From Phormidium tanganyikae FI6-MK23 (GTDB lineage: Bacteria > Cyanobacteriota > Cyanobacteriia > Leptolyngbyales > Leptolyngbyaceae), in contig JAHHHU010000009.1 of the NCBI GenBank assembly GCA_019359175.1, forward strand, positions 62,001-126,000: a stretch of 64,000 nucleotides of DNA. Direction: 5' to 3'. A program made the position numbers and the translations under genes. The notes under the pieces are model-generated. The model had not been told where the DNA came from. It saw only the letters and a program-made list of their open reading frames with translations, and ran no database searches. How positions within the stretch are numbered: the first letter of the stretch is position 1; each line of letters opens with the position of its first letter. Below, piece after piece: positions 1 through 64,000 of the stretch.

Positions 1-126
1 TTGGGGAGTGGATTTTGAGGGAGGATCGATCTCCTGTTGGAGCGATCGCGTGATGGTGTTGAGCAGTGATAATCGTTCTGCAACAGATAGCTGATGAACT
101 TGTTGTTCTAGTTCTTGCAGGGTCAT
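1..126 (-). CDS. Hypothetical small protein, N-terminal part (runs off left edge)
   Basis: An ATG at 126 opens a frame that stays open to the left edge (42 codons). It begins MTLQELEQQVHQLSVAERL and continues with a Leu/Gln-rich helix. Many cyanobacteria carry short proteins with this type of start next to antitoxin or nuclease genes; I know no function for them. It lies about 120 bp downstream of the antitoxin remnant at 248-497, on the same strand, so it may have been the second gene of a toxin-antitoxin-like pair. The C-terminus is not visible. Confidence 0.55.
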   Translation of the reverse strand, partial: MTLQELEQQVHQLSVAERLSLLNTITRSLQQEIDPPSKSTPQ

Positions 127-247
127 GGCGGGTTCTATGATTTGCTGATTTTAAGATAGCACTGCGATCGACGTTGCCGTTCTTCACGCTTATTTTCGTA
201 GCTAGGTGATCTACCAGAGTAAGGTGTGGGTATCAGGCTCTCACTGT

Positions 248-497
248 TTAGTGAGGGTCGGCAGGATTGAGAAAGCTGTCTAAGATATCGTCGGGTAGCG
301 GACTTGAAGTTGTCTGGAATGATGAGTTTGCCTGCATATTGTCCAGGAACGCGGAGTGAGCGATCGCGGTTTGTGGGGGAGATGTGGGCGATTGCTTGTC
401 CGTCTTGGGAGATGATGATTTCTTCGCCTTGAATCACACGATCGAGGAGTTGGGTGATGTTGGTGGTGGCTTCGGGAAGGGTGACGTAGGTGATCAT
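248..497 (-). pseudogene. Phd/YefM-type antitoxin, frameshifted near the C-terminus
   Basis: The N-terminus (MITYVTLPEATTNITQLLDR, then a GEEIIISQDGQ stretch) is a typical cyanobacterial Phd/YefM antitoxin that would bind DNA and a toxin. After about 66 codons, near position 297-300, the frame slips. The expected tail, LPDDILDSFLNPADPH followed by TAA at 248-250, is present in the neighbouring frame. The unshifted frame runs on through unrelated sequence to 135. A one-base gain or two-base loss is the simplest explanation. No toxin gene is recognised beside it. The first 20 or so codons of this gene are repeated at 1893-1961 and 3357-3425. Confidence 0.75.
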
Positions 498-560
498 CGG
501 GGATGTGATGGGGGCAGATGATGCCTGCATTATATGCGGGATAAAAACGCGATCGCACCT

Positions 561-713
561 TTAGCCAAGAGATACTGGGCGATTGACATTCCCGTTTACT
601 TCCGTAGCTGTGTGAAGGGCAATTACTAACTTAGATAATGCAGGCTTGAGATCTTCCCTAAATTCTTCTAAAAAAGGAGACTGGGAGAATTGCCAAGCGT
701 TGCGGGCTACAGC
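561..713 (-). pseudogene. Open reading remnant without a start codon, unit 1
   Basis: On the minus strand a frame of about 50 codons is open from 713 to a TAA at 561-563. It has protein-like composition (a WQFSQSPFLEEFREDL segment, then helical sequence) but no ATG, GTG or TTG start in a sensible place. An in-frame stop sits immediately upstream at 714-716. It looks like the 3' end of a lost gene. I do not recognise the family. An exact copy lies 1464 bp further on. Confidence 0.35.
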
Positions 714-751
714 TTACTTTCCCCATTCCCCAAGACACTGCTACGATACTA

Positions 752-765
752 AGACTAAGTAGTCT
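752..765. promoter_or_regulatory. 14-bp palindrome upstream of the kinase gene, unit 1
   Basis: AGACTA-AG-TAGTCT is a perfect 6-bp inverted repeat with a 2-bp spacer, 37 bp before the kinase ATG at 802. Position and symmetry fit an operator for a dimeric regulator, but no regulator is known. The same site is present at 2216-2229 because of the duplication. Confidence 0.3.
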
Positions 766-801
766 AAAGCTACGCATCTCTTATGCCTGATCCTGAAATC
801 T

Positions 802-1896
802 ATGTCTAACAAAGCGTCGGATCGTCTCAAACAAAACGCTGATAAGATTATGCACTTGTGGGAAGTGAGGACGCGGAGCGAGGTTGAGGCATCGGTGCAT
901 CAAGATTCTCTGGTCTTACGAGACTCGCTGCCGTTGTACTTAGGTCAACTGGTAGACGAACTTTCAAGCAGAATCATCAGAACGTCTGCCCGCATCAACG
1001 CCGACGAGGTAGAAAGTAAGCGAATTGGCAAACTGCACGGGCAGGAACGGGCGGGCTATGCCGACTACTCTATGAGCCAACTCATTTTTGAGTATCAAAT
1101 CCTGCGTCAAGTCATCTTTCAAGTTTTAGAAGAAGAAGCACCTTTAGAAGTGGGCGATCGAGACATCATCATTGGCTCGATTGAACAAGCGGTTAACGAT
1201 GCTGCTACTCAGTTCTCCGAGACACTGCGAGACATTCAAGAGTTGTTTATGGTGACGCTCACTCACGACCTCAGAGGGCCCATCAATGTTGTAAAAATGG
1301 GAACGCAACTCACGCTGCGGCGGCTCGATCGAGGGGACACCCACGCGGATGTGGCAATGAGAATGATGAACGCAATTGATCGGCTTGACTCGATGATTCA
1401 AAATCTGCTGGATGCCAGTCGGTTACGCACAGGGCAAAGCCTCAATCTCAAATTTGAAGAATGCGATTTAGACAAGCTCGTTCAGGAAGTTGCAGAAGAT
1501 TTAAGGTTTGCCCACGGAGATCGATTTGTCGTCGTTTCTAATTCTGATGTCACAAACAGTTGCTGCCCCAAAGAAATCCGGCGGGTGATTGAGAACTTAG
1601 CCATCAACGCCGTCAAATACGGTTCGCCCAATGCACCAATTACCCTGACGCTTGAGCAAACCGAAACGCAGATTGATCTGACGATTCACAACGAAGGCAA
1701 CCCGATCGACTTGGATGCCCAATCCATTCTGTTTCAACAATTTCGCCGCGTTGCTGCTGAAGAAGAACAGATGGGCTGGGGGCTAGGATTGTTCTTAGCG
1801 AAAAGTATTGCTGAAGCACATGGCGGGACGATCGTGATTGAAAGCTCAGAAGGTAAGGGGACGAGCTTTATCATCCAGCTACCCAGATCTGTTTAG
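802..1896 (+). CDS. RsbRD-type sensor histidine kinase, copy 1
   Basis: This is a soluble 364-residue histidine kinase with no membrane segment. Residues 1-140 are an all-helical domain like the RsbRD N-terminal sensor domain. The HisKA box THDLRGPI has the phospho-acceptor H155. The ATPase domain shows the N-box ENLAINAVKYG (about 264-274), a G1-like IHNEGNPI in which the usual Asp is Asn, and the G2 box GWGLGLFLAK (about 325-334). It would autophosphorylate and pass phosphate to a response regulator, but none is nearby. An eight-codon frame starting at ATG 783 overlaps the start. The protein is identical to the copy at 2266-3360. Confidence 0.9.
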   Translation: MSNKASDRLKQNADKIMHLWEVRTRSEVEASVHQDSLVLRDSLPLYLGQLVDELSSRIIRTSARINADEVESKRIGKLHGQERAGYADYSMSQLIFEYQILRQVIFQVLEEEAPLEVGDRDIIIGSIEQAVNDAATQFSETLRDIQELFMVTLTHDLRGPINVVKMGTQLTLRRLDRGDTHADVAMRMMNAIDRLDSMIQNLLDASRLRTGQSLNLKFEECDLDKLVQEVAEDLRFAHGDRFVVVSNSDVTNSCCPKEIRRVIENLAINAVKYGSPNAPITLTLEQTETQIDLTIHNEGNPIDLDAQSILFQQFRRVAAEEEQMGWGLGLFLAKSIAEAHGGTIVIESSEGKGTSFIIQLPRSV

Positions 1897-1961
1897 TTAG
1901 CCCGATCGAGGAGTTGGGTGATGTTGGCGGTGGCTTCGGGAAGAGTGACGTAGGTGATCAT
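1893..1961 (-). pseudogene. Antitoxin 5' fragment, unit 2
   Basis: The minus strand encodes MITYVTLPEATANITQLLDR, then two residues and a stop inside the kinase 3' end. It is the first 20 or so codons of the Phd-type antitoxin seen at 248-497, cut at the duplication junction. It is too short to work as an antitoxin and is a marker of the recombination point. Confidence 0.75.
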
Positions 1962-2024
1962 TGGGAATGTGATGGGGGCAGATGATGCCTGCATTATATG
2001 CGGGATAAAAACGCGATCGCACGT

Positions 2025-2177
2025 TTAGCCAAGAGATACTGGGCGATCGACATTCCCGTTTACTTCCGTAGCTGTGTGAAGGGCAATTACTAACTTAGAT
2101 AATGCAGGCTTGAGATCTTCCCTAAATTCTTCTAAAAAAGGAGACTGGGAGAATTGCCAAGCGTTGCGGGCTACAGC
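2025..2177 (-). pseudogene. Open reading remnant without a start codon, unit 2
   Basis: Second copy of the open remnant at 561-713, displaced by 1464 bp. No start codon and no recognised family. Confidence 0.35.
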
Positions 2178-2215
2178 TTACTTTCCCCATTCCCCAAGAC
2201 ACTGCTACGATACTA

Positions 2216-2229
2216 AGACTAAGTAGTCT
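2216..2229. promoter_or_regulatory. 14-bp palindrome upstream of the kinase gene, unit 2
   Basis: Duplicate of the AGACTA-AG-TAGTCT inverted repeat at 752-765, in the same position relative to the second kinase start. The second kinase gene therefore keeps its own upstream region. Confidence 0.3.
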
Positions 2230-2265
2230 AAAGCTACGCATCTCTTATGCCTGATCCTGAAATCT

Positions 2266-3360
2266 ATGTCTAACAAAGCGTCGGATCGTCTCAAACAAAA
2301 CGCTGATAAGATTATGCACTTGTGGGAAGTGAGGACGCGGAGCGAGGTTGAGGCATCGGTGCATCAAGATTCTCTGGTCTTACGAGACTCGCTGCCGTTG
2401 TACTTAGGTCAACTGGTAGACGAACTTTCAAGCAGAATCATCAGAACGTCTGCCCGCATCAACGCCGACGAGGTAGAAAGTAAGCGAATTGGCAAACTGC
2501 ACGGGCAGGAACGGGCGGGCTATGCCGACTACTCTATGAGCCAACTCATTTTTGAGTATCAAATCCTGCGTCAAGTCATCTTTCAAGTTTTAGAAGAAGA
2601 AGCACCTTTAGAAGTGGGCGATCGAGACATCATCATTGGCTCGATTGAACAAGCGGTTAACGATGCTGCTACTCAGTTCTCCGAGACACTGCGAGACATT
2701 CAAGAGTTGTTTATGGTGACGCTCACTCACGACCTCAGAGGGCCCATCAATGTTGTAAAAATGGGAACGCAACTCACGCTGCGGCGGCTCGATCGAGGGG
2801 ACACCCACGCGGATGTGGCAATGAGAATGATGAACGCAATTGATCGGCTTGACTCGATGATTCAAAATCTGCTGGATGCCAGTCGGTTACGCACAGGGCA
2901 AAGCCTCAATCTCAAATTTGAAGAATGCGATTTAGACAAGCTCGTTCAGGAAGTTGCAGAAGATTTAAGGTTTGCCCACGGAGATCGATTTGTCGTCGTT
3001 TCTAATTCTGATGTCACAAACAGTTGCTGCCCCAAAGAAATCCGGCGGGTGATTGAGAACTTAGCCATCAACGCCGTCAAATACGGTTCGCCCAATGCAC
3101 CAATTACCCTGACGCTTGAGCAAACCGAAACGCAGATTGATCTGACGATTCACAACGAAGGCAACCCGATCGACTTGGATGCCCAATCCATTCTGTTTCA
3201 ACAATTTCGCCGCGTTGCTGCTGAAGAAGAACAGATGGGCTGGGGGCTAGGATTGTTCTTAGCGAAAAGTATTGCTGAAGCACATGGCGGGACGATCGTG
3301 ATTGAAAGCTCAGAAGGTAAGGGGACGAGCTTTATCATCCAGCTACCCAGATCTGTTTAG
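2266..3360 (+). CDS. RsbRD-type sensor histidine kinase, copy 2
   Basis: Its protein is identical over all 364 residues to the kinase at 802-1896, including the H155 acceptor, N-box and G2 box. The upstream 360 bp are also duplicated, so both copies should be expressed alike. Lack of divergence means the duplication is very recent, is kept uniform by gene conversion, or is an assembly error. The gene ends at a truncated third copy of the repeat head. Downstream, on the other strand, is the 3' end of the STAND ATPase gene. Confidence 0.88.
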   Translation: MSNKASDRLKQNADKIMHLWEVRTRSEVEASVHQDSLVLRDSLPLYLGQLVDELSSRIIRTSARINADEVESKRIGKLHGQERAGYADYSMSQLIFEYQILRQVIFQVLEEEAPLEVGDRDIIIGSIEQAVNDAATQFSETLRDIQELFMVTLTHDLRGPINVVKMGTQLTLRRLDRGDTHADVAMRMMNAIDRLDSMIQNLLDASRLRTGQSLNLKFEECDLDKLVQEVAEDLRFAHGDRFVVVSNSDVTNSCCPKEIRRVIENLAINAVKYGSPNAPITLTLEQTETQIDLTIHNEGNPIDLDAQSILFQQFRRVAAEEEQMGWGLGLFLAKSIAEAHGGTIVIESSEGKGTSFIIQLPRSV

Positions 3361-3425
3361 TTAGCCCGATCGAGGAGTTGGGTGATGTTGGCGGTGGCTT
3401 CGGGAAGAGTGACGTAGGTGATCAT
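3357..3425 (-). pseudogene. Antitoxin 5' fragment, partial unit 3
   Basis: Third occurrence of the antitoxin N-terminal fragment (same 22 codons as at 1893-1961), within the truncated third repeat unit. It ends against the kinase 3' end. Confidence 0.7.
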
Positions 3426-3532
3426 TGGGAATGTGATGGGGGCAGATGATGCCTGCATTATATGCGGGATAAAAACGCGATCGCACGTTTAGCCAAGAGA
3501 TACTGGGCGATCGACATTTCCATTCTTCGCGC

Positions 3533-5611
3533 TTATTTTCGTAGCCATGCGATGAGAAGAACGATCGCAACGCCAACACAGACCCAGAGAACCCAGTCAA
3601 TTTTGCTTTTGCGCCGGAGCTTTTGGATTGCGTCATCGCAATTCTCAACATCACGATCAAGCTCCATTCTTTGATATGAGCGACGAGCGTTTTGGAAGGC
3701 TTTGATCGATTTTTTCTGCCGATTGAACTTTGCCAAAGTACGTCCCAAGTTAAACCAAAAAACTGCTTCAGCTCTGGGTTCATCAAGCGTCCGTACAATT
3801 TCTAAAGCCCTTTGATGAGACTTCAGCGATAGTCGATACTGGCTTACACAAGAGTAGGCAAATCCCAAGTTGCTGAGGGCATTTGCTTCGCTTCTTGGAT
3901 CTCTAATCGTCCGCGCAATCTCTAACCACTGTTGATAACAGTCGATAGCAAGTGGATACTGTTCTACCGAAAAGTAGGCAATACCTAGACTGCCAAGGGC
4001 ATACGCTTCATTTTGGCGATTACCAATTGCGCGCACAATCTCCAAAGATTGTTGCAAAACTTCAATCGCCAGTTTATCCTTTCTTAGCGAATGATAGGCA
4101 AGTCCTAAATTGGTCAGAGCATTGGCTTTCCCTTGAGAGAACTCAATCTTGTCAAACATAGTTCGAGCCAATTCGTAAGCATCGACTGCATCTTGATACT
4201 GCCCTACAGAGTGATACAAGCCTCCCAATCGTGTCCATGCCCAACCCAAGTTGCGTTGCTCCTCTACATCATTAGGATTCACAACCGTCCAAGCTTGAGT
4301 AAGTTGCTCATAGATAGGCAGCAAATTGCGATAGTAGCCGCGTCGGTCTAAAAAGTTGACGCAGGTATCCATCATTTGATCTGCGATGGCATATTTTTCC
4401 AATTTACACCAGTGATAAAAGACTTCTAGCCGCTCCGTACAATCTTCAATCGAGGATACCGACGGCTTAAGATGCAGAAGAAAATACGCGATCGCATTCT
4501 GATGCGCCTCCCGATGTCGATCGCTCTCCTTCAATTTCTGCTCAACCAGTCCTCTCATCAACGGGTGCAGCGTCCACCGCTCTGACTCCTCCCGCAAAAA
4601 TGTCCGCTCACCCAGCGATCGCAAATCCTCGATCGACGCATCCGCCAGCATCGCCTGAGCCATCTCCAACCCAAACGGATCTCGATACACCACGACTCCA
4701 AGTAAAAGCGATCGCAATCGTTCCGGCAACTCAGCAAACAATTGTGCAAAGATTTCCTCGACCTTCGCTTCCGCGTTGCCCTTGTACTGCCGAAACAACC
4801 GTTTAAAAAACTCCAACCCGTCCGCCCGAAGCTCTCCCTGTGCCTCCTGCCGCATCCAGCTCGCCGCCAAATTCAGCAACAAAGGATGTCCTTCTGCCAT
4901 CCGCACCAATTCGCAAACCTGAGCTTCATCACGAGTCTGAATGCCCTGCTTCCTCAGGAAAGCGGCTCCCTCATCCTCTGCCAATCCCGCAAGCTCAACG
5001 CGATCGCGCCCCGTCACCCCAAACGTCGATCGCGTTGTTACTAGCACAACACTCGATCGCCCCCGATTCTGCCAAGTCTGCAAAAACTGCTCAAATGAAG
5101 CTCGATCGTTCGCATTCTGAACTGCCTCAAGCTGATCCAACACTACTAAACATCGCTTCCCAGTCAAGCGATACGCCAGTTCAACACTCAACGCCTCATC
5201 GGTCACACGCGGATCATCGATTAAAAAACCAATCTCCTGCAACACCCATCGCGCAAACTCATTAAAGGTCGGCACTTTACGGAAATTTAGCCACAGCGAT
5301 CGCTCAAACTCTCCTTCAATCCGATGAAACAGCCAACCTGCCAGCAACGACTTTCCAAACCCACCGACCGCAACCAGTTCAATCAGTCTCGCCTGTGCCT
5401 GAATTCGCTGCAAGAGTTCCCGCTGCGGTTCTGTCCGATCAATCCACTCGTCCGCCTTGTGTTCCGGCGGAATCGGATCAAGCCCAATCACAGAGACACG
5501 CTGTTGAACAGTAACGCGATCGCCAAACTCAACCTTCTCGGCGTAGAGTTTCCCGATCGCATTTACCCGTGCATTGCCCTGGGCATCAATATCGAATCGC
5601 TCATCCGTCAT
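3533..5611 (-). CDS. STAND (NB-ARC-like) ATPase with TPR repeats and a C-terminal membrane anchor
   Basis: This 692-residue protein has the layout of an NLR-like sensor. Residues 4-30 hold a short motif (FDIDAQGNARVNAIG...VEFGD) shared with the C-terminus of the upstream-encoded protein. The NTPase has the P-loop AVGGFGKS (81-88; the first Gly of GxxxxGKS is Ala), Walker B CLVVLD (to D159), a TTR motif at 192-194 and GHPLLL at 241-246. About five TPR repeats span roughly 455-650 and would be the ligand-sensing arm. A hydrophobic helix at about 673-690 ends the protein, which is unusual for this family. The ATG overlaps the upstream stop (ATGA), so the two genes are translationally coupled. 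Function as a defence or cell-death switch is inferred from architecture. Confidence 0.85.
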   Translation of the reverse strand: MTDERFDIDAQGNARVNAIGKLYAEKVEFGDRVTVQQRVSVIGLDPIPPEHKADEWIDRTEPQRELLQRIQAQARLIELVAVGGFGKSLLAGWLFHRIEGEFERSLWLNFRKVPTFNEFARWVLQEIGFLIDDPRVTDEALSVELAYRLTGKRCLVVLDQLEAVQNANDRASFEQFLQTWQNRGRSSVVLVTTRSTFGVTGRDRVELAGLAEDEGAAFLRKQGIQTRDEAQVCELVRMAEGHPLLLNLAASWMRQEAQGELRADGLEFFKRLFRQYKGNAEAKVEEIFAQLFAELPERLRSLLLGVVVYRDPFGLEMAQAMLADASIEDLRSLGERTFLREESERWTLHPLMRGLVEQKLKESDRHREAHQNAIAYFLLHLKPSVSSIEDCTERLEVFYHWCKLEKYAIADQMMDTCVNFLDRRGYYRNLLPIYEQLTQAWTVVNPNDVEEQRNLGWAWTRLGGLYHSVGQYQDAVDAYELARTMFDKIEFSQGKANALTNLGLAYHSLRKDKLAIEVLQQSLEIVRAIGNRQNEAYALGSLGIAYFSVEQYPLAIDCYQQWLEIARTIRDPRSEANALSNLGFAYSCVSQYRLSLKSHQRALEIVRTLDEPRAEAVFWFNLGRTLAKFNRQKKSIKAFQNARRSYQRMELDRDVENCDDAIQKLRRKSKIDWVLWVCVGVAIVLLIAWLRK

Positions 5612-6018
5612 GGACGCTGATCACCAAAATTAACCGTGGTTGCATTCAGTTCGTTAATCGCGTTCACCCGCGCTTGATCTCGTGCATCAATATTAAACGT
5701 AGCGCTATTCTGTTCTTGCTTCCCAATATTGATCACTTGCTGCGCCAACTGCTGTAAGGTCTGCGCGAACTGAGGATCATCCATTTCATCATCCAAATAC
5801 ACAGAAAGCTTATTCAAAGCTTCGGGCGATCGCTCTTGTTCAATTTTGACGATCGCTTCCTCTGCCTTTTGATTCTTTCCCTTAAACCGCGCCTTAATCG
5901 CAGAGCGCAATTTCTCAATTGCTCCCCCGACAGCTTTCTTCGCCACTTCTCCCGCCCCAGCTTTGACAGCCTCATCAAAAGCCAGTTTTACGATCGCTGC
6001 CCCAGTGAATTCCAACAT
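5608..6018 (-). CDS. Small helical Bell-like effector with C-terminal amyloid-type motif
   Basis: 136 residues. The N-terminal 70 residues are Ala/Gly-rich amphipathic helices (GAAIVKLAFDEAVKAGAGEV), like Bell/HeLo-type membrane-acting domains. Acidic helices follow. The last 27 or so residues (FNIDARDQARVNAIN, then VNFGDQ) match the N-terminus of the coupled STAND ATPase at about 16 of 27 positions. In bacterial NLR-associated amyloid signalling the receptor N-terminus templates such a motif in its effector. The ATG at 6018 is chosen because sequence upstream of it in frame is of low coding quality. An AAGGAG lies 24 nt before it, a long spacing, so a nearby alternative start is possible. 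Assignment to the Bell family is inferred, not tested. Confidence 0.7.
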   Translation of the reverse strand: MLEFTGAAIVKLAFDEAVKAGAGEVAKKAVGGAIEKLRSAIKARFKGKNQKAEEAIVKIEQERSPEALNKLSVYLDDEMDDPQFAQTLQQLAQQVINIGKQEQNSATFNIDARDQARVNAINELNATTVNFGDQRP

Positions 6019-6468
6019 AAGCCACCGCCCGATGTTTACCTTCTCCTTGTAGCTAATTCTTCTGCTTTTTTGTGCCACTTTCCGAAAAAATACAGAATTC
6101 GCTTTGATGCAAACTACAACAATCACGATCGTCATCATCCGCATTGCAGCATTCACTACCTTGGTTTCTCTTGTCGTTGTGTCGATCGCACAATTCCCTA
6201 CGAAGCTTGTGACACTCACAGCCCCAATTGCACCATTCGTCTGTAACCTTTGAACATTACTGACGAACCTCCCAACCTTCACAACGAGCGCCACAGCCAT
6301 TTCCGTAATCCTGTCACCTCTCCTCACAACGGCTTCAAAAAGCTGCGATCGACCCCCAAAAATCTTCTTGAAAGCAACATAGCTTTTTGTGAGATTCACG
6401 CATCTCGCTGCCCTCTCTCCCAAGCCAAACTGGTACTAGAAAACAATAGACAACAGGGGGCACCTCAA

Positions 6469-6858
6469 ATGGCACGTCCACAAAGAACCTCTCGAACTCT
6501 CGAAAAAGCTCAACTCCGAGCCATGAAACTCAGAGCGATCGATGCCGAAATGGACTTCGGACTCAATCGCAACCTGAATACGCTCTCGACTCGAATTGAG
6601 AAACTTCAGAGCAAACTCAACAACTACAACAATTTAGTCGAGTTGCTTGATGCTTCAAAGCTTGAAATCGACGATCTCGAAAGAGAACTCGGAGATTTGA
6701 TCGACCAAATGCTGAATGGCGTTTGTGCCCGATATGGTAACGACAGCCGCGAGTATGAGATGGCAGGCGGAACCCGCAAGAGCGATCGTATTCGCAAGAG
6801 TGCCGAAAGCCGGACAAAAAACAACGCGAAAAAGCTTGCCCAAGCTGCGAATAACTAA
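6469..6858 (+). CDS. Conserved hypothetical coiled-coil protein
   Basis: 129 residues beginning MARPQRTSRTLEKAQLRAMK. The middle (about 30-80) is a heptad-rich helix likely to form a coiled coil, and both ends are basic with many Arg/Lys. No catalytic motif is visible. The frame is open upstream to 6250, but that part overlaps the antisense leader of the minus-strand gene and has poor composition, so the ATG at 6469 is taken as start. It is divergently oriented to the STAND operon and does not look like part of it. Nucleic-acid or protein scaffolding is possible but unsupported. Confidence 0.6.
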   Translation: MARPQRTSRTLEKAQLRAMKLRAIDAEMDFGLNRNLNTLSTRIEKLQSKLNNYNNLVELLDASKLEIDDLERELGDLIDQMLNGVCARYGNDSREYEMAGGTRKSDRIRKSAESRTKNNAKKLAQAANN

Positions 6859-6947
6859 CCATTACCCAATCCTCGATCGTCGCCAGGAGCACTTTAAAAC
6901 TATGCTCCTGAGCGATCGATGCGGCAAATTCTAGATTAGAAACCCAT

Positions 6948-7937
6948 TTAGCGCGATCGACTAACGTTCTCAGCCCTCACTACATACTGGGATGAGGGAA
7001 CATTCTGTCCCAAAGGTGGCACTTTCCCTTGATTCACTAACGCTTGATGCACGATCGCAGCAACTTCACCACGGGTTGCAGGTCGTTCTGGATTCAGCCG
7101 TCGCACGTTGGGATGATTGACCACGACGTTCGATCGAGTCGCTTCTGCCACGGACTTAACTGCATACGAGGGAATGCGATCGGCATCGACATAGTACTGA
7201 TTCACCCGACTCGGATCAAAAGATTGCTGCGGGGTGCTTGCTTTTGCTGTCGGCTGAGGTGGAGTAGCATTCTGTTGAACTGGAATTGCGGCGGCAGCTT
7301 GACGGATAGGATTGATAAAGGGCTGTAACATCATAGTGCTGGCAAGCGGCAACATGAAACCACGATTCGATCGACGAGCGGTTTGCTTGTTAGATGCCTG
7401 AGTTGGGGTTTGATTGTTTGCAGGTGCAGCGATCGCAGATTGATTGTTTGTCGGAGCTTTCGAGTTTAGTTCTAAAGTCTGCGCCAGCGAAACCAGTGCT
7501 TCTGCTTTTGTCACGGGTTGCTGTGGGCGAAAATAACCGCCCGGATAGCCGCTCATAAATCCTGCTTGATACGCTTCTTTGATTGCAGGAGCTGCCCAAT
7601 AGCGTTGCGGAATATCTCGATAGTCACTACCGCTTGCAATGCGTCGCGCTTCGGGTTCGTTGAAGGCGGCTCTTAAGATGGCAGCGAATTCATCTCGATC
7701 GACGGTTTGTTCTGGGCGAAACGTTCCGTCTGGATAGCCTTTAATGATATTGCGGTTTGCTAACGATTCAATAAACGGCTGTGCCCAATAATTTTGAGTG
7801 TCAGGGAAAGTTTTGCTGGTGTTCTGAGCCGTACTGGGTGCAAAGGTTGAAGCGAGAAGGGCAATCGAACCCGTTGTAATGCTCACACCCAGCAAAGCAG
7901 CATTTTGCATCCAACGATCGCGCTTCAAGTTCAACAT
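6948..7937 (-). CDS. S-layer homology (SLH) domain protein, secreted
   Basis: 329 residues with an N-terminal basic stretch and hydrophobic signal sequence ending near residue 38. Two clear SLH modules follow: one with NYWAQPFIESLA and GYPDGTFRPEQTVDRDEFA (about 47-92), a second with RYWAAPAIKEAY and GYPGGYFRPQQPVTKAEA (about 108-155). A weaker third lies near 245-305. A Gln/Ala/Thr-rich linker separates the second and third modules. Cyanobacterial SLH proteins bind peptidoglycan-linked polysaccharide and tether the outer membrane, often as part of a porin. This one lacks a visible beta-barrel, so it is more likely a cell-wall-binding lipid-free anchor protein. The ATG at 7937 follows an AGGAGAGA ribosome-binding site. 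Confidence 0.85.
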   Translation of the reverse strand: MLNLKRDRWMQNAALLGVSITTGSIALLASTFAPSTAQNTSKTFPDTQNYWAQPFIESLANRNIIKGYPDGTFRPEQTVDRDEFAAILRAAFNEPEARRIASGSDYRDIPQRYWAAPAIKEAYQAGFMSGYPGGYFRPQQPVTKAEALVSLAQTLELNSKAPTNNQSAIAAPANNQTPTQASNKQTARRSNRGFMLPLASTMMLQPFINPIRQAAAAIPVQQNATPPQPTAKASTPQQSFDPSRVNQYYVDADRIPSYAVKSVAEATRSNVVVNHPNVRRLNPERPATRGEVAAIVHQALVNQGKVPPLGQNVPSSQYVVRAENVSRSR

Positions 7938-8027
7938 TATTCTCTCTCCTAGTAGGGCATCCGTCGACCGCTTATGTTAGTTCCTCTTTAGATCGATTTT
8001 CTCTGTCGCTTGATAGAGAGTTTGCAG

Positions 8028-8708
8028 CTAAGGAATATAAACGGGCATCGGTTCGATTCCAAGCTCCGATCGCCATTCTGCTAACGGCTTTTCCCAATGT
8101 TCTTCCCATCTCTGGGCGAGAAGCGGCTTTGCTTTTGCACCCATTCGATAGCCTGAAGCGACTCGATCGAGCAAGCGATCTAACTGTTCCGGTTGGTTCA
8201 GCATCGTGCTAACGAATGCACCCGCAATTAGAATTCCAGCCAAGGGGCGACGAGTTTGTGAGAGTTCAAATGCTTTGAGTCCTATTTCACCCGGAACATC
8301 GACACTCATTCCGGTGATAACGTGCCAAATATCGTGAGTTTGGCGCAGTCGAAACAGCAGGCAGGTTTCATCATCGACGACTTCCATTTTGCGGTAGAAA
8401 CCGGGATCAAAGCCTGAAGATGAAATGTACTGAGCAAACGCATATCCCAGAGAATTTGTCGGGCAGGTCATCAATTTTGCTAATTCTGGTACGGGAGCAG
8501 AATAGCGATCGTGTGCCAAAGCTGCCACGTCTGGGTGTTTCAGCATATATTTGACCGATGCCGCCATCGTTTGCGGATGCGATCGTACTAATGCGTCTTC
8601 GACATCGTAAATTGATTCGGTTTGTGTTGGATCTCTCAATAAACCGAGAACGGATTTCAGCGTATTTAGATAATCTAAATTCAGGCGACGTAGTTCTTTG
8701 AAGTGCAT
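8028..8708 (-). CDS. Coq4 family protein
   Basis: 226 residues with the Coq4 zinc-ligand motif HDxxHx11E, seen as HDIWH then 11 residues to Glu (near residues 127-144). In eukaryotes and proteobacteria Coq4 supports ubiquinone synthesis. Cyanobacteria make plastoquinone instead, and the role of their Coq4 homologues is not established to my knowledge. Domain length matches the family. The gene sits just downstream of ureB on the same strand (62 bp), the place where ureC is often found, so cotranscription with urease genes is possible but a functional tie is not implied. Confidence 0.85.
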   Translation of the reverse strand: MHFKELRRLNLDYLNTLKSVLGLLRDPTQTESIYDVEDALVRSHPQTMAASVKYMLKHPDVAALAHDRYSAPVPELAKLMTCPTNSLGYAFAQYISSSGFDPGFYRKMEVVDDETCLLFRLRQTHDIWHVITGMSVDVPGEIGLKAFELSQTRRPLAGILIAGAFVSTMLNQPEQLDRLLDRVASGYRMGAKAKPLLAQRWEEHWEKPLAEWRSELGIEPMPVYIP

Positions 8709-8770
8709 AACTTTTGAATTGATCTCAACGTCATGCCTACCTTAGTCGATCTTCGTTTTTAGCGTGATGA

Positions 8771-9112
8771 TTATTTAGATTTCTTCTTACCCTTTTTCGG
8801 TTTCTCATCGAGTGCGCCTTCGATTTTGGCGTTGAATCCGTAGACTTGTCGAGATCCTGCTAATGCAACCAGTGTCACTTCTCGATCGTCTCCCGGTTCA
8901 AACCGTATCGCTGTGCCTGCTGGAATATCGAGCCGCATTCCACGGGCACGATCGCGATCGAATTCTAATGCCGCATTCACTTCAAAAAAATGAAAGTGTG
9001 ATCCGACTTGAATTGGTCGATCGCCCTGATTCGCCACACTTAACGTTACGGTTTCGCGTCCTGCGTTCAGTTCGATCTCACCGTCTTCGACAAACATTTC
9101 GCCTGGGATCAT
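8771..9112 (-). CDS. ureB: Urease subunit beta
   Basis: 113 residues starting [20 protein letters not shown], with the family signature [12 protein letters not shown] and the [18 protein letters not shown] segment. UreB is a structural subunit of the nickel urease that splits urea to ammonia and CO2; the active site is in UreC. A Lys-rich tail (KKGKKKSK) ends the protein. The frame is open to 9202, but the upstream part is a palindromic repeat, so the ATG at 9112 is the start. The repeat separates it from ureA, which probably weakens ureA-ureB translational coupling. ureC does not follow. Confidence 0.95.
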
Positions 9113-9144
9113 TGTTGTTTTCTCCTTCAGATTGCTTGGGGTTC

Positions 9145-9231
9145 GCCCCCTAAATCCCCCACTCTTGGGGGACTTCAAACCAAAAAGCTTTCCCATTATC
9201 AAAGTCCCCCAGAATGGGAGATTTAGGGGGC
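9145..9231. repeat. Palindromic MITE-like element, copy 1
   Basis: An 87-bp element with inverted ends GCCCCCTAAATCCCCCA and its complement, and an internal GGGGGACTT / AAGTCCCCC pair, able to fold into one long hairpin. A sister copy with nearly the same ends and an AGCTTT centre is at 48899-48979. It lies between ureA and ureB. Such non-coding palindromes are common in cyanobacterial genomes and may be moved by a transposase in trans. Confidence 0.75.
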
Positions 9232-9272
9232 AGCTATCCGACCAGAACGAAGCGATACGAACTGTATCGGGT

Positions 9273-9575
9273 CTATCGAATCGGGTGATGAACGGTCACT
9301 AACTTCGTTCCATCCGGGAAAGTGGCTTCAACTTGGACTTCGTGAATCATCTCAGAAATGCCGTCCATCACATCATCCTGAGTCAGCAACGTCGTTCCAT
9401 AGTTCATCAATTCGGCAACGGTTTGTCCGTCTCTTGCGCCTTCGAGAATTGCCGCAGAAAGATACGCGATCGCTTCAGGATAGTTCAATTTCAATCCTCT
9501 GGCTTTGCGGCGTTCCGCGACTAAAGCGGCGGTAAAAATGAGAAGCTTATCCTTTTCTTGCGGTGTTAGTTGCAT
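9273..9575 (-). CDS. ureA: Urease subunit gamma
   Basis: 100 residues, the full usual length, beginning [20 protein letters not shown] and containing [20 protein letters not shown] and a VTVHHPIR terminus, all characteristic of UreA. It is a structural subunit of the trimer-of-trimers urease. In most cyanobacteria ureD, ureA, ureB and ureC are consecutive. Here ureD is 3.8 kb upstream beyond two secreted-protein genes and ureB follows after a palindromic repeat. Confidence 0.96.
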
Positions 9576-9727
9576 CGATCTCTCTCTGGTCGAATCGGGA
9601 GTGTTGTCTTGGATTGCTCAATCATTCTGCTGCAGTGCAGAACTCCCAAACAATGTATGACAAAAGCAAAGCGGATGTTATGAAGATTTTTGGAAGTATC
9701 CGTACTCGATCGCACATCCCACCGTAG

Positions 9728-11686
9728 CTACTGGACTCCAAACGCTGAAACGATGCTGCTTGCAGCTTCTCGAACCTCCTGAGATTCGTCGCCCTGCGCG
9801 AGTTGCTTCACGATTTGCCGCACTTCAGGAAACTGGTCTTGAACTTGCCACAAGTTCTTTAGCAATGCCAGTTTGACTTTCGCTGATTTGTCGGTCTGTA
9901 GCGCTTGCTTCTGGCTCTGAAAGCTCTCTGGTGACATCTCACGAAATCCTAACGCAACTGCCGCTTCGACTCGAACGGTTTCTTCTGCATCGGTGCTGAG
10001 GGCTTGTGTCAATCGTCGATCGACAACTGGATCGGGAACAAGTCGCAGTGCAGAAATTGCCACGGCTCGAATCTCAGCTTGTGGTGAATCCGCGAATTGG
10101 GTAACTGAACTTAGCGATCGAGATAAGCCAGCATTGCCGAGCACCAGTAAATTCTGTCTCAGCTCATCGGGAGATTTTGCGGTCTTGAGTTGATCGAGAA
10201 AGCGATCTGCGATCGAGTTTGCGCGATCGGGAGCGGATTGAGCAAGATTGTGAGCAACAGTACCGAGGGCAAGTTGCGCGGTTGATGCAATCTGCGCCTC
10301 GCTGGAGTGAAAGGCTAAATCGCTCAACACTTTGACTGTCTCTGAAGTCGGAGCCGTCACACTTGCAAGGCTTGGAATCAGGACAGATAGAGATTCCCAA
10401 TCTTCGTGGGACTGAATGATTTGAACTAAAGCAGCTTGTGCCTGTGGGTGTCCAACTGCACCGAGCGCACCTACGATCAGTTGCATCGATTGATTGGGTT
10501 TGCTCTTGATGATACGTTGCGCTAAACGTGCACTGGTTTCTGGTCGAACATAAATTAGAGCTTTTACCTTGAGATAGAGTTCGGTTGTGTTTTGGGCTTT
10601 GTCTGATGATTTTTCTAGCAGGTCTAATTCCGACGACAAGCTTTCTAATGTGCTTTCTCCTAACTGTTGTCGCTGAATTTTTGCTTCGGATTCTTGTTCA
10701 GAAATGGTGTAGGAAAGCGCGATCGCTTTAGTTTGACGTGATGTATTCGCTTTTTGCAGGGTTGCAAGCTCGGCTGCACTGAGCTGATTCTGCTCCAAAT
10801 AAGTCAAGTTTAGAGTTGTTTCGCTTTGTCCAATCTTTTTCTTAGAGACCTCAAAGTTCTGAGTTTCTGTCCCGCTCAGAGAGACAAGGCGACCCGCTTT
10901 TGAATCGAATTTTGCGCTGAGTTGCCCCTGTGGTGTGATGATTGGTGTCAGTTTAGCGCCTCTGGGCTTCTGCGCTGGCTGTACATAGCGCAACTTCGAC
11001 TTCTGGAATTGATCAAAACTGCTGCGATACTGAGCAATATATTGACCGTTGGGATCATCTTCCTGGGTTTCCCAAGTGTTCGACGTTGGAGATTTAGCGG
11101 TGACAAACTGAGTCGAAGCCAACAGCGATCGAGCAAAACTTTGAGCAATGCTGCTCATGCTCGGATCGAAGCGCACAGATAGAATTTTTCCTTGAGCATC
11201 CACCTCAGCAAAGATATCTTGATTGAGATCTTTCTGAACCAGTTGGGCTTGTTCTACGATCGATTGACCATTCGAGGTGATTTGCACAGTCAGATTTTGT
11301 AAACGGTAAGCGAGGATTGCGCGATCGTGGTTTTGTTCTAAAACAGTCATGACTAAATCCGCTTGCACCCGATTCTCAAACGCATTTACAAACGTACTTG
11401 GAGCCGCTGGATCAGAGTTGTTGCCTTGTTTAAGATCACTAAACAACGCGCGTAAATCAGAGTTCGCGACATTGCGATAGTCCAACTTGTAAGTTAAGCG
11501 CTCTCCCACTTTGAACTGATACTTTGGTGATGCCTGATTCACTAGCGACGAACTAAGAACTGTACCAAACTCGCTGATCTGTTTGCTACAGCCATACATC
11601 CCAGGAATTGCGAATGCAAGTAACAATCCCGATAGTGCAATGATCGATCGTCGATGCAGGGGAAATGCTTTTTTACTCGAAGTCAT
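9728..11686 (-). CDS. HEAT-repeat lipoprotein with a lipid-transfer-like layout
   Basis: 652 residues. A signal peptide ends in MYGC with a candidate lipidation Cys33, so it is probably a lipoprotein. Residues 50-300 are beta-rich (YQFKVGERLTYKLDYRN and similar). Residues 320-652 are helical HEAT-like repeats (ALGAVGHPQAQAAL, AVAISALRLVPDP, EAAVALGFREM). A beta sheet followed by a helical superhelix recalls large lipid-transfer proteins such as vitellogenin N-terminal modules; that resemblance is my inference from pattern. It is cotranscribed with the secreted protein gene 85 bp upstream. The pair sits between ureA and ureD without an obvious link to urease. Confidence 0.7.
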   Translation of the reverse strand: MTSSKKAFPLHRRSIIALSGLLLAFAIPGMYGCSKQISEFGTVLSSSLVNQASPKYQFKVGERLTYKLDYRNVANSDLRALFSDLKQGNNSDPAAPSTFVNAFENRVQADLVMTVLEQNHDRAILAYRLQNLTVQITSNGQSIVEQAQLVQKDLNQDIFAEVDAQGKILSVRFDPSMSSIAQSFARSLLASTQFVTAKSPTSNTWETQEDDPNGQYIAQYRSSFDQFQKSKLRYVQPAQKPRGAKLTPIITPQGQLSAKFDSKAGRLVSLSGTETQNFEVSKKKIGQSETTLNLTYLEQNQLSAAELATLQKANTSRQTKAIALSYTISEQESEAKIQRQQLGESTLESLSSELDLLEKSSDKAQNTTELYLKVKALIYVRPETSARLAQRIIKSKPNQSMQLIVGALGAVGHPQAQAALVQIIQSHEDWESLSVLIPSLASVTAPTSETVKVLSDLAFHSSEAQIASTAQLALGTVAHNLAQSAPDRANSIADRFLDQLKTAKSPDELRQNLLVLGNAGLSRSLSSVTQFADSPQAEIRAVAISALRLVPDPVVDRRLTQALSTDAEETVRVEAAVALGFREMSPESFQSQKQALQTDKSAKVKLALLKNLWQVQDQFPEVRQIVKQLAQGDESQEVREAASSIVSAFGVQ

Positions 11687-11771
11687 AATCTAAATCTCTC
11701 AAGAGCAGTGGAGTTAGCAATTCCGTCTTTCGAGACAGCAAAAGACGGAATAATCAACATTCGTTCAATCG

Positions 11772-13172
11772 TTACAGCGGCACAGTGTAAGCTTCATCAA
11801 ACAGATAGCCATCGGTCTTGAAGCCTTGCCAACTCCAGATATTCCAGTTCCACTGCTTCTTCTTCCACGGCGGAATGCCAAACTTCGGAACATACATGTA
11901 AGCATAGGCGTAGGCATTTCCGCTCAAAGCATCGATCGTGTTGTAAGCCGAGAAATTCATCACCATTGAGGGCTTGCTGGTTGTAAGTCCAGCCAGATAC
12001 GCTTGACCCCGCATATCCAGATCGTCGCGCACCAGCGTTAAGTTTGCACCCACACCTGCACCAGCGAGATAGATATCCGCGCCGCCTTGACCATACGCTT
12101 TCGAGTCCACGAACGGATTGACACGCGCATACGCCGAAGCATACGCCGGATTTGCTGCGACCGTATACTGAATTCCAGCACTTCCTTGCACCCCAAACGT
12201 GGCTCTCATCGGAATCGGACCTAAGCTAAACCGCAAATCTGCGATCGGTTGATCCACAGAGCGCGAGAAGGAGTCCGACTTAATCAGCAAGGTGTTGCGG
12301 CTGTCTTGGAAGTTATAAACATTTTGTCCAACTACATCCAGCCGAACCGCAACCTTAGCGTTGCCAGACTTTTGCGAACTCATCGACGCGGTTGCCCGCA
12401 GCAAGTTGGCTTGATTGTTGAAAATGTAGCCGCCCGCATTGCCTTCAGCGTAGGCGTTGGAGAAATTTTTCGACCCTTGAAGCTGAAGTTTTCCATTGAC
12501 ATAAGCCGAGAACGTATTGGGATTTCCCAGGTTATAGTTCCAGGATTTGCTGTAGCCTTTGGTCGGACTCCCAACGGCTGGCAGAATTTTATCGAGAAAC
12601 TCCGGCTTGATAACCCGCAGTTGTTTTTGTTGCAAGGTGTTGAGGTCGAAGCGGGGATTGAGTTGCAGATTTTGCAGTGCACCAGGGCGAATTTGAAGAT
12701 CGGGTGCTCTTTGCAGTTCATCCGAGATCCGAGTCGGATCAAGACTGGTTTTGAACAGCGATCTCTCTGGACTAACTTTGCGGTGTTCGTTTGACAGGGA
12801 ATCGACTTGCTTTCTCAACTCGGATGCGTCGATTACCGATTCTTGCAGAACGACGGATTCTTCGGGCTGCCGGAACGAGTACCCAATTTGACTGAACTGT
12901 TGCTCTAGGCGGTTGAGTTCAGCATAGTACTCGCCTGCTTTGACTTGTTTGCCGTCGGGCAGGGTGAGTACTGTGTCGGGCGAAATCGGCTTGCCAGTTT
13001 CGGGATCTTGCACCTCGAACCGCTCGAATTGAACGGGAGCGCGCTTGAGCACCCGCACTGCATCCGATTTGACTTCGAGTTGCCGGGCTTGTGCGAGGAC
13101 TGGCAAAGAACCCGCGAGATTGAGCGCAGAAAGCGTAACCAGTGAGCTAAGCGCAATAAAACGTTTAGACAT
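11772..13172 (-). CDS. Secreted hypothetical protein, aromatic-rich C-terminus
   Basis: 466 residues with a clear signal peptide (SLVTLSALNLAGSLPVLAQA, cleavage near residue 28). The middle is polar and helical (about 60-150). The C-terminal 270 residues are rich in Tyr, Asn, Gly and Ala in alternating patterns (NAYAYAYMYVPKFG, WNWNIWSW), suggesting a large beta-structure. No cysteine pairs or enzyme motif are evident. It is the first gene of an operon with the HEAT-repeat lipoprotein, so the two may act together outside the cell or in the periplasm. Family not recognised. Confidence 0.65.
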   Translation of the reverse strand: MSKRFIALSSLVTLSALNLAGSLPVLAQARQLEVKSDAVRVLKRAPVQFERFEVQDPETGKPISPDTVLTLPDGKQVKAGEYYAELNRLEQQFSQIGYSFRQPEESVVLQESVIDASELRKQVDSLSNEHRKVSPERSLFKTSLDPTRISDELQRAPDLQIRPGALQNLQLNPRFDLNTLQQKQLRVIKPEFLDKILPAVGSPTKGYSKSWNYNLGNPNTFSAYVNGKLQLQGSKNFSNAYAEGNAGGYIFNNQANLLRATASMSSQKSGNAKVAVRLDVVGQNVYNFQDSRNTLLIKSDSFSRSVDQPIADLRFSLGPIPMRATFGVQGSAGIQYTVAANPAYASAYARVNPFVDSKAYGQGGADIYLAGAGVGANLTLVRDDLDMRGQAYLAGLTTSKPSMVMNFSAYNTIDALSGNAYAYAYMYVPKFGIPPWKKKQWNWNIWSWQGFKTDGYLFDEAYTVPL

Positions 13173-13339
13173 AATGTTGGTCTGCTCAGTGAATGAATGG
13201 TTTCGATGCGGCTTCAGATTAAGTAGCTCGTCGTGAAGTGCATCTTGATTCCATCGTAGAGAGCACGATCAAGCTTTCCTCTTACCCGAATGGGGAGCTT
13301 CTAAGCGAGCACAAAATATCTAGCACACCTTTCCCCGAT

Positions 13340-14194
13340 TCAAAGCTGCCAAACTCTAGGAATGCACACTGCTCGACCGGACATCGATCGTACTAATCCC
13401 CAAATCGCAATTAACCAACGTCGCGCATCGGTGCTGGAATGTCCTCGATATCGACAAAGTAAGCCAAGCGGTAAGCGTGTGACTCCAATTTCGCCAGATG
13501 TTCCTGTCCAAAGAGATCGCGCCTTTTCCACACATTCAGAATCGACTTTCTGCCCAATCCAAACGAAACTCGCGACGATCGGACAACCTGCTAAACCATG
13601 CGGACTATTAAAACTCGTTTCACTTCCGGGGAGCCATTGTCGATCGATCCAAATTGGTTTCCCATCTTGCCAAACTTCAGTGCGCGATCGCCAATCGCCT
13701 TCGATAAATTTCTCTCCTCGCGCACTCCGTCCAAACCGCGTAATTTCCCAACCGATCCACTGTGCGCCCGGAGCCAGATTTACCCGCATTTCTTGACGAA
13801 ACAAGGCTTGATTAAACACGATCGTATCGAGCGGCAGCCATTCTAAACAAGTCCCTTCCGCTAAATCGATTTCGATCGTTTGTTGAGCTTCGCGCCCATT
13901 GGTTCGATAAATCTTAGTGGCTGCGGGAGTCGTGATCAGCGCTTTGCTGTTCGGTGCAAGGCGGAAATCGAAGGTTAAGCGATCGCCGCCCACGATTCCG
14001 CCCGCAGTGTGCATGATCACACTGTGACAAACCTCGCCGCCCTCCGGATAGAAGGGGCGTTGCACCTTAAGGGGAGCCTGTCCTTGATTGCGAATAAGCT
14101 GTGTTACACCGCGTCGATTTTCAAAACCCAGGCGCAATGTGCCATGCCAGTCGTTGGGGGATAAATCAGAGGAAACAGGACGAGATTGGTTCAC
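13340..14194 (-). CDS. ureD: Urease accessory protein UreD
   Basis: 284 residues, the usual UreD length. Family features include the WHGTLRLGFENRRGVTQL start, HTAGGIVGGDRL, TTPAATKIYRTNG and LEWLPLDTIVFNQA. UreD (UreH) scaffolds the UreFG complex on apo-urease during nickel insertion. It is the first gene of the dispersed urease set on this strand, followed at 167 bp by the secreted/HEAT pair rather than by ureA. UreE, UreF and UreG are not in the window. Confidence 0.95.
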   Translation of the reverse strand: MNQSRPVSSDLSPNDWHGTLRLGFENRRGVTQLIRNQGQAPLKVQRPFYPEGGEVCHSVIMHTAGGIVGGDRLTFDFRLAPNSKALITTPAATKIYRTNGREAQQTIEIDLAEGTCLEWLPLDTIVFNQALFRQEMRVNLAPGAQWIGWEITRFGRSARGEKFIEGDWRSRTEVWQDGKPIWIDRQWLPGSETSFNSPHGLAGCPIVASFVWIGQKVDSECVEKARSLWTGTSGEIGVTRLPLGLLCRYRGHSSTDARRWLIAIWGLVRSMSGRAVCIPRVWQL

Positions 14195-14358
14195 AGAATA
14201 GAGCGGCTAAAGGACTTACCCTTAGCTTCTATGAAACCTACCACAAACCCCAAAAACCTTCAGAAGCTTTTCAGATTTGCGATCGAGATGTCACAATACT
14301 GTCGCAGCGTATTACAGAACGTTAAGAACGGCTGAGATTATCCCACAGGAGAACGATT

Positions 14359-14820
14359 GTGCAACAGAACCACCCGAAGTTAGCAGCTTTAGCAGTGTTC
14401 GCAAGCTTGATGATCCCGATGACGGCAGAAGCAAATCAGAGCGGCAATTTGAGAATTGTGGTGGATGGGTTACAAAATCAGCAGGGGCAGGTGTGCGTCA
14501 GTTTGTTTGCGGGAAGTCAGGGGTTTCCCGACAAGAGCGATCGAGCAATTCGGGCGCAATGTGTTCCGATGGGGAAAGGACAAACAGCGGTGACGTTCCA
14601 AAATTTGAAGTTAGGAAATTATGCGATCGCGGTGTTTCACGATCGCAATGGCAATGGAAGACTCGATCGTAATTTTTTGGGCATTCCGACTGAGGGGTTT
14701 GGGTTTTCGCGCAATCCGGTGATTCGGACGGGTGCGCCGAGGTTTAGTGAGGCAGCGGTGTTTGTGGCGGGAACGGAGACGACGGCTCAGATTCAGTTGC
14801 AGTATTTGCTGGGGGGTTAG
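14359..14820 (+). CDS. DUF2141 secreted protein
   Basis: 153 residues from a GTG at 14359 that is preceded by GGAG. A signal peptide ends after AEA near residue 25. The DUF2141 pattern is clear: QQGQVCVSLFAGSQGFP, NLKLGNYAIAVFHDRNGNG and GFGFSRN. DUF2141 proteins are small periplasmic beta-sandwich proteins of unknown role. The HDRNGNGRLDRNFLG stretch is acidic and could bind calcium. It stands alone, convergent to arsS with only 4 bp between stops. Confidence 0.85.
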   Translation: MQQNHPKLAALAVFASLMIPMTAEANQSGNLRIVVDGLQNQQGQVCVSLFAGSQGFPDKSDRAIRAQCVPMGKGQTAVTFQNLKLGNYAIAVFHDRNGNGRLDRNFLGIPTEGFGFSRNPVIRTGAPRFSEAAVFVAGTETTAQIQLQYLLGG

Positions 14821-14824
14821 AAAG

Positions 14825-15853
14825 TTAGGTCAATGCACCGCCGCAAGAACTTCCCGCGCCAGCGGTGCATCCAAAACAGTGCCGACCTGTAACGATCGCT
14901 CTTTCTTCTAACGTCTCCAAATCAAACTCTCGGATGTGTGGTGATTCACATTTGAGATCTAACATCTGATTGAAGTCGCAATCATAAAGGTATCCATCCC
15001 ATGAGATCGATAATGTGTTCCGACACATCAATCCATCGATCGCTCCAGGATTAAACGAATTGACTAACAATTCCATGTAGCTCTGCAAATTTCCGGTTGC
15101 TTCAAGCCATTCGAGAAACCGGGAAATCGGCATATTGTTCAAGGTGATTAAGCGATCGAAGCTTACGCCCTGATATTTTGCCAATCCCGCTTTCCATTCT
15201 TGTTCGAGTTTGGCTTGTCCGCTCGCGAGAAATGCGCCGACCGGATTGCTCATCAGCGTTAATTGTTGATCGGGATCTCCGATTCCATATCCGGCTGCAT
15301 TCAATCGCTTCAAAGCTTCGATCGACTTCTCAAACGTTCCATCGCCTCGTTGAGCATCGGTGTTCCGCTGTCGATAGTGTGGCAGTGAGCAAACGACTTC
15401 GACTTTCCGTTCTGCCAACCATTCCGGCAAATCTTGTATCGTGGGCAACAACAAAACGGTGAGATTACAGCGATCGATCACGTGCTTTCCACGCGCCACA
15501 CATTGATCGACTAAGTAACGGAAATGCGGATTTAATTCTGGTGCGCCGCCTGTGAGATCAACCGTGTGAGCATTCGTCAGATCCAATGCGCGAAGACAGA
15601 GATCAATCGTGTCGCGCGTCATGATTTCTTTGCGATCGGGACTTGCATCCACATGACAATGCCGACAAGTCATATTGCACAACTTACCAACATTGATTTG
15701 GAAAATCTCTAGTTCAGCGGGTCGGAGTGTTTCCCAATTGTGAGCCGATAAGCGATCGGAGAAATTTCCTTGTTCGATCGGCAAGTTTTCTAAAAGGCTT
15801 TGTTGATATTCGCCCGAAGCAAGCGGCGATCGACGTTGTAAAAGTGAAGTCAT
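14825..15853 (-). CDS. arsS: Arsenosugar biosynthesis radical SAM protein
   Basis: 342 residues. The radical SAM cluster motif is CNMTCRHCH (CxxxCxxC, near residues 58-66), followed by the DLTGGAPELNPHF segment. The C-terminal domain ends with CFGCTAGAGSSCGG, cysteines expected to bind a second iron-sulfur cluster. ArsS acts after arsenic methylation to build arsenosugar precursors. The gene follows a peroxidase-like gene by 3 bp, the usual partner, so they form an operon. The methyltransferase ArsM is not adjacent. Confidence 0.93.
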   Translation of the reverse strand: MTSLLQRRSPLASGEYQQSLLENLPIEQGNFSDRLSAHNWETLRPAELEIFQINVGKLCNMTCRHCHVDASPDRKEIMTRDTIDLCLRALDLTNAHTVDLTGGAPELNPHFRYLVDQCVARGKHVIDRCNLTVLLLPTIQDLPEWLAERKVEVVCSLPHYRQRNTDAQRGDGTFEKSIEALKRLNAAGYGIGDPDQQLTLMSNPVGAFLASGQAKLEQEWKAGLAKYQGVSFDRLITLNNMPISRFLEWLEATGNLQSYMELLVNSFNPGAIDGLMCRNTLSISWDGYLYDCDFNQMLDLKCESPHIREFDLETLEERAIVTGRHCFGCTAGAGSSCGGALT

Positions 15854-15856
15854 GAT

Positions 15857-16189
15857 CTACATTGCGAGTTTGTTAACTTGATCCAACATTTGCAAACCGT
15901 GAATGAGAGATGATCCGCCTCGAATCGCTGTGGCGACATGAACGGCTTCCGTCATTTGCTCTAGATCTGCGCCTTGTTGGAGACATTCTTTCGTGTAGGC
16001 ATCAATGCAATAGGGACATTGAACCGTGTGAGCCACTGCGATCGCGATCAAAGCTTTTTCTCGTTTCGACAATGCCCCTTCTTCAAACACTGCACCATAG
16101 TAAGCAAAGAATTTTTCAGCAAGTTCGGGATTGCCTTCGCTGATTTTGCCAAAGTTGGGTAAATGATCGGGATTGTAATAAGTATCCAT
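15857..16189 (-). CDS. Arsenosugar-associated peroxidase-like (AhpD/CMD family) protein
   Basis: 110 residues of the carboxymuconolactone decarboxylase/AhpD fold. The redox pair is CPYC in HTVQCPYCIDAYTKECL, and the LSKREKALIAIAVAH helix is typical. This subgroup is found next to arsS in cyanobacteria and is annotated as arsenosugar biosynthesis-associated peroxidase-like protein; its exact step is unknown. Three bases separate it from arsS, so it is the first gene of the operon. Confidence 0.9.
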   Translation of the reverse strand: MDTYYNPDHLPNFGKISEGNPELAEKFFAYYGAVFEEGALSKREKALIAIAVAHTVQCPYCIDAYTKECLQQGADLEQMTEAVHVATAIRGGSSLIHGLQMLDQVNKLAM

Positions 16190-16221
16190 GGGGTGTCTGA
16201 ATAGCGATCGATTTCAAAAAT

Positions 16222-16884
16222 CTATTCTAGTGTCCAATCTGCCGCAGCTTCCCAGCCTAATCCTTTTCGCACGATCGCAGGTTCGTCGCTCGTCAGATCC
16301 AAAATCGTCGAAACGGCTTGAGTCGGCTCTTGTCCGATATCCACAATCAAATCTACCAGCCGAGCCATGCTGTCGAACAGTTCAGGCAGCGATAAATTCT
16401 CCGGATCGCGTACTTTTAGCGGGATTGTTTCATCCTCAACCGGAACATGAGCCGAAGTCGAAATGATCGGATTTCCTAATGATTTCATCAATGCCTGACA
16501 AACCGGATGATCCGGAACCCGAATCCCAGTCGTTTTGCGCTTCGGATTCATCACCAATTTCGGCACCAGTTTAGTCGCAGGCAGCAAAAACGTATAACTG
16601 CCCGGAACGAGACTCCGCATGATTCGGTAAGCTCGATCGGTGACGATCGCATATTGAGCAATATCAGACAGCGAGGGACAAAGAAACGTCAGCGGTTTGT
16701 CGTTTGCAAGCTGCTTGAGTTGGCGGACTCGCTGGACTCCAGATTTGGAATTGAGGTCGCAGCCGATCGCGTAAACCGTATCCGTTGGATAGAGCATCAC
16801 GGCTCCATTGCGGAGTTCTGCGACGACTTGATCAACGGTGCGAGATTGGGGATTGTCGGGGTGAATGGAGTAGACAGTTGCCAT
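16222..16884 (-). CDS. Sua5/YciO/YrdC family protein (threonylcarbamoyl-AMP synthase-like)
   Basis: 220 residues from the ATG at 16884. YrdC-fold motifs are visible: RNGAVMLYPTDTVYAIGCD, LKQLANDKPLTFLCPS, PGSYTFLLPAT, KTTGIRVPDHP and ISTSAHVP. The family makes threonylcarbamoyl-adenylate for the tRNA t6A37 modification. Some YciO-like members have another role, and this sequence could be either. The frame continues upstream to 17376, but that lies antisense to larC and is not coding. Confidence 0.88.
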   Translation of the reverse strand: MATVYSIHPDNPQSRTVDQVVAELRNGAVMLYPTDTVYAIGCDLNSKSGVQRVRQLKQLANDKPLTFLCPSLSDIAQYAIVTDRAYRIMRSLVPGSYTFLLPATKLVPKLVMNPKRKTTGIRVPDHPVCQALMKSLGNPIISTSAHVPVEDETIPLKVRDPENLSLPELFDSMARLVDLIVDIGQEPTQAVSTILDLTSDEPAIVRKGLGWEAAADWTLE

Positions 16885-16934
16885 AGCTGAACGCGGGTGT
16901 ATTGTGGAGAGGTATTTACCCTTTTTGAAGCGTG

Positions 16935-18233
16935 ATGAGCAAGATTGCTTACCTGGATTGCCCCACGGGAATTGCTGGCGATATGTGCCTGGGGGCGCTG
17001 GTGGATTTGGGTGTTCCTTTAGGGTATCTGACGGAAAGCCTCGATCGACTAGGAATTTCTGAAGAATATGAACTTTCTGCCGAAACGGTGCAGCGAAATG
17101 GACAACGCGCAACCAAAGTTCATGTGCAGTTAAAGTCTGATGTGAAAGTTTTACATCACCATGAGCATCACGAGCATGAACACCATCACGATCACGAACA
17201 TTATCACGAGCACAAACCTCACCTTGATCATCAATACAAACAGGATAAACTGCGCCATCTGCCCGAAATTGAGCAAATGATTGACGGTGCAAAATTACCG
17301 CCACGGGCTGAAGCTTGGAGTTTGGCAGTCTTTCGGCAGTTAGCGATCGCAGAAGGAGCCGTTCACGGAATCCCACCCGAACAAGTCCATTTTCACGAAG
17401 TCGGTGCGATCGATGCGATCGTTGATATTGTCGGAACTTGTGTCGGTTTCGATTGGTTGAACGTCGATCGGATTGTTTGCTCTACGTTACCAACCGGAGG
17501 CGGAACCGTTTGGGCAGCACATGGACGATTACCCGTTCCGGTTCCTGCGGTGCTGAAATTATTTGAACTCCGACAAGTGCCAATTTATAGCAATGGAATT
17601 GAGCACGAATTAGTCACACCTACCGGAGCCGCGATCGCGACAACATTAGCGGCTGAATTTAGCGCTCCTCCGAAGATGACTTTACAAAAAATCGGATTGG
17701 GAGCCGGAACGATCGATCTACCGATTCCCAACATGATACGGATTTGGATTGGAACAACTGAAGATCATTCAACACACCAAACTGCTACACCGCAAATGGT
17801 GACAGTTCTTGAAACTCAGATCGATGATCTCAATCCACAAGCGATCGGCTATGTATTCGACACCTTGCTTGAAGCAGGTGCGCTAGATGTTTTTACACAA
17901 GCGATCGGGATGAAAAAATCGCGTCCTGGAATATTGCTGACAGTCATTTGCTCACCAGAAAAAGTAACCGATTGTGAATCGATTTTGTTTCGTGAAACAA
18001 CGACATTAGGAATCCGACGAACAACACAAGAGAGAACAATCCTCGATCGTACTTTTGAGCAAGTCAAAACCGAGTTTGGGTCTGTTCAGGTAAAAATTGC
18101 GTCTCGCGCTGGCTCGATCGTGAATGTTCAGCCCGAATACGAGGACTGCGCCCGGATTGCACGATCGACAGATTTACCCTGGCGAGAAGTGCATCGAATT
18201 GCTCTACAAACCTGGCATCTTAACCAGTCTTAG
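16935..18233 (+). CDS. larC: Nickel pincer cofactor biosynthesis protein LarC
   Basis: 432 residues from ATG 16935 (a GTG three bases earlier is an alternative). It starts [20 protein letters not shown] and has [17 protein letters not shown] and [13 protein letters not shown], all LarC signatures. A His-rich stretch at roughly residues 76-105 ([16 protein letters not shown]) would hold nickel. LarC inserts nickel into the pyridinium dithiocarboxylate cofactor made by LarB and LarE, giving the lactate racemase-type cofactor. It is divergent from the Sua5-like gene, with 50 bp between starts. Single-frame LarC here needs no programmed frameshift. Confidence 0.93.
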
Positions 18234-18336
18234 GGAATGTTTTAGAAGTATGGAAAGATGCTTCGCTCACGTTTCAGCCCCGACTTCCAGTCCGGGGGCG
18301 GGTCATGCACTGAACGACTGCCTTTAAAGCATCCTC

Positions 18337-18993
18337 TTAAAATCGAGCATGATCGTACAAAATCCGAAATCGTCGCACAGTTTCCGGCTCACACAAATCC
18401 TCAAACTCAACCGCAGACAATCCCGCTTGCTCAAATCCCGCCAATTCCGTCCTAGTCAGCGGAAACGGAACCGTCGTTAAAGGCTGCTCTGGCTCCCGAC
18501 CGCGACAAATCACCAACAACTGACCCGATGCCGCTACCAATTCCGCAATTTTGGGAATCACCTGCGAGCGCAGTTCCGGCGGCATCGCTTGAATCGTGTA
18601 AGACTCCAAAACAAAGTCAAACGCACCTTTCCAAGCCTCCAGGAGCGCAAAGAGATCCGCAACTTGATAACTCACAGGCGAATTTGGAAAACGCTTTCGA
18701 CACCATGCGATCGCGCTTTCAGAAATATCAAACGCCGTAACCTCAAGCCCTCGTTTCGCCAACTCTTCCGCATCGTCGCCCAATCCGCAACCGATAACGA
18801 TTGCTTTTTTGCCACGAATCAATCCTCGATCGAGCCACTCCAATACCAGCGCATTAGCCGTCAACCTTGCCCAAGGAACCGCAGTCGGATCGCCGTTTGC
18901 CGTAGCATAGAGTGCCTCAAACCATCCCAACGGATCACCGTTTTCGATGAATTCCGTTGAGAGTTGAACGGTTCGCGTGAAAGCATCTGTCAT
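18337..18993 (-). CDS. Class I SAM-dependent methyltransferase
   Basis: 218 residues. The SAM-binding motif I is AIVIGCGLGDDAEELAKRG and motif II VTAFDISESAIAWC, with a later DFVLESYTIQAMPPELR. The TPWARLTAN-like start and overall length resemble thiopurine/TehB-type small-molecule methyltransferases, but the substrate cannot be told. The start overlaps the stop of the upstream phosphatase gene by 4 bp, so they are translationally coupled. Confidence 0.85.
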   Translation of the reverse strand: MTDAFTRTVQLSTEFIENGDPLGWFEALYATANGDPTAVPWARLTANALVLEWLDRGLIRGKKAIVIGCGLGDDAEELAKRGLEVTAFDISESAIAWCRKRFPNSPVSYQVADLFALLEAWKGAFDFVLESYTIQAMPPELRSQVIPKIAELVAASGQLLVICRGREPEQPLTTVPFPLTRTELAGFEQAGLSAVEFEDLCEPETVRRFRILYDHARF

Positions 18994-19916
18994 ACGGCAA
19001 CCTTAGCTTGTCGGGCGATTACACCTCGATCGAACACTAGCCCATCTGTGCCAATCCCTTCGATTTGTAGCCGATCGGGATAAACCTCGATCGCGCTAAA
19101 TCCATAGCGAGAAACAGAATATTCGGTGGTTCTCGATCGACCCACTGGACGTAAACTCGCGCCACCGATCCCAGTCACTAAATACGTCGTGCCATTGATC
19201 GAAGTCGATCGCTCGTAGTGATGTTCGTGCCCGTTGATGTAAAGCTGGACTTGATGCTTTTTGAACAAAGGCGCAAACTTCCGAATCATTTCGCGATCTG
19301 TACCGTAATGCCCCGATGAATAGATTGGATGATGCCCGTAAACCACTTTCCAAGGTGCAGCACTGCGTCCCATCTCCGCATCCAACCAAACCATCTGATC
19401 TTTCCAATCCGCATTGGAATTGGTGTCTAACACAAAGAACTGAACATCCTTTTCGCGATAGGTGTAGTAACGCCCTTTCATATTGAAATTGGCGTATCGA
19501 ACTTGCGGATCGCCGTTTTCGCTGCGAATATCATGATTTCCGAGACACGCTTGGAAACGAACATTTTGCTTGAGTAAAGGAGCATACGGCTGCTCAAAGG
19601 CGATCCCGATCCGCTCCATTTCGCCGCTGTTATAAATGTTGTCGCCTGCCAAAGTCACGAGTGAATAAGGATTTTTGCGGTGATACGCTGCCATCGCGTT
19701 TGCAGAATCAAACTGATTTTGGTCGCCCGCACCCGAATCCGCGACCGCAACAAACCGCAGCATTAATTTTTTGCCAGCGGGTTTTGGGAGTTCAGAAATG
19801 GTTTGAGCTATGTCAGAAGACGATCCAAATGGGCGACTCAAGGTTTTTCCGGCAACCACAAGTCCCAGGCTTCCGAGTCCTCCCAACACCAAAATTTGAC
19901 GACGCTTTAAATTCAT
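18990..19916 (-). CDS. Exported metallophosphoesterase (purple acid phosphatase-like)
   Basis: 308 residues from the ATG at 19916. The start NLKRRQILVLGGLGSLGLVV has a basic pair and hydrophobic core like a Tat-type signal. The five metal-ligand blocks are present in order: VADSGAGDQNQ, AGDNIYNSG, LGNHDIR, YGHHPIYSSGHYG and NGHEHHYER. The protein is therefore a dinuclear metal phosphatase or phosphodiesterase outside the cytoplasm. It precedes and overlaps the methyltransferase gene. A start seven codons upstream is also possible. Confidence 0.88.
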   Translation of the reverse strand: MNLKRRQILVLGGLGSLGLVVAGKTLSRPFGSSSDIAQTISELPKPAGKKLMLRFVAVADSGAGDQNQFDSANAMAAYHRKNPYSLVTLAGDNIYNSGEMERIGIAFEQPYAPLLKQNVRFQACLGNHDIRSENGDPQVRYANFNMKGRYYTYREKDVQFFVLDTNSNADWKDQMVWLDAEMGRSAAPWKVVYGHHPIYSSGHYGTDREMIRKFAPLFKKHQVQLYINGHEHHYERSTSINGTTYLVTGIGGASLRPVGRSRTTEYSVSRYGFSAIEVYPDRLQIEGIGTDGLVFDRGVIARQAKVAV

Positions 19917-20028
19917 ATCAACAATGTTCTTAAACAACAGTGCGATCGACAGATGATAGATTGAAAGCTCTACCGCTTTTCACTTTACTGGACTCAAACG
20001 GATTTCTTTTGTCGAGGAGATAACATCC

Positions 20029-21015
20029 ATGTCACAACCAGACGCAAATTCCCCCACAAGCTCACGTAAAGAATCCGAGTCCAGTGTGACACAATCCCAA
20101 GCGACTGCCACAAAAATCCTTACCACGCTTAGAACAGGGACGATTCGGACATTGCGATCGACGAGTCGCTTTCTAGAAGGCACTGCCGAGCGCATCGAAG
20201 CTTCTGATCAACTCAATCCTCTCCTTCTAAAAGTTACGACGGGTGTGACGATCGCAGTAGAGCGATCTCTGCCCACTTGGAGAAAGCTGCTGAATCTAAT
20301 TCGCGATCGACTCCCCACGGATCTGAATCGAAAACTTGGCGATCGTACACTCAGCGGAATCCTAGCAGGCTCGATCGTGGTTTTATTCTGGTTCACTTCT
20401 TCGCTCTTTTCTCCTAAACCCCCGCAATCGACGCAAGTTGCAACTCGTCCGCCCGTCACGATCCCCGTTCAGCCAACCCAATTTCCCCCGGATCTCACTG
20501 CCCCCGACGCTGCTCCAGAGGTTGTCTCGGCTCCGATCGAGGTGATTGAACCGATTGCAGAACCGATTGCAGAAGTTCCACCCGAACTTGTTGAACCTGA
20601 GATCGAGCCAGTGATAGAAACGCCGCAGCCTGAACCCGTTCAATCTGAAGCGACTGTAGAGGCGATTCAAGAAGCCGAAGCTCCTCCCCCAGAACCGGAA
20701 CTCACACCCGAACAAAAACAGATTGCCGCAATTCAATCGCAAGTGATGGAAATCAGCGATCGCTTTATCGGTGGCTTAGTCACATCCGTGGAACCGCAAA
20801 TCGATCGCGATCGCCTTAAAGTTCGCGTTTCAGAAGATTGGTATCGCTTCAGTGCCGACCAGCAAGACCGATTTGCAAATGAACTCTGGGCACGATCGCA
20901 ATCGATCGATCTCCCCAAACTTCAAATCACCGATTCTCAAGGATCGCTACTTGCTCGTCCTCCGATCGTGGGTGAATCGATGGTGATTCTCAAACGCAAA
21001 ACGACACTCACTTAG
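20029..21015 (+). CDS. Conserved membrane-anchored hypothetical protein with Pro/Glu-rich linker
   Basis: 328 residues. The N-terminal 110 residues are polar and Ser/Thr/Arg-rich. One transmembrane helix (about 111-127, ILAGSIVVLFWFTSSLF) follows. Residues 130-235 are a linker of Pro, Glu and Val (IAEPIAEVPPELVEPEIEP), probably extended and periplasmic. A compact C-terminal domain of about 90 residues begins near QKQIAAIQSQVMEISDRF. The topology recalls envelope-spanning proteins of the TonB type, but no TonB motif is seen. Stops of this gene and the NanE-GNAT gene overlap by 4 bp, convergently. Confidence 0.7.
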   Translation: MSQPDANSPTSSRKESESSVTQSQATATKILTTLRTGTIRTLRSTSRFLEGTAERIEASDQLNPLLLKVTTGVTIAVERSLPTWRKLLNLIRDRLPTDLNRKLGDRTLSGILAGSIVVLFWFTSSLFSPKPPQSTQVATRPPVTIPVQPTQFPPDLTAPDAAPEVVSAPIEVIEPIAEPIAEVPPELVEPEIEPVIETPQPEPVQSEATVEAIQEAEAPPPEPELTPEQKQIAAIQSQVMEISDRFIGGLVTSVEPQIDRDRLKVRVSEDWYRFSADQQDRFANELWARSQSIDLPKLQITDSQGSLLARPPIVGESMVILKRKTTLT

Positions 21016-22169
21016 AACTCTTTCTTCAACTGGTAGAAACTATAGCCCGATGGATAATCATCCACCTGGGCAAACATTTCGTATCCCAATTTCTCGTAAA
21101 ATCCCTTTGCCTGGAAGCTAAACGTATCCAAAATCGCTTCAGTGCAGCCCCGCTGTTTTGCTTCTTGTTCTGCCAACATCATCATCCGTCTACCAAACCC
21201 TTGTTGGCGCAAAGATTCATCGACCCAAAGCGTCTCAATTAGCAACCAATTCCAACGAGTTAAGCCAACCAATCCCGCTCTAATTTTTTGGCGATCGTCG
21301 ATCAAAAAGACTTCGAGCGGTGTTCCTCGCAGTCCCCCTTGCTCAAAGAAGCCCTCTCTCACCGTGCTGTCAGGATTGTACTTTCGCAATTTCGATCGCA
21401 CATAACCGCGATAAGAAGGGTGCTCTTGAGAAAATAGCGCGAAGTGATAGATTTCGTCGTGTTCGACTAAAAGCGCGGGAGTTTTGTGGCGTAAAGCGCG
21501 ATCGAATGCCTGCACTTGCGCTTCGATTCCAGTAATCGCAGTCCCGACCACAACGGCATAAGCACCAAGATCCAGCGCTTGTCTCGCTATATCAGGGGTT
21601 GCAATCCCGCCCTCACATAAAACAGGCGTATCTAACTTTTCTGCAATCTGACTCAAAAGATTGAATCCGGGCGGAGAATGCTGCTCGGTTTCTTTGGTGT
21701 AGCCGTAAAGTGTAGTTGCAATCAAATCGACTCCCGCTGCGACCGCCGCGATCGCAGCTTCCAAACTATCCACATCCGCAACAACGGGCTTATGCAATTC
21801 TTGATGAATTCGATCTGTTAGGACTGCAACAGACTCAGGACGATCGCGCAATGTTGCATCGATCGCGATCAGATCGGCTCCAGCTTCAGCGATTTCCGCA
21901 GCATATTCAAATGTTGGAGTAATGTAGATTTCAGAATTCGGGATAGATTGCTTCCAGAGTCCAAGGATCGGCGCAGAAATGCGTTGACGAACTGCGGCAA
22001 TATGTTCAGGGGTATCAATCCGAACAGCAACGGCATTCTGAGCGATCGAGGCTTCTGCGACCGCAGCAATGATCAAAGGGTGATGCAGTGGAGAGTCGGG
22101 TGGGGCTTGACAAGAGACAATCAGCCCATATTCCAGCGTTTTGAGAAGTTGGGCGAAGTTGTTTGTCAT
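21012..22169 (-). CDS. NanE-like epimerase fused to a GNAT acetyltransferase
   Basis: 385 residues. Residues 1-225 form a TIM-barrel like N-acetylmannosamine-6-phosphate 2-epimerase (NanE): LEYGLIVSCQAPPDSPLHHP, GADLIAIDAT, PVVADVDSLEAA, LCEGGIATPD and GAYAVVVGTAIT. Residues 230-385 are a GNAT domain with the acetyl-CoA loop LRQQGFGRRMM and the ILDTFSFQAKGFYEKLGYE strand-helix. NanE makes ManNAc-6-P into GlcNAc-6-P. The fused acetyltransferase suggests work on amino sugars in one polypeptide. The frame has no break between the domains, so the fusion is real unless misassembled. Confidence 0.88.
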   Translation of the reverse strand: MTNNFAQLLKTLEYGLIVSCQAPPDSPLHHPLIIAAVAEASIAQNAVAVRIDTPEHIAAVRQRISAPILGLWKQSIPNSEIYITPTFEYAAEIAEAGADLIAIDATLRDRPESVAVLTDRIHQELHKPVVADVDSLEAAIAAVAAGVDLIATTLYGYTKETEQHSPPGFNLLSQIAEKLDTPVLCEGGIATPDIARQALDLGAYAVVVGTAITGIEAQVQAFDRALRHKTPALLVEHDEIYHFALFSQEHPSYRGYVRSKLRKYNPDSTVREGFFEQGGLRGTPLEVFLIDDRQKIRAGLVGLTRWNWLLIETLWVDESLRQQGFGRRMMMLAEQEAKQRGCTEAILDTFSFQAKGFYEKLGYEMFAQVDDYPSGYSFYQLKKEF

Positions 22170-22533
22170 GGATTAGATCGTCACTCCTAGCACCATTTTA
22201 TCAAAGAGAATAATAGCTAAAAAACTGCGTAGATTTATCTGGATCATCTAGATTAGTTTTTTTGATTTCATATCAAATAAGTTGAAGATCGCAATTCAAA
22301 CTGAATGAATGACCGCCGCATTACCTAGCACGTCTCTGATTCAGCCTTAATTCTCTTATCCGTAAAACTGCGGGAAAGAATATTACCAAATGATAAAGGT
22401 TCCGTGATTGCCTCAGATAGTCCTCGATCGCTCTTGTCAACCTTAAGCGCGGGAGCCTCGAAATCAATCTTTGACCACTAAAGTTGATAAACGGTGCAAC
22501 CGCATTCAACCACACATCAATACGGAATCAATC
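22170..22533. other. Intergenic region upstream of the gas vesicle cluster
   Basis: 364 bp, AT-rich near 22200-22300, between the divergent NanE-GNAT gene and gvpA. It should contain the gvpA promoter and leader. I see no confident promoter hexamers, no gene and no repeat. The ribosome-binding site before gvpA is weak (CGGAA). Confidence 0.4.
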
Positions 22534-22752
22534 ATGGCTGTTGAAAAAGTAAACTCTTCCTCAAGTTTGGCAGAAGTCGTTGATCGCATCCTTGACAAAG
22601 GAATCGTGATCGATGCTTGGGTACGCGTTTCGCTCGTGGGTATCGAATTATTGGCGATCGAAGCACGGGTCGTAATCGCATCGGTTGAAACCTATCTAAA
22701 ATACGCCGAAGCAGTGGGCTTGACTGCTCAAGCTGCTGTTCCTGCTTCATAA
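22534..22752 (+). CDS. gvpA: Gas vesicle structural protein GvpA
   Basis: 72 residues, the standard length: [20 protein letters not shown], then [20 protein letters not shown] and the [21 protein letters not shown] end. GvpA is the amphipathic wall protein that assembles into the ribs of the gas vesicle. Only one gvpA copy is seen here, whereas many cyanobacteria have several. A terminator follows it, so gvpA may be expressed far above the rest of the cluster. The open frame upstream of 22534 is non-coding leader. Confidence 0.98.
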
Positions 22753-22798
22753 AAAACCCTGCGCTGAACGACTTGATTCACTCAGCCAAATCCGAATC

Positions 22799-22832
22799 AA
22801 ACTGGGGAGAATTATCCATTCCCCAGTTTTTT
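22799..22832 (+). terminator. Intrinsic terminator or attenuator between gvpA and gvpC
   Basis: A 10-bp perfect stem AAACTGGGGA / TCCCCAGTTT with an 11-nt loop runs straight into TTTTTT. It lies 46 bp after gvpA. Read-through would set the ratio of GvpA, needed in great excess, to the accessory proteins. Confidence 0.8.
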
Positions 22833-22870
22833 GAACTTGCAAATCGCGCGATTTAACTCTACTAAACGCA

Positions 22871-23824
22871 ATGGCTTTCAAAGACTCCTGGCAGCAGCAA
22901 CGGCAACTCAGACTCGAACAAGTTGAGCAACGCCGCCAAGCCGTTTCTTTACTCCTACAAGAAACACAAAAGCAACGTCAAACAAAGGCATCTCAACTTC
23001 GCAGCGATCTCAGCTTGTTTCGTGAAACGCTGTCCTACGATACCAGTGTGCGACGCGAGAAGCTACAAAACTATTGTGAAACGCTACACGAGCAAACTCA
23101 AGAATTTTTAGCGATCGTTCATGCCGAACGCGAATCGGTTTCACAACAGTTAAGCGAAGACTTGCACACATTTCGATCAACGTTAACCGAAACCGTAAAC
23201 TCACTGCGACAAGAAATTCAAGCGGATCTACAACTTTTACAGCTTGAAACACGATCGCAGTTAGAAGAAGCGCATCAACACCGCATCAAGCAACGAGTTC
23301 GCCTCGCTCGTAACTTATCGATCTTCGTTGAGAAACTGCGCTCGGATGTGGCAGCGTTTCTAACCGATACAGTGTTGGAACGGCAAGAAAAAGCGTTGCA
23401 GGACAAGCGCGATCGTAAAGTAGAGATGGATCGGCTTTTTGCTGGATTCGCAGATTTTCGATCGCAGCTTAAACAGTTTCGCGCTGATCTGTCCCGCACG
23501 GTTTGGGGAGAGGGAGAAAGGCAAACGGCTGTATCTGACTCACCTGCGCCAGAAGTTCCCGCTGCGAAGCCTGTGATCAAGAAGCCAGCATCGCCCGGTT
23601 TTAGAGTCGTCGCTCCGGTGAAAAGTGTGCCCGCTGCAAAAAGCGACGAAGGCAAGATTTACGAATATATCGAAGTGATGCAGAGTGTTCGCCTGACTGA
23701 GATCGAGTCGGCTCTGAGCATGACCCGGATTCAAGCAGTTGAAGGACTACGATCGCTGATTCAGCAAGGCAAAATTACACAGCGCGATCGCTTGTATTTG
23801 ATTTACACCCCACCAAATAAATAG
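22871..23824 (+). CDS. gvpC: GvpC-like gas vesicle outer protein with a C-terminal winged-helix-like domain
   Basis: 317 residues. Residues 1-215 are Gln/Glu/Arg-rich helix in degenerate repeats of about 33 residues with recurrent LxxFRxxL blocks (DLSLFRETL, DLHTFRSTL, FADFRSQLKQFRADLSRTVWG). The last block closely matches the end of known GvpC. GvpC clips to the outside of GvpA ribs and stiffens them. A Pro/Ala linker (about 220-250) then leads to a domain of about 60 residues (KIYEYIEVMQ to QRDRLYLIYTPP) with winged-helix-like spacing, absent from classical GvpC of roughly 190 residues. A related domain ends GvpN. Position between gvpA and gvpN supports the call. Confidence 0.85.
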   Translation: MAFKDSWQQQRQLRLEQVEQRRQAVSLLLQETQKQRQTKASQLRSDLSLFRETLSYDTSVRREKLQNYCETLHEQTQEFLAIVHAERESVSQQLSEDLHTFRSTLTETVNSLRQEIQADLQLLQLETRSQLEEAHQHRIKQRVRLARNLSIFVEKLRSDVAAFLTDTVLERQEKALQDKRDRKVEMDRLFAGFADFRSQLKQFRADLSRTVWGEGERQTAVSDSPAPEVPAAKPVIKKPASPGFRVVAPVKSVPAAKSDEGKIYEYIEVMQSVRLTEIESALSMTRIQAVEGLRSLIQQGKITQRDRLYLIYTPPNK

Positions 23825-23836
23825 AGAGTTTGCCCC

Positions 23837-25009
23837 ATGACGACTGTATTAAGAGCTAGCCCCCGCCGCTTCGTCAGCACTCCTGCGATCGAACGGATTG
23901 CAGCCCGCGCCCTGCGGTATCTGCAATCCGGTTTTTCTGTCCATTTACGCGGTTGTGCAGGGGTGGGTAAAACCACGTTAGCACTGCATCTCGCCGATAT
24001 GCTGTCGCGTCCGATCATGCTGATGTATGGCGACGACGACTCGAAAAGCTCGGATTTGATCGGCTCACAGTCCGGCTACACCCGAAAAAAAGTGGTTGAC
24101 AACTTCATTCACAGCGTCATCAAAGTTCAAGACGAAATGAAGCACACTTGGGTAGATTCGCGATTGACGTTAGCGTGTCGTGAAGGCTTCACGCTGGTGT
24201 ACGACGAATTTAATCGATCGCGTCCCGAAGTGAATAATGTATTGCTCTCGGCTTTGGAAGAAAAGCTATTGGTGCTACCGCCGACGAGCAATCAGACCGA
24301 GTACGTTCGCGTAAATCCTCAGTTTCGGGCGATTCTAACCTCGAATCCAGAAGAGTATTGCGGCGTTCATTCGACTCAAGATGCGCTGATGGATCGCTTG
24401 GTCACGATCAACATTCCAGAGCCGGACGAACTGACACAGCAAGAGATTTTGATCCAGAAAACGGAGATTGATCGATCGAGTGCTGCGTTTATTGTGCGAT
24501 TGATCCGATCGTTTTGGCAGAAAGCTGGAGTCGATAAAGCATCAGGACTGAGATCAGCATTAATGATCGCGAAGGTCTGCAAAGAACACAATATTCCCGT
24601 AATGCCCGAAGATGCAGAGTTCCGCGGTATCTGTTCGGATGTGTTGCTCTCGCGCGTCGGCATTCCGATCGAAGATGCGACTAAGATTCTATGGGAATTG
24701 CAAAATGAGTTTCTCGGAGCCGTCGAGATTCCGATCGTGCCCCTCACTGAGCAAGTTGCAGAACTACTGGATGGACTGCCTGAGCCTTCAGATTTGGTGA
24801 ATCAAATCGCTGAGAGTCTCACTCAAGAACAGCAAATTTATCGCTATTTAGTGCGATCGAACGGAGCCGGACTTTCTGATCTCGAAAGTGAATTTGGCAT
24901 TGTTCGGACAGAACTTTTAGAAGTGATTCGAGCATTGACGATTCAGGGACTTGTGATTCATCGCGATCGACAGTTTTTTGCCGTTGAGCCTTCAGAGACT
25001 GAGATCTAA
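23837..25009 (+). CDS. gvpN: Gas vesicle protein GvpN, MoxR-type AAA ATPase, extended C-terminus
   Basis: 390 residues. The N-terminus [19 protein letters not shown]-loop [16 protein letters not shown] (about 37-52), Walker [19 protein letters not shown] and sensor [12 protein letters not shown] identify GvpN. It is an ATPase needed for vesicles to enlarge beyond small bicones. The core ends near residue 310. The rest has a domain ([20 protein letters not shown] to [11 protein letters not shown]) resembling the one that ends GvpC in the gene before. It starts 12 bp after gvpC. Confidence 0.95.
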
Positions 25010-25034
25010 ACACCCCCAAAAAGAGCAATCAGAG

Positions 25035-25397
25035 ATGAGCATTCAGAAGACCATGCCCACCGCGACGGGATCAACCTTAGCGGATGTATTAGAGCGCGTT
25101 TTAGACAAAGGCATCGTGATCGCGGGAGACATTTCCGTTTCCGTTGCTACGACAGAATTGCTAACGATTCGGATTCGGCTATTAATTGCGTCCGTCGATA
25201 AAGCGAAAGAGATGGGCATCAACTGGTGGGAAAACAACCCCCATTTCAGTTCGCAGTCAAAAGCCCTGATCGAAACAAATCAGCAATTGCTCGATCGTAT
25301 TGAAGCGCTCGAAGGAGAACTTGCGACCGTTCGGAAAATCATGCCGCAAAAACTGCCGCAAACGAACAGTTTAGAATCGCTGCTTGAAGATTTATAG
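25035..25397 (+). CDS. gvpJ: Gas vesicle protein GvpJ (minor GvpA-family protein)
   Basis: 120 residues from ATG 25035. The first 80 residues are GvpA-like: TLADVLERVLDKGIVIAGDI and TTELLTIRIRLLIASVDKAKE. A coiled-coil-prone tail (LIETNQQLLDRIEALEGELA) follows. GvpJ is a minor wall or nucleation component. It lies 25 bp after gvpN on the same strand. The frame upstream of this ATG overlaps the gvpN end and is not used. Confidence 0.93.
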   Translation: MSIQKTMPTATGSTLADVLERVLDKGIVIAGDISVSVATTELLTIRIRLLIASVDKAKEMGINWWENNPHFSSQSKALIETNQQLLDRIEALEGELATVRKIMPQKLPQTNSLESLLEDL

Positions 25398-25435
25398 AGC
25401 ATAATGTTTATAGATCAAAGTTACTACTTTAAGCT

Positions 25436-25783
25436 ATGAACGACGATACCCTGAAAGAAGTGCTGATTGTCCTCAAAGCGTTTGCGGGCAACAATCCCCC
25501 GAATTGGCAACGCCCGTTGAAAAACTACAAGGACTTCGATTGGTCAAAGATTGGGGCGACAGCGATCAATCAGGATGAGCATGGTGCGACCAAAGTGGTT
25601 TGGTGTGGTCATGTTTACACTCGTCGCAGTGGCGAAAATCGCAAGTATGGGGCCGCAATCTGGTTCTCGCGTGCCAACGGAAAAGGCGAAGGTGATGAAA
25701 CGAACTATCTAAAGTTAATCACTTTCAAGGATTCGGCGGATGCGGAATCCCTGCCCGATTATGTCGTGCGAAGTCTGCGCTAA
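25436..25783 (+). CDS. Conserved hypothetical protein inside the gas vesicle cluster
   Basis: 115 residues: MNDDTLKEVLIVLKAFAGNN, a mixed alpha/beta middle with TKVVWCGHVYTRRSGENRKYG, and an end YLKLITFKDSADAESLPDYV. Aromatic and basic residues in the middle resemble single-strand nucleic-acid or OB-like folds, but I cannot assign a family. It is not GvpV or GvpW. It lies in the same orientation 38 bp after gvpJ and 28 bp before gvpK, so it should be cotranscribed. It may be an unrelated insertion or a new accessory component. Confidence 0.7.
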   Translation: MNDDTLKEVLIVLKAFAGNNPPNWQRPLKNYKDFDWSKIGATAINQDEHGATKVVWCGHVYTRRSGENRKYGAAIWFSRANGKGEGDETNYLKLITFKDSADAESLPDYVVRSLR

Positions 25784-25811
25784 AACTCTCTAATTGGAGT
25801 GAAAAACGATC

Positions 25812-26261
25812 GTGCCCCCTGAATTTTCAAGCCAACTTGCAGCCCCTGCTTCCAGTAAAGCCGGATTAGCTCCATTGCTGCTGACTGTTGTTGAACTGAT
25901 TCGCCAACTGTTAGAGGCGCAAGTGATTCGACGGATGGACAGCGGACAATTGAGCGATCGAGATCTCGATCGAGCCGCAGAAAGCCTGCGTCAACTTGAG
26001 GCGCAAGTGATTCAAATGTGCGGCATCTTCGAGATTGATCCGGCGGATTTGAACATTGACTTGGGCGAAGTGGGCACGTTATTACCGTCCGCTGGAGGTT
26101 ACTACCCTGGTGAACGATCGGCGAGTCCAACGATTTTGGAATTACTCGATCGATTACTCAACACAGGCATTGTTGTTCAAGGTGATGTCAATCTTGGTCT
26201 TGCTAACATCGATTTAATTCACGCCAAACTTCAGCTAGTTCTCACTTCCAAGCCCCTTTAG
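25812..26261 (+). CDS. gvpK: Gas vesicle protein GvpK
   Basis: 149 residues from a GTG at 25812, like known GvpK in length and sequence: SKAGLAPLLLTVVELIRQLL, MDSGQLSDRDLDRAAESLRQ, FEIDPADLNIDLGEVGTLLP. The C-terminal third (ILELLDRLLNTGIVVQGDV) is GvpA-like. GvpK is essential for vesicle formation in several systems, and its biochemical role is unclear. It is followed by gvpF after 12 bp. Confidence 0.95.
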   Translation: MPPEFSSQLAAPASSKAGLAPLLLTVVELIRQLLEAQVIRRMDSGQLSDRDLDRAAESLRQLEAQVIQMCGIFEIDPADLNIDLGEVGTLLPSAGGYYPGERSASPTILELLDRLLNTGIVVQGDVNLGLANIDLIHAKLQLVLTSKPL

Positions 26262-26273
26262 CCCCGATTAACG

Positions 26274-27014
26274 ATGAGCGATCTTTATCTATACGGTATT
26301 TTTCCCGCCCCCGGTCCTGAAAATCTCGAACTCCAAGGATTAGACCAAAAACCTGTTCAAACTCAAGTTGTCGATGGGTTTGTGTTTCTGTACTCCGAAG
26401 CAAAACAAGAACGTTATCTTGCAAGTCGCAGAAATCTACTCGGACACGAAAAAGTATTAGAACAAGCGATGCAAGCAGGCTACCGCACTCTATTACCGCT
26501 CCAATTTGGATTAACGATCGACACTTGGGAAACGGTTTCAGATGAACTGACTGCGCCTCATTCCGAACATCTGAATCGTTTGTTTGAGAAGCTCTCAGGG
26601 CATCGAGAAGTCAGCGTTAAACTGTTTTGGGACAGTGCTGAAGAACTGCAAGCATTGATGGCACAAGATGCAGAACTGAGAGCCAAGCGAGACAGCTTAG
26701 AAGGAAAATCGTTGAGCATGGATGAAATTGTCCGAATCGGGCAAGCGATCGAGCAAGCCATGAGCGATCGACGTGAAGCAATCATCACCGCATTTCAAAC
26801 GACACTCAATCCGATGGCAGTCGAGATTGTCGAAAACGATTCGCTGACTGAAGCCATGATTTACAATGCGGCTTACTTAATTTCTTGGGAGTTGGAATCG
26901 GAATTTAGTGAAAAAGTGGAATGGCTCGATCGACAATTCGAGGGACGTTTGAAGATTCGCTACAACGATTTCACGGCTCCTTACAACTTTGCACAAATCG
27001 ATCGAGGTGAATAA
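26274..27014 (+). CDS. gvpF: Gas vesicle protein GvpF (GvpF/GvpL family)
   Basis: 246 residues starting MSDLYLYGIFPAPGPENLEL. Family hallmarks are GYRTLLPLQFGLTIDTWETV, the acidic helical middle and the C-terminal EGRLKIRYNDFTAPYNFAQI. GvpF/L proteins have two small domains and probably bind GvpA to prevent misassembly before wall growth. The stop overlaps the gvpG start by one base. Confidence 0.95.
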   Translation: MSDLYLYGIFPAPGPENLELQGLDQKPVQTQVVDGFVFLYSEAKQERYLASRRNLLGHEKVLEQAMQAGYRTLLPLQFGLTIDTWETVSDELTAPHSEHLNRLFEKLSGHREVSVKLFWDSAEELQALMAQDAELRAKRDSLEGKSLSMDEIVRIGQAIEQAMSDRREAIITAFQTTLNPMAVEIVENDSLTEAMIYNAAYLISWELESEFSEKVEWLDRQFEGRLKIRYNDFTAPYNFAQIDRGE

Positions 27015-27244
27015 TGGTTCTACGTTTGTTGTTTGCCCCTGTGACTGGACTGAGTTGGATTGCTGAACAGATCCAGGAGCGGGTCGATGTTGAGCTAGAT
27101 CAAACCGAAAATTTGAGTAAGCGGCTTCTCGCGTTGCAGCTTGCTTTCGATATGGGCGAGATTCCCGAAGAAGAATTTGAAGTGCAGGAAGAAGAATTGT
27201 TGCTGGCAATTCAAGCGCTCGAAGATCAGAACGCTGAGGAGTAG
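27014..27244 (+). CDS. gvpG: Gas vesicle protein GvpG
   Basis: 76 residues: MVLRLLFAPVTGLSWIAEQI, then a coiled-coil-like acidic helix with MGEIPEEEFEVQEEELLLAI. This matches GvpG, a small accessory protein that associates with other minor Gvps. The TAATG overlap with gvpF indicates coupling. No gvpV or gvpW follows. Confidence 0.93.
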   Translation: MVLRLLFAPVTGLSWIAEQIQERVDVELDQTENLSKRLLALQLAFDMGEIPEEEFEVQEEELLLAIQALEDQNAEE

Positions 27245-27275
27245 CATAGAGGAGTCATATTGTTGCTCTCGTCCT

Positions 27276-27911
27276 ATGCAAACTCAAGAGCCGATCGTAT
27301 ATCAAGGACAGTTCGGATCATTCACGATCGAGGATCACGACCGACAAGGTGTGATTCTTTATCGCAGTGGGTTAGCGATCGCGGCATTGAGTTTTGCGAT
27401 CGCGACCGGACTTGCTTTCTTACAAAATTTCTTCTGGATTACACCGCTCTACTTTGTCTTCTGGGCTGCATTAGGAGTGAGTTTATTCACAATTCACATC
27501 TATTTCAAACCTTTGCATTTAGCACTTCAAGCATTTTGGATGATCGGGGGATTGGTTTCGATCGCGTTATTGTTCGTGAGTTCTAACCCGTTAGCACTGT
27601 ATGTTTATCAGCATCCGATTTGGATTTTTGGGGTTGGATTTACGTTTGCGGCATTGACGGGGATCTTTTTCAAAGAAGCATTTTGCTTCGATCGCCTTGA
27701 AACAAAATTGCTAACCCCGATTATTCCATTATTGCTACTGGGGCATTTAACAGCATTGCTTCCTCTCTTATGGGAACAAGTTCTACTAGGAAGCTGGGCA
27801 GTTCTGTTTGTTGTTTTCGCAATTCGGAAACTGATTCAGCCGATTCCGCCGGACATTGGTGACAAGAGCGTATTCGAGTATTTGAAGAACCGCCAATCTG
27901 CTACGGTCTAG
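27276..27911 (+). CDS. DUF2301 integral membrane protein
   Basis: 211 residues from ATG 27276. After a short soluble start (QEPIVYQGQFGSFTIEDHDR) about six hydrophobic helices follow, e.g. LAIAALSFAIATGLAFLQNF and FVFWAALGVSLFTIHIYF. The GIFFKEAFCFDRLETKLLTP loop is typical of the DUF2301 family, found in cyanobacteria and some other bacteria. Function unknown. It follows gvpG by 31 bp, so read-through transcription is possible. Confidence 0.82.
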   Translation: MQTQEPIVYQGQFGSFTIEDHDRQGVILYRSGLAIAALSFAIATGLAFLQNFFWITPLYFVFWAALGVSLFTIHIYFKPLHLALQAFWMIGGLVSIALLFVSSNPLALYVYQHPIWIFGVGFTFAALTGIFFKEAFCFDRLETKLLTPIIPLLLLGHLTALLPLLWEQVLLGSWAVLFVVFAIRKLIQPIPPDIGDKSVFEYLKNRQSATV

Positions 27912-27925
27912 TCGGGAGTGGGATA

Positions 27926-28549
27926 ATGGTTCAGAGTATTGTGATCGAGAAAGTCACGCTTTACGAGTTAGAGCAAACCTTTGGGTTACAGCAAGTCGAA
28001 GATCGTTCATTTTTCAGCGAATGGCAGGAGATACTTCCAGGATTAACCCTGGAAGAACAGCAACGCTTAGATCGGGTTCGATCGGCGTATGCAAATTTAG
28101 AACGTCGATCGATGTTAGAGAACACCGTTAAACTTGCTGTAGTCGCGCCTTTGTTAGATTTAGCTGGCTTTTTCTTACCGCCGTTTTATGTGGATACAGA
28201 GAAAGAAGTCCAGATTATGGCAGAAGATGAGAGCCTTCAATTGCGGGGGCGAATTGATGTGCTGGTGCTGAAGGAACAGTTTTGGGTGCCGGTGATTGAG
28301 GCGAAACGGGCGGGATTTTCCCTCAAGGTGGACATTCCACAAGCATTGGCGTATATGCTAAAGGCTTCGATCTCGAAACCCATGTTTGGACTGGTTACAA
28401 ATGGCAGCAGTTTTATGTTTTTGAAGCTGGTACGACAAGAGAAGCCCCTGTATGCTCGATCGAAAGAGTTTTTATTGAATCAAGATCAAGGATTAGAAAA
28501 GACGCTTCAGATTATGAAACGTTTAGCAGATGTGATTGCAATAGATTAG
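27926..28549 (+). CDS. HsdR N-terminal-like (PD-(D/E)xK) nuclease-fold protein
   Basis: 207 residues. The core GRIDVLVLKEQFWVPVIEAK gives the D...ExK pattern of PD-(D/E)xK nucleases, with LENTVKLAVVAPLLDLAGFF before it and QALAYML after. This matches the N-terminal domain of type I restriction subunit R, but the motor domain is missing. Stand-alone proteins of this kind are very common in cyanobacteria, often annotated as restriction endonuclease subunit R. The true role is not known. It follows the DUF2301 gene by 14 bp. Confidence 0.8.
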   Translation: MVQSIVIEKVTLYELEQTFGLQQVEDRSFFSEWQEILPGLTLEEQQRLDRVRSAYANLERRSMLENTVKLAVVAPLLDLAGFFLPPFYVDTEKEVQIMAEDESLQLRGRIDVLVLKEQFWVPVIEAKRAGFSLKVDIPQALAYMLKASISKPMFGLVTNGSSFMFLKLVRQEKPLYARSKEFLLNQDQGLEKTLQIMKRLADVIAID

Positions 28550-28597
28550 ACGCAATCAACACGGGAATACTGGAACTATGGTTTTGAGGATAGTTCC

Positions 28598-29716
28598 TTG
28601 AGTGACGATCGCGCATTTTGGTTGGCTTGGTCAAAGGTTTCAGGGGTGGGAGCAATCTTACAGAAACGAATTCAAGCTGAATTTGGCAGTTTGGGTGCAG
28701 CTTGGACAGCAACACCGGAAGAGTTAGCAGAAGTTGAAGGAATCGGGCAGCAAAGCGCGATCGCAATCTGCAATCACCGCCAGCAAATTAATGTCGATCG
28801 CTTACTGGAAGACCACAAGCAAGATTTTCTCACCCCTGCCGATCCTGACTATCCGCAGTTACTCGCCGAAATTCCCGATCCGCCTCCAGTGCTTTACTAT
28901 CGCGGACAGTTTGAACTGATTCGAGAACTCGATCGACAAAGTGCTGTCGCGATCGTGGGAACCCGCGAACCTTCAGAATACGGAAGGCGGTGGACGCGCA
29001 AACTCAGCACAACTCTGGCACAACACGGCTTTATGGTGATGTCGGGTTTAGCAGATGGCATTGATGCAGAAGCGCATCGCAGTTGTTTAGACATCGGGGG
29101 AAAGACGATCGCAGTTCTCGGAACAGGCGTAGATGTCGTGTATCCGTTTAAAAATCGGCGCTTGTATGAGCAACTCTTAGAAACCGGATTAGCACTGAGC
29201 GAATATCCTGCGGGAACTCAGCCCGATCGCGCTCACTTTCCGCGCCGAAACCGCATTGTTGCAGGACTATCTCGCGCGATATTAGTGATTGAAGCTCCGA
29301 TCAAGTCAGGAGCGCTAATTACTGCAAACTTAGCCAATGAGTACGGGCGTGATGTGTATGCGCTTCCAGGAAGTTTGGATAACCCTAAATCCGCAGGATG
29401 CTTATCCCTAATTAGCAAAGGCGCACAGATGATTTTAGGCGAATCAGAACTAATCGAACTCATCGGAGAAATTCCAGAACTCGATCACGCGAGAGAACCT
29501 CGATCGACACAGCCACCGATCGACCTAGCGCCAGAACTCTCACAGGTCTTGCAAACGATTTATACGATCGCTCAACAGTCGAATCACCCTTCAGTCCCGT
29601 TTGATTTGATCGTGCAAACAACAGAAATGCCCACTTCAAGGGTATCGAGTTCGTTGTTGCAGTTGGAGCTACTTGGATTAGTGACGCAGGTTCCAGGAAT
29701 GCGCTACCAAGTTTGA
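28598..29716 (+). CDS. dprA: DNA-processing protein DprA
   Basis: 372 residues from a TTG at 28598. An N-terminal helix-hairpin-helix part (LSKVSGVGAILQKR-like, EEVEGIGQQSAIAI-like) precedes the Rossmann core with VAIVGTREPSEYGRRWT, MSGLADGIDAEAH, FPRRNRIVAGLSRAILVIE and GALITANLA. A short C-terminal winged helix (LIVQTTEMPTSRVSSSLLQL) ends the protein. DprA loads RecA on incoming single-stranded DNA in natural transformation, so this cell line has at least part of a competence pathway. Confidence 0.95.
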   Translation: MSDDRAFWLAWSKVSGVGAILQKRIQAEFGSLGAAWTATPEELAEVEGIGQQSAIAICNHRQQINVDRLLEDHKQDFLTPADPDYPQLLAEIPDPPPVLYYRGQFELIRELDRQSAVAIVGTREPSEYGRRWTRKLSTTLAQHGFMVMSGLADGIDAEAHRSCLDIGGKTIAVLGTGVDVVYPFKNRRLYEQLLETGLALSEYPAGTQPDRAHFPRRNRIVAGLSRAILVIEAPIKSGALITANLANEYGRDVYALPGSLDNPKSAGCLSLISKGAQMILGESELIELIGEIPELDHAREPRSTQPPIDLAPELSQVLQTIYTIAQQSNHPSVPFDLIVQTTEMPTSRVSSSLLQLELLGLVTQVPGMRYQV

Positions 29717-29853
29717 ATGCTAAGAGAACGATCGCGGCTTGCTTGAATTGCTGGGATCTAAAACAACCTACCTCGCCTTTGCGAAGAAACTCGTACAATA
29801 GGCAGGACGATGACTAAACGATGCAATTTGCTTGATCAATCTACCTCGGCAGC

Positions 29854-31155
29854 ATGACGGAACAAAATCTGATTTTGATTGTAGAAAACAACGCGATCAA
29901 TGCGCGTATTCTAGCGGATGTGTTGGAAGCAGCAGGGTACAGAACTCTAGCCACAAAAAGCGGAGAAGATGCGATCGACAAATTAACGGAGGTTGCACCT
30001 GATCTGATTTTGTTAGCGGTGATGCTGCCTGGAATGGATGGATTTGAAATCTGCGATCGCATCAAATCAAGTCCCAAAACTCAAGAGATTCCAATCATTT
30101 TTATTACGGCGCGTTCCGATGCGGAAGACAAAGTAAAAGGATTAAATTTCGGTGCAGTTGATTACATTACCAAACCATTTCAGCAAGAAGAGGTCCTCGC
30201 CCGTGTTCAAGTTCATCTCAAACTACGACAGCGAACTCAGCAATTAAAAGATCTCAACGATCGATTGGAACAGCGAGTGGATGAGAGAACCGATCAGCTT
30301 TCTCGATCGCTCAACGAGTTGCAAGCAGCTCAACTCAAATTGATTCAGCAAGAAAAAATGTCCACGCTCGGACAGCTTGTGGCGGGAATCGGACATGAAA
30401 TCAATAATCCTCTGAATTCGATTACTGGAAATCTTGCCCACGCAGAACAATACGTTCAGGATTTACTCAGCCATTTACGGTTGTATCACCGATACTATCC
30501 TGATCCAATTGCTGAAATCGTTCAAGATGCGGAAGAAATCGATCTTCCGTTCCTTTCAACTGATCTGCTTCAACTGCTGAATACCTTACAAGTTGCAGCT
30601 GATCGCATTGCTCACATTAGTGAATCGCTCCGAACTTTTTCCCGCGCCGATAGCGAAAATACGATCGCGCTGCAAATCCAAGACGGGCTGGATAGCACTC
30701 TGTTGCTTCTACAGCATCGCATCAAAGCAAATTCGCATCGTCCCGCCATTCAAATTACACGCGATTATGCTGAATTGCCCCGTGTCGCGTGTTATCCGGG
30801 GCAGTTGAATCAGGTGTTTATGAATCTGTTGGCGAATGCGATCGACGCGATCGAAGAATCGAATCGAGGGAAAAACTACGCTGAAATTGTCGCTTGTCCC
30901 AACGAGATTCGCGTGATCACCGAACTGAAATCGGATAAAGTCACGATTCGGATTCGAGATAACGGGGTTGGAATGTCTCAAGCGGTTCAGCAAGAAATGT
31001 TCAAGCCCTCGTTTACGACGAAGCCAGTGGGTAAGGGGACAGGATTAGGACTTGCGATCGCGTATCAAATTATTGTTGAAAAACATCAGGGAAGCTTGAT
31101 CTGCAATTCTGCTCCGGGTGAAGGAACAGAATTCACGATCGAGCTTCCCCTCTAG
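29854..31155 (+). CDS. Histidine kinase with N-terminal receiver lacking the phospho-acceptor Asp
   Basis: 433 residues: receiver domain (5-120), coiled-coil linker (124-165), HisKA with HEINNPLNSI (H181), and ATPase with N-box QVFMNLLANAIDAI, G1 RIRDNGVGM and G2 GKGTGLGLAIAYQI. In the receiver the conserved LLDVMLP is LLAVMLP, so residue 55 is Ala (codon GCG). The acidic pair is E11-N12 rather than two acids. T85 and K107 are kept. The receiver should therefore not be phosphorylated. The kinase half looks intact. Confidence 0.93.
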   Translation: MTEQNLILIVENNAINARILADVLEAAGYRTLATKSGEDAIDKLTEVAPDLILLAVMLPGMDGFEICDRIKSSPKTQEIPIIFITARSDAEDKVKGLNFGAVDYITKPFQQEEVLARVQVHLKLRQRTQQLKDLNDRLEQRVDERTDQLSRSLNELQAAQLKLIQQEKMSTLGQLVAGIGHEINNPLNSITGNLAHAEQYVQDLLSHLRLYHRYYPDPIAEIVQDAEEIDLPFLSTDLLQLLNTLQVAADRIAHISESLRTFSRADSENTIALQIQDGLDSTLLLLQHRIKANSHRPAIQITRDYAELPRVACYPGQLNQVFMNLLANAIDAIEESNRGKNYAEIVACPNEIRVITELKSDKVTIRIRDNGVGMSQAVQQEMFKPSFTTKPVGKGTGLGLAIAYQIIVEKHQGSLICNSAPGEGTEFTIELPL

Positions 31156-31158
31156 TTT

Positions 31159-32325
31159 TTATCCGAGAATCCCGATCGCATGGAGCGGGCCACGACCCAA
31201 AACCATCTCAATGATCAGGGCGATCAAGCCAATCATCGCAACTCGCCCGTTCCAAACTTCCGCAGAAGTCGTCAGTCCCCATTCCCAAGCTTCTTGCGGG
31301 TACATTTTCACTCGCTTCTGAGGACGGGCCACTTCTGAAAAATGCACAGACGGAGCATTTAGCGCATCCGTGACCATCGTGGCTAACTCATTGATAAAGA
31401 TCGGATGCGTATTGAGAGCAGGAACGCGCTCAAACCGCTCAATTCCCGCCTCTTCCGCAATTTCTCGATACTCCATATCAATTTCTTGCAGCGTCTCGAT
31501 ATGCTCAGACACGAAACTGATCGGAACGACCGCAAGATTTTGAACCCCTTCTTCCGCTAGTTCTTCAAGCGCATCCTCGGTGTAAGGTTTAAGCCATTCA
31601 ACCGGGCCGACTCGGCTTTGGTACGCCAGCGTGTGGGGATTGGGTCGATCGAGCGTTTTCATAATCAGCGCGGTACATTGTTCAATCTCGCTCTGATACG
31701 GATCGCCTGCTTCTTCGACGTAGCTCACCGGAACGCCATGAGCGCTAAAAAAGATGTGAACATCCTCTGGCTTTTCAAAGTGATCCAGTTCTTGAGCGAT
31801 CAAATCCGCCATCGCTTCCAGATATCCAGGTCGATCGTACCAAGTCGGGATCACCGTGTAGTCGATTTTTTGCAGCACTGGATCTTGTTCCCAAAGCTGT
31901 TGTAGAAGCCGGAAGCTCGATCCGCTGGTGCTGATCGAAAACTGTGGATACAGCGGCAAAACGACAAGCCTTTCAATTTGGTCGCGTTTGATCCGAGAAA
32001 CCGCCTCCTCGGTGAACGGATGCCAATACCGCATTCCGATATAGACGCTGGCTTCTTGTCCGCGCTGACGAAGGCGTTCTTCAAGCGCTTGTGCCTGTTC
32101 TTCAGTGATGTGACGCAGAGGAGAACCGCCACCGATCTGAAGATAATTGGCTTGTGATTTCTTCGCTCGTAATGTGGAAATCAACCAGGCAAGCGGACTT
32201 TGGAGCCAGGGATACGGTAGCCGAATAATCTCCGGATCAGCAAACAAGTTATAGAGAAAGGGACGCACATCCTCGATCTTGTCCGGCCCCCCAAGATTCA
32301 GTAGTAAAACTCCTACGCGACCCAT
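31159..32325 (-). CDS. hemH: Ferrochelatase with C-terminal CAB domain
   Basis: 388 residues. The core has [50 protein letters not shown] and the catalytic [19 protein letters not shown]. It inserts Fe2+ into protoporphyrin IX, the last step of haem synthesis. A linker leads to a C-terminal helix ([20 protein letters not shown]) with the ExxNGRxAM chlorophyll-binding motif of light-harvesting-like proteins. This extension is confined to cyanobacteria and plastids and supports the taxonomic call. Convergent with the histidine kinase, 3 bp apart. Confidence 0.97.
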
Positions 32326-32533
32326 AGCACTTTTATATCCCTATTTCTTCTCAGCTTTGTTACTGATTTTAACAATAAAATTCCTTGCAAGTTGAAGCCA
32401 GTCTAAGGAATCTCGAAGAAAAATTCAATGCGGTTAAATACTCAATAGAAATGGCAAGATTAATTCACACTCGATCGACTCACCGTAAAATATAGAAATT
32501 TGACACGCTCTAATTTTTTAGCATTGTTCGGTT

Positions 32534-33691
32534 ATGGCAGATTTAGAGACGTTAGACGCACGAATTTCTCAAACCAATTACCGTCTCAAAGCAGCACAGT
32601 TGGGGCTTCAAGTGGAAAGGCGAGGCATCAAATTGGCGCTTCGGGGAACGCTGCCGCCGCGCCCAGATAGCTCAAGGTTGCGCCCGTATCAGCAGCGTCT
32701 CAGTTTGGGAATTCCTGCGACTCCTGCCGGATTGAAGCAAATCGAGCAAGAAGCGAAAATCGTGGCAGCGCAGTTGATTCAGGACAAATTCGATTGGCGG
32801 GAGTATCTCAGTTTTAGCGATGGAAAACGATTAAGTCAGCAAACGTTGAATCAGCAGATTTCCGCTTTTGAAGCGTATTTTTTTGAGCAGCCGCATCGAT
32901 CGATAAATCCTGCCGCGACTAAAACCACTTGGACAGCCGCATACGCGCCATATTTGAGAAAGCTTGTTGCAACGAGCGCCGATTCTCCCACGCTGACGCT
33001 AACCGAAGCGATTTATAAAACGATCGACTCGACTTCTATTCATTCACGCAGTCGCCAACTTTGCTGCACGACTTTGGGCGCATTTGCTGAATTTCTCAAT
33101 CTAGCGCTGCCGACAGATCTCAAAAAGCTTTCTGGTGGATACGGAGCCAGTCAGACTCAAGCGCGACAATTGCCTTCGGACGAGGAGATCTTGGCGGCTT
33201 GGGAGAAGATTCCGAATCCGGCTTGGCAGTTTGTTTATGGAATGATGGCAACGTTTGGGTTGAGAAACCACGAGGTTTTTTACTGTAATCTCAAGGGGCT
33301 GAAGCGAGAGGAAACCTCGATCGAAGTTCTTCCCACGACGAAAACAGGCAGTCATCAAGTTTGGGCGTTTTACCCCGATTGGATTGAAACGTTTAACCTC
33401 AGAGAGATTCAACTGCCGCAAGTCGAGACAGACTTAAATAAGACGACTTTGCGACAAGTGGGACAGCGAGTAACGGCTCAATTTCGCCGCTATGAAGTGC
33501 CGTTCTCGCCTTACGATCTGCGTCATGCTTGGGCGATTAGAACGATCCATTTTGGCTTATCTGATACGGTCGCCGCGAAAATGATGGGACACTCGGTTAT
33601 GGTGCATACCCGCACTTACCATCAATGGATCACACAACGCGATCAGCAACAGGCGGTTGATGCAGCGCTAAAGAGAATGAGAGGCGATTGA
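32534..33691 (+). CDS. Tyrosine recombinase / site-specific integrase
   Basis: 385 residues. The catalytic domain (about 200-385) shows R in MMATFGLRNHEVFY, K in TTKTGSHQVW, the box YDLRHAWAIR (the first His of HxLRH is Asp, preceded by Tyr), H in MMGHSVMVHTRTYHQW and the nucleophile Tyr there. The N-terminal domain is not like lambda Int. It resembles cyanobacterial XisA/XisC-type recombinases by pattern. No attachment repeat was recognised nearby. The next gene starts one base after its stop. Confidence 0.85.
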   Translation: MADLETLDARISQTNYRLKAAQLGLQVERRGIKLALRGTLPPRPDSSRLRPYQQRLSLGIPATPAGLKQIEQEAKIVAAQLIQDKFDWREYLSFSDGKRLSQQTLNQQISAFEAYFFEQPHRSINPAATKTTWTAAYAPYLRKLVATSADSPTLTLTEAIYKTIDSTSIHSRSRQLCCTTLGAFAEFLNLALPTDLKKLSGGYGASQTQARQLPSDEEILAAWEKIPNPAWQFVYGMMATFGLRNHEVFYCNLKGLKREETSIEVLPTTKTGSHQVWAFYPDWIETFNLREIQLPQVETDLNKTTLRQVGQRVTAQFRRYEVPFSPYDLRHAWAIRTIHFGLSDTVAAKMMGHSVMVHTRTYHQWITQRDQQQAVDAALKRMRGD

Positions 33692-33692
33692 A

Positions 33693-34316
33693 ATGGCGAC
33701 GATTTTGAGAGATTGGAGTTATCAGTATCAGTGGTTGTATGACGGGATTTCGAGGCTTGCGGCGCTGAGTGTGGGCGGAGAAGCAAGGTTTCGACAATTG
33801 GCACTGCAAGGAATCGCGATCGAGCCGGATATGAAAGTCCTCGATCTTTGCTGTGGAAGTGGTCAGACGACGCAATTTTTGGTTGAGAGATCGAACCATG
33901 TCACCGGATTAGATGCGTCGCCGTTATCGATTCGACGGGCAAAACAGAACGTTCCAGAAGCGGAATACGTAGAAGCATTCGCGGAAAAGATGCCGTTTGC
34001 AGACTATTCGTTTGATCTAATTCACACGAGCGCTGCAATGCACGAAATGGAAGCAGCACAACTGCGCCAGATTTTCCAAGAGGTTTATCGGGTTCTTAAA
34101 CCAGGTGGCGTGTTTACAATGGTCGATTTTCATACGCCAACAAATCCGATTTTCGTTCCTGGATTAGCAGTGTTTTTCTGGCTATTTGAAACAGAAACAG
34201 CATGGCAATTAATCAAACTAAATCTTGAAGAATTGTTGCAAAAAATGGGATTTAAAGTTCAATGTTTACAGCTTTATGCAGGTGGAAGTTTGCAGGTCAT
34301 TCAAGCCCAAAAATGA
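33693..34316 (+). CDS. Class I SAM-dependent methyltransferase (Methyltransf_11 type)
   Basis: 207 residues. Motif I is VLDLCCGSGQTTQFLVE (about 47-63), followed by VTGLDASPLSIRRAK, FAEKMPFADYSFDLIHTSAA and VYRVLKPGGVFTMVDFH. This is the layout of lipid or quinone-type methyltransferases, but the substrate is unknown. It starts one base after the integrase stop, so translation is probably coupled. The association with an integrase is unusual. Confidence 0.87.
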   Translation: MATILRDWSYQYQWLYDGISRLAALSVGGEARFRQLALQGIAIEPDMKVLDLCCGSGQTTQFLVERSNHVTGLDASPLSIRRAKQNVPEAEYVEAFAEKMPFADYSFDLIHTSAAMHEMEAAQLRQIFQEVYRVLKPGGVFTMVDFHTPTNPIFVPGLAVFFWLFETETAWQLIKLNLEELLQKMGFKVQCLQLYAGGSLQVIQAQK

Positions 34317-34317
34317 T

Positions 34318-34343
34318 AAGAGCGCTGCCAATTGACAGCGCTC
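34318..34343. terminator. Hairpin downstream of the methyltransferase
   Basis: AGAGCGCTG, an 8-nt spacer, and CAGCGCTCT form a strong stem just after the methyltransferase stop. There is no T-run, so it may be a weak terminator or an mRNA 3'-stability hairpin. Confidence 0.45.
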
Positions 34344-34547
34344 TCACAAGGTTTAGATAGTGTTAGGAAAAAGCGATCGCTCTTTCGATAATTTGGCTTT
34401 AGTGATAGGAAGGAATTATAGAAATGGCAGTGAACTCACTTGCTTGAAAGACGTTTCAGTTCGTTTCGCTCACATGAATAAACTACCTGGTTTCATAAGC
34501 GAAGTCGATCTATCTGAAGATAGGTTCGATCGCACAACTTCCAAAGA

Positions 34548-34571
34548 AAGGCGGGTTTGATTTTCCGCCTT
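34548..34571 (-). terminator. Terminator of the ABC ATPase gene
   Basis: Read on the minus strand, AAGGCGG, a 10-nt loop and CCGCCTT are followed by TCTTT. It is 11 bp beyond the stop of the ATPase gene that ends at 34582. Confidence 0.5.
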
Positions 34572-34581
34572 ATTGATTCAA

Positions 34582-35379
34582 TTACCGACTCAGAGTTTCT
34601 CGAAAACGATCGACTTCCGATCGTCCATCGCTCTGCAAGATGCCATCCTCAAGGTAAGCAATGTGATCTGCCACATCCGCAATTCGAGGATCATGGGTCA
34701 CAATTAACACCGTGCGCCCTTTCTCCTTGGCAAGCGATCGGAGTAATTCAATCACCGCATGACCGTTGTGGGAATCGAGAGCGGCGGTTGGTTCGTCTGC
34801 CATAATCAGCTTGGGATTGCCTGCAAGAGCGCGGGCGATCGCGACTCGCTGTTTTTGCCCACCGGAAAGATCCCTGGGTTGCTGATTCGCTCGATCTGCA
34901 AGTCCAACTTGTTCGAGTAATTCTAGGGCTTGCTGACGTGCTGCCGATCCCCGAACGCCTTTGAGATTGAGCGCCACTTCGATATTCTCGATCGCGCTAA
35001 GTGCCGGGAACAGATTAAACCCTTGGAAAATAAAGCCAATGTTGTCGAGGCGAAACTTGGCTAACTTAGAACTCGACAGTTTGGTAATTTCTTGACCCAT
35101 CAAACGGACATTGCCTGCGGTCGGAGTCAAAATCCCCGCCAGGATCGAAAGCAATGTCGTTTTGCCCGATCCCGATGGACCCATGAGAAGCTGAATATCG
35201 CCATATCGCACTGATAAATCGACCTGGCGTAAGGCTTGATAGCGCTCGCCTCCGGTCTGGTACACCATTTCTACCCCACAGGCAGCGATCGCTTTATCCG
35301 TCCAGTCCAAGCTGTTCGGGCTGGGTTCGATCACCCGGCTCTCAGCGCGAAACATCAAATCAATCGAGGTTGCAGTCAT
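34582..35379 (-). CDS. devA: ABC transporter ATP-binding protein (DevA/MacB type)
   Basis: 265 residues. The nucleotide-binding domain has Walker A GPSGSGKTTLLSIL, the Q-loop FIFQGFNLFPAL, signature DLSGGQKQRVAIARAL, Walker B LIMADEPTAALDSHNG and switch VTHDPRIADVADH. It belongs to the MacB/LolD/DevA group that powers FtsX-like permeases. In heterocystous species DevBCA exports envelope glycolipid through TolC. The partner permease lies 350 bp upstream on the same strand. A membrane fusion protein (DevB) is not adjacent. A 30-residue N-terminal extension precedes the domain. The gene symbol is by resemblance only. Confidence 0.85.
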   Translation of the reverse strand: MTATSIDLMFRAESRVIEPSPNSLDWTDKAIAACGVEMVYQTGGERYQALRQVDLSVRYGDIQLLMGPSGSGKTTLLSILAGILTPTAGNVRLMGQEITKLSSSKLAKFRLDNIGFIFQGFNLFPALSAIENIEVALNLKGVRGSAARQQALELLEQVGLADRANQQPRDLSGGQKQRVAIARALAGNPKLIMADEPTAALDSHNGHAVIELLRSLAKEKGRTVLIVTHDPRIADVADHIAYLEDGILQSDGRSEVDRFRETLSR

Positions 35380-35729
35380 TCGTTTAACAAACGGTAGGAA
35401 AACAGTTTAGGAGAAGGGGTGTGTGGGGAGCGGTGTCGAAGCGGTCTTTTCTGAAAATGACTTCAGGAGCATTCAGCCAGACTCCAGACGAATGACAAGT
35501 CATGCGGCAACTCTAATCAAGTTGCGGCAGAGTTTTCATCCCCTTGAGGCTTAGACTTCAGTTCTATTCTAGAAGTTCAAATTCTGCTATAGGATGAATT
35601 CGTGTGACAGATGTGTGAGCGATCGTCATCTCCAAAAACTAAGAAAGATGTCATTCCGTGTGCAGATGCGTAAAGATGATTCAAAAATTTTACGCTGATC
35701 TCTACGATTTCAGGGGAATTTTGCTGATT
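35380..35729. other. Intergenic gap between ABC permease and ATPase genes
   Basis: 350 bp without a plausible gene on either strand. It is AT-rich at 35560-35720 and G-rich at 35410-35450. It is longer than expected within a permease-ATPase operon, so the ATPase gene may have its own promoter here. No clear terminator or repeat is seen. Confidence 0.4.
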
Positions 35730-37058
35730 TCATGCTTTAAACACGATCGCGGGATCAACCCTAGTCACTTTTTGTACCGCGAACACGGCAGAACCTACGC
35801 ACATCACAACTGTTAAGACAAAAATTCCGGCTCCCGTTGCAGGCGTGATTAAAATCATGATGCCTTTTGCCGCTTGCGTCCACGCACCCAAACCGAGACA
35901 GAAGGCAATGCTCGGAATAAATCCCAACACTGCCATCCAGAGCGCTTGTTCTAAAATCACGCTGTAGATTACCCAATTTGACGCACCCATTGCTTTGAGA
36001 GTTCCGAACTCGCGCATATGGTCGGACACCGACGAATAAAGGATTTGCCCGACAATTACCATGCCGACGACAAATCCAACGGTTGCACCGAGTCCAAGGA
36101 CAAATCCGATTCCAGTGCGGTCTGTCCAAAAGGTATGGGTCAGTTCTGCGAGTTCAGCGCGGGTGTAGGCGCGGGTATCTGGCAGAGCAGCTTCGATGCG
36201 TTGTTTTAGCTGAGTTAGATCTTCTCCAGGTTTGGCGCGGACGAGGACAAAGGAAATCGGGTCTTGAACGTTGACGCGACGGGGAGAAGCGGGATTTGCG
36301 GGGGGACGGTTGAACGAAGGATTTTGATTGGTGCAGGCGATTTCACCATTGGGTAAGCGGGTGCAGGTGACTCCGGTATCTGATCCGCCGATCCCGTAAG
36401 CGTTTGCGTTTTCTAATGAGGTGTAGATAAACGCGCTCGACGCGATCGATTGAGTATCCCGTGTCGTTCCCACAAATTTCGCAGGTAAAGCACTAAAGGC
36501 TCCGATCGTTCCGCGGTCATTTAATTGTTTCAGACCAAGTGATTTCAAACTGTTGGCATCCGCCATCACCGTGTAAGGCTGATTCAGTGCGGAAAGATTT
36601 CCTTGAGTGATTTGCCAGCCTGCAAACATTTTGCTATTTGGATCAAAGCCGTAAATCCGAATCGGGTTAATTTTCCCGGTACTGTCGCGCCAAATGCTCG
36701 ATCGAATCATTAGGGCTTCGGCTCGATCGACTCCGGCAACTTTCTGGGCATCTTCGACTCGTTGTGCAGGCATTGGGGAAGATAGTTCTAAATGCACAAT
36801 GTCTTTTGAGGCGACCCAGAGATCGGCACTGGATTGATCAACGAGTCGAGCAGTCGATCGACTAAAACCGCGTAAGATTCCGATCTGAATCGTGACGAGG
36901 CTGACAGCGAAAACAATTCCAGCTTGTGCGACCAGAAAGCGCGGAATGTCTTCAAATAAATTTTTGCGGGCTATCGAAGCCATAGGACGAAGACGCGGCA
37001 GAGTGGGTAGAGCAGAGCGAACACTAGGTGTAGCAGAGCTATCGAGGTGGGCGGTCAT
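35730..37058 (-). CDS. devC: ABC transporter permease, FtsX/DevC type
   Basis: 442 residues. Four transmembrane helices: one near residues 41-63 (RFLVAQAGIVFAVSLVTIQI), then three in the C-terminal third (GFVLGLGATVGFVVGMVIVG, LWMAVLGFIPSIAFCLGLGA, GAGIFVLTVVMCVGSAVFAV). A periplasmic domain of about 250 residues lies between. The cytoplasmic coupling motif DHMREFGTLKAMGAS is typical of FtsX-domain permeases. The periplasmic insert near residues 220-260 has two Cys that could form a disulfide. It pairs with the ATPase gene downstream. Confidence 0.87.
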   Translation of the reverse strand: MTAHLDSSATPSVRSALPTLPRLRPMASIARKNLFEDIPRFLVAQAGIVFAVSLVTIQIGILRGFSRSTARLVDQSSADLWVASKDIVHLELSSPMPAQRVEDAQKVAGVDRAEALMIRSSIWRDSTGKINPIRIYGFDPNSKMFAGWQITQGNLSALNQPYTVMADANSLKSLGLKQLNDRGTIGAFSALPAKFVGTTRDTQSIASSAFIYTSLENANAYGIGGSDTGVTCTRLPNGEIACTNQNPSFNRPPANPASPRRVNVQDPISFVLVRAKPGEDLTQLKQRIEAALPDTRAYTRAELAELTHTFWTDRTGIGFVLGLGATVGFVVGMVIVGQILYSSVSDHMREFGTLKAMGASNWVIYSVILEQALWMAVLGFIPSIAFCLGLGAWTQAAKGIMILITPATGAGIFVLTVVMCVGSAVFAVQKVTRVDPAIVFKA

Positions 37059-37229
37059 GGAATGCGGAATCTACAGTAAATGTTATGACCATTTCGCGGG
37101 TTTGTCGTTCCCTTGTGGAAAGTGCGATCACGGATTTTCAAAAAGTTATGCAACAGAAGCTTCACGGAGATTGAGAGACTCCTTTAAGATAAGCTTGAGA
37201 AGCAAGGATTTTTTCCTAAGTTTTATCGA

Positions 37230-37433
37230 ATGAATTACCAAATCGTTCACAGCATTGTGGGGCGGTTACGGATTCGTATTCCTCAGCTTGCTCAGGATGC
37301 CGAATTTGCAGCCCGATTCAGCGGGTTTGTGGAATCGCTGGCAGGTGTGGCACAAGTGCGAATCAATCCGGCAGCAAGTTCGATCGTGATTCAATATCAG
37401 CCGAGTTTCTTGATCGTTGAATCCGCTGTTTGA
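37230..37433 (+). CDS. Small HMA-fold protein
   Basis: 67 residues: MNYQIVHSIVGRLRIRIPQL, then a helix and VRINPAASSIVIQYQP. This beta-alpha-beta pattern resembles heavy-metal-associated-like (HMA_2-type) domains that lack the CxxC metal site, found in cyanobacteria and next to P-type ATPases. It probably mediates protein contacts rather than metal binding. The broken gene at 37874-38566 contains a close relative in its N-terminal part. Confidence 0.7.
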   Translation: MNYQIVHSIVGRLRIRIPQLAQDAEFAARFSGFVESLAGVAQVRINPAASSIVIQYQPSFLIVESAV

Positions 37434-37474
37434 TCATCGAACACCGAGTCCGGTAAAAGCGCGATCGCGTCAAG

Positions 37475-37831
37475 CTAAACGCCCCAATCGCCGTATGTTG
37501 TCTCCGTGACGAACTGAAACTGATTGGCAACTAATTCGATTCCTTTGGTTGTCGCTTTTGCTCCAAACACTCGCACGAATGTTGGCAATGCTGCAATTCC
37601 GCCTGTCATTGTTCCTGCAATGATTGCACCCGCACTCGCAGCAACGAGACATTCTCTCACCGCCTCCCAGAATTTTTCATCTGTATTTGCAGGCGGATTC
37701 ACACAGAGAAACGCATGAACCGTTGTGTTTCGAGTTTGCAACACGGGCAAAGGAAGGATGCCTTGGTTATCGAAGTTCACTCTAGCTTCTGGAAGTCCAG
37801 GAAGACTGGCGATCGGGAATAAGGTAGGCAT
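37475..37831 (-). CDS. Conserved hypothetical protein
   Basis: 118 residues with a Gly/Ala-rich hydrophobic helix (VAASAGAIIAGTMTGGIAAL, about 63-82) that could sit in or on a membrane. The rest is polar and mixed. No family recognised. It is 42 bp downstream of the broken HMA-fold gene on the same strand and may have been its operon partner. Confidence 0.55.
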   Translation of the reverse strand: MPTLFPIASLPGLPEARVNFDNQGILPLPVLQTRNTTVHAFLCVNPPANTDEKFWEAVRECLVAASAGAIIAGTMTGGIAALPTFVRVFGAKATTKGIELVANQFQFVTETTYGDWGV

Positions 37832-37873
37832 TGGGTAATTTGAATCAACACTATTGTTTATTATAAAACGGGT

Positions 37874-38566
37874 CTATTCTTTTTCTTGAAGGTTAGAAAC
37901 CGGGCGGAATAAGCGATCGTGTTCGTGATAGTTCCAAGCAATGCCATCCGGATCTTGTGCGTGTGTCCATTGTCCAAAATCCGTTTTCACCCGACGACGA
38001 GTAATTGCTTGAGAAGTTACTTTTAATCGCTTGGCAAGTGAGGCAGTTGAACACACAGAATCACTCATCGTTATTTCCTCGATCGTGTGAGTTAATGTTT
38101 CTTCTAGAGTCGGTTCTGACATCGAGCAGGGAGGAAGTTCTTCATCCCAAGGTGAAGGAATTTCAAAAGCGCTCGATTGCTTTGATTTAAAGTGCGGTGT
38201 TGGTGGAGGAGGAGACGGCTCGCTGTGCGGTTCTGCGGGCGATTCGGCTGAAACAGGCGGATCACTCACAGATTCAGGCTCAACCGTGGGTGCAGTAGCA
38301 GGCGGAGTGAGTTTTACCTGTTGCATTACAGCAATTAGAGTCTCTTCCATGTTGGAGGGAAGGATACCTCTGGGGTTATACTCTACGACGATCGACTGTG
38401 CCAGCGGATTGATCCGCACTGTTTTAGCACCGTTTAGTTTTAACACCGTTTAGTGCTTCCACCAAGCGTTGATAGTTGCTGGTTGCCTGTGGATTGGTTT
38501 CGAGCCAAGGAACTCGAAGCCGAATTCGTCCAGAGATCGTACAATTTGATATCCTACTTGCTCCAC
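37874..38566 (-). pseudogene. HMA-fold plus helix-turn-helix-like protein, broken by frameshifts
   Basis: Reassembled, the gene begins near GTG 38566 (VEQVGYQIV). It loses frame near 38545 by about 4 nt, continues SGRIRLRVPWLETNPQA, and loses frame again at a 16-bp tandem duplication (38422-38453). It then runs on from VRINPLAQSIVVEYNP to the stop at 37874. The N-terminal part matches the small HMA-fold protein at 37230. A Pro/Ser/Glu-rich linker and a C-terminal domain with SLAKRLKVTSQAITRRR, like a helix-turn-helix, follow. The 190-codon distal frame remains open and could still be translated alone. Confidence 0.75.
38422..38453. repeat. 16-bp tandem duplication causing a frameshift
   Basis: TTTTAGCACCGTTTAG is followed directly by TTTTAACACCGTTTAG, differing at one base. 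Removing one copy restores the reading frame across the junction (LNGV-KTVRINP), so the duplication is the mutation that broke the gene. Confidence 0.85.
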
Positions 38567-39052
38567 AGGAATTGTTACCCAAGCAGTGAATTGCTCACAT
38601 TCTAGCCCCTTTAGCTCTCAGGTCTAACCTAGGCTGGGTACGCTAGTAAGGTCAGCATCTACAAGAGTTTATCGTTAAGCAGAATGGTGTTAAGGGAAGT
38701 CAACACTTCAAGCGAGATTAGTTGAATTCGGGTGATAATGCACGATCAGAACTTCGATCGCGATTTGGTAGAGGCATTGCATCAGGCGCAATTTTATCCC
38801 TTTCTAGCTTGATTTAACAGCATTTTCTTATCACAATACATACTCCGGACATTTTTTAGAACGGTTTCAAAAGGCTTTTAGGGCTTACGACTTCAAGACT
38901 GAGCTATTTTTTCAAAGTTAGCTCCACCCCTGACTTGGAAGAAAAGATCCAGCCTACGGCGGAATCAGGGTTTGAGGTCTAAAATCTGCTCAAATTTTGT
39001 TCGGAGTATTGTTATCAGATATATTCAGAATTCATATTTAGAGGTCAAAACT
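38567..39052. other. Gene-poor stretch with a 24-codon ORF
   Basis: 486 bp with little coding sign. An ATG at 38738 opens 24 codons (MHDQNFDRDLVEALHQAQFY) to a TGA at 38812 on the plus strand. It may be the head of a lost gene. AT-rich sequence near 38810-38930 and AGAGG at 39041-39045 likely serve the exchanger gene that follows. Confidence 0.35.
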
Positions 39053-40153
39053 GTGACAACTGCGGAAAAAGGCTCAAAAATGTCCAAAAAAGATTTGGTA
39101 CTGCTCTGTTTATTGGCGTTTATTCCAATCGCATTAATCGCAGAATGGCTAGAGTTAAATCCGGTACTGGTGTTTATTGCATCAGGATTAGCGATCGTGC
39201 CGTTGGCTGCCCGCATTGCTCATTCGACCGAAGGCATTGCTGAAGTGATTGGGCCCACGTTTGGCGGGTTACTCACTTCGACGTTTGGGAATGCGACAGA
39301 GTTGATTGTATCGATCGTGGCATTACGCGCAGGATTAGTAGAAGTCGTAAAAGCCAGCATCACAGGGACGATCGTGGCAAATTTGCTGTTAGCTCTCGGA
39401 CTTGCGACTCTGCTTGGTGGCATCCGATACAAAGAACAAAGCTTTCAGCCTACCGTCGCGCGAATTAATGCTTCGTCACTTAATTTAGCGCTGGTTGTCT
39501 TGATGACCCCTGCGGCAATTCATCTTACTTCTGATGGCTTACAACAATCAACGCTGAATGATTTCTCTTTGGTTCTCGCAATTCTATTACTCTTCTTCTA
39601 TGGATTGATGCTGTTGTTTTCGATGAAAACACACACCCATATCTATCGGATTGCGGATACAGAGATTGAGCACGTCTATGAAAGCCAAGGACGATCGCGA
39701 TTATGGCGACAAGTGGGAGTGCTGCTCATTTGTACGATCGCGCTTGTATTTGTGTCTGAAGTGTTGGTATCGAGCTTAGAAAAGGCAGTTTCGACCCTTG
39801 GATTTACGAACTTATTTACAGGTGTGATTTTGATTCCGATCTTTGGGGGTGCAGTGGAATACATCACAGCCGCAACGTTTGCGATGAAAAACAAGATGGA
39901 TTTAGCGGTTTCAGTCGCGATGGGATCGAGCTTACAGATTGCAATGTTTGCGGCACCGCTGTTAGTGATTATCGGGCGGTTTTTAGGACAGCCGATGAAC
40001 TTGGAGTTTAATACATTTGAAGTATTGGCAGTCGCGATCTCGGTTCTATTAACTAATTCAATTAGCAGTGATGGCAAGTCAAATTGGTTAGAAGGGTCAA
40101 TGCTGCTAGTCACTTACGCGGCGTTGGGGGCTGCTTTCTATTTTCATCCTTAA
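39053..40153 (+). CDS. Calcium/proton exchanger (CAX family)
   Basis: About 366 residues with eleven hydrophobic helices. The two conserved alpha-repeats are visible: GGLLTSTFGNATELIVSIVA and IPIFGGAVEYITAATFAMKN, each with the acidic residue that binds Ca2+. An acidic loop lies between the halves. It exports Ca2+ in exchange for H+. GTG 39053 is taken as start because AGAGG precedes it at the right distance; ATG 39080 is an alternative, and the longer frame from 38972 has no supporting site. It is followed by a dead calcium-type P-ATPase gene. Confidence 0.92.
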   Translation: MTTAEKGSKMSKKDLVLLCLLAFIPIALIAEWLELNPVLVFIASGLAIVPLAARIAHSTEGIAEVIGPTFGGLLTSTFGNATELIVSIVALRAGLVEVVKASITGTIVANLLLALGLATLLGGIRYKEQSFQPTVARINASSLNLALVVLMTPAAIHLTSDGLQQSTLNDFSLVLAILLLFFYGLMLLFSMKTHTHIYRIADTEIEHVYESQGRSRLWRQVGVLLICTIALVFVSEVLVSSLEKAVSTLGFTNLFTGVILIPIFGGAVEYITAATFAMKNKMDLAVSVAMGSSLQIAMFAAPLLVIIGRFLGQPMNLEFNTFEVLAVAISVLLTNSISSDGKSNWLEGSMLLVTYAALGAAFYFHP

Positions 40154-40204
40154 GTTACAAACTACGTCGATCGCATTCATGCTTCCTTATACAGGATATC
40201 TTCC

Positions 40205-41215
40205 ATGTCACACTCAGGCATTGTTGAGCCGATCGCTGCTAAGGCTTGGCACAAGCTGGAAGCAGACCTATTGCTAGATAAGCTTGACACCGCTCGAGAA
40301 ATTGGTTTGACAAGCAAAGCTGCGATCGCGATTTTTGTCGTCGTGATTCTCAATGGGGCGCTGGGCTATCTTCAGGAAAACCGCGCTGAGAAAGCTCTAG
40401 CCGCTCTTAAAAGCTTATCTTCGCCAAGAGTACGAGTGATTCGAGACGGGAGAATCATGGAGGTAAATTCTAAAACATTGGTTCCGGGTGGTGTGATGTT
40501 GCTCGAAGCAGGCGTGAAAATCGCAGCAGACGGGCGACTGATTGAAACGGCGAACCTACAAGCGCGTGAATCAGATCTAACAGGCGAAGCTCATGCGGTG
40601 AACAAACAAGCCGAAGTCGTTTTGCCCGAAGATGCACCCTTGGGCGATCGGACAGAAGGCGCATTGTTATCACTAGCAGCAAAAGCGGTACTAGATAAGA
40701 ACAAGAAAGATCGCTGGTTGCCGCGTGTCGCAGACTTTCCTTTTTCCTGGAACGTAAGCGCATGAGCGTGATTGTAGATGCAGCTGACATCGGCACGAAT
40801 CGACGATGGGTTTAGCGATCGTTGATCAAAACCATATGCCCTATTTTATGTTCACCAAAGGTTCTCCCGAACTGACCCTAGAGCGCTGTACTCACATTGA
40901 GGTAAGCGGACAGATTGAGAAACTCACCGAGGCACAATGCACCAAGATTCTTCAACAAAACAACGCCTTAGCAAGCCGAGGCTTACGGGTATTAAGATTT
41001 TCCTACAAAACCTTAGATGAAATCCCGCCAGAGTCCTCTGAAGACCGTTCTAAGACGAATCTGATTTGGTTGGGCTTGGTGGGAATGTTAGATGCTCCTC
41101 GTCCAGAAGTGCGGGAATGCAGTCGCACATTGTCGAACTGCGGGCATTCGTCCTGTGAGGATTACAGGTGATCATCAATTGACAGCGCAAGCGATCGCAG
41201 AACAATGGGTATTGA
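40205..41215 (+). pseudogene. P-type cation (Ca2+-type) ATPase, deleted and frameshifted
   Basis: Fragments in order: an N-terminal start ([20 protein letters not shown]), a loss of the first membrane helices, an actuator-domain piece ([18 protein letters not shown]), and a jump over the phosphorylation region to [14 protein letters not shown] frameshift near 40745, a stop, then FMFTKGSPELTLERC (frame from 40806), another shift near 41110, and RPVRITGDHQLTAQAIAEQ follow. The catalytic DKTGT site is absent. The family resemblance is to PacL/SERCA-like pumps. It lies 51 bp after the Ca2+/H+ exchanger, so the two may once have been a calcium-efflux pair. Confidence 0.88.
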
Positions 41216-41540
41216 AAACGCATCCCCGTTCGCTTGTCATTCGCACCAGTGCCTTTTTTGGTCCTTGGGACGATTACAACTTTCTCGCGATCGCGCTCAA
41301 AACCTTAATAGTAGGAGACCGTTTATTGCAGCAGAAGATGCGATCGTTTCACCGATTTACGTTCCTGAATTGGCTGGACTCGATGCCAATCGAATCGAAG
41401 CGCGCCCCAGCGAAGAACTAGGGTGGATTGCTCCTCGTCCTGCTTACAGTGTTCTAAGTAGTGAACGAGGAACATTACTGCCATCATTGGAAGATGCTAT
41501 GGATCGTTATATTCAGCAGTACCTTGCAAACCGCGTTTAA
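41216..41540 (+). pseudogene. RmlD-like sugar-nucleotide reductase, C-terminal remnant
   Basis: Directly abutting the ATPase remnant, the frame turns into SLVIRTSAFFGPWDDYNFLA, which is typical of RmlD/dTDP-4-dehydrorhamnose reductase. It shifts near 41315 to IAAEDAIVSPIYVPEL, jumps, and ends with RPAYSVLSSERGTLLPSLED and a stop at 41540. About 50 internal residues and all of the N-terminal NAD-binding half are missing. The junction near 41215 is therefore a deletion that fused two unrelated genes. Confidence 0.78.
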
Positions 41541-41560
41541 TCAACACTAACTTGTTTAAT

Positions 41561-41974
41561 CTATGGAGAATCGGCACCAAAAGATTGTTCGAGATAAGAA
41601 CGAACAGCGCGTCGGCTCAACGCTCGACCTAGCAAGAACCAAGCAAGATAACCAGCTAGAAACGTGACGATTAAGGCGAGGATAAGAGAAGGAAGAACTG
41701 GTAAACCAAGAACTTCTAATTCAGCGGCTAAAGCGATATAAAAACCACCGACCATACCTGAAAAAGGGACAATAATTTGTAGCTTTGCTTCCGTTGGTAA
41801 GGTATCAGGAGAAAGGTACTTAGACCAATACTTAATTCGTTGCCTGACTGCAATCGCGAATGGGATGGCACAGGCAAGGGTAATGAATAGTCCTGATAGC
41901 AGCAAAACGTAGGGTGGCGAGGGTCTAGCTGTTACCAACTCCTCAAATTGATTTAGAGAAATGAACCAGTCCAT
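41561..41974 (-). CDS. Hypothetical membrane protein
   Basis: 137 residues with three or four hydrophobic helices: PPYVLLLSGLFITLACAIPF, a middle one around IIVPFSGMVGGFYIALAAEL, and LILALIVTFLAGYLAWFLLG. A basic C-terminus follows. No family recognised. It is convergent with the preceding pseudogenes, 20 bp from them. Confidence 0.6.
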   Translation of the reverse strand: MDWFISLNQFEELVTARPSPPYVLLLSGLFITLACAIPFAIAVRQRIKYWSKYLSPDTLPTEAKLQIIVPFSGMVGGFYIALAAELEVLGLPVLPSLILALIVTFLAGYLAWFLLGRALSRRAVRSYLEQSFGADSP

Positions 41975-42449
41975 AGTTGAGGTAAAATGTTGTAGGTTTT
42001 AGTGAATTTTGAAAACTTATCTCAAGCGGTACATCGCCTTTTTGAAAGTGGATGAAGTCACCCTACAAAAACTAGCAAATAATACCCATAGTCCCAGCTC
42101 TACTTACAAAAGGATAGCTGTGGGGTGAAGCGCGATCGCACTTGTTAAGCAAGCGTCTTCAAATAGTGGATAGCTATAGTTTATGAAATTGGTTGTTGAG
42201 TCACTCCATCAAAAGTTGGAGGTTGAAAGTTGAAATTTTACACAGCACGAATTCATCAATTATTCACTGGTTATCTTAATTAGCAGTAATTGACATCAGA
42301 TGGATAGTTAACCCTCTTTTGTTACTTTGATGAGAGTTAAAGGGTGTTTTAAAAGTTGTATGTGGTCACAATTTATGCCAACCGCTTCATTTAATCTGCG
42401 TTGCATCATGAGGATATGAATTAAGGTCATTTTCCATGCAGTGCCCTGA
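41975..42449. other. Intergenic stretch without recognised genes
   Basis: 475 bp, AT-rich after 42180. Short frames on both strands have no protein-like pattern. The stretch separates the decayed genes from the stress-protein remnant and oriC. Confidence 0.4.
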
Positions 42450-42780
42450 ATGCCACAAGTTCTTATTGTTGTCGATCGCGGTAGTGTCGATCGAACCATT
42501 CAAACCGTTTCTCAATTCTCACAGTTTCACAGCAGCAAGTTTTCACTGTTGCATCTTGAAACAATGGAAAATGCGCCTTTGCTGAACCTTCTCTGTTCAA
42601 TCTGTTACATCAGAATTTTGAGGATGTTTCTTCTCAAACTCGGAGCTTAGAAACTGCGATCGAGAAGGTTGCCCAACTTTGCAAAGCCGATTTAGTGATC
42701 ATTAGTCTTTCTTTGAGACCAAGAAAGACTATGCAAATCTCATTCGAGCGACGAATTGCCCAATTTTGGTTATCAAATAG
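42450..42780 (+). pseudogene. Universal stress protein family, frameshifted
   Basis: The start MPQVLIVVDRGSVDRTIQTV fits a UspA-like beta-alpha unit. Near 42585 the frame slips, and the continuation reads LHQNFEDVSSQTRSLETAIE then CKADLVIISLS. A second slip near 42710 gives DYANLIRATNCPILVIK and a TAG at 42778-42780, the usual Usp C-terminus. The frames joined give about 110 residues, short for Usp. Two independent slips make this a decayed gene. Confidence 0.7.
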
Positions 42781-42889
42781 CCGATCAATTCAACAAAACC
42801 CTTATTCCGGGAACTCAAAAAGAATTCCCAGATTTTTTGTGTCTATGATTAAGCTCGATTAATCAATTGCCTAAAGCTAATAGATTTTT

Positions 42890-43285
42890 CTTATCTCTCC
42901 AGCAAGGTCTGTGGAAAACTGAGCTTTTTTTGTGGAAAACCTGTGGGAAAACTGTCGAAAACCGCGATCGAGATGCGGAAATCCCAGAGCCAGCGGAGAA
43001 CCGATTTTAACTTTTCCACAGGATGCGATCGAGATTCGCCTGAAAAAATCGACATTTGTTGTGTTTTCCACAATTTCCACAGGTCGTACAATAGTACTTA
43101 CCGCGACAGCATTTCGAGGCTCTTACGCCTACTTTTAAAGGGGAGTAGATCGATCTCCCTAAGGGTGTTACCATGCTCAAACATCGATCAAAACGCTAGA
43201 TGTAGAATCTAAACTCTAAAATCTCGCTTTATATAGAGTACGCTTTACTTTTCCACAGCCTCCTCGTCCCACACTCTGGCAACTC
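42890..43285. other. Putative chromosomal replication origin (oriC)
   Basis: At least five exact copies of the cyanobacterial DnaA box TTTTCCACA or its complement lie at 42910-42918, 42931-42939, 43012-43020, 43064-43072 and 43249-43257. Near-matches are at 42942-42950 and 43073-43081. Both orientations occur, and an AT-rich stretch follows toward dnaN. In several cyanobacteria (e.g. Synechococcus elongatus) oriC is next to dnaN, which begins here at 43288. This supports a chromosomal origin, though strand-skew or replication data are needed. Confidence 0.8.
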
Positions 43286-43287
43286 CT

Positions 43288-44424
43288 ATGAAACTGGTCT
43301 GCGCCCAAACTCACCTCAATTCGCACTTGTCGCTGGTTAGCCGCGCGGTTTCGTCGCGCCCCACTCACCCCATTCTCGCAAACGTCCTGCTCAGAGCCGA
43401 TGTCGCGACTCAGCGCGTCATTCTCAGCGCCTTCGATCTGAGCTTAGGCATCCAGACCAGTTTCCCATCACAAGTCGAAATGGGCGGCGTTCTGACGCTT
43501 CCGGCAAAACTACTGAATGATATCGTATCGCGGTTGGCTGAGGGAGAAATTACGATCGAAAGCGATGCTGACTCCAATCACGTCACGACCATCACATCCG
43601 CATCCGGGCGCTATCAAGTACGCGGCATGGGAGCCGAAGAATTTCCCGAACTCCCCAAAATCGAAGAGGGAGAACAAACCAATCTAGCTGCCGATCGATT
43701 AGTCGATGGTCTACGGGGATCGCTGTTTGCGGCAAGTGCGGACGAAACCAAACAAGTGTTAACCGGGGTTCACGTCAGTATGCAGCCCGACGGTTTGGAA
43801 TTTGCAGCAACCGACGGACACCGTTTGGCAGTTGTGACCACGATCGAAGAAGATGTTCCAGCGGAGACAGAACCTCAATTCGATGTGACTGTTCCTGCTA
43901 AGGCTTTGCAAGAATTGATGAAAATGCTCGATCGTCAAAACGGTAACGCGGTCAATGTTCAATTTGATCAAGGTCAAGTCGTATTTGAATGGACAGATCA
44001 GCGTCTTACCAGCCGATTGTTAGAAGGACAGTATCCCAACTATCGCCAGTTAGTTCCGCGTCAGTTTACGCATCAGATGACCGTTGATCGTCGAGCATTT
44101 CTCAGTGCTTTGGAGCGGATCTCGGTACTCGCTGATCAGAAAAACAACATTGTCAAAGTGCAGCTTGATAATGTAGGTCAACAACTCACCTTGTCGGTTG
44201 ATGCTCAAGATGTGGGAAGCGGACGAGAAGCGGTTCCTGCACAAATTTCTGGTGAGGGAATGGACATTGCATTTAATGTTCGATACCTGCTGGATGGACT
44301 GAAAGCGATCAACACCGCAGAAGTCCAGATGCAGCTGAATACTTCGACGAGTCCTGTCATTCTGTCGCCCTTGGGTAATCTCAAGATGACTTATTTGGTA
44401 ATGCCAGTTCAGGTGCGGACATAG
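43288..44424 (+). CDS. dnaN: DNA polymerase III subunit beta (sliding clamp)
   Basis: 378 residues, normal length: MKLVCAQTHLNSHLSLVSRA, then three clamp domains with ATDGHRLAVVT in the second and LNTSTSPVILSP and MTYLVMPVQVRT at the end. DnaN forms the ring that tethers the replicative polymerase. It lies just after the DnaA-box cluster, typical of cyanobacterial origins in which dnaA is elsewhere. Confidence 0.98.
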   Translation: MKLVCAQTHLNSHLSLVSRAVSSRPTHPILANVLLRADVATQRVILSAFDLSLGIQTSFPSQVEMGGVLTLPAKLLNDIVSRLAEGEITIESDADSNHVTTITSASGRYQVRGMGAEEFPELPKIEEGEQTNLAADRLVDGLRGSLFAASADETKQVLTGVHVSMQPDGLEFAATDGHRLAVVTTIEEDVPAETEPQFDVTVPAKALQELMKMLDRQNGNAVNVQFDQGQVVFEWTDQRLTSRLLEGQYPNYRQLVPRQFTHQMTVDRRAFLSALERISVLADQKNNIVKVQLDNVGQQLTLSVDAQDVGSGREAVPAQISGEGMDIAFNVRYLLDGLKAINTAEVQMQLNTSTSPVILSPLGNLKMTYLVMPVQVRT

Positions 44425-44427
44425 TAT

Positions 44428-44455
44428 TTCTCCATCCGTCTAGGCGGATGGAGAA
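44428..44455 (+). terminator. Hairpin after dnaN
   Basis: A perfect 11-bp stem TTCTCCATCCG / CGGATGGAGAA with a 6-nt loop begins 3 bp after the dnaN stop. There is no T-run, so factor-independent termination is uncertain. Confidence 0.55.
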
Positions 44456-44598
44456 TCCTACCTAACTACCAAGGTGGCTCGATCGCTTCGTCTTTACGAA
44501 CATATCAAGTTTAAGTTCGACGTTTTTTGTTATCGTCCAGAGAGTTCAGATGATTGAACTCTCGCTAAACTTGAAGATCGTAAGGTTAGAAACAGATT

Positions 44599-47163
44599 AT
44601 GCTTCACCAATTTTCTATAGATACGAATAACGGCTACAAGTCTTTCGAGCTACCGGGCGCACGTCCTCACTACAATCCCGATCGTCCGGGGCAAGTTGAG
44701 CATATTTTTCTGGATCTGATCCTTGATATTCCAAATCAAAGCTACCGAGGAACCTGCACGATCCGGCTTAATCCGATTCGCAACGGCATCGATCGATTAA
44801 CGTTAGATGCGGTGAATCTCAGTATCGAAACCGTTAAAATCGACGATGTTCCGCAGCAGTTCGACTACGACGGAGAACAGTTACAGATTCATCTCAAACA
44901 ATCGACGAAGATTGGCGAAAAGATCGAATTAGAGATCGCTTATCACGTCGAAAAACCGCAGCGAGGCATTTATTTCATCGCGCCGAATCAAGACTATCCG
45001 AATAAGCCGACTCAGGTTTGGACACAAGGCGAAGACGAGGATTCGCGGTTCTGGTTTCCCGGCTTCGATTACCCTGGACAGTTGAACACTTCAGAGATTC
45101 GCGTGCAGATTCCCAAACCGATGATTGCGGTATCAAATGGTGAACTGATTGCCACAGAAGATCGCGGAGACACTCAAATCTACCATTGGTATCAGAGAGA
45201 AATTCATCCGACTTATTTGATGACTTTAGCGATCGGAGATTTTGCCGAACTGCGCGACGAATGGCACGGCAAACCTGTGACGTACTATGTCGAGAAAGGG
45301 CGCGAAGATCAAGCGCGTCTCAGCATGGGCAAAACGCCTCGAATGATTGAGTTTTATAGTCAGAAGTATGGCTACCCGTATGCGTTTCCGAAATATGCTC
45401 AGGTCTGCGTCGATGACTTCATTTTCGGCGGCATGGAGAACACTTCAACGACGTTATTAACCGATCGCTGCTTGCTCGATCAACGCGCCGCGATCGACAA
45501 TCGCAGTACCGAAACCTTAGTCGCTCACGAACTCGCGCATCAATGGTTCGGAGATTTAGTCGTGATCAAACATTGGTCACACGCTTGGGTCAAAGAAGGC
45601 ATGGCTTCTTATGCAGAAGTCATGTGGATCGAAGAAGAATACGGTCGGGAAGAAGCGCTCTATTACTTACTCGGTCAAGCGCGGCAGTATCTCGATGAAG
45701 ATGCTTCTCGATATCGTCGATCGCTAGTGACGCACGTTTATCGAGAAGCGATCGAGCTTTACGATCGTCATATTTACGAGAAAGGCTCGTGTGTGTATCA
45801 CATGATGCGGACGCAGTTAGGCGATGACTTGTTCTACAGTGCGATCGCGACTTTCCTCAACGACAATGCTCACCGAACTGTGGAAACGATCGATTTGTTA
45901 AGAGCGATCGAGAAAACCACGGGGCGAAATCTCACATTTCTGTTTGATCAGTATGTCTATCGCGGTGGACATCCTGACTACAAACTTGGCTATGCTTGGG
46001 ACTCTGATAGTAACCTTACAAAAATCACAGTCTCGCAATCGCAATCAGAAATGTTTGATCTCAAAATTCCGATCGGAATCAACTTCGTAAATGAGGGCAA
46101 GGTCGAGCAAAAAACCTTTACCGTCCGAATTCACGAAAAAGAACAAAGCTTCTACTTTCCATTAGACAAGAAGCCCGACTTCATTAGCTTCGATGTCGAT
46201 AACTACCATCTCAAAACCGTTGAGTTAGAGTATCCGATGCCGGAACTCAAAGCGCAATTGCAGCACGATTCTGATCCGGTTTCGCGACTTTATGCCGCAC
46301 AAGCGATCGCCAAAAAAGGCGGACTCGAAGCCATCAAAGCTCTGTCAGATTCGCTGAAAAACGATTCATTCTGGGGAGTCCGGGCTGAAGTTGCAGAAAA
46401 CCTAGCGACTATCAAACTCGATCAAGCTGTTGAAGCGCTGATTGCAGGATTAAGCGATTCGGATGCACGAGTTAGACGCGCGATCGTTGGAAGTCTCGCG
46501 CAAATTGCCACACCGGAAAGCTACGAAGCATTAGGCTCGATCGCGGAAAAGGGCGATGCCAGCTACTACGTTGAGGCGACTGCACTCCGCAGCTTTGGGA
46601 AAGTTGCCGCATCAGGACTGAGCGGCTCATCCGAAGAAGAAACTCTAACATTGCTCGATACCGTTCTCAAACAGCGCCAAGGCTGGAATGAAGTCGTTAG
46701 AGCAGGCGCGATCGGAGCATTAAGCCAACTCAAGACCTCAGAAGCCGCGCTGAATCTGATTCTGGAATACACTCAACCTGGAGTGCCGCAACCGCTTCGA
46801 CTTGCCTCGATTCGCTCACTCGGCGCAATCTCCACCGGACAAGACAAAATCAACCTCGAACGGATTTTAGAGCGGCTAAAAGTTCTTTCTCGCGAAACGT
46901 TCTTTCTGACCCAAGTTGCAGTTGCGAACGCGCTTGGACAAATGGAAACGACAAAAGCGATCGGCCTGCTTCAATCTCTCGCGGATCAAACTCCAGACGG
47001 TCGCGTCCGCCGCATCGCTGAAGAATCAATTCAAACGGTGCAGAAAAATGCAGGCTCCGATAAAGCGGTGAAACAACTGCGCGAAGAACTGGATCAACTC
47101 AAAAAAGAGAATCAAGACCTGAAGAGTCGCCTCGAAAATCTGGAGGCAAAAGCGAAAAGTTAA
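44599..47163 (+). CDS. M1 family aminopeptidase with C-terminal HEAT repeats
   Basis: 854 residues. The gluzincin site is HELAHQWFGD (H310, E311, H314) with the third ligand in WVKEGMASYAEVMWIEEEYG. The substrate loop is GGMENTSTT. The N-terminal beta domain and catalytic domain resemble PepN/LTA4-hydrolase-type enzymes that trim N-terminal residues. After about residue 550, HEAT-like repeats (SDSDARVRRAIVGSLAQIA) extend to residue 810, then a coiled-coil end. The HEAT tail is known in cyanobacterial members and could bind partners. Confidence 0.93.
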   Translation: MLHQFSIDTNNGYKSFELPGARPHYNPDRPGQVEHIFLDLILDIPNQSYRGTCTIRLNPIRNGIDRLTLDAVNLSIETVKIDDVPQQFDYDGEQLQIHLKQSTKIGEKIELEIAYHVEKPQRGIYFIAPNQDYPNKPTQVWTQGEDEDSRFWFPGFDYPGQLNTSEIRVQIPKPMIAVSNGELIATEDRGDTQIYHWYQREIHPTYLMTLAIGDFAELRDEWHGKPVTYYVEKGREDQARLSMGKTPRMIEFYSQKYGYPYAFPKYAQVCVDDFIFGGMENTSTTLLTDRCLLDQRAAIDNRSTETLVAHELAHQWFGDLVVIKHWSHAWVKEGMASYAEVMWIEEEYGREEALYYLLGQARQYLDEDASRYRRSLVTHVYREAIELYDRHIYEKGSCVYHMMRTQLGDDLFYSAIATFLNDNAHRTVETIDLLRAIEKTTGRNLTFLFDQYVYRGGHPDYKLGYAWDSDSNLTKITVSQSQSEMFDLKIPIGINFVNEGKVEQKTFTVRIHEKEQSFYFPLDKKPDFISFDVDNYHLKTVELEYPMPELKAQLQHDSDPVSRLYAAQAIAKKGGLEAIKALSDSLKNDSFWGVRAEVAENLATIKLDQAVEALIAGLSDSDARVRRAIVGSLAQIATPESYEALGSIAEKGDASYYVEATALRSFGKVAASGLSGSSEEETLTLLDTVLKQRQGWNEVVRAGAIGALSQLKTSEAALNLILEYTQPGVPQPLRLASIRSLGAISTGQDKINLERILERLKVLSRETFFLTQVAVANALGQMETTKAIGLLQSLADQTPDGRVRRIAEESIQTVQKNAGSDKAVKQLREELDQLKKENQDLKSRLENLEAKAKS

Positions 47164-47553
47164 TTAAATCGATCGAGCAATTCAAAACGATAACAGACCC
47201 GACGCTGACTAGATATCGGTACAGCGCGGGTTTCTGCTTGTCGGAAACTGCCCCTACTGTGCCATCACCGCTTTAGTCTAAGTTTTAGCCGCCCTGGTAA
47301 GCGTCACTTTGGTTTAAAGGCGGGTACACTCGATTAGCACCTTGAGCGAACTCTAACCCGTTCACCAAGGGCATTGCGAATCGCATTGAATAACGAAATT
47401 TGGAACTTTGCCACACTTAGATGGGACAAAAGCTTCATCCCTGTTTTATTCAGCGCTCAACCACCCAAAAAACTGACACACGCTTCGCCAGAATTTCCCG
47501 AAGCCTTGTCGATACAGCGTGTAGCGACTGATGTATCTACCAGACCGAACCCC
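47164..47553. other. Intergenic region before the HetZ-family gene
   Basis: 390 bp. The HetZ frame is open from 47374, so part of this stretch could be coding if an earlier start is used, but its amino-acid composition is unlike the family. No clear repeat or RNA gene is seen. Confidence 0.35.
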
Positions 47554-48759
47554 ATGAAAGCAAAGTCTACCAAAGCGACGAACCCCGATTCCGCTCTTCT
47601 CACTGCGCCAGAGATGACAGAGCCTCAGATTGATGTTCGCACTGAGCAGCTCGCCACCCAACTCTCAACAGAACTTGCAACCGAATTGAACATTACCGGA
47701 ACCACGATCGAGCGGGTTGCCCATCGAATTGCAACCGAAGTCGATCGCATTTGCAGCAAGAGCGATCGCATTCAAGCTTCGGGTCAGGTGGGATCTTGGC
47801 GGCTGACACTGGCACGATATCGGTTACAAAAATGTGTGCATTTCCATCAGTTGGGTTCTCAGCGCGGTCGGGTCGAGTTGCACAGCAATCTCAGCACGAT
47901 GGTTTATCGCCCGATCTCACCTGCTCATCTGCAACTCACGTTTCAAGCTCGCTACACGCTGATCGAAGACTTTCTCCAAGGCTTCTATACTGAATCTCTT
48001 AGAGCATTTCGCCGCGAAAACGAACTTGCCGAGAACTATCAGCCGCGCACCCGATTAGAACTCGCGGAATACATGGCGTTTACTGAGCAGTATGCGAAAC
48101 GCCGTATCACTTTACCGACTCAGCATAATCAACAGTTAATTATTCTACGCGCTCAACGCTTTGCGAGTCGCCAACCCCAAGAAATCGCGGTTGATATTGA
48201 AACAGCGATGGAAACAGCGAAAGGAGATGAAACCGAGTCGTATGGACGCTCTGGAATCATGCAAATGATTCGGGAACAGATGGTTTCAGAAAAAGCTGAT
48301 CCATCAGAATCGGTATTGCGCGATCGAGTCGTCGTCGAACTGATGCACTATTTAAAATCCCAGGATCAAAAAGACTGTGTAGACTATCTCACGCTCAAAC
48401 TTCAGGATCTTTCGGTTCCAGAAATTGATGAGGTTTTAGGACTGACCCCACGTAAACGCGATTATTTGCAACAGCGGTTTAAGTACCACGTCGAGAAATT
48501 TGTCACCTCTGGCAGTTGGAAATTGGTACACGAATGGCTGGGAGCCGATCTAGATCAGAATTTAGGATTGCCGCCGAATCAGTGGGATGCGTTTATGAAT
48601 ACGCTGACCGATGAACAGCAACACTTACTGAAGTTGAAGCGATCGGGAGTGAGCGATCAAGAGATTGTGCAGATTCTTAAATGCACGACAAAGCAGCTAC
48701 AAAAACGTTGGGGGACTTTGCTTGATTTAGCCCGACAGCAGCGCAACCAAGCAAAGTAA
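47554..48759 (+). CDS. HetZ-family protein
   Basis: 401 residues from ATG 47554, the length of HetZ. Family-like segments are IATEVDRICSKSDRIQASG, LARYRLQKCVHFHQLGSQRG, RVELHSNLSTMVYRPI, LELAEYMAFTEQYAKRRI and LGLTPRKRDYLQQRFKYH. HetZ is a DNA-binding regulator needed early in heterocyst differentiation; related proteins also occur in filamentous species without heterocysts. Two helix-turn-helix-like stretches are in the last third (VPEIDEVLGLTPRKRDYLQQ, SDQEIVQILKCTTKQLQKRW). A strong terminator follows. Confidence 0.78.
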   Translation: MKAKSTKATNPDSALLTAPEMTEPQIDVRTEQLATQLSTELATELNITGTTIERVAHRIATEVDRICSKSDRIQASGQVGSWRLTLARYRLQKCVHFHQLGSQRGRVELHSNLSTMVYRPISPAHLQLTFQARYTLIEDFLQGFYTESLRAFRRENELAENYQPRTRLELAEYMAFTEQYAKRRITLPTQHNQQLIILRAQRFASRQPQEIAVDIETAMETAKGDETESYGRSGIMQMIREQMVSEKADPSESVLRDRVVVELMHYLKSQDQKDCVDYLTLKLQDLSVPEIDEVLGLTPRKRDYLQQRFKYHVEKFVTSGSWKLVHEWLGADLDQNLGLPPNQWDAFMNTLTDEQQHLLKLKRSGVSDQEIVQILKCTTKQLQKRWGTLLDLARQQRNQAK

Positions 48760-48783
48760 GTTCGGAATTAGGTTTGGTAGTGC

Positions 48784-48814
48784 AACGGGATGGATTACTC
48801 CATCCCGTTTTTTT
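48784..48814 (+). terminator. Intrinsic terminator after the HetZ-family gene
   Basis: CGGGATGGA, loop TTAC, TCCATCCCG, then TTTTTTT. The 9-bp stem is perfect and begins 27 bp after the stop. Confidence 0.9.
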
Positions 48815-48898
48815 ATCGGCACAAGGTTGGCGCTTTACGAGATTCTAAGTTGACATCAGTTCGACAGAAGTGGCTTGCTCCGTTTGGGAATCCAGGAA

Positions 48899-48979
48899 GC
48901 CCCCTAAATCCCCCAGAATGGGGGACTTTGAACCGGAAGCTTTGGCTTGAAGTCCCCCAGAATGGGGGATTTAGGGGGC
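48899..48979. repeat. Palindromic MITE-like element, copy 2
   Basis: 81 bp with inverted ends GCCCCCTAAATCCCCCAG and complement, inner AATGGGGGACTT / AAGTCCCCCAGAATGGGGG pairs and an AGCTTT centre. It matches the element at 9145-9231. It lies in intergenic DNA between the HetZ-family gene and queA. Confidence 0.8.
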
Positions 48980-49129
48980 AGAAGCCGCTTGCAACGAAGC
49001 GAAAAAACTCGTCGAACTGACGTTAAGTTGATGCGATTGAAGTTGGAAAAGCGACAATAAACAACCTTTGCGTATTAAGCGATTTCCGTCAGGGTTTTTC
49101 GATCAAGTAATAGAACTTAGGATCGCAAA

Positions 49130-50209
49130 TCAATCCGGCGAATTCAATCGAGCTTCTGGCAAAATTAGCATCGCATCTCCAAACGAGTAGAAGCGATATT
49201 GATTGTCGATCGCTTCTTGGTATAGCGCTAACAATCGCTCTCGTCCAATCAATGCACTCACTAGCATTAATAAACTCGACTTGGGTAAGTGAAAATTGGT
49301 GATCATGCCATCCACCGTTTGCCATTGATAGCCCGGATAGATAAAGAGATTCGTTTTGCCGCAGTAAGGTTCAAGCTGCCCCGATTGCGATGCCCCTTCG
49401 AGAGATCGAACAACAGTCGTTCCCACTGCGATCACTCGTCCGCCTCTCGCTTTCGTTTCTCGAATCTTTTCCACCGTTGCAGGAGAAACCTCGATCCATT
49501 CTCCGTGCATCTGGTGTTGGGTAATATCCTCAACTTCGACTGGGCGAAAGGTTCCCACTCCGACATGCAGCGTGACAAAAGCTCGATCAATTCCTTTCTG
49601 TGCTAAACGCTCTAACAATTCGGGCGTAAAGTGAAGTCCTGCGGTCGGAGCGGCAACGGCTCCAATGCGATCGGCGTACACGGTTTGATAGCGATCGGGT
49701 TCTGCCTCGGTTTCGTGAATGTACGGCGGCAGAGGAACTTCACCAAAATAGTTGATGATCTCTAGCAGCGATCGACCATTTGAAGTTTCAAACTGCAAAA
49801 TTCGTCCGCGCGTCTCTGGATCACTCGACAAAATCGATGCCGCAAGTTCGACTTCCGTATCGACGTGCGGTTTAAATACAATGCGATTTCCGGGTTTTAA
49901 GCGCCTTCCCGGTTTGACCAATGCCAACCACTGGTTCTGCTGATGTTCTTCGAGGAGGAGAATTTCAACTTCCGTCCCCGTCGTTTTTTGCCCATGCAGC
50001 CGCGCTGGAATCACCTGCGTGTTATTTAACACCAGTAAATCTCCAGGACGCAGCATCTCGTCTAGCTCTCGAAAAACCCGGTGACGATAATCGACTTGAT
50101 CTTCGATGACGAGCAAACGGGCACTATCCCTGGGTGTGGCAGGATTCTGGGCGATCCGGTCTTCAGGTAAAATGTAATCATAAGCCGAAAGGAGTTGATC
50201 AGCTTCCAC
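49130..50209 (-). CDS. queA: tRNA preQ1(34) S-adenosylmethionine ribosyltransferase-isomerase
   Basis: 359 residues. QueA signatures are [71 protein letters not shown] and [20 protein letters not shown]. It moves the ribosyl part of SAM to 7-aminomethyl-7-deazaguanine in tRNA to give epoxyqueuosine. It is a stand-alone gene here. Confidence 0.97.
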
Positions 50210-50426
50210 GGTCTCAGTCCTACTGGTCGTTACAGGGCGTGGTTAGTATTTTCGGATAATTGGGATCGTTTAAATTAATTATTTCTGAAGATTGGGTAAA
50301 TTAATTATTTCTAAAGATTGGGTGAGATTCCCCACCCAATAGCGGGGGCTTCTCCCCTATTGAAGTCGATCGCTGTGATACAGAATAGAAGAGTAAGAGA
50401 AGAAGCATTTGCTGGGTCTATGTTCT

Positions 50427-50816
50427 ATGGAATATCTCTACTGCCTTGCGAATGCCAGTCTAACCCTGAGAATTGTGGAACACCTGCACCACTCGAAGCA
50501 GCTTCCGCTCAGCTTCGTGACTGTCATTCATCAAATTGATGGTTGGGTCATTCGAGTCAAACTTGCGCGGTCGCTCGATGCCCAAACGGACGGCGATTTT
50601 AGAGCATTCCTCAACGAGTTGGGGATTGTATATTGTCCGAGCATTCGGATTCAAATGGTGCTGTGGGGACTCGAAACGGGACAGTCGCCGATCGAGGTGA
50701 TGCAGCGCTATCAAGTGGCAGTCGTTTCACACGGAAGCCCCGATCGTGAGGAGATCGAGGAGTTTCGCAAACAGTTTGTTCAAGGATTGGGATACTGTCC
50801 CGAAACGCTGGCTTAA
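50427..50816 (+). CDS. Conserved hypothetical protein
   Basis: 129 residues from ATG 50427 (MEYLYCLANASLTLRIVEHL). It is a mixed alpha/beta small protein with an acidic helix near the C-terminus (SPDREEIEEFRKQFVQGLGY). I do not recognise the family. A start six codons earlier is possible. The stop overlaps the yraN stop region by 4 bp, convergently. Confidence 0.6.
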   Translation: MEYLYCLANASLTLRIVEHLHHSKQLPLSFVTVIHQIDGWVIRVKLARSLDAQTDGDFRAFLNELGIVYCPSIRIQMVLWGLETGQSPIEVMQRYQVAVVSHGSPDREEIEEFRKQFVQGLGYCPETLA

Positions 50817-51262
50817 CAGAAGGCATCACGGATGTAGTCTTGCAGCGTCAACTGATTTTTGGTGAGGTGGGGGGAAGTCGCCGGAGTGGGCTGATTTCCC
50901 CTTTTTCGTGCGTGATAGCGGACGAGGGCAACATCGAAGCGGCAAGGCAGGTCTGCAAGATGCGGATGTTTTAACAGAAACAGTTGAGCAGTGGTCAGCA
51001 GTTTTCGCTGTTTGGATCGCGTAATCGCCATTACGCCATCGTTGTCCCAATTGCCTCGACTGCGGGTTTTGACTTCGACGAATGCCACGATGCTTGCACC
51101 GCGCTCCGCGTTCGCATCTTGCATTTTCACGACGAGATCTAATTCGCCCGATCGACAAGTCCACTGCCGCGCTAACACGATCGCTCCTTGCGATTGAAGC
51201 CACTCCGCGACAAAGGTTTCGCCCGATGTTCCCAGCTCAGATGTCGAATTCGGCAGATCCAC
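50813..51262 (-). CDS. YraN/UPF0102 family nuclease-fold protein
   Basis: 149 residues. The core has GTSGETFVAEWLQSQGAIVL, RSGELDLVVK and IVAFVEVKTRSRG, the E...D...ExK pattern of Holliday-junction-resolvase-like nucleases, then ITRSKQRKLLTTAQLFL. UPF0102 proteins are widespread and of uncertain role in DNA metabolism. Divergent from the pentapeptide gene. Confidence 0.92.
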   Translation of the reverse strand: MDLPNSTSELGTSGETFVAEWLQSQGAIVLARQWTCRSGELDLVVKMQDANAERGASIVAFVEVKTRSRGNWDNDGVMAITRSKQRKLLTTAQLFLLKHPHLADLPCRFDVALVRYHARKRGNQPTPATSPHLTKNQLTLQDYIRDAFC

Positions 51263-51309
51263 AGGTAGGATTTAAAAAAGTTCTCTTTCAACATTCCCCG
51301 ATTGTCCCG

Positions 51310-51798
51310 ATGAGTTCTAAACGCTTGAAAGGTTTTATTTGTGCGATCGTTCTTCTGTTTGCGGCTTGGATGAGTTTTTCAGCGCCCGTCCTCGCGCTGG
51401 ACTACAACCGAGAATCACTGATTGGGATGGATTTTTCGGGTCAGGATTTGACTGACTCGGAGTTCACAAAGGCAAATATGCGCGACACCAATCTAAGCCA
51501 CACGAACCTAAACGGGGTGCGGTTTTTTGCGACCAATCTAGAAAGCGCCAATTTAGAAGGGGCGGATTTGCGAAACAGTACGCTCGATGCGGCGCGTTTG
51601 ACCCGCGCGAATCTGAAGGATGCGAATCTAGAAGGGGCGTTTGCGGCGAATGCGAAATTTGAAGGAGCGACGATCGAGGGCGCTGACTTTACCGATGTTG
51701 CGCTCAGACCGGATATTCAAAAAATGCTTTGTGCGATCGCAAAGGGAACGAATCCGATGACTGGACGAGAAACCCGCGAAACGCTTTATTGTGATTGA
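51310..51798 (+). CDS. Exported pentapeptide repeat protein
   Basis: 162 residues from ATG 51310. A signal peptide (GFICAIVLLFAAWMSFSAPV, cleavage after ALA) suggests the thylakoid lumen or periplasm. About twelve A(D/N)LxN-type pentapeptides follow (LSHTNLNGVRF, ESANLEGADLRNSTLDAARL), making a right-handed quadrilateral beta helix. A short C-terminal cap has two Cys that may pair, as in known lumenal pentapeptide proteins. The 3' ends of this gene and the kinase gene overlap by 13 bp. Confidence 0.88.
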   Translation: MSSKRLKGFICAIVLLFAAWMSFSAPVLALDYNRESLIGMDFSGQDLTDSEFTKANMRDTNLSHTNLNGVRFFATNLESANLEGADLRNSTLDAARLTRANLKDANLEGAFAANAKFEGATIEGADFTDVALRPDIQKMLCAIAKGTNPMTGRETRETLYCD

Positions 51799-52814
51799 TC
51801 GTTTTTCGCCTGTTTTGCTGCAAGGCGGGCTTGCCAAGCTCGAATTGCCATTGCCGTTCTGACGAGCGGCGAGATAAATTCGTCTTCAAGTTTCACCGAT
51901 CGCATCGGTGAGAGTGGGTGATTGCTCAGACACGGGCGCAACGTTTCTAAATGCGCTTCGAGTTCCAACACCCGGAACACTTCATCGGCAGATTTAAAGC
52001 GATCGCGAATCGAAGCTTTCAGCATTTTTTCGAGAACTCGCCCAAAATAATCGCTCACCCGCACAAGATTCCGCCAATTGAGTTCGCCCGTATATGGATC
52101 GTAGTCTTGCTCATTCGGAATTCGTCCAGCAAGCAAATACAAGCAAGTGACTCCCAACGCATAAATATCACTGCTATAAACCGGACGCATTGCGATTTGT
52201 TCGGGTGGAGCAAATCCGATCGTCCCGACAAAATGCGTGGCAAGCGATCGAGAATGTGGATCAGGCAGCGCAATCCGTTCTTTCACCGCTCCAAAATCGA
52301 TCAGCACCCATCGCCCATCTTCCCAGCAGCGCACAATATTCGACGGCTTGATGTCTCGGTGAATCACTCGCTGTTTGTGAACATACTGCAACAGCGGCAA
52401 AAATTGGTTGAGAAACTGTTTTACCGCCGCTTCTGTCCACACGCCAAATTTATGCACGTCTTGAGCCAGGGTTCGACCCCGCACGAACTCCTGAGCTAGA
52501 TAAAACTCACCGTTGATCTCAAAATAATCGAGCAGTTGCGGAATTTGCGAATGCCCCCCCAATCGTCCCAAGGTTTTCGCTTCTTGCTCGAATCTCTGAC
52601 GTGCTTTTTTCAACGCGGCAGGATTTTGGACTTTTGGGCAAAGCTGCTTAATCACGCAGCGCGGATTTCCGGGCAGTTGAATATCTCGCGCCAAGTACGT
52701 CACGCCAAAACCGCCTCGACCGAGCATTCCACCGATCGCATATCGATCGTGCAGGAGTCGATCGGACTGCCTCAAATCGACTTGAACCTGTGAAGAATCT
52801 GCGGAGAAGCTCAT
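51786..52814 (-). CDS. Serine/threonine protein kinase
   Basis: 342 residues from ATG 52814. The kinase domain has the glycine loop GRGGFGVTYLARD, Lys in CVIKQL, catalytic HRDIKPSNIV, metal site LIDFGAVKE and FAPPEQ. It is soluble: no membrane helix follows the domain, only a helical tail of about 50 residues. It belongs to the Hanks-type kinases that are numerous in cyanobacteria. The substrate is unknown. An ATG seven codons upstream is possible. Confidence 0.9.
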   Translation of the reverse strand: MSFSADSSQVQVDLRQSDRLLHDRYAIGGMLGRGGFGVTYLARDIQLPGNPRCVIKQLCPKVQNPAALKKARQRFEQEAKTLGRLGGHSQIPQLLDYFEINGEFYLAQEFVRGRTLAQDVHKFGVWTEAAVKQFLNQFLPLLQYVHKQRVIHRDIKPSNIVRCWEDGRWVLIDFGAVKERIALPDPHSRSLATHFVGTIGFAPPEQIAMRPVYSSDIYALGVTCLYLLAGRIPNEQDYDPYTGELNWRNLVRVSDYFGRVLEKMLKASIRDRFKSADEVFRVLELEAHLETLRPCLSNHPLSPMRSVKLEDEFISPLVRTAMAIRAWQARLAAKQAKNDQSQ

Positions 52815-53031
52815 GTCGCACCACGCAATCAACAAACGAGCAAAGTTTTGCCCTGTATTTCTCTAGTTTAGGAGCGCTCAAGAGGAATGCGAGTAAATCT
52901 TTATACTTCGTTTTTGAATTGAAGGGGTCGATCTCGAATTGATATCGCTTGGTGAGAAAATCGACGATCGATTGATTTTGGCTGTGTAGAATGATGGCTG
53001 ATGTCGTAGCGTATAACGTTAAGAGAACGAG

Positions 53032-53202
53032 ATGAGTCAATCGATCGAATGGACTTCTGAAGCGGAAGCAAAGTTAAAAGAGATTCCCTTTTTTGTGCGT
53101 CCGGCAGCCCGAAAGAAGATTGAAAAATTTGCTCAAGAAATGGGCGTGACGCGGATTACGCCTGAGATTTATGACCAAGCGAAACAGCAATTTGGTAGCT
53201 AA
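53032..53202 (+). CDS. Small PCP_red-domain protein
   Basis: 56 residues from ATG 53032: MSQSIEWTSEAEAKLKEIPF, then FVRPAARKKIEKFAQEMG and an ITPEIYDQAKQQFG end. This is the small helical domain found at the C-terminus of light-independent protochlorophyllide reductase subunit B and as stand-alone proteins in cyanobacteria. The stand-alone role is unclear. It lies 14 bp before the Uma2 gene, on the same strand, and could be cotranscribed with it. Confidence 0.85.
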   Translation: MSQSIEWTSEAEAKLKEIPFFVRPAARKKIEKFAQEMGVTRITPEIYDQAKQQFGS

Positions 53203-53216
53203 ACGAGGACAAACTC

Positions 53217-53786
53217 ATGACCATTTCTGCTCAACCCAAAATCTGGACAGACGAGGAATTTATGGCATTGCCGGATAACGGTGATCGCTATGAGTTAATC
53301 AACGGACAGATCAAAGTTTTGGACAGTGCAGGAATGGAGCATAGCTATATTTCAGCGCTTGTCGGTTGCAGCATCGGCAGATACAGCTTCAATCGTAAGC
53401 TTGGTGTGGTTTGTGATTCCAGCACAGCGTTCAAGATGAGTTCTGGAAATCAGCGATCGCCTGATGTTTCTTTCGTTGCAAAAGATCGATTAAAAGGCTT
53501 GAAACAACTGCCGAAAGGCTTCTTCGACGGTGCGCCAGATTTAGCAGTAGAAGTAATCTCTCCAAGCAATACTTTTGAGGAAATTCATCAAAAGAGCGTG
53601 GAATATTTCGAGAGTGGTTCTCGCTTGGTTTGGGTGATCAATCCCGACGAAGAATCAATTGTGATTTACCGTGGCACAACACCCGATCGATTGTTGAAAA
53701 GGACCGATTTTCTGGAGGGTGAAGAAGTAGTTGATGGATTTCGGTTAGCGATCGCTGAACTCTTCACCGAACTCGATTTTGATTAA
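53217..53786 (+). CDS. Uma2 family endonuclease-fold protein
   Basis: 189 residues. The Uma2 pattern is clear: TDEEFMALPDNGDRYELING, QRSPDVSFVAKDRL, PDLAVEVISPSNTFEEIHQK and YFESGSRLVWVINPDEESIV. These PD-(D/E)xK-like proteins are hugely expanded in cyanobacteria, and their function is not settled. It ends overlapping the convergent hypothetical gene by 4 bp. Confidence 0.92.
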   Translation: MTISAQPKIWTDEEFMALPDNGDRYELINGQIKVLDSAGMEHSYISALVGCSIGRYSFNRKLGVVCDSSTAFKMSSGNQRSPDVSFVAKDRLKGLKQLPKGFFDGAPDLAVEVISPSNTFEEIHQKSVEYFESGSRLVWVINPDEESIVIYRGTTPDRLLKRTDFLEGEEVVDGFRLAIAELFTELDFD

Positions 53787-54163
53787 TTCATCTGAAGCAG
53801 ACCAGACTTGGCGAGTAGCTCTCGACTCCACTGCTCTACGATCGCTGCGATTTCCAACCGCTTTGCTTCAATCCCAAAGATTTCCTGAGCATGGAATTTC
53901 CAAACCGTTAATTGCCAACCGATTTGCAGTAGCTCCTCAGCAAGATCAAGACCAGCCTCGCTGTTGATCAGATCAAGTGTTGTAATTGTCCATTCGGTAA
54001 AGTCCTGACAGGTTTCAATGCTTGAGAGCGCGATTTGTTTTCCAACTTCATCTCCCTCGCGTAAGTTTGTTCTAATACGAGCTAACTCAGAAGCTAGATC
54101 ACCAAGCTGATGAGAACGATCTAACTCTAAATAACTCTCCTTTTGTGCTTCTTGGTTCTTCAT
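53783..54163 (-). CDS. Hypothetical helical protein
   Basis: 126 residues, helical and acidic, with LGDLASELARIRTNLREGDE near the start and WKFHAQEIFGIEAKRLEIAA near the end. No family recognised. The start overlaps the stop of the 43-residue ORF upstream by ATGA, so the two are coupled. Both sit beside a MITE-like palindrome. Confidence 0.55.
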   Translation of the reverse strand: MKNQEAQKESYLELDRSHQLGDLASELARIRTNLREGDEVGKQIALSSIETCQDFTEWTITTLDLINSEAGLDLAEELLQIGWQLTVWKFHAQEIFGIEAKRLEIAAIVEQWSRELLAKSGLLQMN

Positions 54164-54291
54164 GAGTTTTCTAAGAGATTCAGTATAATTTGATCAATCT
54201 GAGTGCGAATTACTGGATCAAAAATTTCCATTGAATTGTTTGTGCGAGGGCGAATATTGATAATTGATCCATACGCAATTTGACGACGCAT
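54160..54291 (-). CDS. 43-residue ORF coupled to the next gene
   Basis: Starts MRRQIAYGSIINIRPRTNNS and ends in a helical DQIILNLLENS. Its TGA overlaps the ATG of the gene ending at 53783 (ATGA). An in-frame TGA lies three codons before the ATG, so the start is fixed. No family recognised. Coupling is the main support for it being real. Confidence 0.5.
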   Translation of the reverse strand: MRRQIAYGSIINIRPRTNNSMEIFDPVIRTQIDQIILNLLENS

Positions 54292-54297
54292 TGGAGT

Positions 54298-54408
54298 TCA
54301 ATCACAGCCCGAAATATTCGATTGCAGACTTCCATTTTCAAGCAGAACCTGTTCGCACTCGTAATGTCTTCGTCCCCCACTTGCTAAAATCTGCCGCTCC
54401 ACATCCAC
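54298..54408 (-). pseudogene. Short ORF truncated by a MITE-like element
   Basis: A frame from GTG 54408 (VDVERQILASGGRRHYECEQ) runs 36 codons to a TGA at 54298, 7 bp before the next ATG. It begins only a few bases from the edge of the inverted-repeat element at 54411-54519, which probably cut off its 5' part. Family unknown. Confidence 0.4.
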
Positions 54409-54410
54409 TG

Positions 54411-54519
54411 CTAGTAGTTAGTCAATCCAAGATTGAGGGGTAATTTTTTTACAAAAAGCCTTCAGGGTATTGCTTCTAGAAGTCCTCTATCCCTCAATTT
54501 AACTTTGACTGACCACTAG
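54411..54519. mobile_element. MITE-like element with 29-bp imperfect terminal inverted repeats
   Basis: The left end CTAGTAGTTAGTCAAT (continuing to ATTGAGGG) and the complement of the right end CTAGTGGTCAGTCAAA (continuing to ATTGAGGG) agree at about 21 of 29 positions. The 109-bp element has no coding capacity. It abuts a truncated ORF. The parent transposase is not in the window. Confidence 0.6.
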
Positions 54520-54735
54520 TTTAATGTAGATTCCAAGTTCTTCCAGCATTTCAGTGAGTTGGGAGGGTGTCGCTTGCGATCGGACAATCAAAATAGGCAT
54601 CAGCTTTTCAAATAAAATTCATCGTCGCCTACTTTCGGGTATTTGGACGGCAAAAGGGCGGTACTCCGATCTCGCCAAAGTTGATCGCTTCTTTACAATG
54701 GCAATATCACGATCGATCTTACGAAGGGGAACGCG

Positions 54736-57360
<2,625 letters not shown>

Positions 57361-57365
57361 ACCGA

Positions 57366-57398
57366 ATGGGGTGAGAGCTTTCTCGCCCCATATTTTTT
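57366..57398 (+). terminator. Intrinsic terminator after clpB
   Basis: ATGGGG-T-GAGA, loop GCTT, TCTC-G-CCCCAT followed by ATTTTTT, beginning 5 bp after the stop. Confidence 0.88.
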
Positions 57399-57454
57399 AG
57401 CGCTCTATTTGCAGTCTCGCTGTAAATTGAGACTATTCACTTTCAATCTCAGCT

Positions 57455-57667
57455 ATGCTTCACCTCAAAAAGAAGATTGTCACCGATGAATTGATGTGCC
57501 CAGTTGCTGTACTGATCGACTATGAGGATTGGGAGAAAGTCGAGCAGATTTTAGAGAATTATCAAACCGAAAAATCGACTGATTTGAATCGATTTGCAGG
57601 CGTTTTGCGACGCGACGGTGAAGACCCTTTGGAGTTTCAGCAACGAATTAGAAGTGAGTGGGATTAG
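57455..57667 (+). CDS. Small antitoxin-like protein
   Basis: 70 residues: MLHLKKKIVTDELMCPVAVL, then IDYEDWEKVEQILENY and an acidic/basic tail. The VAVLIDYEDWEKVE segment is like the dimerisation part of Phd/YefM-type antitoxins and their orphans in cyanobacteria. No toxin partner directly follows; the next gene is an acetyltransferase. Confidence 0.6.
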   Translation: MLHLKKKIVTDELMCPVAVLIDYEDWEKVEQILENYQTEKSTDLNRFAGVLRRDGEDPLEFQQRIRSEWD

Positions 57668-57732
57668 CAATATCGATCGAGCAGTGTAATAAGAGTTAGA
57701 CCGCCGTGCAGCTTTGATATAAATTGAGAGTC

Positions 57733-58215
57733 ATGAACTGCATCATTCGACCACTTGCATCAAAAGATGAACTATTTCTCTGGGAAATGTTGTATCAGGC
57801 ACTTTATGTTCCCGAAGGGCAACTGGCGCTGCCTCACGAAGCGATTCACCTTCCTGAACTTGCGCGCTATGTCCAGGGTTGGGGGCAACCAGGCGATTGT
57901 GGTTTTCTCGCCAGTGATGAAACGACGGGGCAGCCTGTCGGCGCAGTCTGGTTGCGGTTATTGAAGAACGAGAACAAAGGTTATGGCTATGTGGATGATG
58001 ATACACCTGAGTTGTCCATTGCTGTCTTGCCTGAATATCGGGGCCAAGGTATAGGGACAGATTTACTCAATTGCTTAGTTGCATCGGGTTATAAGCATTC
58101 CTCTATTTCGTTAAGCGTCTCGGAAGGCAATCCAGCGTTCCGACTTTATGAGCGGTTTGGGTTCGAGGTCGTTAGCAAAAACGCAGGGTCGCTCACAATG
58201 AAGCGAGACTACTAA
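57733..58215 (+). CDS. GNAT family N-acetyltransferase
   Basis: 160 residues from ATG 57733. The acetyl-CoA loop is LPEYRGQGIGTDLLNCL, preceded by LSIAVLPEYRG and followed by SEGNPAFRLYERFGFEVVSK. Substrate unknown. It lies between an antitoxin-like gene and a PIN-toxin remnant, so it may be an insertion into an old toxin-antitoxin locus. Alternatively, GNAT enzymes can themselves act as toxins, but this one lacks the usual RHH antitoxin partner. Confidence 0.85.
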   Translation: MNCIIRPLASKDELFLWEMLYQALYVPEGQLALPHEAIHLPELARYVQGWGQPGDCGFLASDETTGQPVGAVWLRLLKNENKGYGYVDDDTPELSIAVLPEYRGQGIGTDLLNCLVASGYKHSSISLSVSEGNPAFRLYERFGFEVVSKNAGSLTMKRDY

Positions 58216-58240
58216 ACAGCAGACCGCAACAGTCCACGGC

Positions 58241-58368
58241 ATGGATTATCTGCTACTTGGGATTGCAGGCATATTGCTAATGCTCAAATTCAGGGGAAGT
58301 TGGCGGAGATTAGTCTTGATTTAGGCCATGTTCTACCTATTCTATTCTCTGCACACCAAACGAATTGA
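58241..58368 (+). pseudogene. PIN-domain toxin, C-terminal remnant with frameshift
   Basis: The segment DYLL, a frame slip, then TWDCRHIANAQIQGKLAEIS and a stop at 58366-58368 matches the C-terminal part of VapC/PIN-like proteins in cyanobacteria, which usually read LTWNCRHIANA. The N-terminal acidic active-site residues are missing. The small gene at 58383 is the usual downstream neighbour of such PIN genes. Confidence 0.72.
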
Positions 58369-58382
58369 TGGGAGATTAGATC

Positions 58383-58610
58383 ATGTGGAAGGATGAGATT
58401 GTTGAAGAAATTCACCAAATCCGCGAAGCGTATGCCAAGTCCTTCAGCTATGACTTGGACGCGATATTTGCTGACTTACGAAAAAAGCAAACCGAAAGCG
58501 GCAGAGAAGTTGTGAACTTATCGCGAAAGCCTGGTCTAACAGCACGTTGGGGCGGACGGGTGAAAGATCTTGGTGGTGATGCAAAGGATACTAGCCGCCG
58601 CTCAAGTTAG
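58383..58610 (+). CDS. Orphan partner of a lost PIN toxin (antitoxin-like)
   Basis: 75 residues: MWKDEIVEEIHQIREAYAKS, FSYDLDAIFADLRKKQTESG and an Arg/Ser-rich end. Proteins of this type commonly follow PIN-domain genes in cyanobacteria. Here the PIN gene 15 bp upstream is a fragment. The C-terminal 25 residues look unlike the common LPPKR end, so it may also be partly decayed. Confidence 0.65.
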   Translation: MWKDEIVEEIHQIREAYAKSFSYDLDAIFADLRKKQTESGREVVNLSRKPGLTARWGGRVKDLGGDAKDTSRRSS

Positions 58611-58871
58611 CTGTTAAAAACAAACTATTCAAAAGCTTCTTAAACACCCTCTTAACCTTTAACAGCTTTCTTGCCATCTCTTAGTCTGCTTCAAGATCCC
58701 GATCGATACCTTCCCACATCTGAGAAAGTTTATTGCATGAGTGAATGCGATCGCATCAACATTAAGACTTGAAATGAAGACAAATCGACTCGATCGAAAC
58801 CCTTGTATAGTTGTGAAAACATCCTTCTACATCAGGGCTTACGGTCTTCACTCATCGAATTGAATGTTCCT

Positions 58872-60500
58872 ATGCTGCTTGCAAATCGATATCAGATTGT
58901 ACGAATGTTAGGCGAAGGCGGGTTTGGGCAGACCTTTCTGGCAGAAGACACACAGATGCCTTCTAAACGGATGTGTGTGATCAAGCAACTGAAGCCAGTC
59001 AATAGCGAACCAGCGGTTTATCAGGTGATTCAAGACCGTTTTCAGCGAGAAGCCGCAATTTTAGAAAAGTTTGGGGAAAAACATTCGCAGATTCCGAAGC
59101 TATATGCCTATTTCAGCGATGCAGGACAGTTTTACCTCGTTCAAGAATGGATCGAAGGTGAAACGTTAGAACAATTGATGACGAATCAAACGGCTTTTGA
59201 CGAAAGCGCGGTTCGTAAGATTCTGCTTGATTTGTTGCCTGTGCTGGAATTTATTCACAGTCAAGGCATGATTCATCGCGATATCAAACCGGAAAATATT
59301 ATCTTGAGGAAATTCGATCGCGCTTCTGTACTGATCGACTATGGAGCGGTACGGGAAACGATGGGAACCGTGTTTAACTCTAGAGGCAATCCCACAAGCT
59401 CTATCGTCATTGGCACTCCCGGTTATATGCCCGCAGAACAAGCAGCAGGTAGACCGATTCCTTCGAGCGATCTCTACAGTCTCGGATTGACAGCGATCTA
59501 TCTTCTAACAGGTAAAACACCGCAAATGTTAGAAAGCGATCCGCAGACTGGAGAAATTATCTGGCAGCAATTTGCACTGCGGTTAAGTCCAGAATTTAAG
59601 ACAGTTTTGGCTCAAATGGTGCGATCGCATCCGCGCGATCGTTACAGTAGCGCTGCCCAGCTTCAGTCTGTCTTAGAACCCGGTGCTGTGGCGATTCCCC
59701 CGTCTGAAGCTTCTCAGGTTGGCACGGCGATCATGGGTTCCAATCCTTCGACAGCCGTGATGTCTTCTACTCCGAATCGCAATCGATCGAAGTTAATTGT
59801 TGCTGGAATTGTTGGCGGTGGATTACTGACGGCAGCGATCGCGGCAAGTTTGCTTCTCAATCGCGATAATCCGCCAGCCCCGATCGTTCAATCTCCTAGT
59901 CCTAGCATTACGCCCACTCCTAGCCCATCCGTTCAGACAAGTCCGCTCACTGTTCCTTCTCCTTCAGAGAGTCCTGTCGTTCGTCGATCGCCTTCTCCGA
60001 TCGCTTCTCCGACTGAAACGCCTCAAGAGGCTCCGTCGATTTCGATTCCAGTTGCTTTAGAGGGCATTGCTGGGGGACAAGTTCGGGTATATTCGCAGCC
60101 TTCTACGCGATCGACTTCGCCGCACTATGGTTTGACGGGCGATCGGGTGACAGCACTGAGAGAAATGGAAGGAAAGGATGGCGATCTTTGGTACTTTGTA
60201 AAATTTTCCTCTGGGGCAGAAGGCTGGGTGCAACAAGAGCAAACGAGATCAGCGAATGAGCCGCCGAAAGTGGCAGAATTTCCGCGATCGGCGCAACTGG
60301 TCGGTCAAGCTTCAGGAAGCCGCGTGAATTTGCGATCGGCTCCTTCGACTAGCGCCAATTCTCCAAGCTATGGATTGATTGGTGACCAAGTTGTCGCACT
60401 TCAGCAAGCTCAGGGAGATGATGGAAAACTGTGGTACTTTGTGCAGTTTCCTTCTAAAGCAGCAGGTTGGGTGCGTGAGGATTTGGTTGAATTTCGTTGA
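58872..60500 (+). CDS. Membrane-anchored Ser/Thr kinase with two SH3-like domains
   Basis: 542 residues from ATG 58872. The kinase domain has GEGGFGQTFLAED, Lys in CVIKQL, HRDIKPENII and LIDYGAVRE (DFG is DYG). A membrane helix (about 320-342, KLIVAGIVGGGLLTAAIAAS) leads to a Pro/Ser-rich linker. Two SH3b repeats follow, each with a YGLxGD block and a WYFVxF...GWV end (HYGLTGDRVTALREMEGKDG, then SYGLIGDQVVALQQAQGDDG). SH3b modules often bind peptidoglycan, so it may sense the cell wall. TTG 58803 is an earlier but less likely start. Confidence 0.88.
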   Translation: MLLANRYQIVRMLGEGGFGQTFLAEDTQMPSKRMCVIKQLKPVNSEPAVYQVIQDRFQREAAILEKFGEKHSQIPKLYAYFSDAGQFYLVQEWIEGETLEQLMTNQTAFDESAVRKILLDLLPVLEFIHSQGMIHRDIKPENIILRKFDRASVLIDYGAVRETMGTVFNSRGNPTSSIVIGTPGYMPAEQAAGRPIPSSDLYSLGLTAIYLLTGKTPQMLESDPQTGEIIWQQFALRLSPEFKTVLAQMVRSHPRDRYSSAAQLQSVLEPGAVAIPPSEASQVGTAIMGSNPSTAVMSSTPNRNRSKLIVAGIVGGGLLTAAIAASLLLNRDNPPAPIVQSPSPSITPTPSPSVQTSPLTVPSPSESPVVRRSPSPIASPTETPQEAPSISIPVALEGIAGGQVRVYSQPSTRSTSPHYGLTGDRVTALREMEGKDGDLWYFVKFSSGAEGWVQQEQTRSANEPPKVAEFPRSAQLVGQASGSRVNLRSAPSTSANSPSYGLIGDQVVALQQAQGDDGKLWYFVQFPSKAAGWVREDLVEFR

Positions 60501-60501
60501 T

Positions 60502-60987
60502 TTAAGACCAAAAATTGCGATGCACTTCGAGGATTTCGTTTATCACTTCGGGAATCTCGCCCCACACTCGAATCGGTTTTTGTCCGTGTTGGAAGAGCGA
60601 TCGACAAGGTAAGTTCAGTGTTGGATTCTCGAAATGATTGCCCGTGAGTTCGAGTAAGCGCGTTTCCGCAACTCCATAGACTAAACGACCGATGTTGCCC
60701 CAGTAGAGCGTTCCGGCACACATCGCACAGGGTTCAACGGTCGTGTAAAGTGTGCAGCCCCACAGGTATTCTGGGCTGAGATTTTGATATGCGGTTCGTA
60801 CCAGTACCGATTCTGCGTGATTAACTGAATCGACATTGCCTTGCTCAAATAAAACGGTTTCGTGATCGGGTGCGACTAAGATTGCGCCGAACGGATGGTG
60901 TCCAACCTGCCGCGCTCTGACTGCAATCTCATTCGCGCGTCGGAGATGTTTTAGCATTTCTTCAGTCGTCGGATCGCGCGTGTCCAT
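60502..60987 (-). CDS. Nucleoside/nucleobase deaminase (CDA superfamily)
   Basis: 161 residues from ATG 60987. The zinc site is HAE in VNHAESVLV and PCAMCAGTLYWGNIGRLVYG. The HHPFGAILVAPDHETV start and LLELTGNHFENPTLNLPCRS end fit the guanine deaminase-like/TadA-related group. It overlaps the tmk stop by one base (TAATG), forming an operon with tmk, which suggests a role in nucleotide salvage. Confidence 0.88.
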   Translation of the reverse strand: MDTRDPTTEEMLKHLRRANEIAVRARQVGHHPFGAILVAPDHETVLFEQGNVDSVNHAESVLVRTAYQNLSPEYLWGCTLYTTVEPCAMCAGTLYWGNIGRLVYGVAETRLLELTGNHFENPTLNLPCRSLFQHGQKPIRVWGEIPEVINEILEVHRNFWS

Positions 60988-61622
60988 TATTTCCCCCAAC
61001 GAGTAAACGCTTGACTTAAGGCGGCTTTAACTTGCTCTGCAACCGTTAATTCGCTTCCGCTGCCATCAATGCGAACAATGCGATCGCGATTCTCTTCCGC
61101 GAGTTTTGTAAATCCCATCTGGACGCGACGATGAAAATCGAGGCTAGCTTGTTCGATACGATCGCGCTTTCCTCGCTGTTTCATCCGCTCGAATCCAATC
61201 TCCACATCAATATCTAACCAAATCGTTAAATCGCTTTGTAAGCCCCCTGTCGCGACTTGGTTGAGTTGGTCGATGAGTTGGAAATTCAATCCGCGACCGT
61301 AGCCTTGATAGGCGATCGTTGAATCCGTATAGCGATCGCACAAAATCAGCGCCCCGCGTTCTAGATGCGGGCGCAGAAAGTGTTCGACGTGTTGAGCGCG
61401 ATCGGCAGCGTAAAGAAGCAACTCTGTACGATCGTGAATCGGTTCGTCATCGCTGTGCAGTAAGAGCTGTCGAATGCTTGCACCGAGTTGGGTTCCACCC
61501 GGTTCGCGGGTGGAAATGACATCGGCTGACTGAATTGTCCTCAGCCATTGACGCGATCGTTCAAGCTGCGTTGTCTTACCACAGCCTTCAATTCCCTCAA
61601 AGACAATTAATTTACCGTCCAT
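60987..61622 (-). CDS. tmk: Thymidylate kinase
   Basis: 211 residues. P-loop FEGIEGCGKTTQLERSRQWL, DR(Y) motif LILCDRYTDSTIAYQGYGRG, REPGGTQLGASIR and LDIDVEIGFERMKQRGKRDR lid. It makes dTDP from dTMP. Upstream partner of the deaminase gene in a two-gene operon. Confidence 0.97.
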   Translation of the reverse strand: MDGKLIVFEGIEGCGKTTQLERSRQWLRTIQSADVISTREPGGTQLGASIRQLLLHSDDEPIHDRTELLLYAADRAQHVEHFLRPHLERGALILCDRYTDSTIAYQGYGRGLNFQLIDQLNQVATGGLQSDLTIWLDIDVEIGFERMKQRGKRDRIEQASLDFHRRVQMGFTKLAEENRDRIVRIDGSGSELTVAEQVKAALSQAFTRWGK

Positions 61623-61909
61623 TTGTTTTCAGCAAACTGAGCTACGACAATTTAGAGTATTTCAAATCAGGTTTTTTCTATTCGATCTCCGCAAAATAGA
61701 TCAGTTTTGGGGTTATTCGCTATAAAGGGGCTAGGGCAATTTGTCATCAAAAACGCCCCGCTGACTGTAGACGATCTCGATCGCCGCTTGTAACCGTTCT
61801 GAAAGCCAGATTAAGATTTACGGGCAGCTACCTAGACCAGGGTATCGTTTTAGCGTAGGTTGGAAACAGAAGAAGTGAAAATTCACTTGTCACAAGATTG
61901 GGGTTTGCT

Positions 61910-62257
61910 ATGGCTCGTTACACCTGTCTATTCACTGTTGGAGTCCCAGTGCAGAATCTCCAGCCGCTGTTGAATCAGACTCTGAAATCCTGCAACCTGG
62001 ATGTGATTTACGCGACCGAAGATTACATGATGGCGCGGGAGATTCCAGGCAAGGTGTCATTTCCGAAACTTGTTACGGTCGAGGTGCTGATTGATAAAAC
62101 AACGGCGACCGATCGAGAAACTCGGATGAATTTTGTGGTCAAGAACGAGGAGCTACCGCTTCAAGTCGAAAATCACTGTCGCAAAATGTACACTCTCGTC
62201 AATCAAGCGATTAGCGAGAATCAAGGTTGGAATCTGATCGAAACAGTGGCGGGCTAG
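61910..62257 (+). CDS. Conserved hypothetical cyanobacterial protein
   Basis: 115 residues from ATG 61910: MARYTCLFTVGVPVQNLQPL, a beta-rich middle with EDYMMAREIPGKVSFPKLVT, and a helical end. The composition and length suggest a small ferredoxin-like or heat-stable alpha/beta fold. Function unknown. A strong terminator follows. Confidence 0.75.
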   Translation: MARYTCLFTVGVPVQNLQPLLNQTLKSCNLDVIYATEDYMMAREIPGKVSFPKLVTVEVLIDKTTATDRETRMNFVVKNEELPLQVENHCRKMYTLVNQAISENQGWNLIETVAG

Positions 62258-62270
62258 ATTTTTTAGTGTC

Positions 62271-62312
62271 GAAAAAACTCCGAACTTCTGTTTTAGAAGC
62301 CGGAGTTTTTTC
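62271..62312. terminator. Bidirectional intrinsic terminator
   Basis: GAAAAAACTCCG, an arm AACTTCT, loop, TTAGAAG, CCGGAGTTTTTTC. The stem has A-runs on the left and T-runs on the right, so it can end both the plus-strand gene at 61910 and the minus-strand FHA gene. Confidence 0.85.
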
Positions 62313-62331
62313 ATGCTTGAACGATGTCGAT

Positions 62332-62760
62332 TTATTCGTCGTCTTCTGGGTCGCCGACCATGTTCGGACTGATTAACGTAATATCGAATTCATCAGGCGG
62401 AACGGTTAATACAGCATCGCGTTTCAGCAAGTAATAAATCGCCCGGACTTGTGGGCCAAAGACAATTTCGTCTTGGTTGCGGAGGTCGCACTGTTGCAGT
62501 TTCCGACCATTGATCAGTAGACCATTTGCGCTGGGCTTGCCTTTGAGGTTGCCATCAACGATGCGGTAATAGTGCGTTCCATCTTCGTTGGGCAATTGAA
62601 GCACGGTTGCGTGACGACGAGAAACGAACTGCGAAACTAAACGGATATCGCACTTGGGGTCGCGTCCGATCGAATAAACCGGAGCATCTAACACAAACTC
62701 CCGGCGACCCTTATCGTCTTCGATAATGATGAGGTGGTTTTGATGCGGTTCTGAGGGCAT
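62332..62760 (-). CDS. FHA domain protein
   Basis: 142 residues from ATG 62760. The forkhead-associated fold has YSIGRDPKCDIRLVSQFVSR then RHATVLQL, with the phospho-threonine-binding Arg, Ser and His, and NGLLINGRKLQQCDLRNQDE. It should bind phosphothreonine peptides made by Ser/Thr kinases, of which two are encoded within 11 kb. An acidic tail follows. Confidence 0.92.
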   Translation of the reverse strand: MPSEPHQNHLIIIEDDKGRREFVLDAPVYSIGRDPKCDIRLVSQFVSRRHATVLQLPNEDGTHYYRIVDGNLKGKPSANGLLINGRKLQQCDLRNQDEIVFGPQVRAIYYLLKRDAVLTVPPDEFDITLISPNMVGDPEDDE

Positions 62761-62963
62761 TGACACTCGAATTAAAAGGGGTGGGTGAACAGCAAAGAAT
62801 GGACTGACCTAGACAAGATAGATCGAGCTTGCAGGAAGCAACACAGTACGAGTACTGACCTTATTGAACACTCGTCTACTTACGGAATTTTATTGTAGTT
62901 AATCGAATCAAACAGGATTAAACCTCGATCGATTTAAGCCTCAACTAATCTAACTGATTATTG

Positions 62964-64000
62964 TCACTGTGACGACTTTGCAAAGCGTCGTAACAAAAGT
63001 GAATTGGTGACAACGCTGACAGAGCTAAATGCCATAAATGCGCCTGCGGCGGCAGGACTGAGCAAAATACCAAACGCCGGGAGTAGAATCCCTGCTGCGA
63101 TCGGGATTCCAAGCAGGTTGTATGCGAATGCCCAGAATAGGTTCTGCTGGATTTTCGAGAAGGTGGCGCGACTGAGGCGGATGGATTCTACAACATCGCT
63201 GAGTCGATCGCGCATTAGAACGATTCCTGCGGTTTCGATCGCGACATCGGTTCCAGATTTGAGGGCGATACCGACATCGGCTTGGGCAAGGGCGGGCGCG
63301 TCGTTGATGCCGTCTCCGACCATGCCGACGCAGTGCCCTGCGGCTTGAAGTTTTGCGATCGCGCTTGCTTTTCCTTCGGGTGGAATTTCTGCGAAAACAT
63401 CGGAGAGTCCGAGATCAGCCGCGATCGCTTCGGCAGTGGTTTGACGATCGCCGCTCAACATCAGGACGCGGAGGTTTAGATCTTGTAAGGCTTTGATCGT
63501 AGTTTTGGCATCGGGTCGAATGGCATCTGAAACGGCGATGATCCCAATTAACGTTTGGGTAGCGACGTAGACGATCGTTTTTCCCTGGGTCGCGAGGTGG
63601 TTGGCTTGCGATCGAGCGGTTTCAGAGATGTCGATTTGATTGTTTTCTAGCCATTGTGCGGTTCCGAGAAAGACTTGCTGCTGGACAGAATCGAGTTCGA
63701 CTTTGGCGGAAACTCCGTAGCCCGCTTCGGTGTAGAAGTCTTGCGCGGGGAGGAGGGGTAAATCTTTGGCGGCTTGCAGAATGGCGGCGGCAAGTGGGTG
63801 TCGGGTTCCGCTTTCAACGGTTGCAGCGATTTGAAGTACGGAATCGCTGTTGAATTCGATGACATCGGTGACAATGGGCTTTCCGGTCGTCAAGGTTCCG
63901 GTTTTGTCAAAGACGATCGTATCGAGATGATGCACTCGTTCTAGAACATCGCCGCCTCGAATCAGCAATCCGCGCTCGGCTCCGATGCCTGAACCGACGA
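62964..64000 (-). CDS. Copper-type (P1B) P-type ATPase, C-terminal part, runs off right edge
   Basis: 345 codons in view. The phosphorylation site is DKTGTLTTGKP, followed by ATVESGTRHPLAAAIL (HP locus), MLSGDRQTTAEAIA, MVGDGINDAPALAQADVGIA and two C-terminal helices. The conserved GAERGLLIRGGD lies at the window edge, so the protein continues there. The transmembrane CPx motif is outside. It is a CopA/PacS/CtaA-type copper transporter for the plasma or thylakoid membrane. Confidence 0.94.
   Translation of the reverse strand, partial: VGSGIGAERGLLIRGGDVLERVHHLDTIVFDKTGTLTTGKPIVTDVIEFNSDSVLQIAATVESGTRHPLAAAILQAAKDLPLLPAQDFYTEAGYGVSAKVELDSVQQQVFLGTAQWLENNQIDISETARSQANHLATQGKTIVYVATQTLIGIIAVSDAIRPDAKTTIKALQDLNLRVLMLSGDRQTTAEAIAADLGLSDVFAEIPPEGKASAIAKLQAAGHCVGMVGDGINDAPALAQADVGIALKSGTDVAIETAGIVLMRDRLSDVVESIRLSRATFSKIQQNLFWAFAYNLLGIPIAAGILLPAFGILLSPAAAGAFMAFSSVSVVTNSLLLRRFAKSSQ

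Follow-up and report, generated by a model that had tools for sequence, protein, structure and literature searches.

A probable split bacterial homologue of the LLT module of vitellogenin and MTP, encoded between ureD and ureA in a cyanobacterium

The locus and its genes

The window, which is the whole 64,000 nucleotide stretch of Phormidium tanganyikae FI6-MK23 DNA that was analysed, carries two adjacent genes whose products are called protein 1 (P0001) and protein 2 (P0002) here; their features are collected in Table 1, where LLT stands for large lipid transfer, LLTP for a member of that superfamily (vitellogenin/apoB/MTP) and MTP for the large subunit of the microsomal triglyceride transfer protein. 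The minus strand gene order is ureD, the protein 2 gene, the protein 1 gene, ureA and ureB, and both open reading frames lie between the genes that match PF01774 and PF00547, so the original prediction was correct in that the pair separates ureD from ureA. Comparison of the window with two congeners whose proteins are 73–78% identical gave a dN/dS of ~0.11–0.14 for both genes; both open reading frames are real genes under purifying selection. The short hairpin between the two genes is not a clear terminator because it has no T run, and promoter and terminator scans at the locus gave nothing above shuffled sequences.

Table 1. Features of the two-gene pair and its neighbours (window coordinates)
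Feature	Position	Strand	Basis
ureB	8771-9202	-	beyond ureA
ureA, downstream neighbour, context only	9273..9575	-	PF00547 2.2e-47
Protein 1 (P0001, 652 aa): export signal/anchor, beta-rich N domain and HEAT domain; probable LLT-module homologue	9728..11686	-	Pfam, profiles, AF2, Foldseek
Protein 1 HEAT/helical domain, residues 336-652	9731..10681	-	PF13646 8.7e-17; PF01347 1.9e-14, profile 331-584; confident AF2 helices
Protein 1 N-terminal beta domain, residues ~50-335; probable counterpart of the LLTP N-sheet barrel	10682..11539	-	low-confidence AF2 strands; PF01347 in relatives; PDB profile
Protein 1 LLT-type motif, residues 162-223: VDAQGKI..VRF..........FARSLLASTQFV...TWETQEDDPNGQYIAQYR	11018..11203	-	aligned to P0007 and lipovitellin/MTP
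13-bp hairpin between the two genes	11720..11751	-	z -1.9 for 91-nt region
Protein 2 (P0002, 466 aa): secreted partner with amphipathic-beta C domain	11772..13172	-	sequence; no Pfam family
Protein 2 C-terminal beta domain, residues 203-466; common to the C-termini of Haur_5045 and NI389_RS18060	11775..12566	-	hhalign; beta-amphipathicity z=3.8
Protein 2 signal peptide, MSKRFIALSSLVTLSALNLAGSLPVLA/Q	13092..13172	-	read from sequence
ureD, upstream neighbour, context only	13340..14194	-	PF01774 3.7e-64

The earlier description of the pair as lying inside the urease cluster holds for its position and not for any link with urease, since ureC is on a separate contig from the window and the pair is missing from the ureD–ureA region of five of the eight congeners. 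In four of these five the ureD–ureA spacing is 167–193 bp, and in the fifth an 830 bp gap is filled by a HigB-like toxin gene and an HTH antitoxin gene (a HigBA-like pair); the pair itself is present between ureD and ureA in the remaining three congeners, the window genome counted in. The ureD–ureA gap thus takes different inserts, as the congeners have either nothing, the HigBA-like pair or the protein 1 and 2 genes there, and the place of our pair among the urease genes is an insertion, a positional link only. An accessory role in urease was rejected on this inconstant presence in urease operons.

Properties of the two proteins

An N-terminal hydrophobic export signal can be read from the sequence of every protein 1 relative. 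Protein 1 had originally been called a lipoprotein, and this label did not survive: the lipobox around its Cys residue 33, M-Y-G-C, is a poor one and occurs in the window protein only, and lipid anchoring through an invariant lipobox Cys was rejected, since that Cys is missing from all four relatives and protein 1 is therefore not a credible lipoprotein. The predicted arrangement of a beta-rich half followed by a HEAT half was borne out, as the C-terminal half matches the Pfam family HEAT_2 (2.1e-15) and the AF2 model has strands first and then ~20 helices.

Protein 2 begins with a signal peptide of the standard type (VLA/QA, again read from the sequence), and its C-terminal domain contains 11.7% A, 9.5% G, 8.7% S, 8.7% N and 7.2% Y, in agreement with the earlier view of a secreted, Tyr/Gly/Asn-rich partner. 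No Pfam or NCBIfam family was found for this protein. The beta-type amphipathicity of its C-terminal domain exceeds that of shuffled sequences in three family members (z 3.1–3.8), and the alpha-type amphipathicity of the domain does not exceed shuffles. Comparison of the domain with solved proteins gave no significant sequence similarity and no match to any solved LLTP sheet, and the AF2 model of protein 2, with a pLDDT of 32, was left unused.

Co-occurrence in cyanobacteria

Among 58 relatives, homologues of protein 1 (>40% identity) and of protein 2 are present in the same four genomes at five loci, and the two genes are adjacent in all five. A protein 1 N-domain profile found 4 of 388 genomes of the class and a partner profile 4 of 338, these being the same four genomes and the same five loci; a broader partner profile added no members in the order or the phylum, and a scan of genome contigs returned only the copy of the congeneric Cyanobacteria bacterium FACHB-63. 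Three of the five copies occupy a ureD–ureA gap, one lies beside a ShlB-type two-partner secretion gene and one is near kinase genes and an SLH protein gene. The two proteins diverge in parallel, with identities of 74/78, 73/77, 50/50 and 41/40% for proteins 1 and 2, respectively, so that the most distant cyanobacterial protein 1 copies are ~41% identical. The two genes, whose co-occurrence had been proposed as a check of the original prediction, were thus always found together in cyanobacteria, and it is quite probable that their products form one functional unit.

Relatives outside the cyanobacteria

Beyond the cyanobacteria we searched plasmid records (with tblastn) and IMG/VR. Protein 1 matched a single plasmid record, that of the Herpetosiphon aurantiacus plasmid pHAU01, where it found Haur_5045 (P0007, 862 aa), a protein whose deposited annotation reads "Lipid transport protein domain". 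Protein 2 also matched a single plasmid record, from Pseudoalteromonas xiamenensis, in which the partner gene NI389_RS18060 is directly followed by NI389_RS18065, a gene for a beta-plus-HEAT protein of 562 aa. Six further plasmid tblastn queries gave no new members (a loose query gave only a chance Vibrio match), and IMG/VR scans with both families and the outside relatives found no relatives. The genes have a patchy occurrence in bacteria, with some copies on plasmids.

Residues 133–613 of Haur_5045 align with the protein 1 family across both the N domain and the HEAT region (hhalign 97.8%, 9.5e-13), and residues 589–800 align with the protein 2 family with moderate strength (hhalign 83.8%, 7.8e-6); the partner domain as a whole occupies residues ~570–862. 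The order of domains in this protein is barrel, HEAT and beta domain, as in vitellogenin and MTP, and by these alignments Haur_5045 is apparently a natural fusion of proteins 1 and 2 in the vitellogenin/MTP order. It is homologous to both window proteins and differs from them in being one fused chain of 862 aa on a Chloroflexota plasmid. The Herpetosiphon alignment pairs a conserved partner block, VDLAV..AGIGV, with ADIYLAGAGVGAN, and the block is seen again in Pseudoalteromonas.

The Pseudoalteromonas genes form an adjacent pair as in the window. The partner (P0003) aligns strongly with the protein 2 C-terminal domain (hhalign 98.7%, 4.5e-16), and it differs from protein 2 in being longer, with a CARDB-like domain (just below the cut-off) at its N-terminus and a lipobox, LSAC. 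The link of the HEAT protein NI389_RS18065 to the cyanobacterial family is weak in direct comparison (full length hhalign 3%, 0.014) and depends on the PF01347 match that the protein itself gives, described below. N-domain-only alignment of the cyanobacterial proteins with the two outside relatives is likewise weak (hhalign 16%, 0.0016), and the N domains of members in the three phyla are 16–25% identical to that of Herpetosiphon.

Similarity to vitellogenin and MTP

Two protein 1 orthologues (~50% and 41% identity) each score 46.3 bits against Pfam Vitellogenin_N (PF01347), whose cut-off is 24 bits, and the Herpetosiphon fusion scores 56.4. Other cyanobacterial HEAT proteins also exceed this cut-off through the HEAT part of the model, and the N domain was tested alone because such HEAT-region matches are not specific. 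The isolated Herpetosiphon N domain matched PF01347 with 36.9 bits (2.3e-9) and that of Pseudoalteromonas with 26.0 bits (4.5e-6); PF01347 did not match the cyanobacterial N halves alone, that of the window protein included. The window N half is linked to PF01347 through its alignment with the Herpetosiphon protein given above. When a profile of seven N domains was run against 177,635 PDB sequences, the only hits were lipovitellin (0.0077) and two entries for MTP (0.55 and 0.56), three in total; with the outside relatives removed, the profile built from the remaining five cyanobacterial N domains had no match in the PDB.

The AF2 model of protein 1 was built from two sequences only and has a mean pLDDT of 61; its helical part is mostly at 75–92, and its N domain is of low confidence, with residues 147–295 below 50. 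A Foldseek search of 350,542 PDB chains with this model ranked MTP first to third (3.9e-10, 2.6e-9 and 3.2e-8, with alignments that span 604–653 columns), lipovitellin fifth (3.1e-6) and bee vitellogenin 16th (2.1e-5), and pure HEAT designs reached 1.7e-7 at best, an E-value ~400 times that of the best MTP match. VIA-align 2 superimposed residues 15–599 of the model on MTP 27–616 with a Z of 15.3 over 424 residues; the rmsd of 23 Å is high because the arrangement of the domains is not well predicted. Designed HEAT proteins reach a higher Z, but over the helical part alone, and the two-domain span is therefore the significant point of the MTP match. The fold of the model, a beta barrel (in the low-confidence N domain) followed by a HEAT-like helical arch, is not a plain HEAT fold. 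Taken with the fold search, the PF01347 matches (N-domain-only in the relatives), the PDB profile and the apparent fusion, this largely upholds the vitellogenin-like layout that had been predicted, and we consider it highly probable that protein 1 is homologous to the LLT module of vitellogenin and MTP.

MTP consists of a barrel (residues 22–297), a helical domain (298–603) and a C-terminal beta domain (604–894) that has lipid-binding activity (PMC3337244). Protein 1 has the same order as MTP (PDB 6i7s, 8eoj) of an N-terminal beta domain and then a HEAT-type helical domain, and the Herpetosiphon fusion is nearly equal to MTP in length (862 and 894 aa, respectively) and has its third, beta domain in the corresponding position. 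The differences are that MTP is one chain whereas the window form is encoded by two genes, that no sequence similarity could be detected between the third domains, that identity is only 12–14%, and that the PDI partner of MTP is not expected in a bacterium. With vitellogenin and lipovitellin (PDB 1lsh, 9ens) the N domain has in common a motif made up of a strand with G-K/R-I, an R-rich helix that closes with FQ/QF and a turn of the type E-x-D/G-x-x-G, in which the Cys of the animal proteins is a Tyr in the bacterial ones; the downstream vitellogenin domains and VWD had no match in any of the bacterial proteins.

Putative function and origin of the pair

Judged by sequence and predicted structure, we conclude that the pair represents the LLT module in a bacterial form divided between two genes, in which the partner beta domain would stand where animal LLTPs have their lipid-binding sheets. 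We favor, with a probability of about 55%, the reading that the pair is an exported bacterial two-gene LLT architecture that forms a complex with a hydrophobic, probably lipid, cargo. Both proteins would be exported by the signals described above. Protein 1, with its predicted N-terminal beta barrel and HEAT-type helical arch, would be the homologue of two parts of vitellogenin and MTP, the N-sheet and the helical domain, and the amphipathic beta domain of protein 2 would replace the animal C and A sheets, which protein 1 lacks, as its position in the Herpetosiphon fusion suggests. The two would most likely act as a single complex outside the cytoplasm, either periplasmic or on the cell surface; there the helical arch may brace the protein 2 sheet around a cargo that would be hydrophobic and probably lipid. 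The physical complex and its hydrophobic cavity are features that we infer, and the role of the partner as a lipid sheet is deduced from position and composition, because the domain matches no solved protein in sequence and its model is unusable. That the cargo of the pair is lipid or another hydrophobic substance is itself about an even bet.

A homologue of the LLT module could instead serve in protein–protein or surface binding (adhesion, matrix or a clotting-like assembly) with no lipid cargo. A clotting protein is in fact among the animal LLTPs (PMC1783640), the lipid-cavity domain is not recognisable here by sequence, the CARDB-like domain and lipobox of the Pseudoalteromonas relative would suit such a role, and the patchy, inserted distribution fits a surface accessory; the significant beta amphipathicity of the partner in three members, in a domain placed where LLTP lipid-binding sheets sit, argues against it, and we think it rather unlikely. 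It is improbable that protein 1 is an ordinary HEAT-repeat protein joined to an unrelated beta domain, its vitellogenin likeness being convergent or due to HEAT alone. The unrelated cyanobacterial HEAT regions that exceed the PF01347 cut-off and the lack of a direct match by the cyanobacterial N domain alone would agree with that idea, but the N domains of two relatives match PF01347 alone, the N-domain profile matches only LLTPs in the PDB, Foldseek places MTP above all pure HEAT chains, and the Herpetosiphon fusion keeps the same domain order.

Since LLTPs have been described from animals (PMC1783640) and the bacterial genes are scattered and in part on plasmids, a recent acquisition by bacteria from an animal might be considered. 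This is very improbable, however, as the members in three phyla are highly divergent in their N domains (16–25% identity to Herpetosiphon), these divergent members have in common a partner beta domain without a match among solved LLTPs, and even within cyanobacteria the most distant copies are only ~41% identical. A role of the pair in urease maturation or as a nickel factor would account for its presence in the ureD–ureA gap of three congeners, but in most congeners (five of eight) this gap does not contain it, other copies are away from urease genes, and both proteins have export signals whereas urease is cytoplasmic, which makes this extremely unlikely.

Returning to the two-gene LLT architecture, what is new here is the taxonomic range of a probable LLT-module homologue, its division between two genes and a third domain unlike that of the animal proteins. 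PMC1783640 and PMC3337244 describe the LLTP superfamily only from animals, and in the freely readable papers we found no description of LLTP or Vitellogenin_N proteins in bacteria; vitellogenin is not mentioned in the paper on the Herpetosiphon genome, and the domain is named only in the deposited annotation. We tentatively suggest that bacteria may have a branch of the LLT superfamily of their own, one that predates the animal branch or is independent of it and whose members would be exported lipid carriers, either in two parts or fused. With homologues in three bacterial phyla, the origin of LLTPs would become testable. Most of the bulk lipid moved in animals is carried by MTP, apoB, apolipophorin and vitellogenin, and, if our reading is true, these animal yolk and blood-lipid carriers have bacterial relatives that are open to study in culture, and bacteria have an unrecognised route for lipid handling outside the cytoplasm. 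The bacterial proteins would also be small, genetically tractable versions of LLTPs in which the scaffold and the putative cargo sheet are separate chains.

A split LLTP is not without precedent, since insect apolipophorin II/I and crustacean apolipocrustacein work as two chains, with the cleavage site inside the LLT module (PMC1783640). Those chains arise by proteolysis of one precursor, whereas the window pair is encoded by two genes, in an order that is the reverse of that in the Herpetosiphon fusion.

Vitellogenin_N matches and the ureD-ureA gap

The Pfam cut-off for Vitellogenin_N (PF01347, 24 bits) is exceeded through the HEAT part alone by HEAT-repeat proteins of many cyanobacteria, class-wide (for example at loci L031, L034, L040 and L041), and a match of this kind should not be taken for vitellogenin homology.

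The ureD-ureA gap looks like a site that receives differing inserts, since in a congener (locus L082; G006:C1, 1083-1724) it holds genes for a HigB-like toxin and an HTH antitoxin in place of the pair. The hairpin between the two genes of the pair is possibly an attenuator or an mRNA processing site.

Intergenic hairpin and Coq4-family gene in the window
Feature	Position	Location	Remarks
Hairpin, 13 bp	11720-11751	Between the genes of proteins 1 and 2	No T run
Coq4-family gene	8028-8708	After ureB	PF05019, 5e-31

Neighbouring genes

The Coq4-family gene retains its position in congeners, even though ubiquinone synthesis is not known from cyanobacteria. Elsewhere, genome G007 has its second copy of the pair beside a divergent gene for a ShlB/FhaC-type two-partner secretion transporter with POTRA domains (L080:5268-7028), and next to the Pseudoalteromonas pair lies an opposite-strand array of about ten small genes, alike in size at about 220 bp each (L027:15441-17801), the two terminal ones being annotated as EF-hand. 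Upstream of the apparent Herpetosiphon fusion of both proteins lies a gene for a family C25 (gingipain-type) peptidase (L028:9235-10212), which as annotated is without an obvious signal peptide and has transposase and integrase genes nearby.
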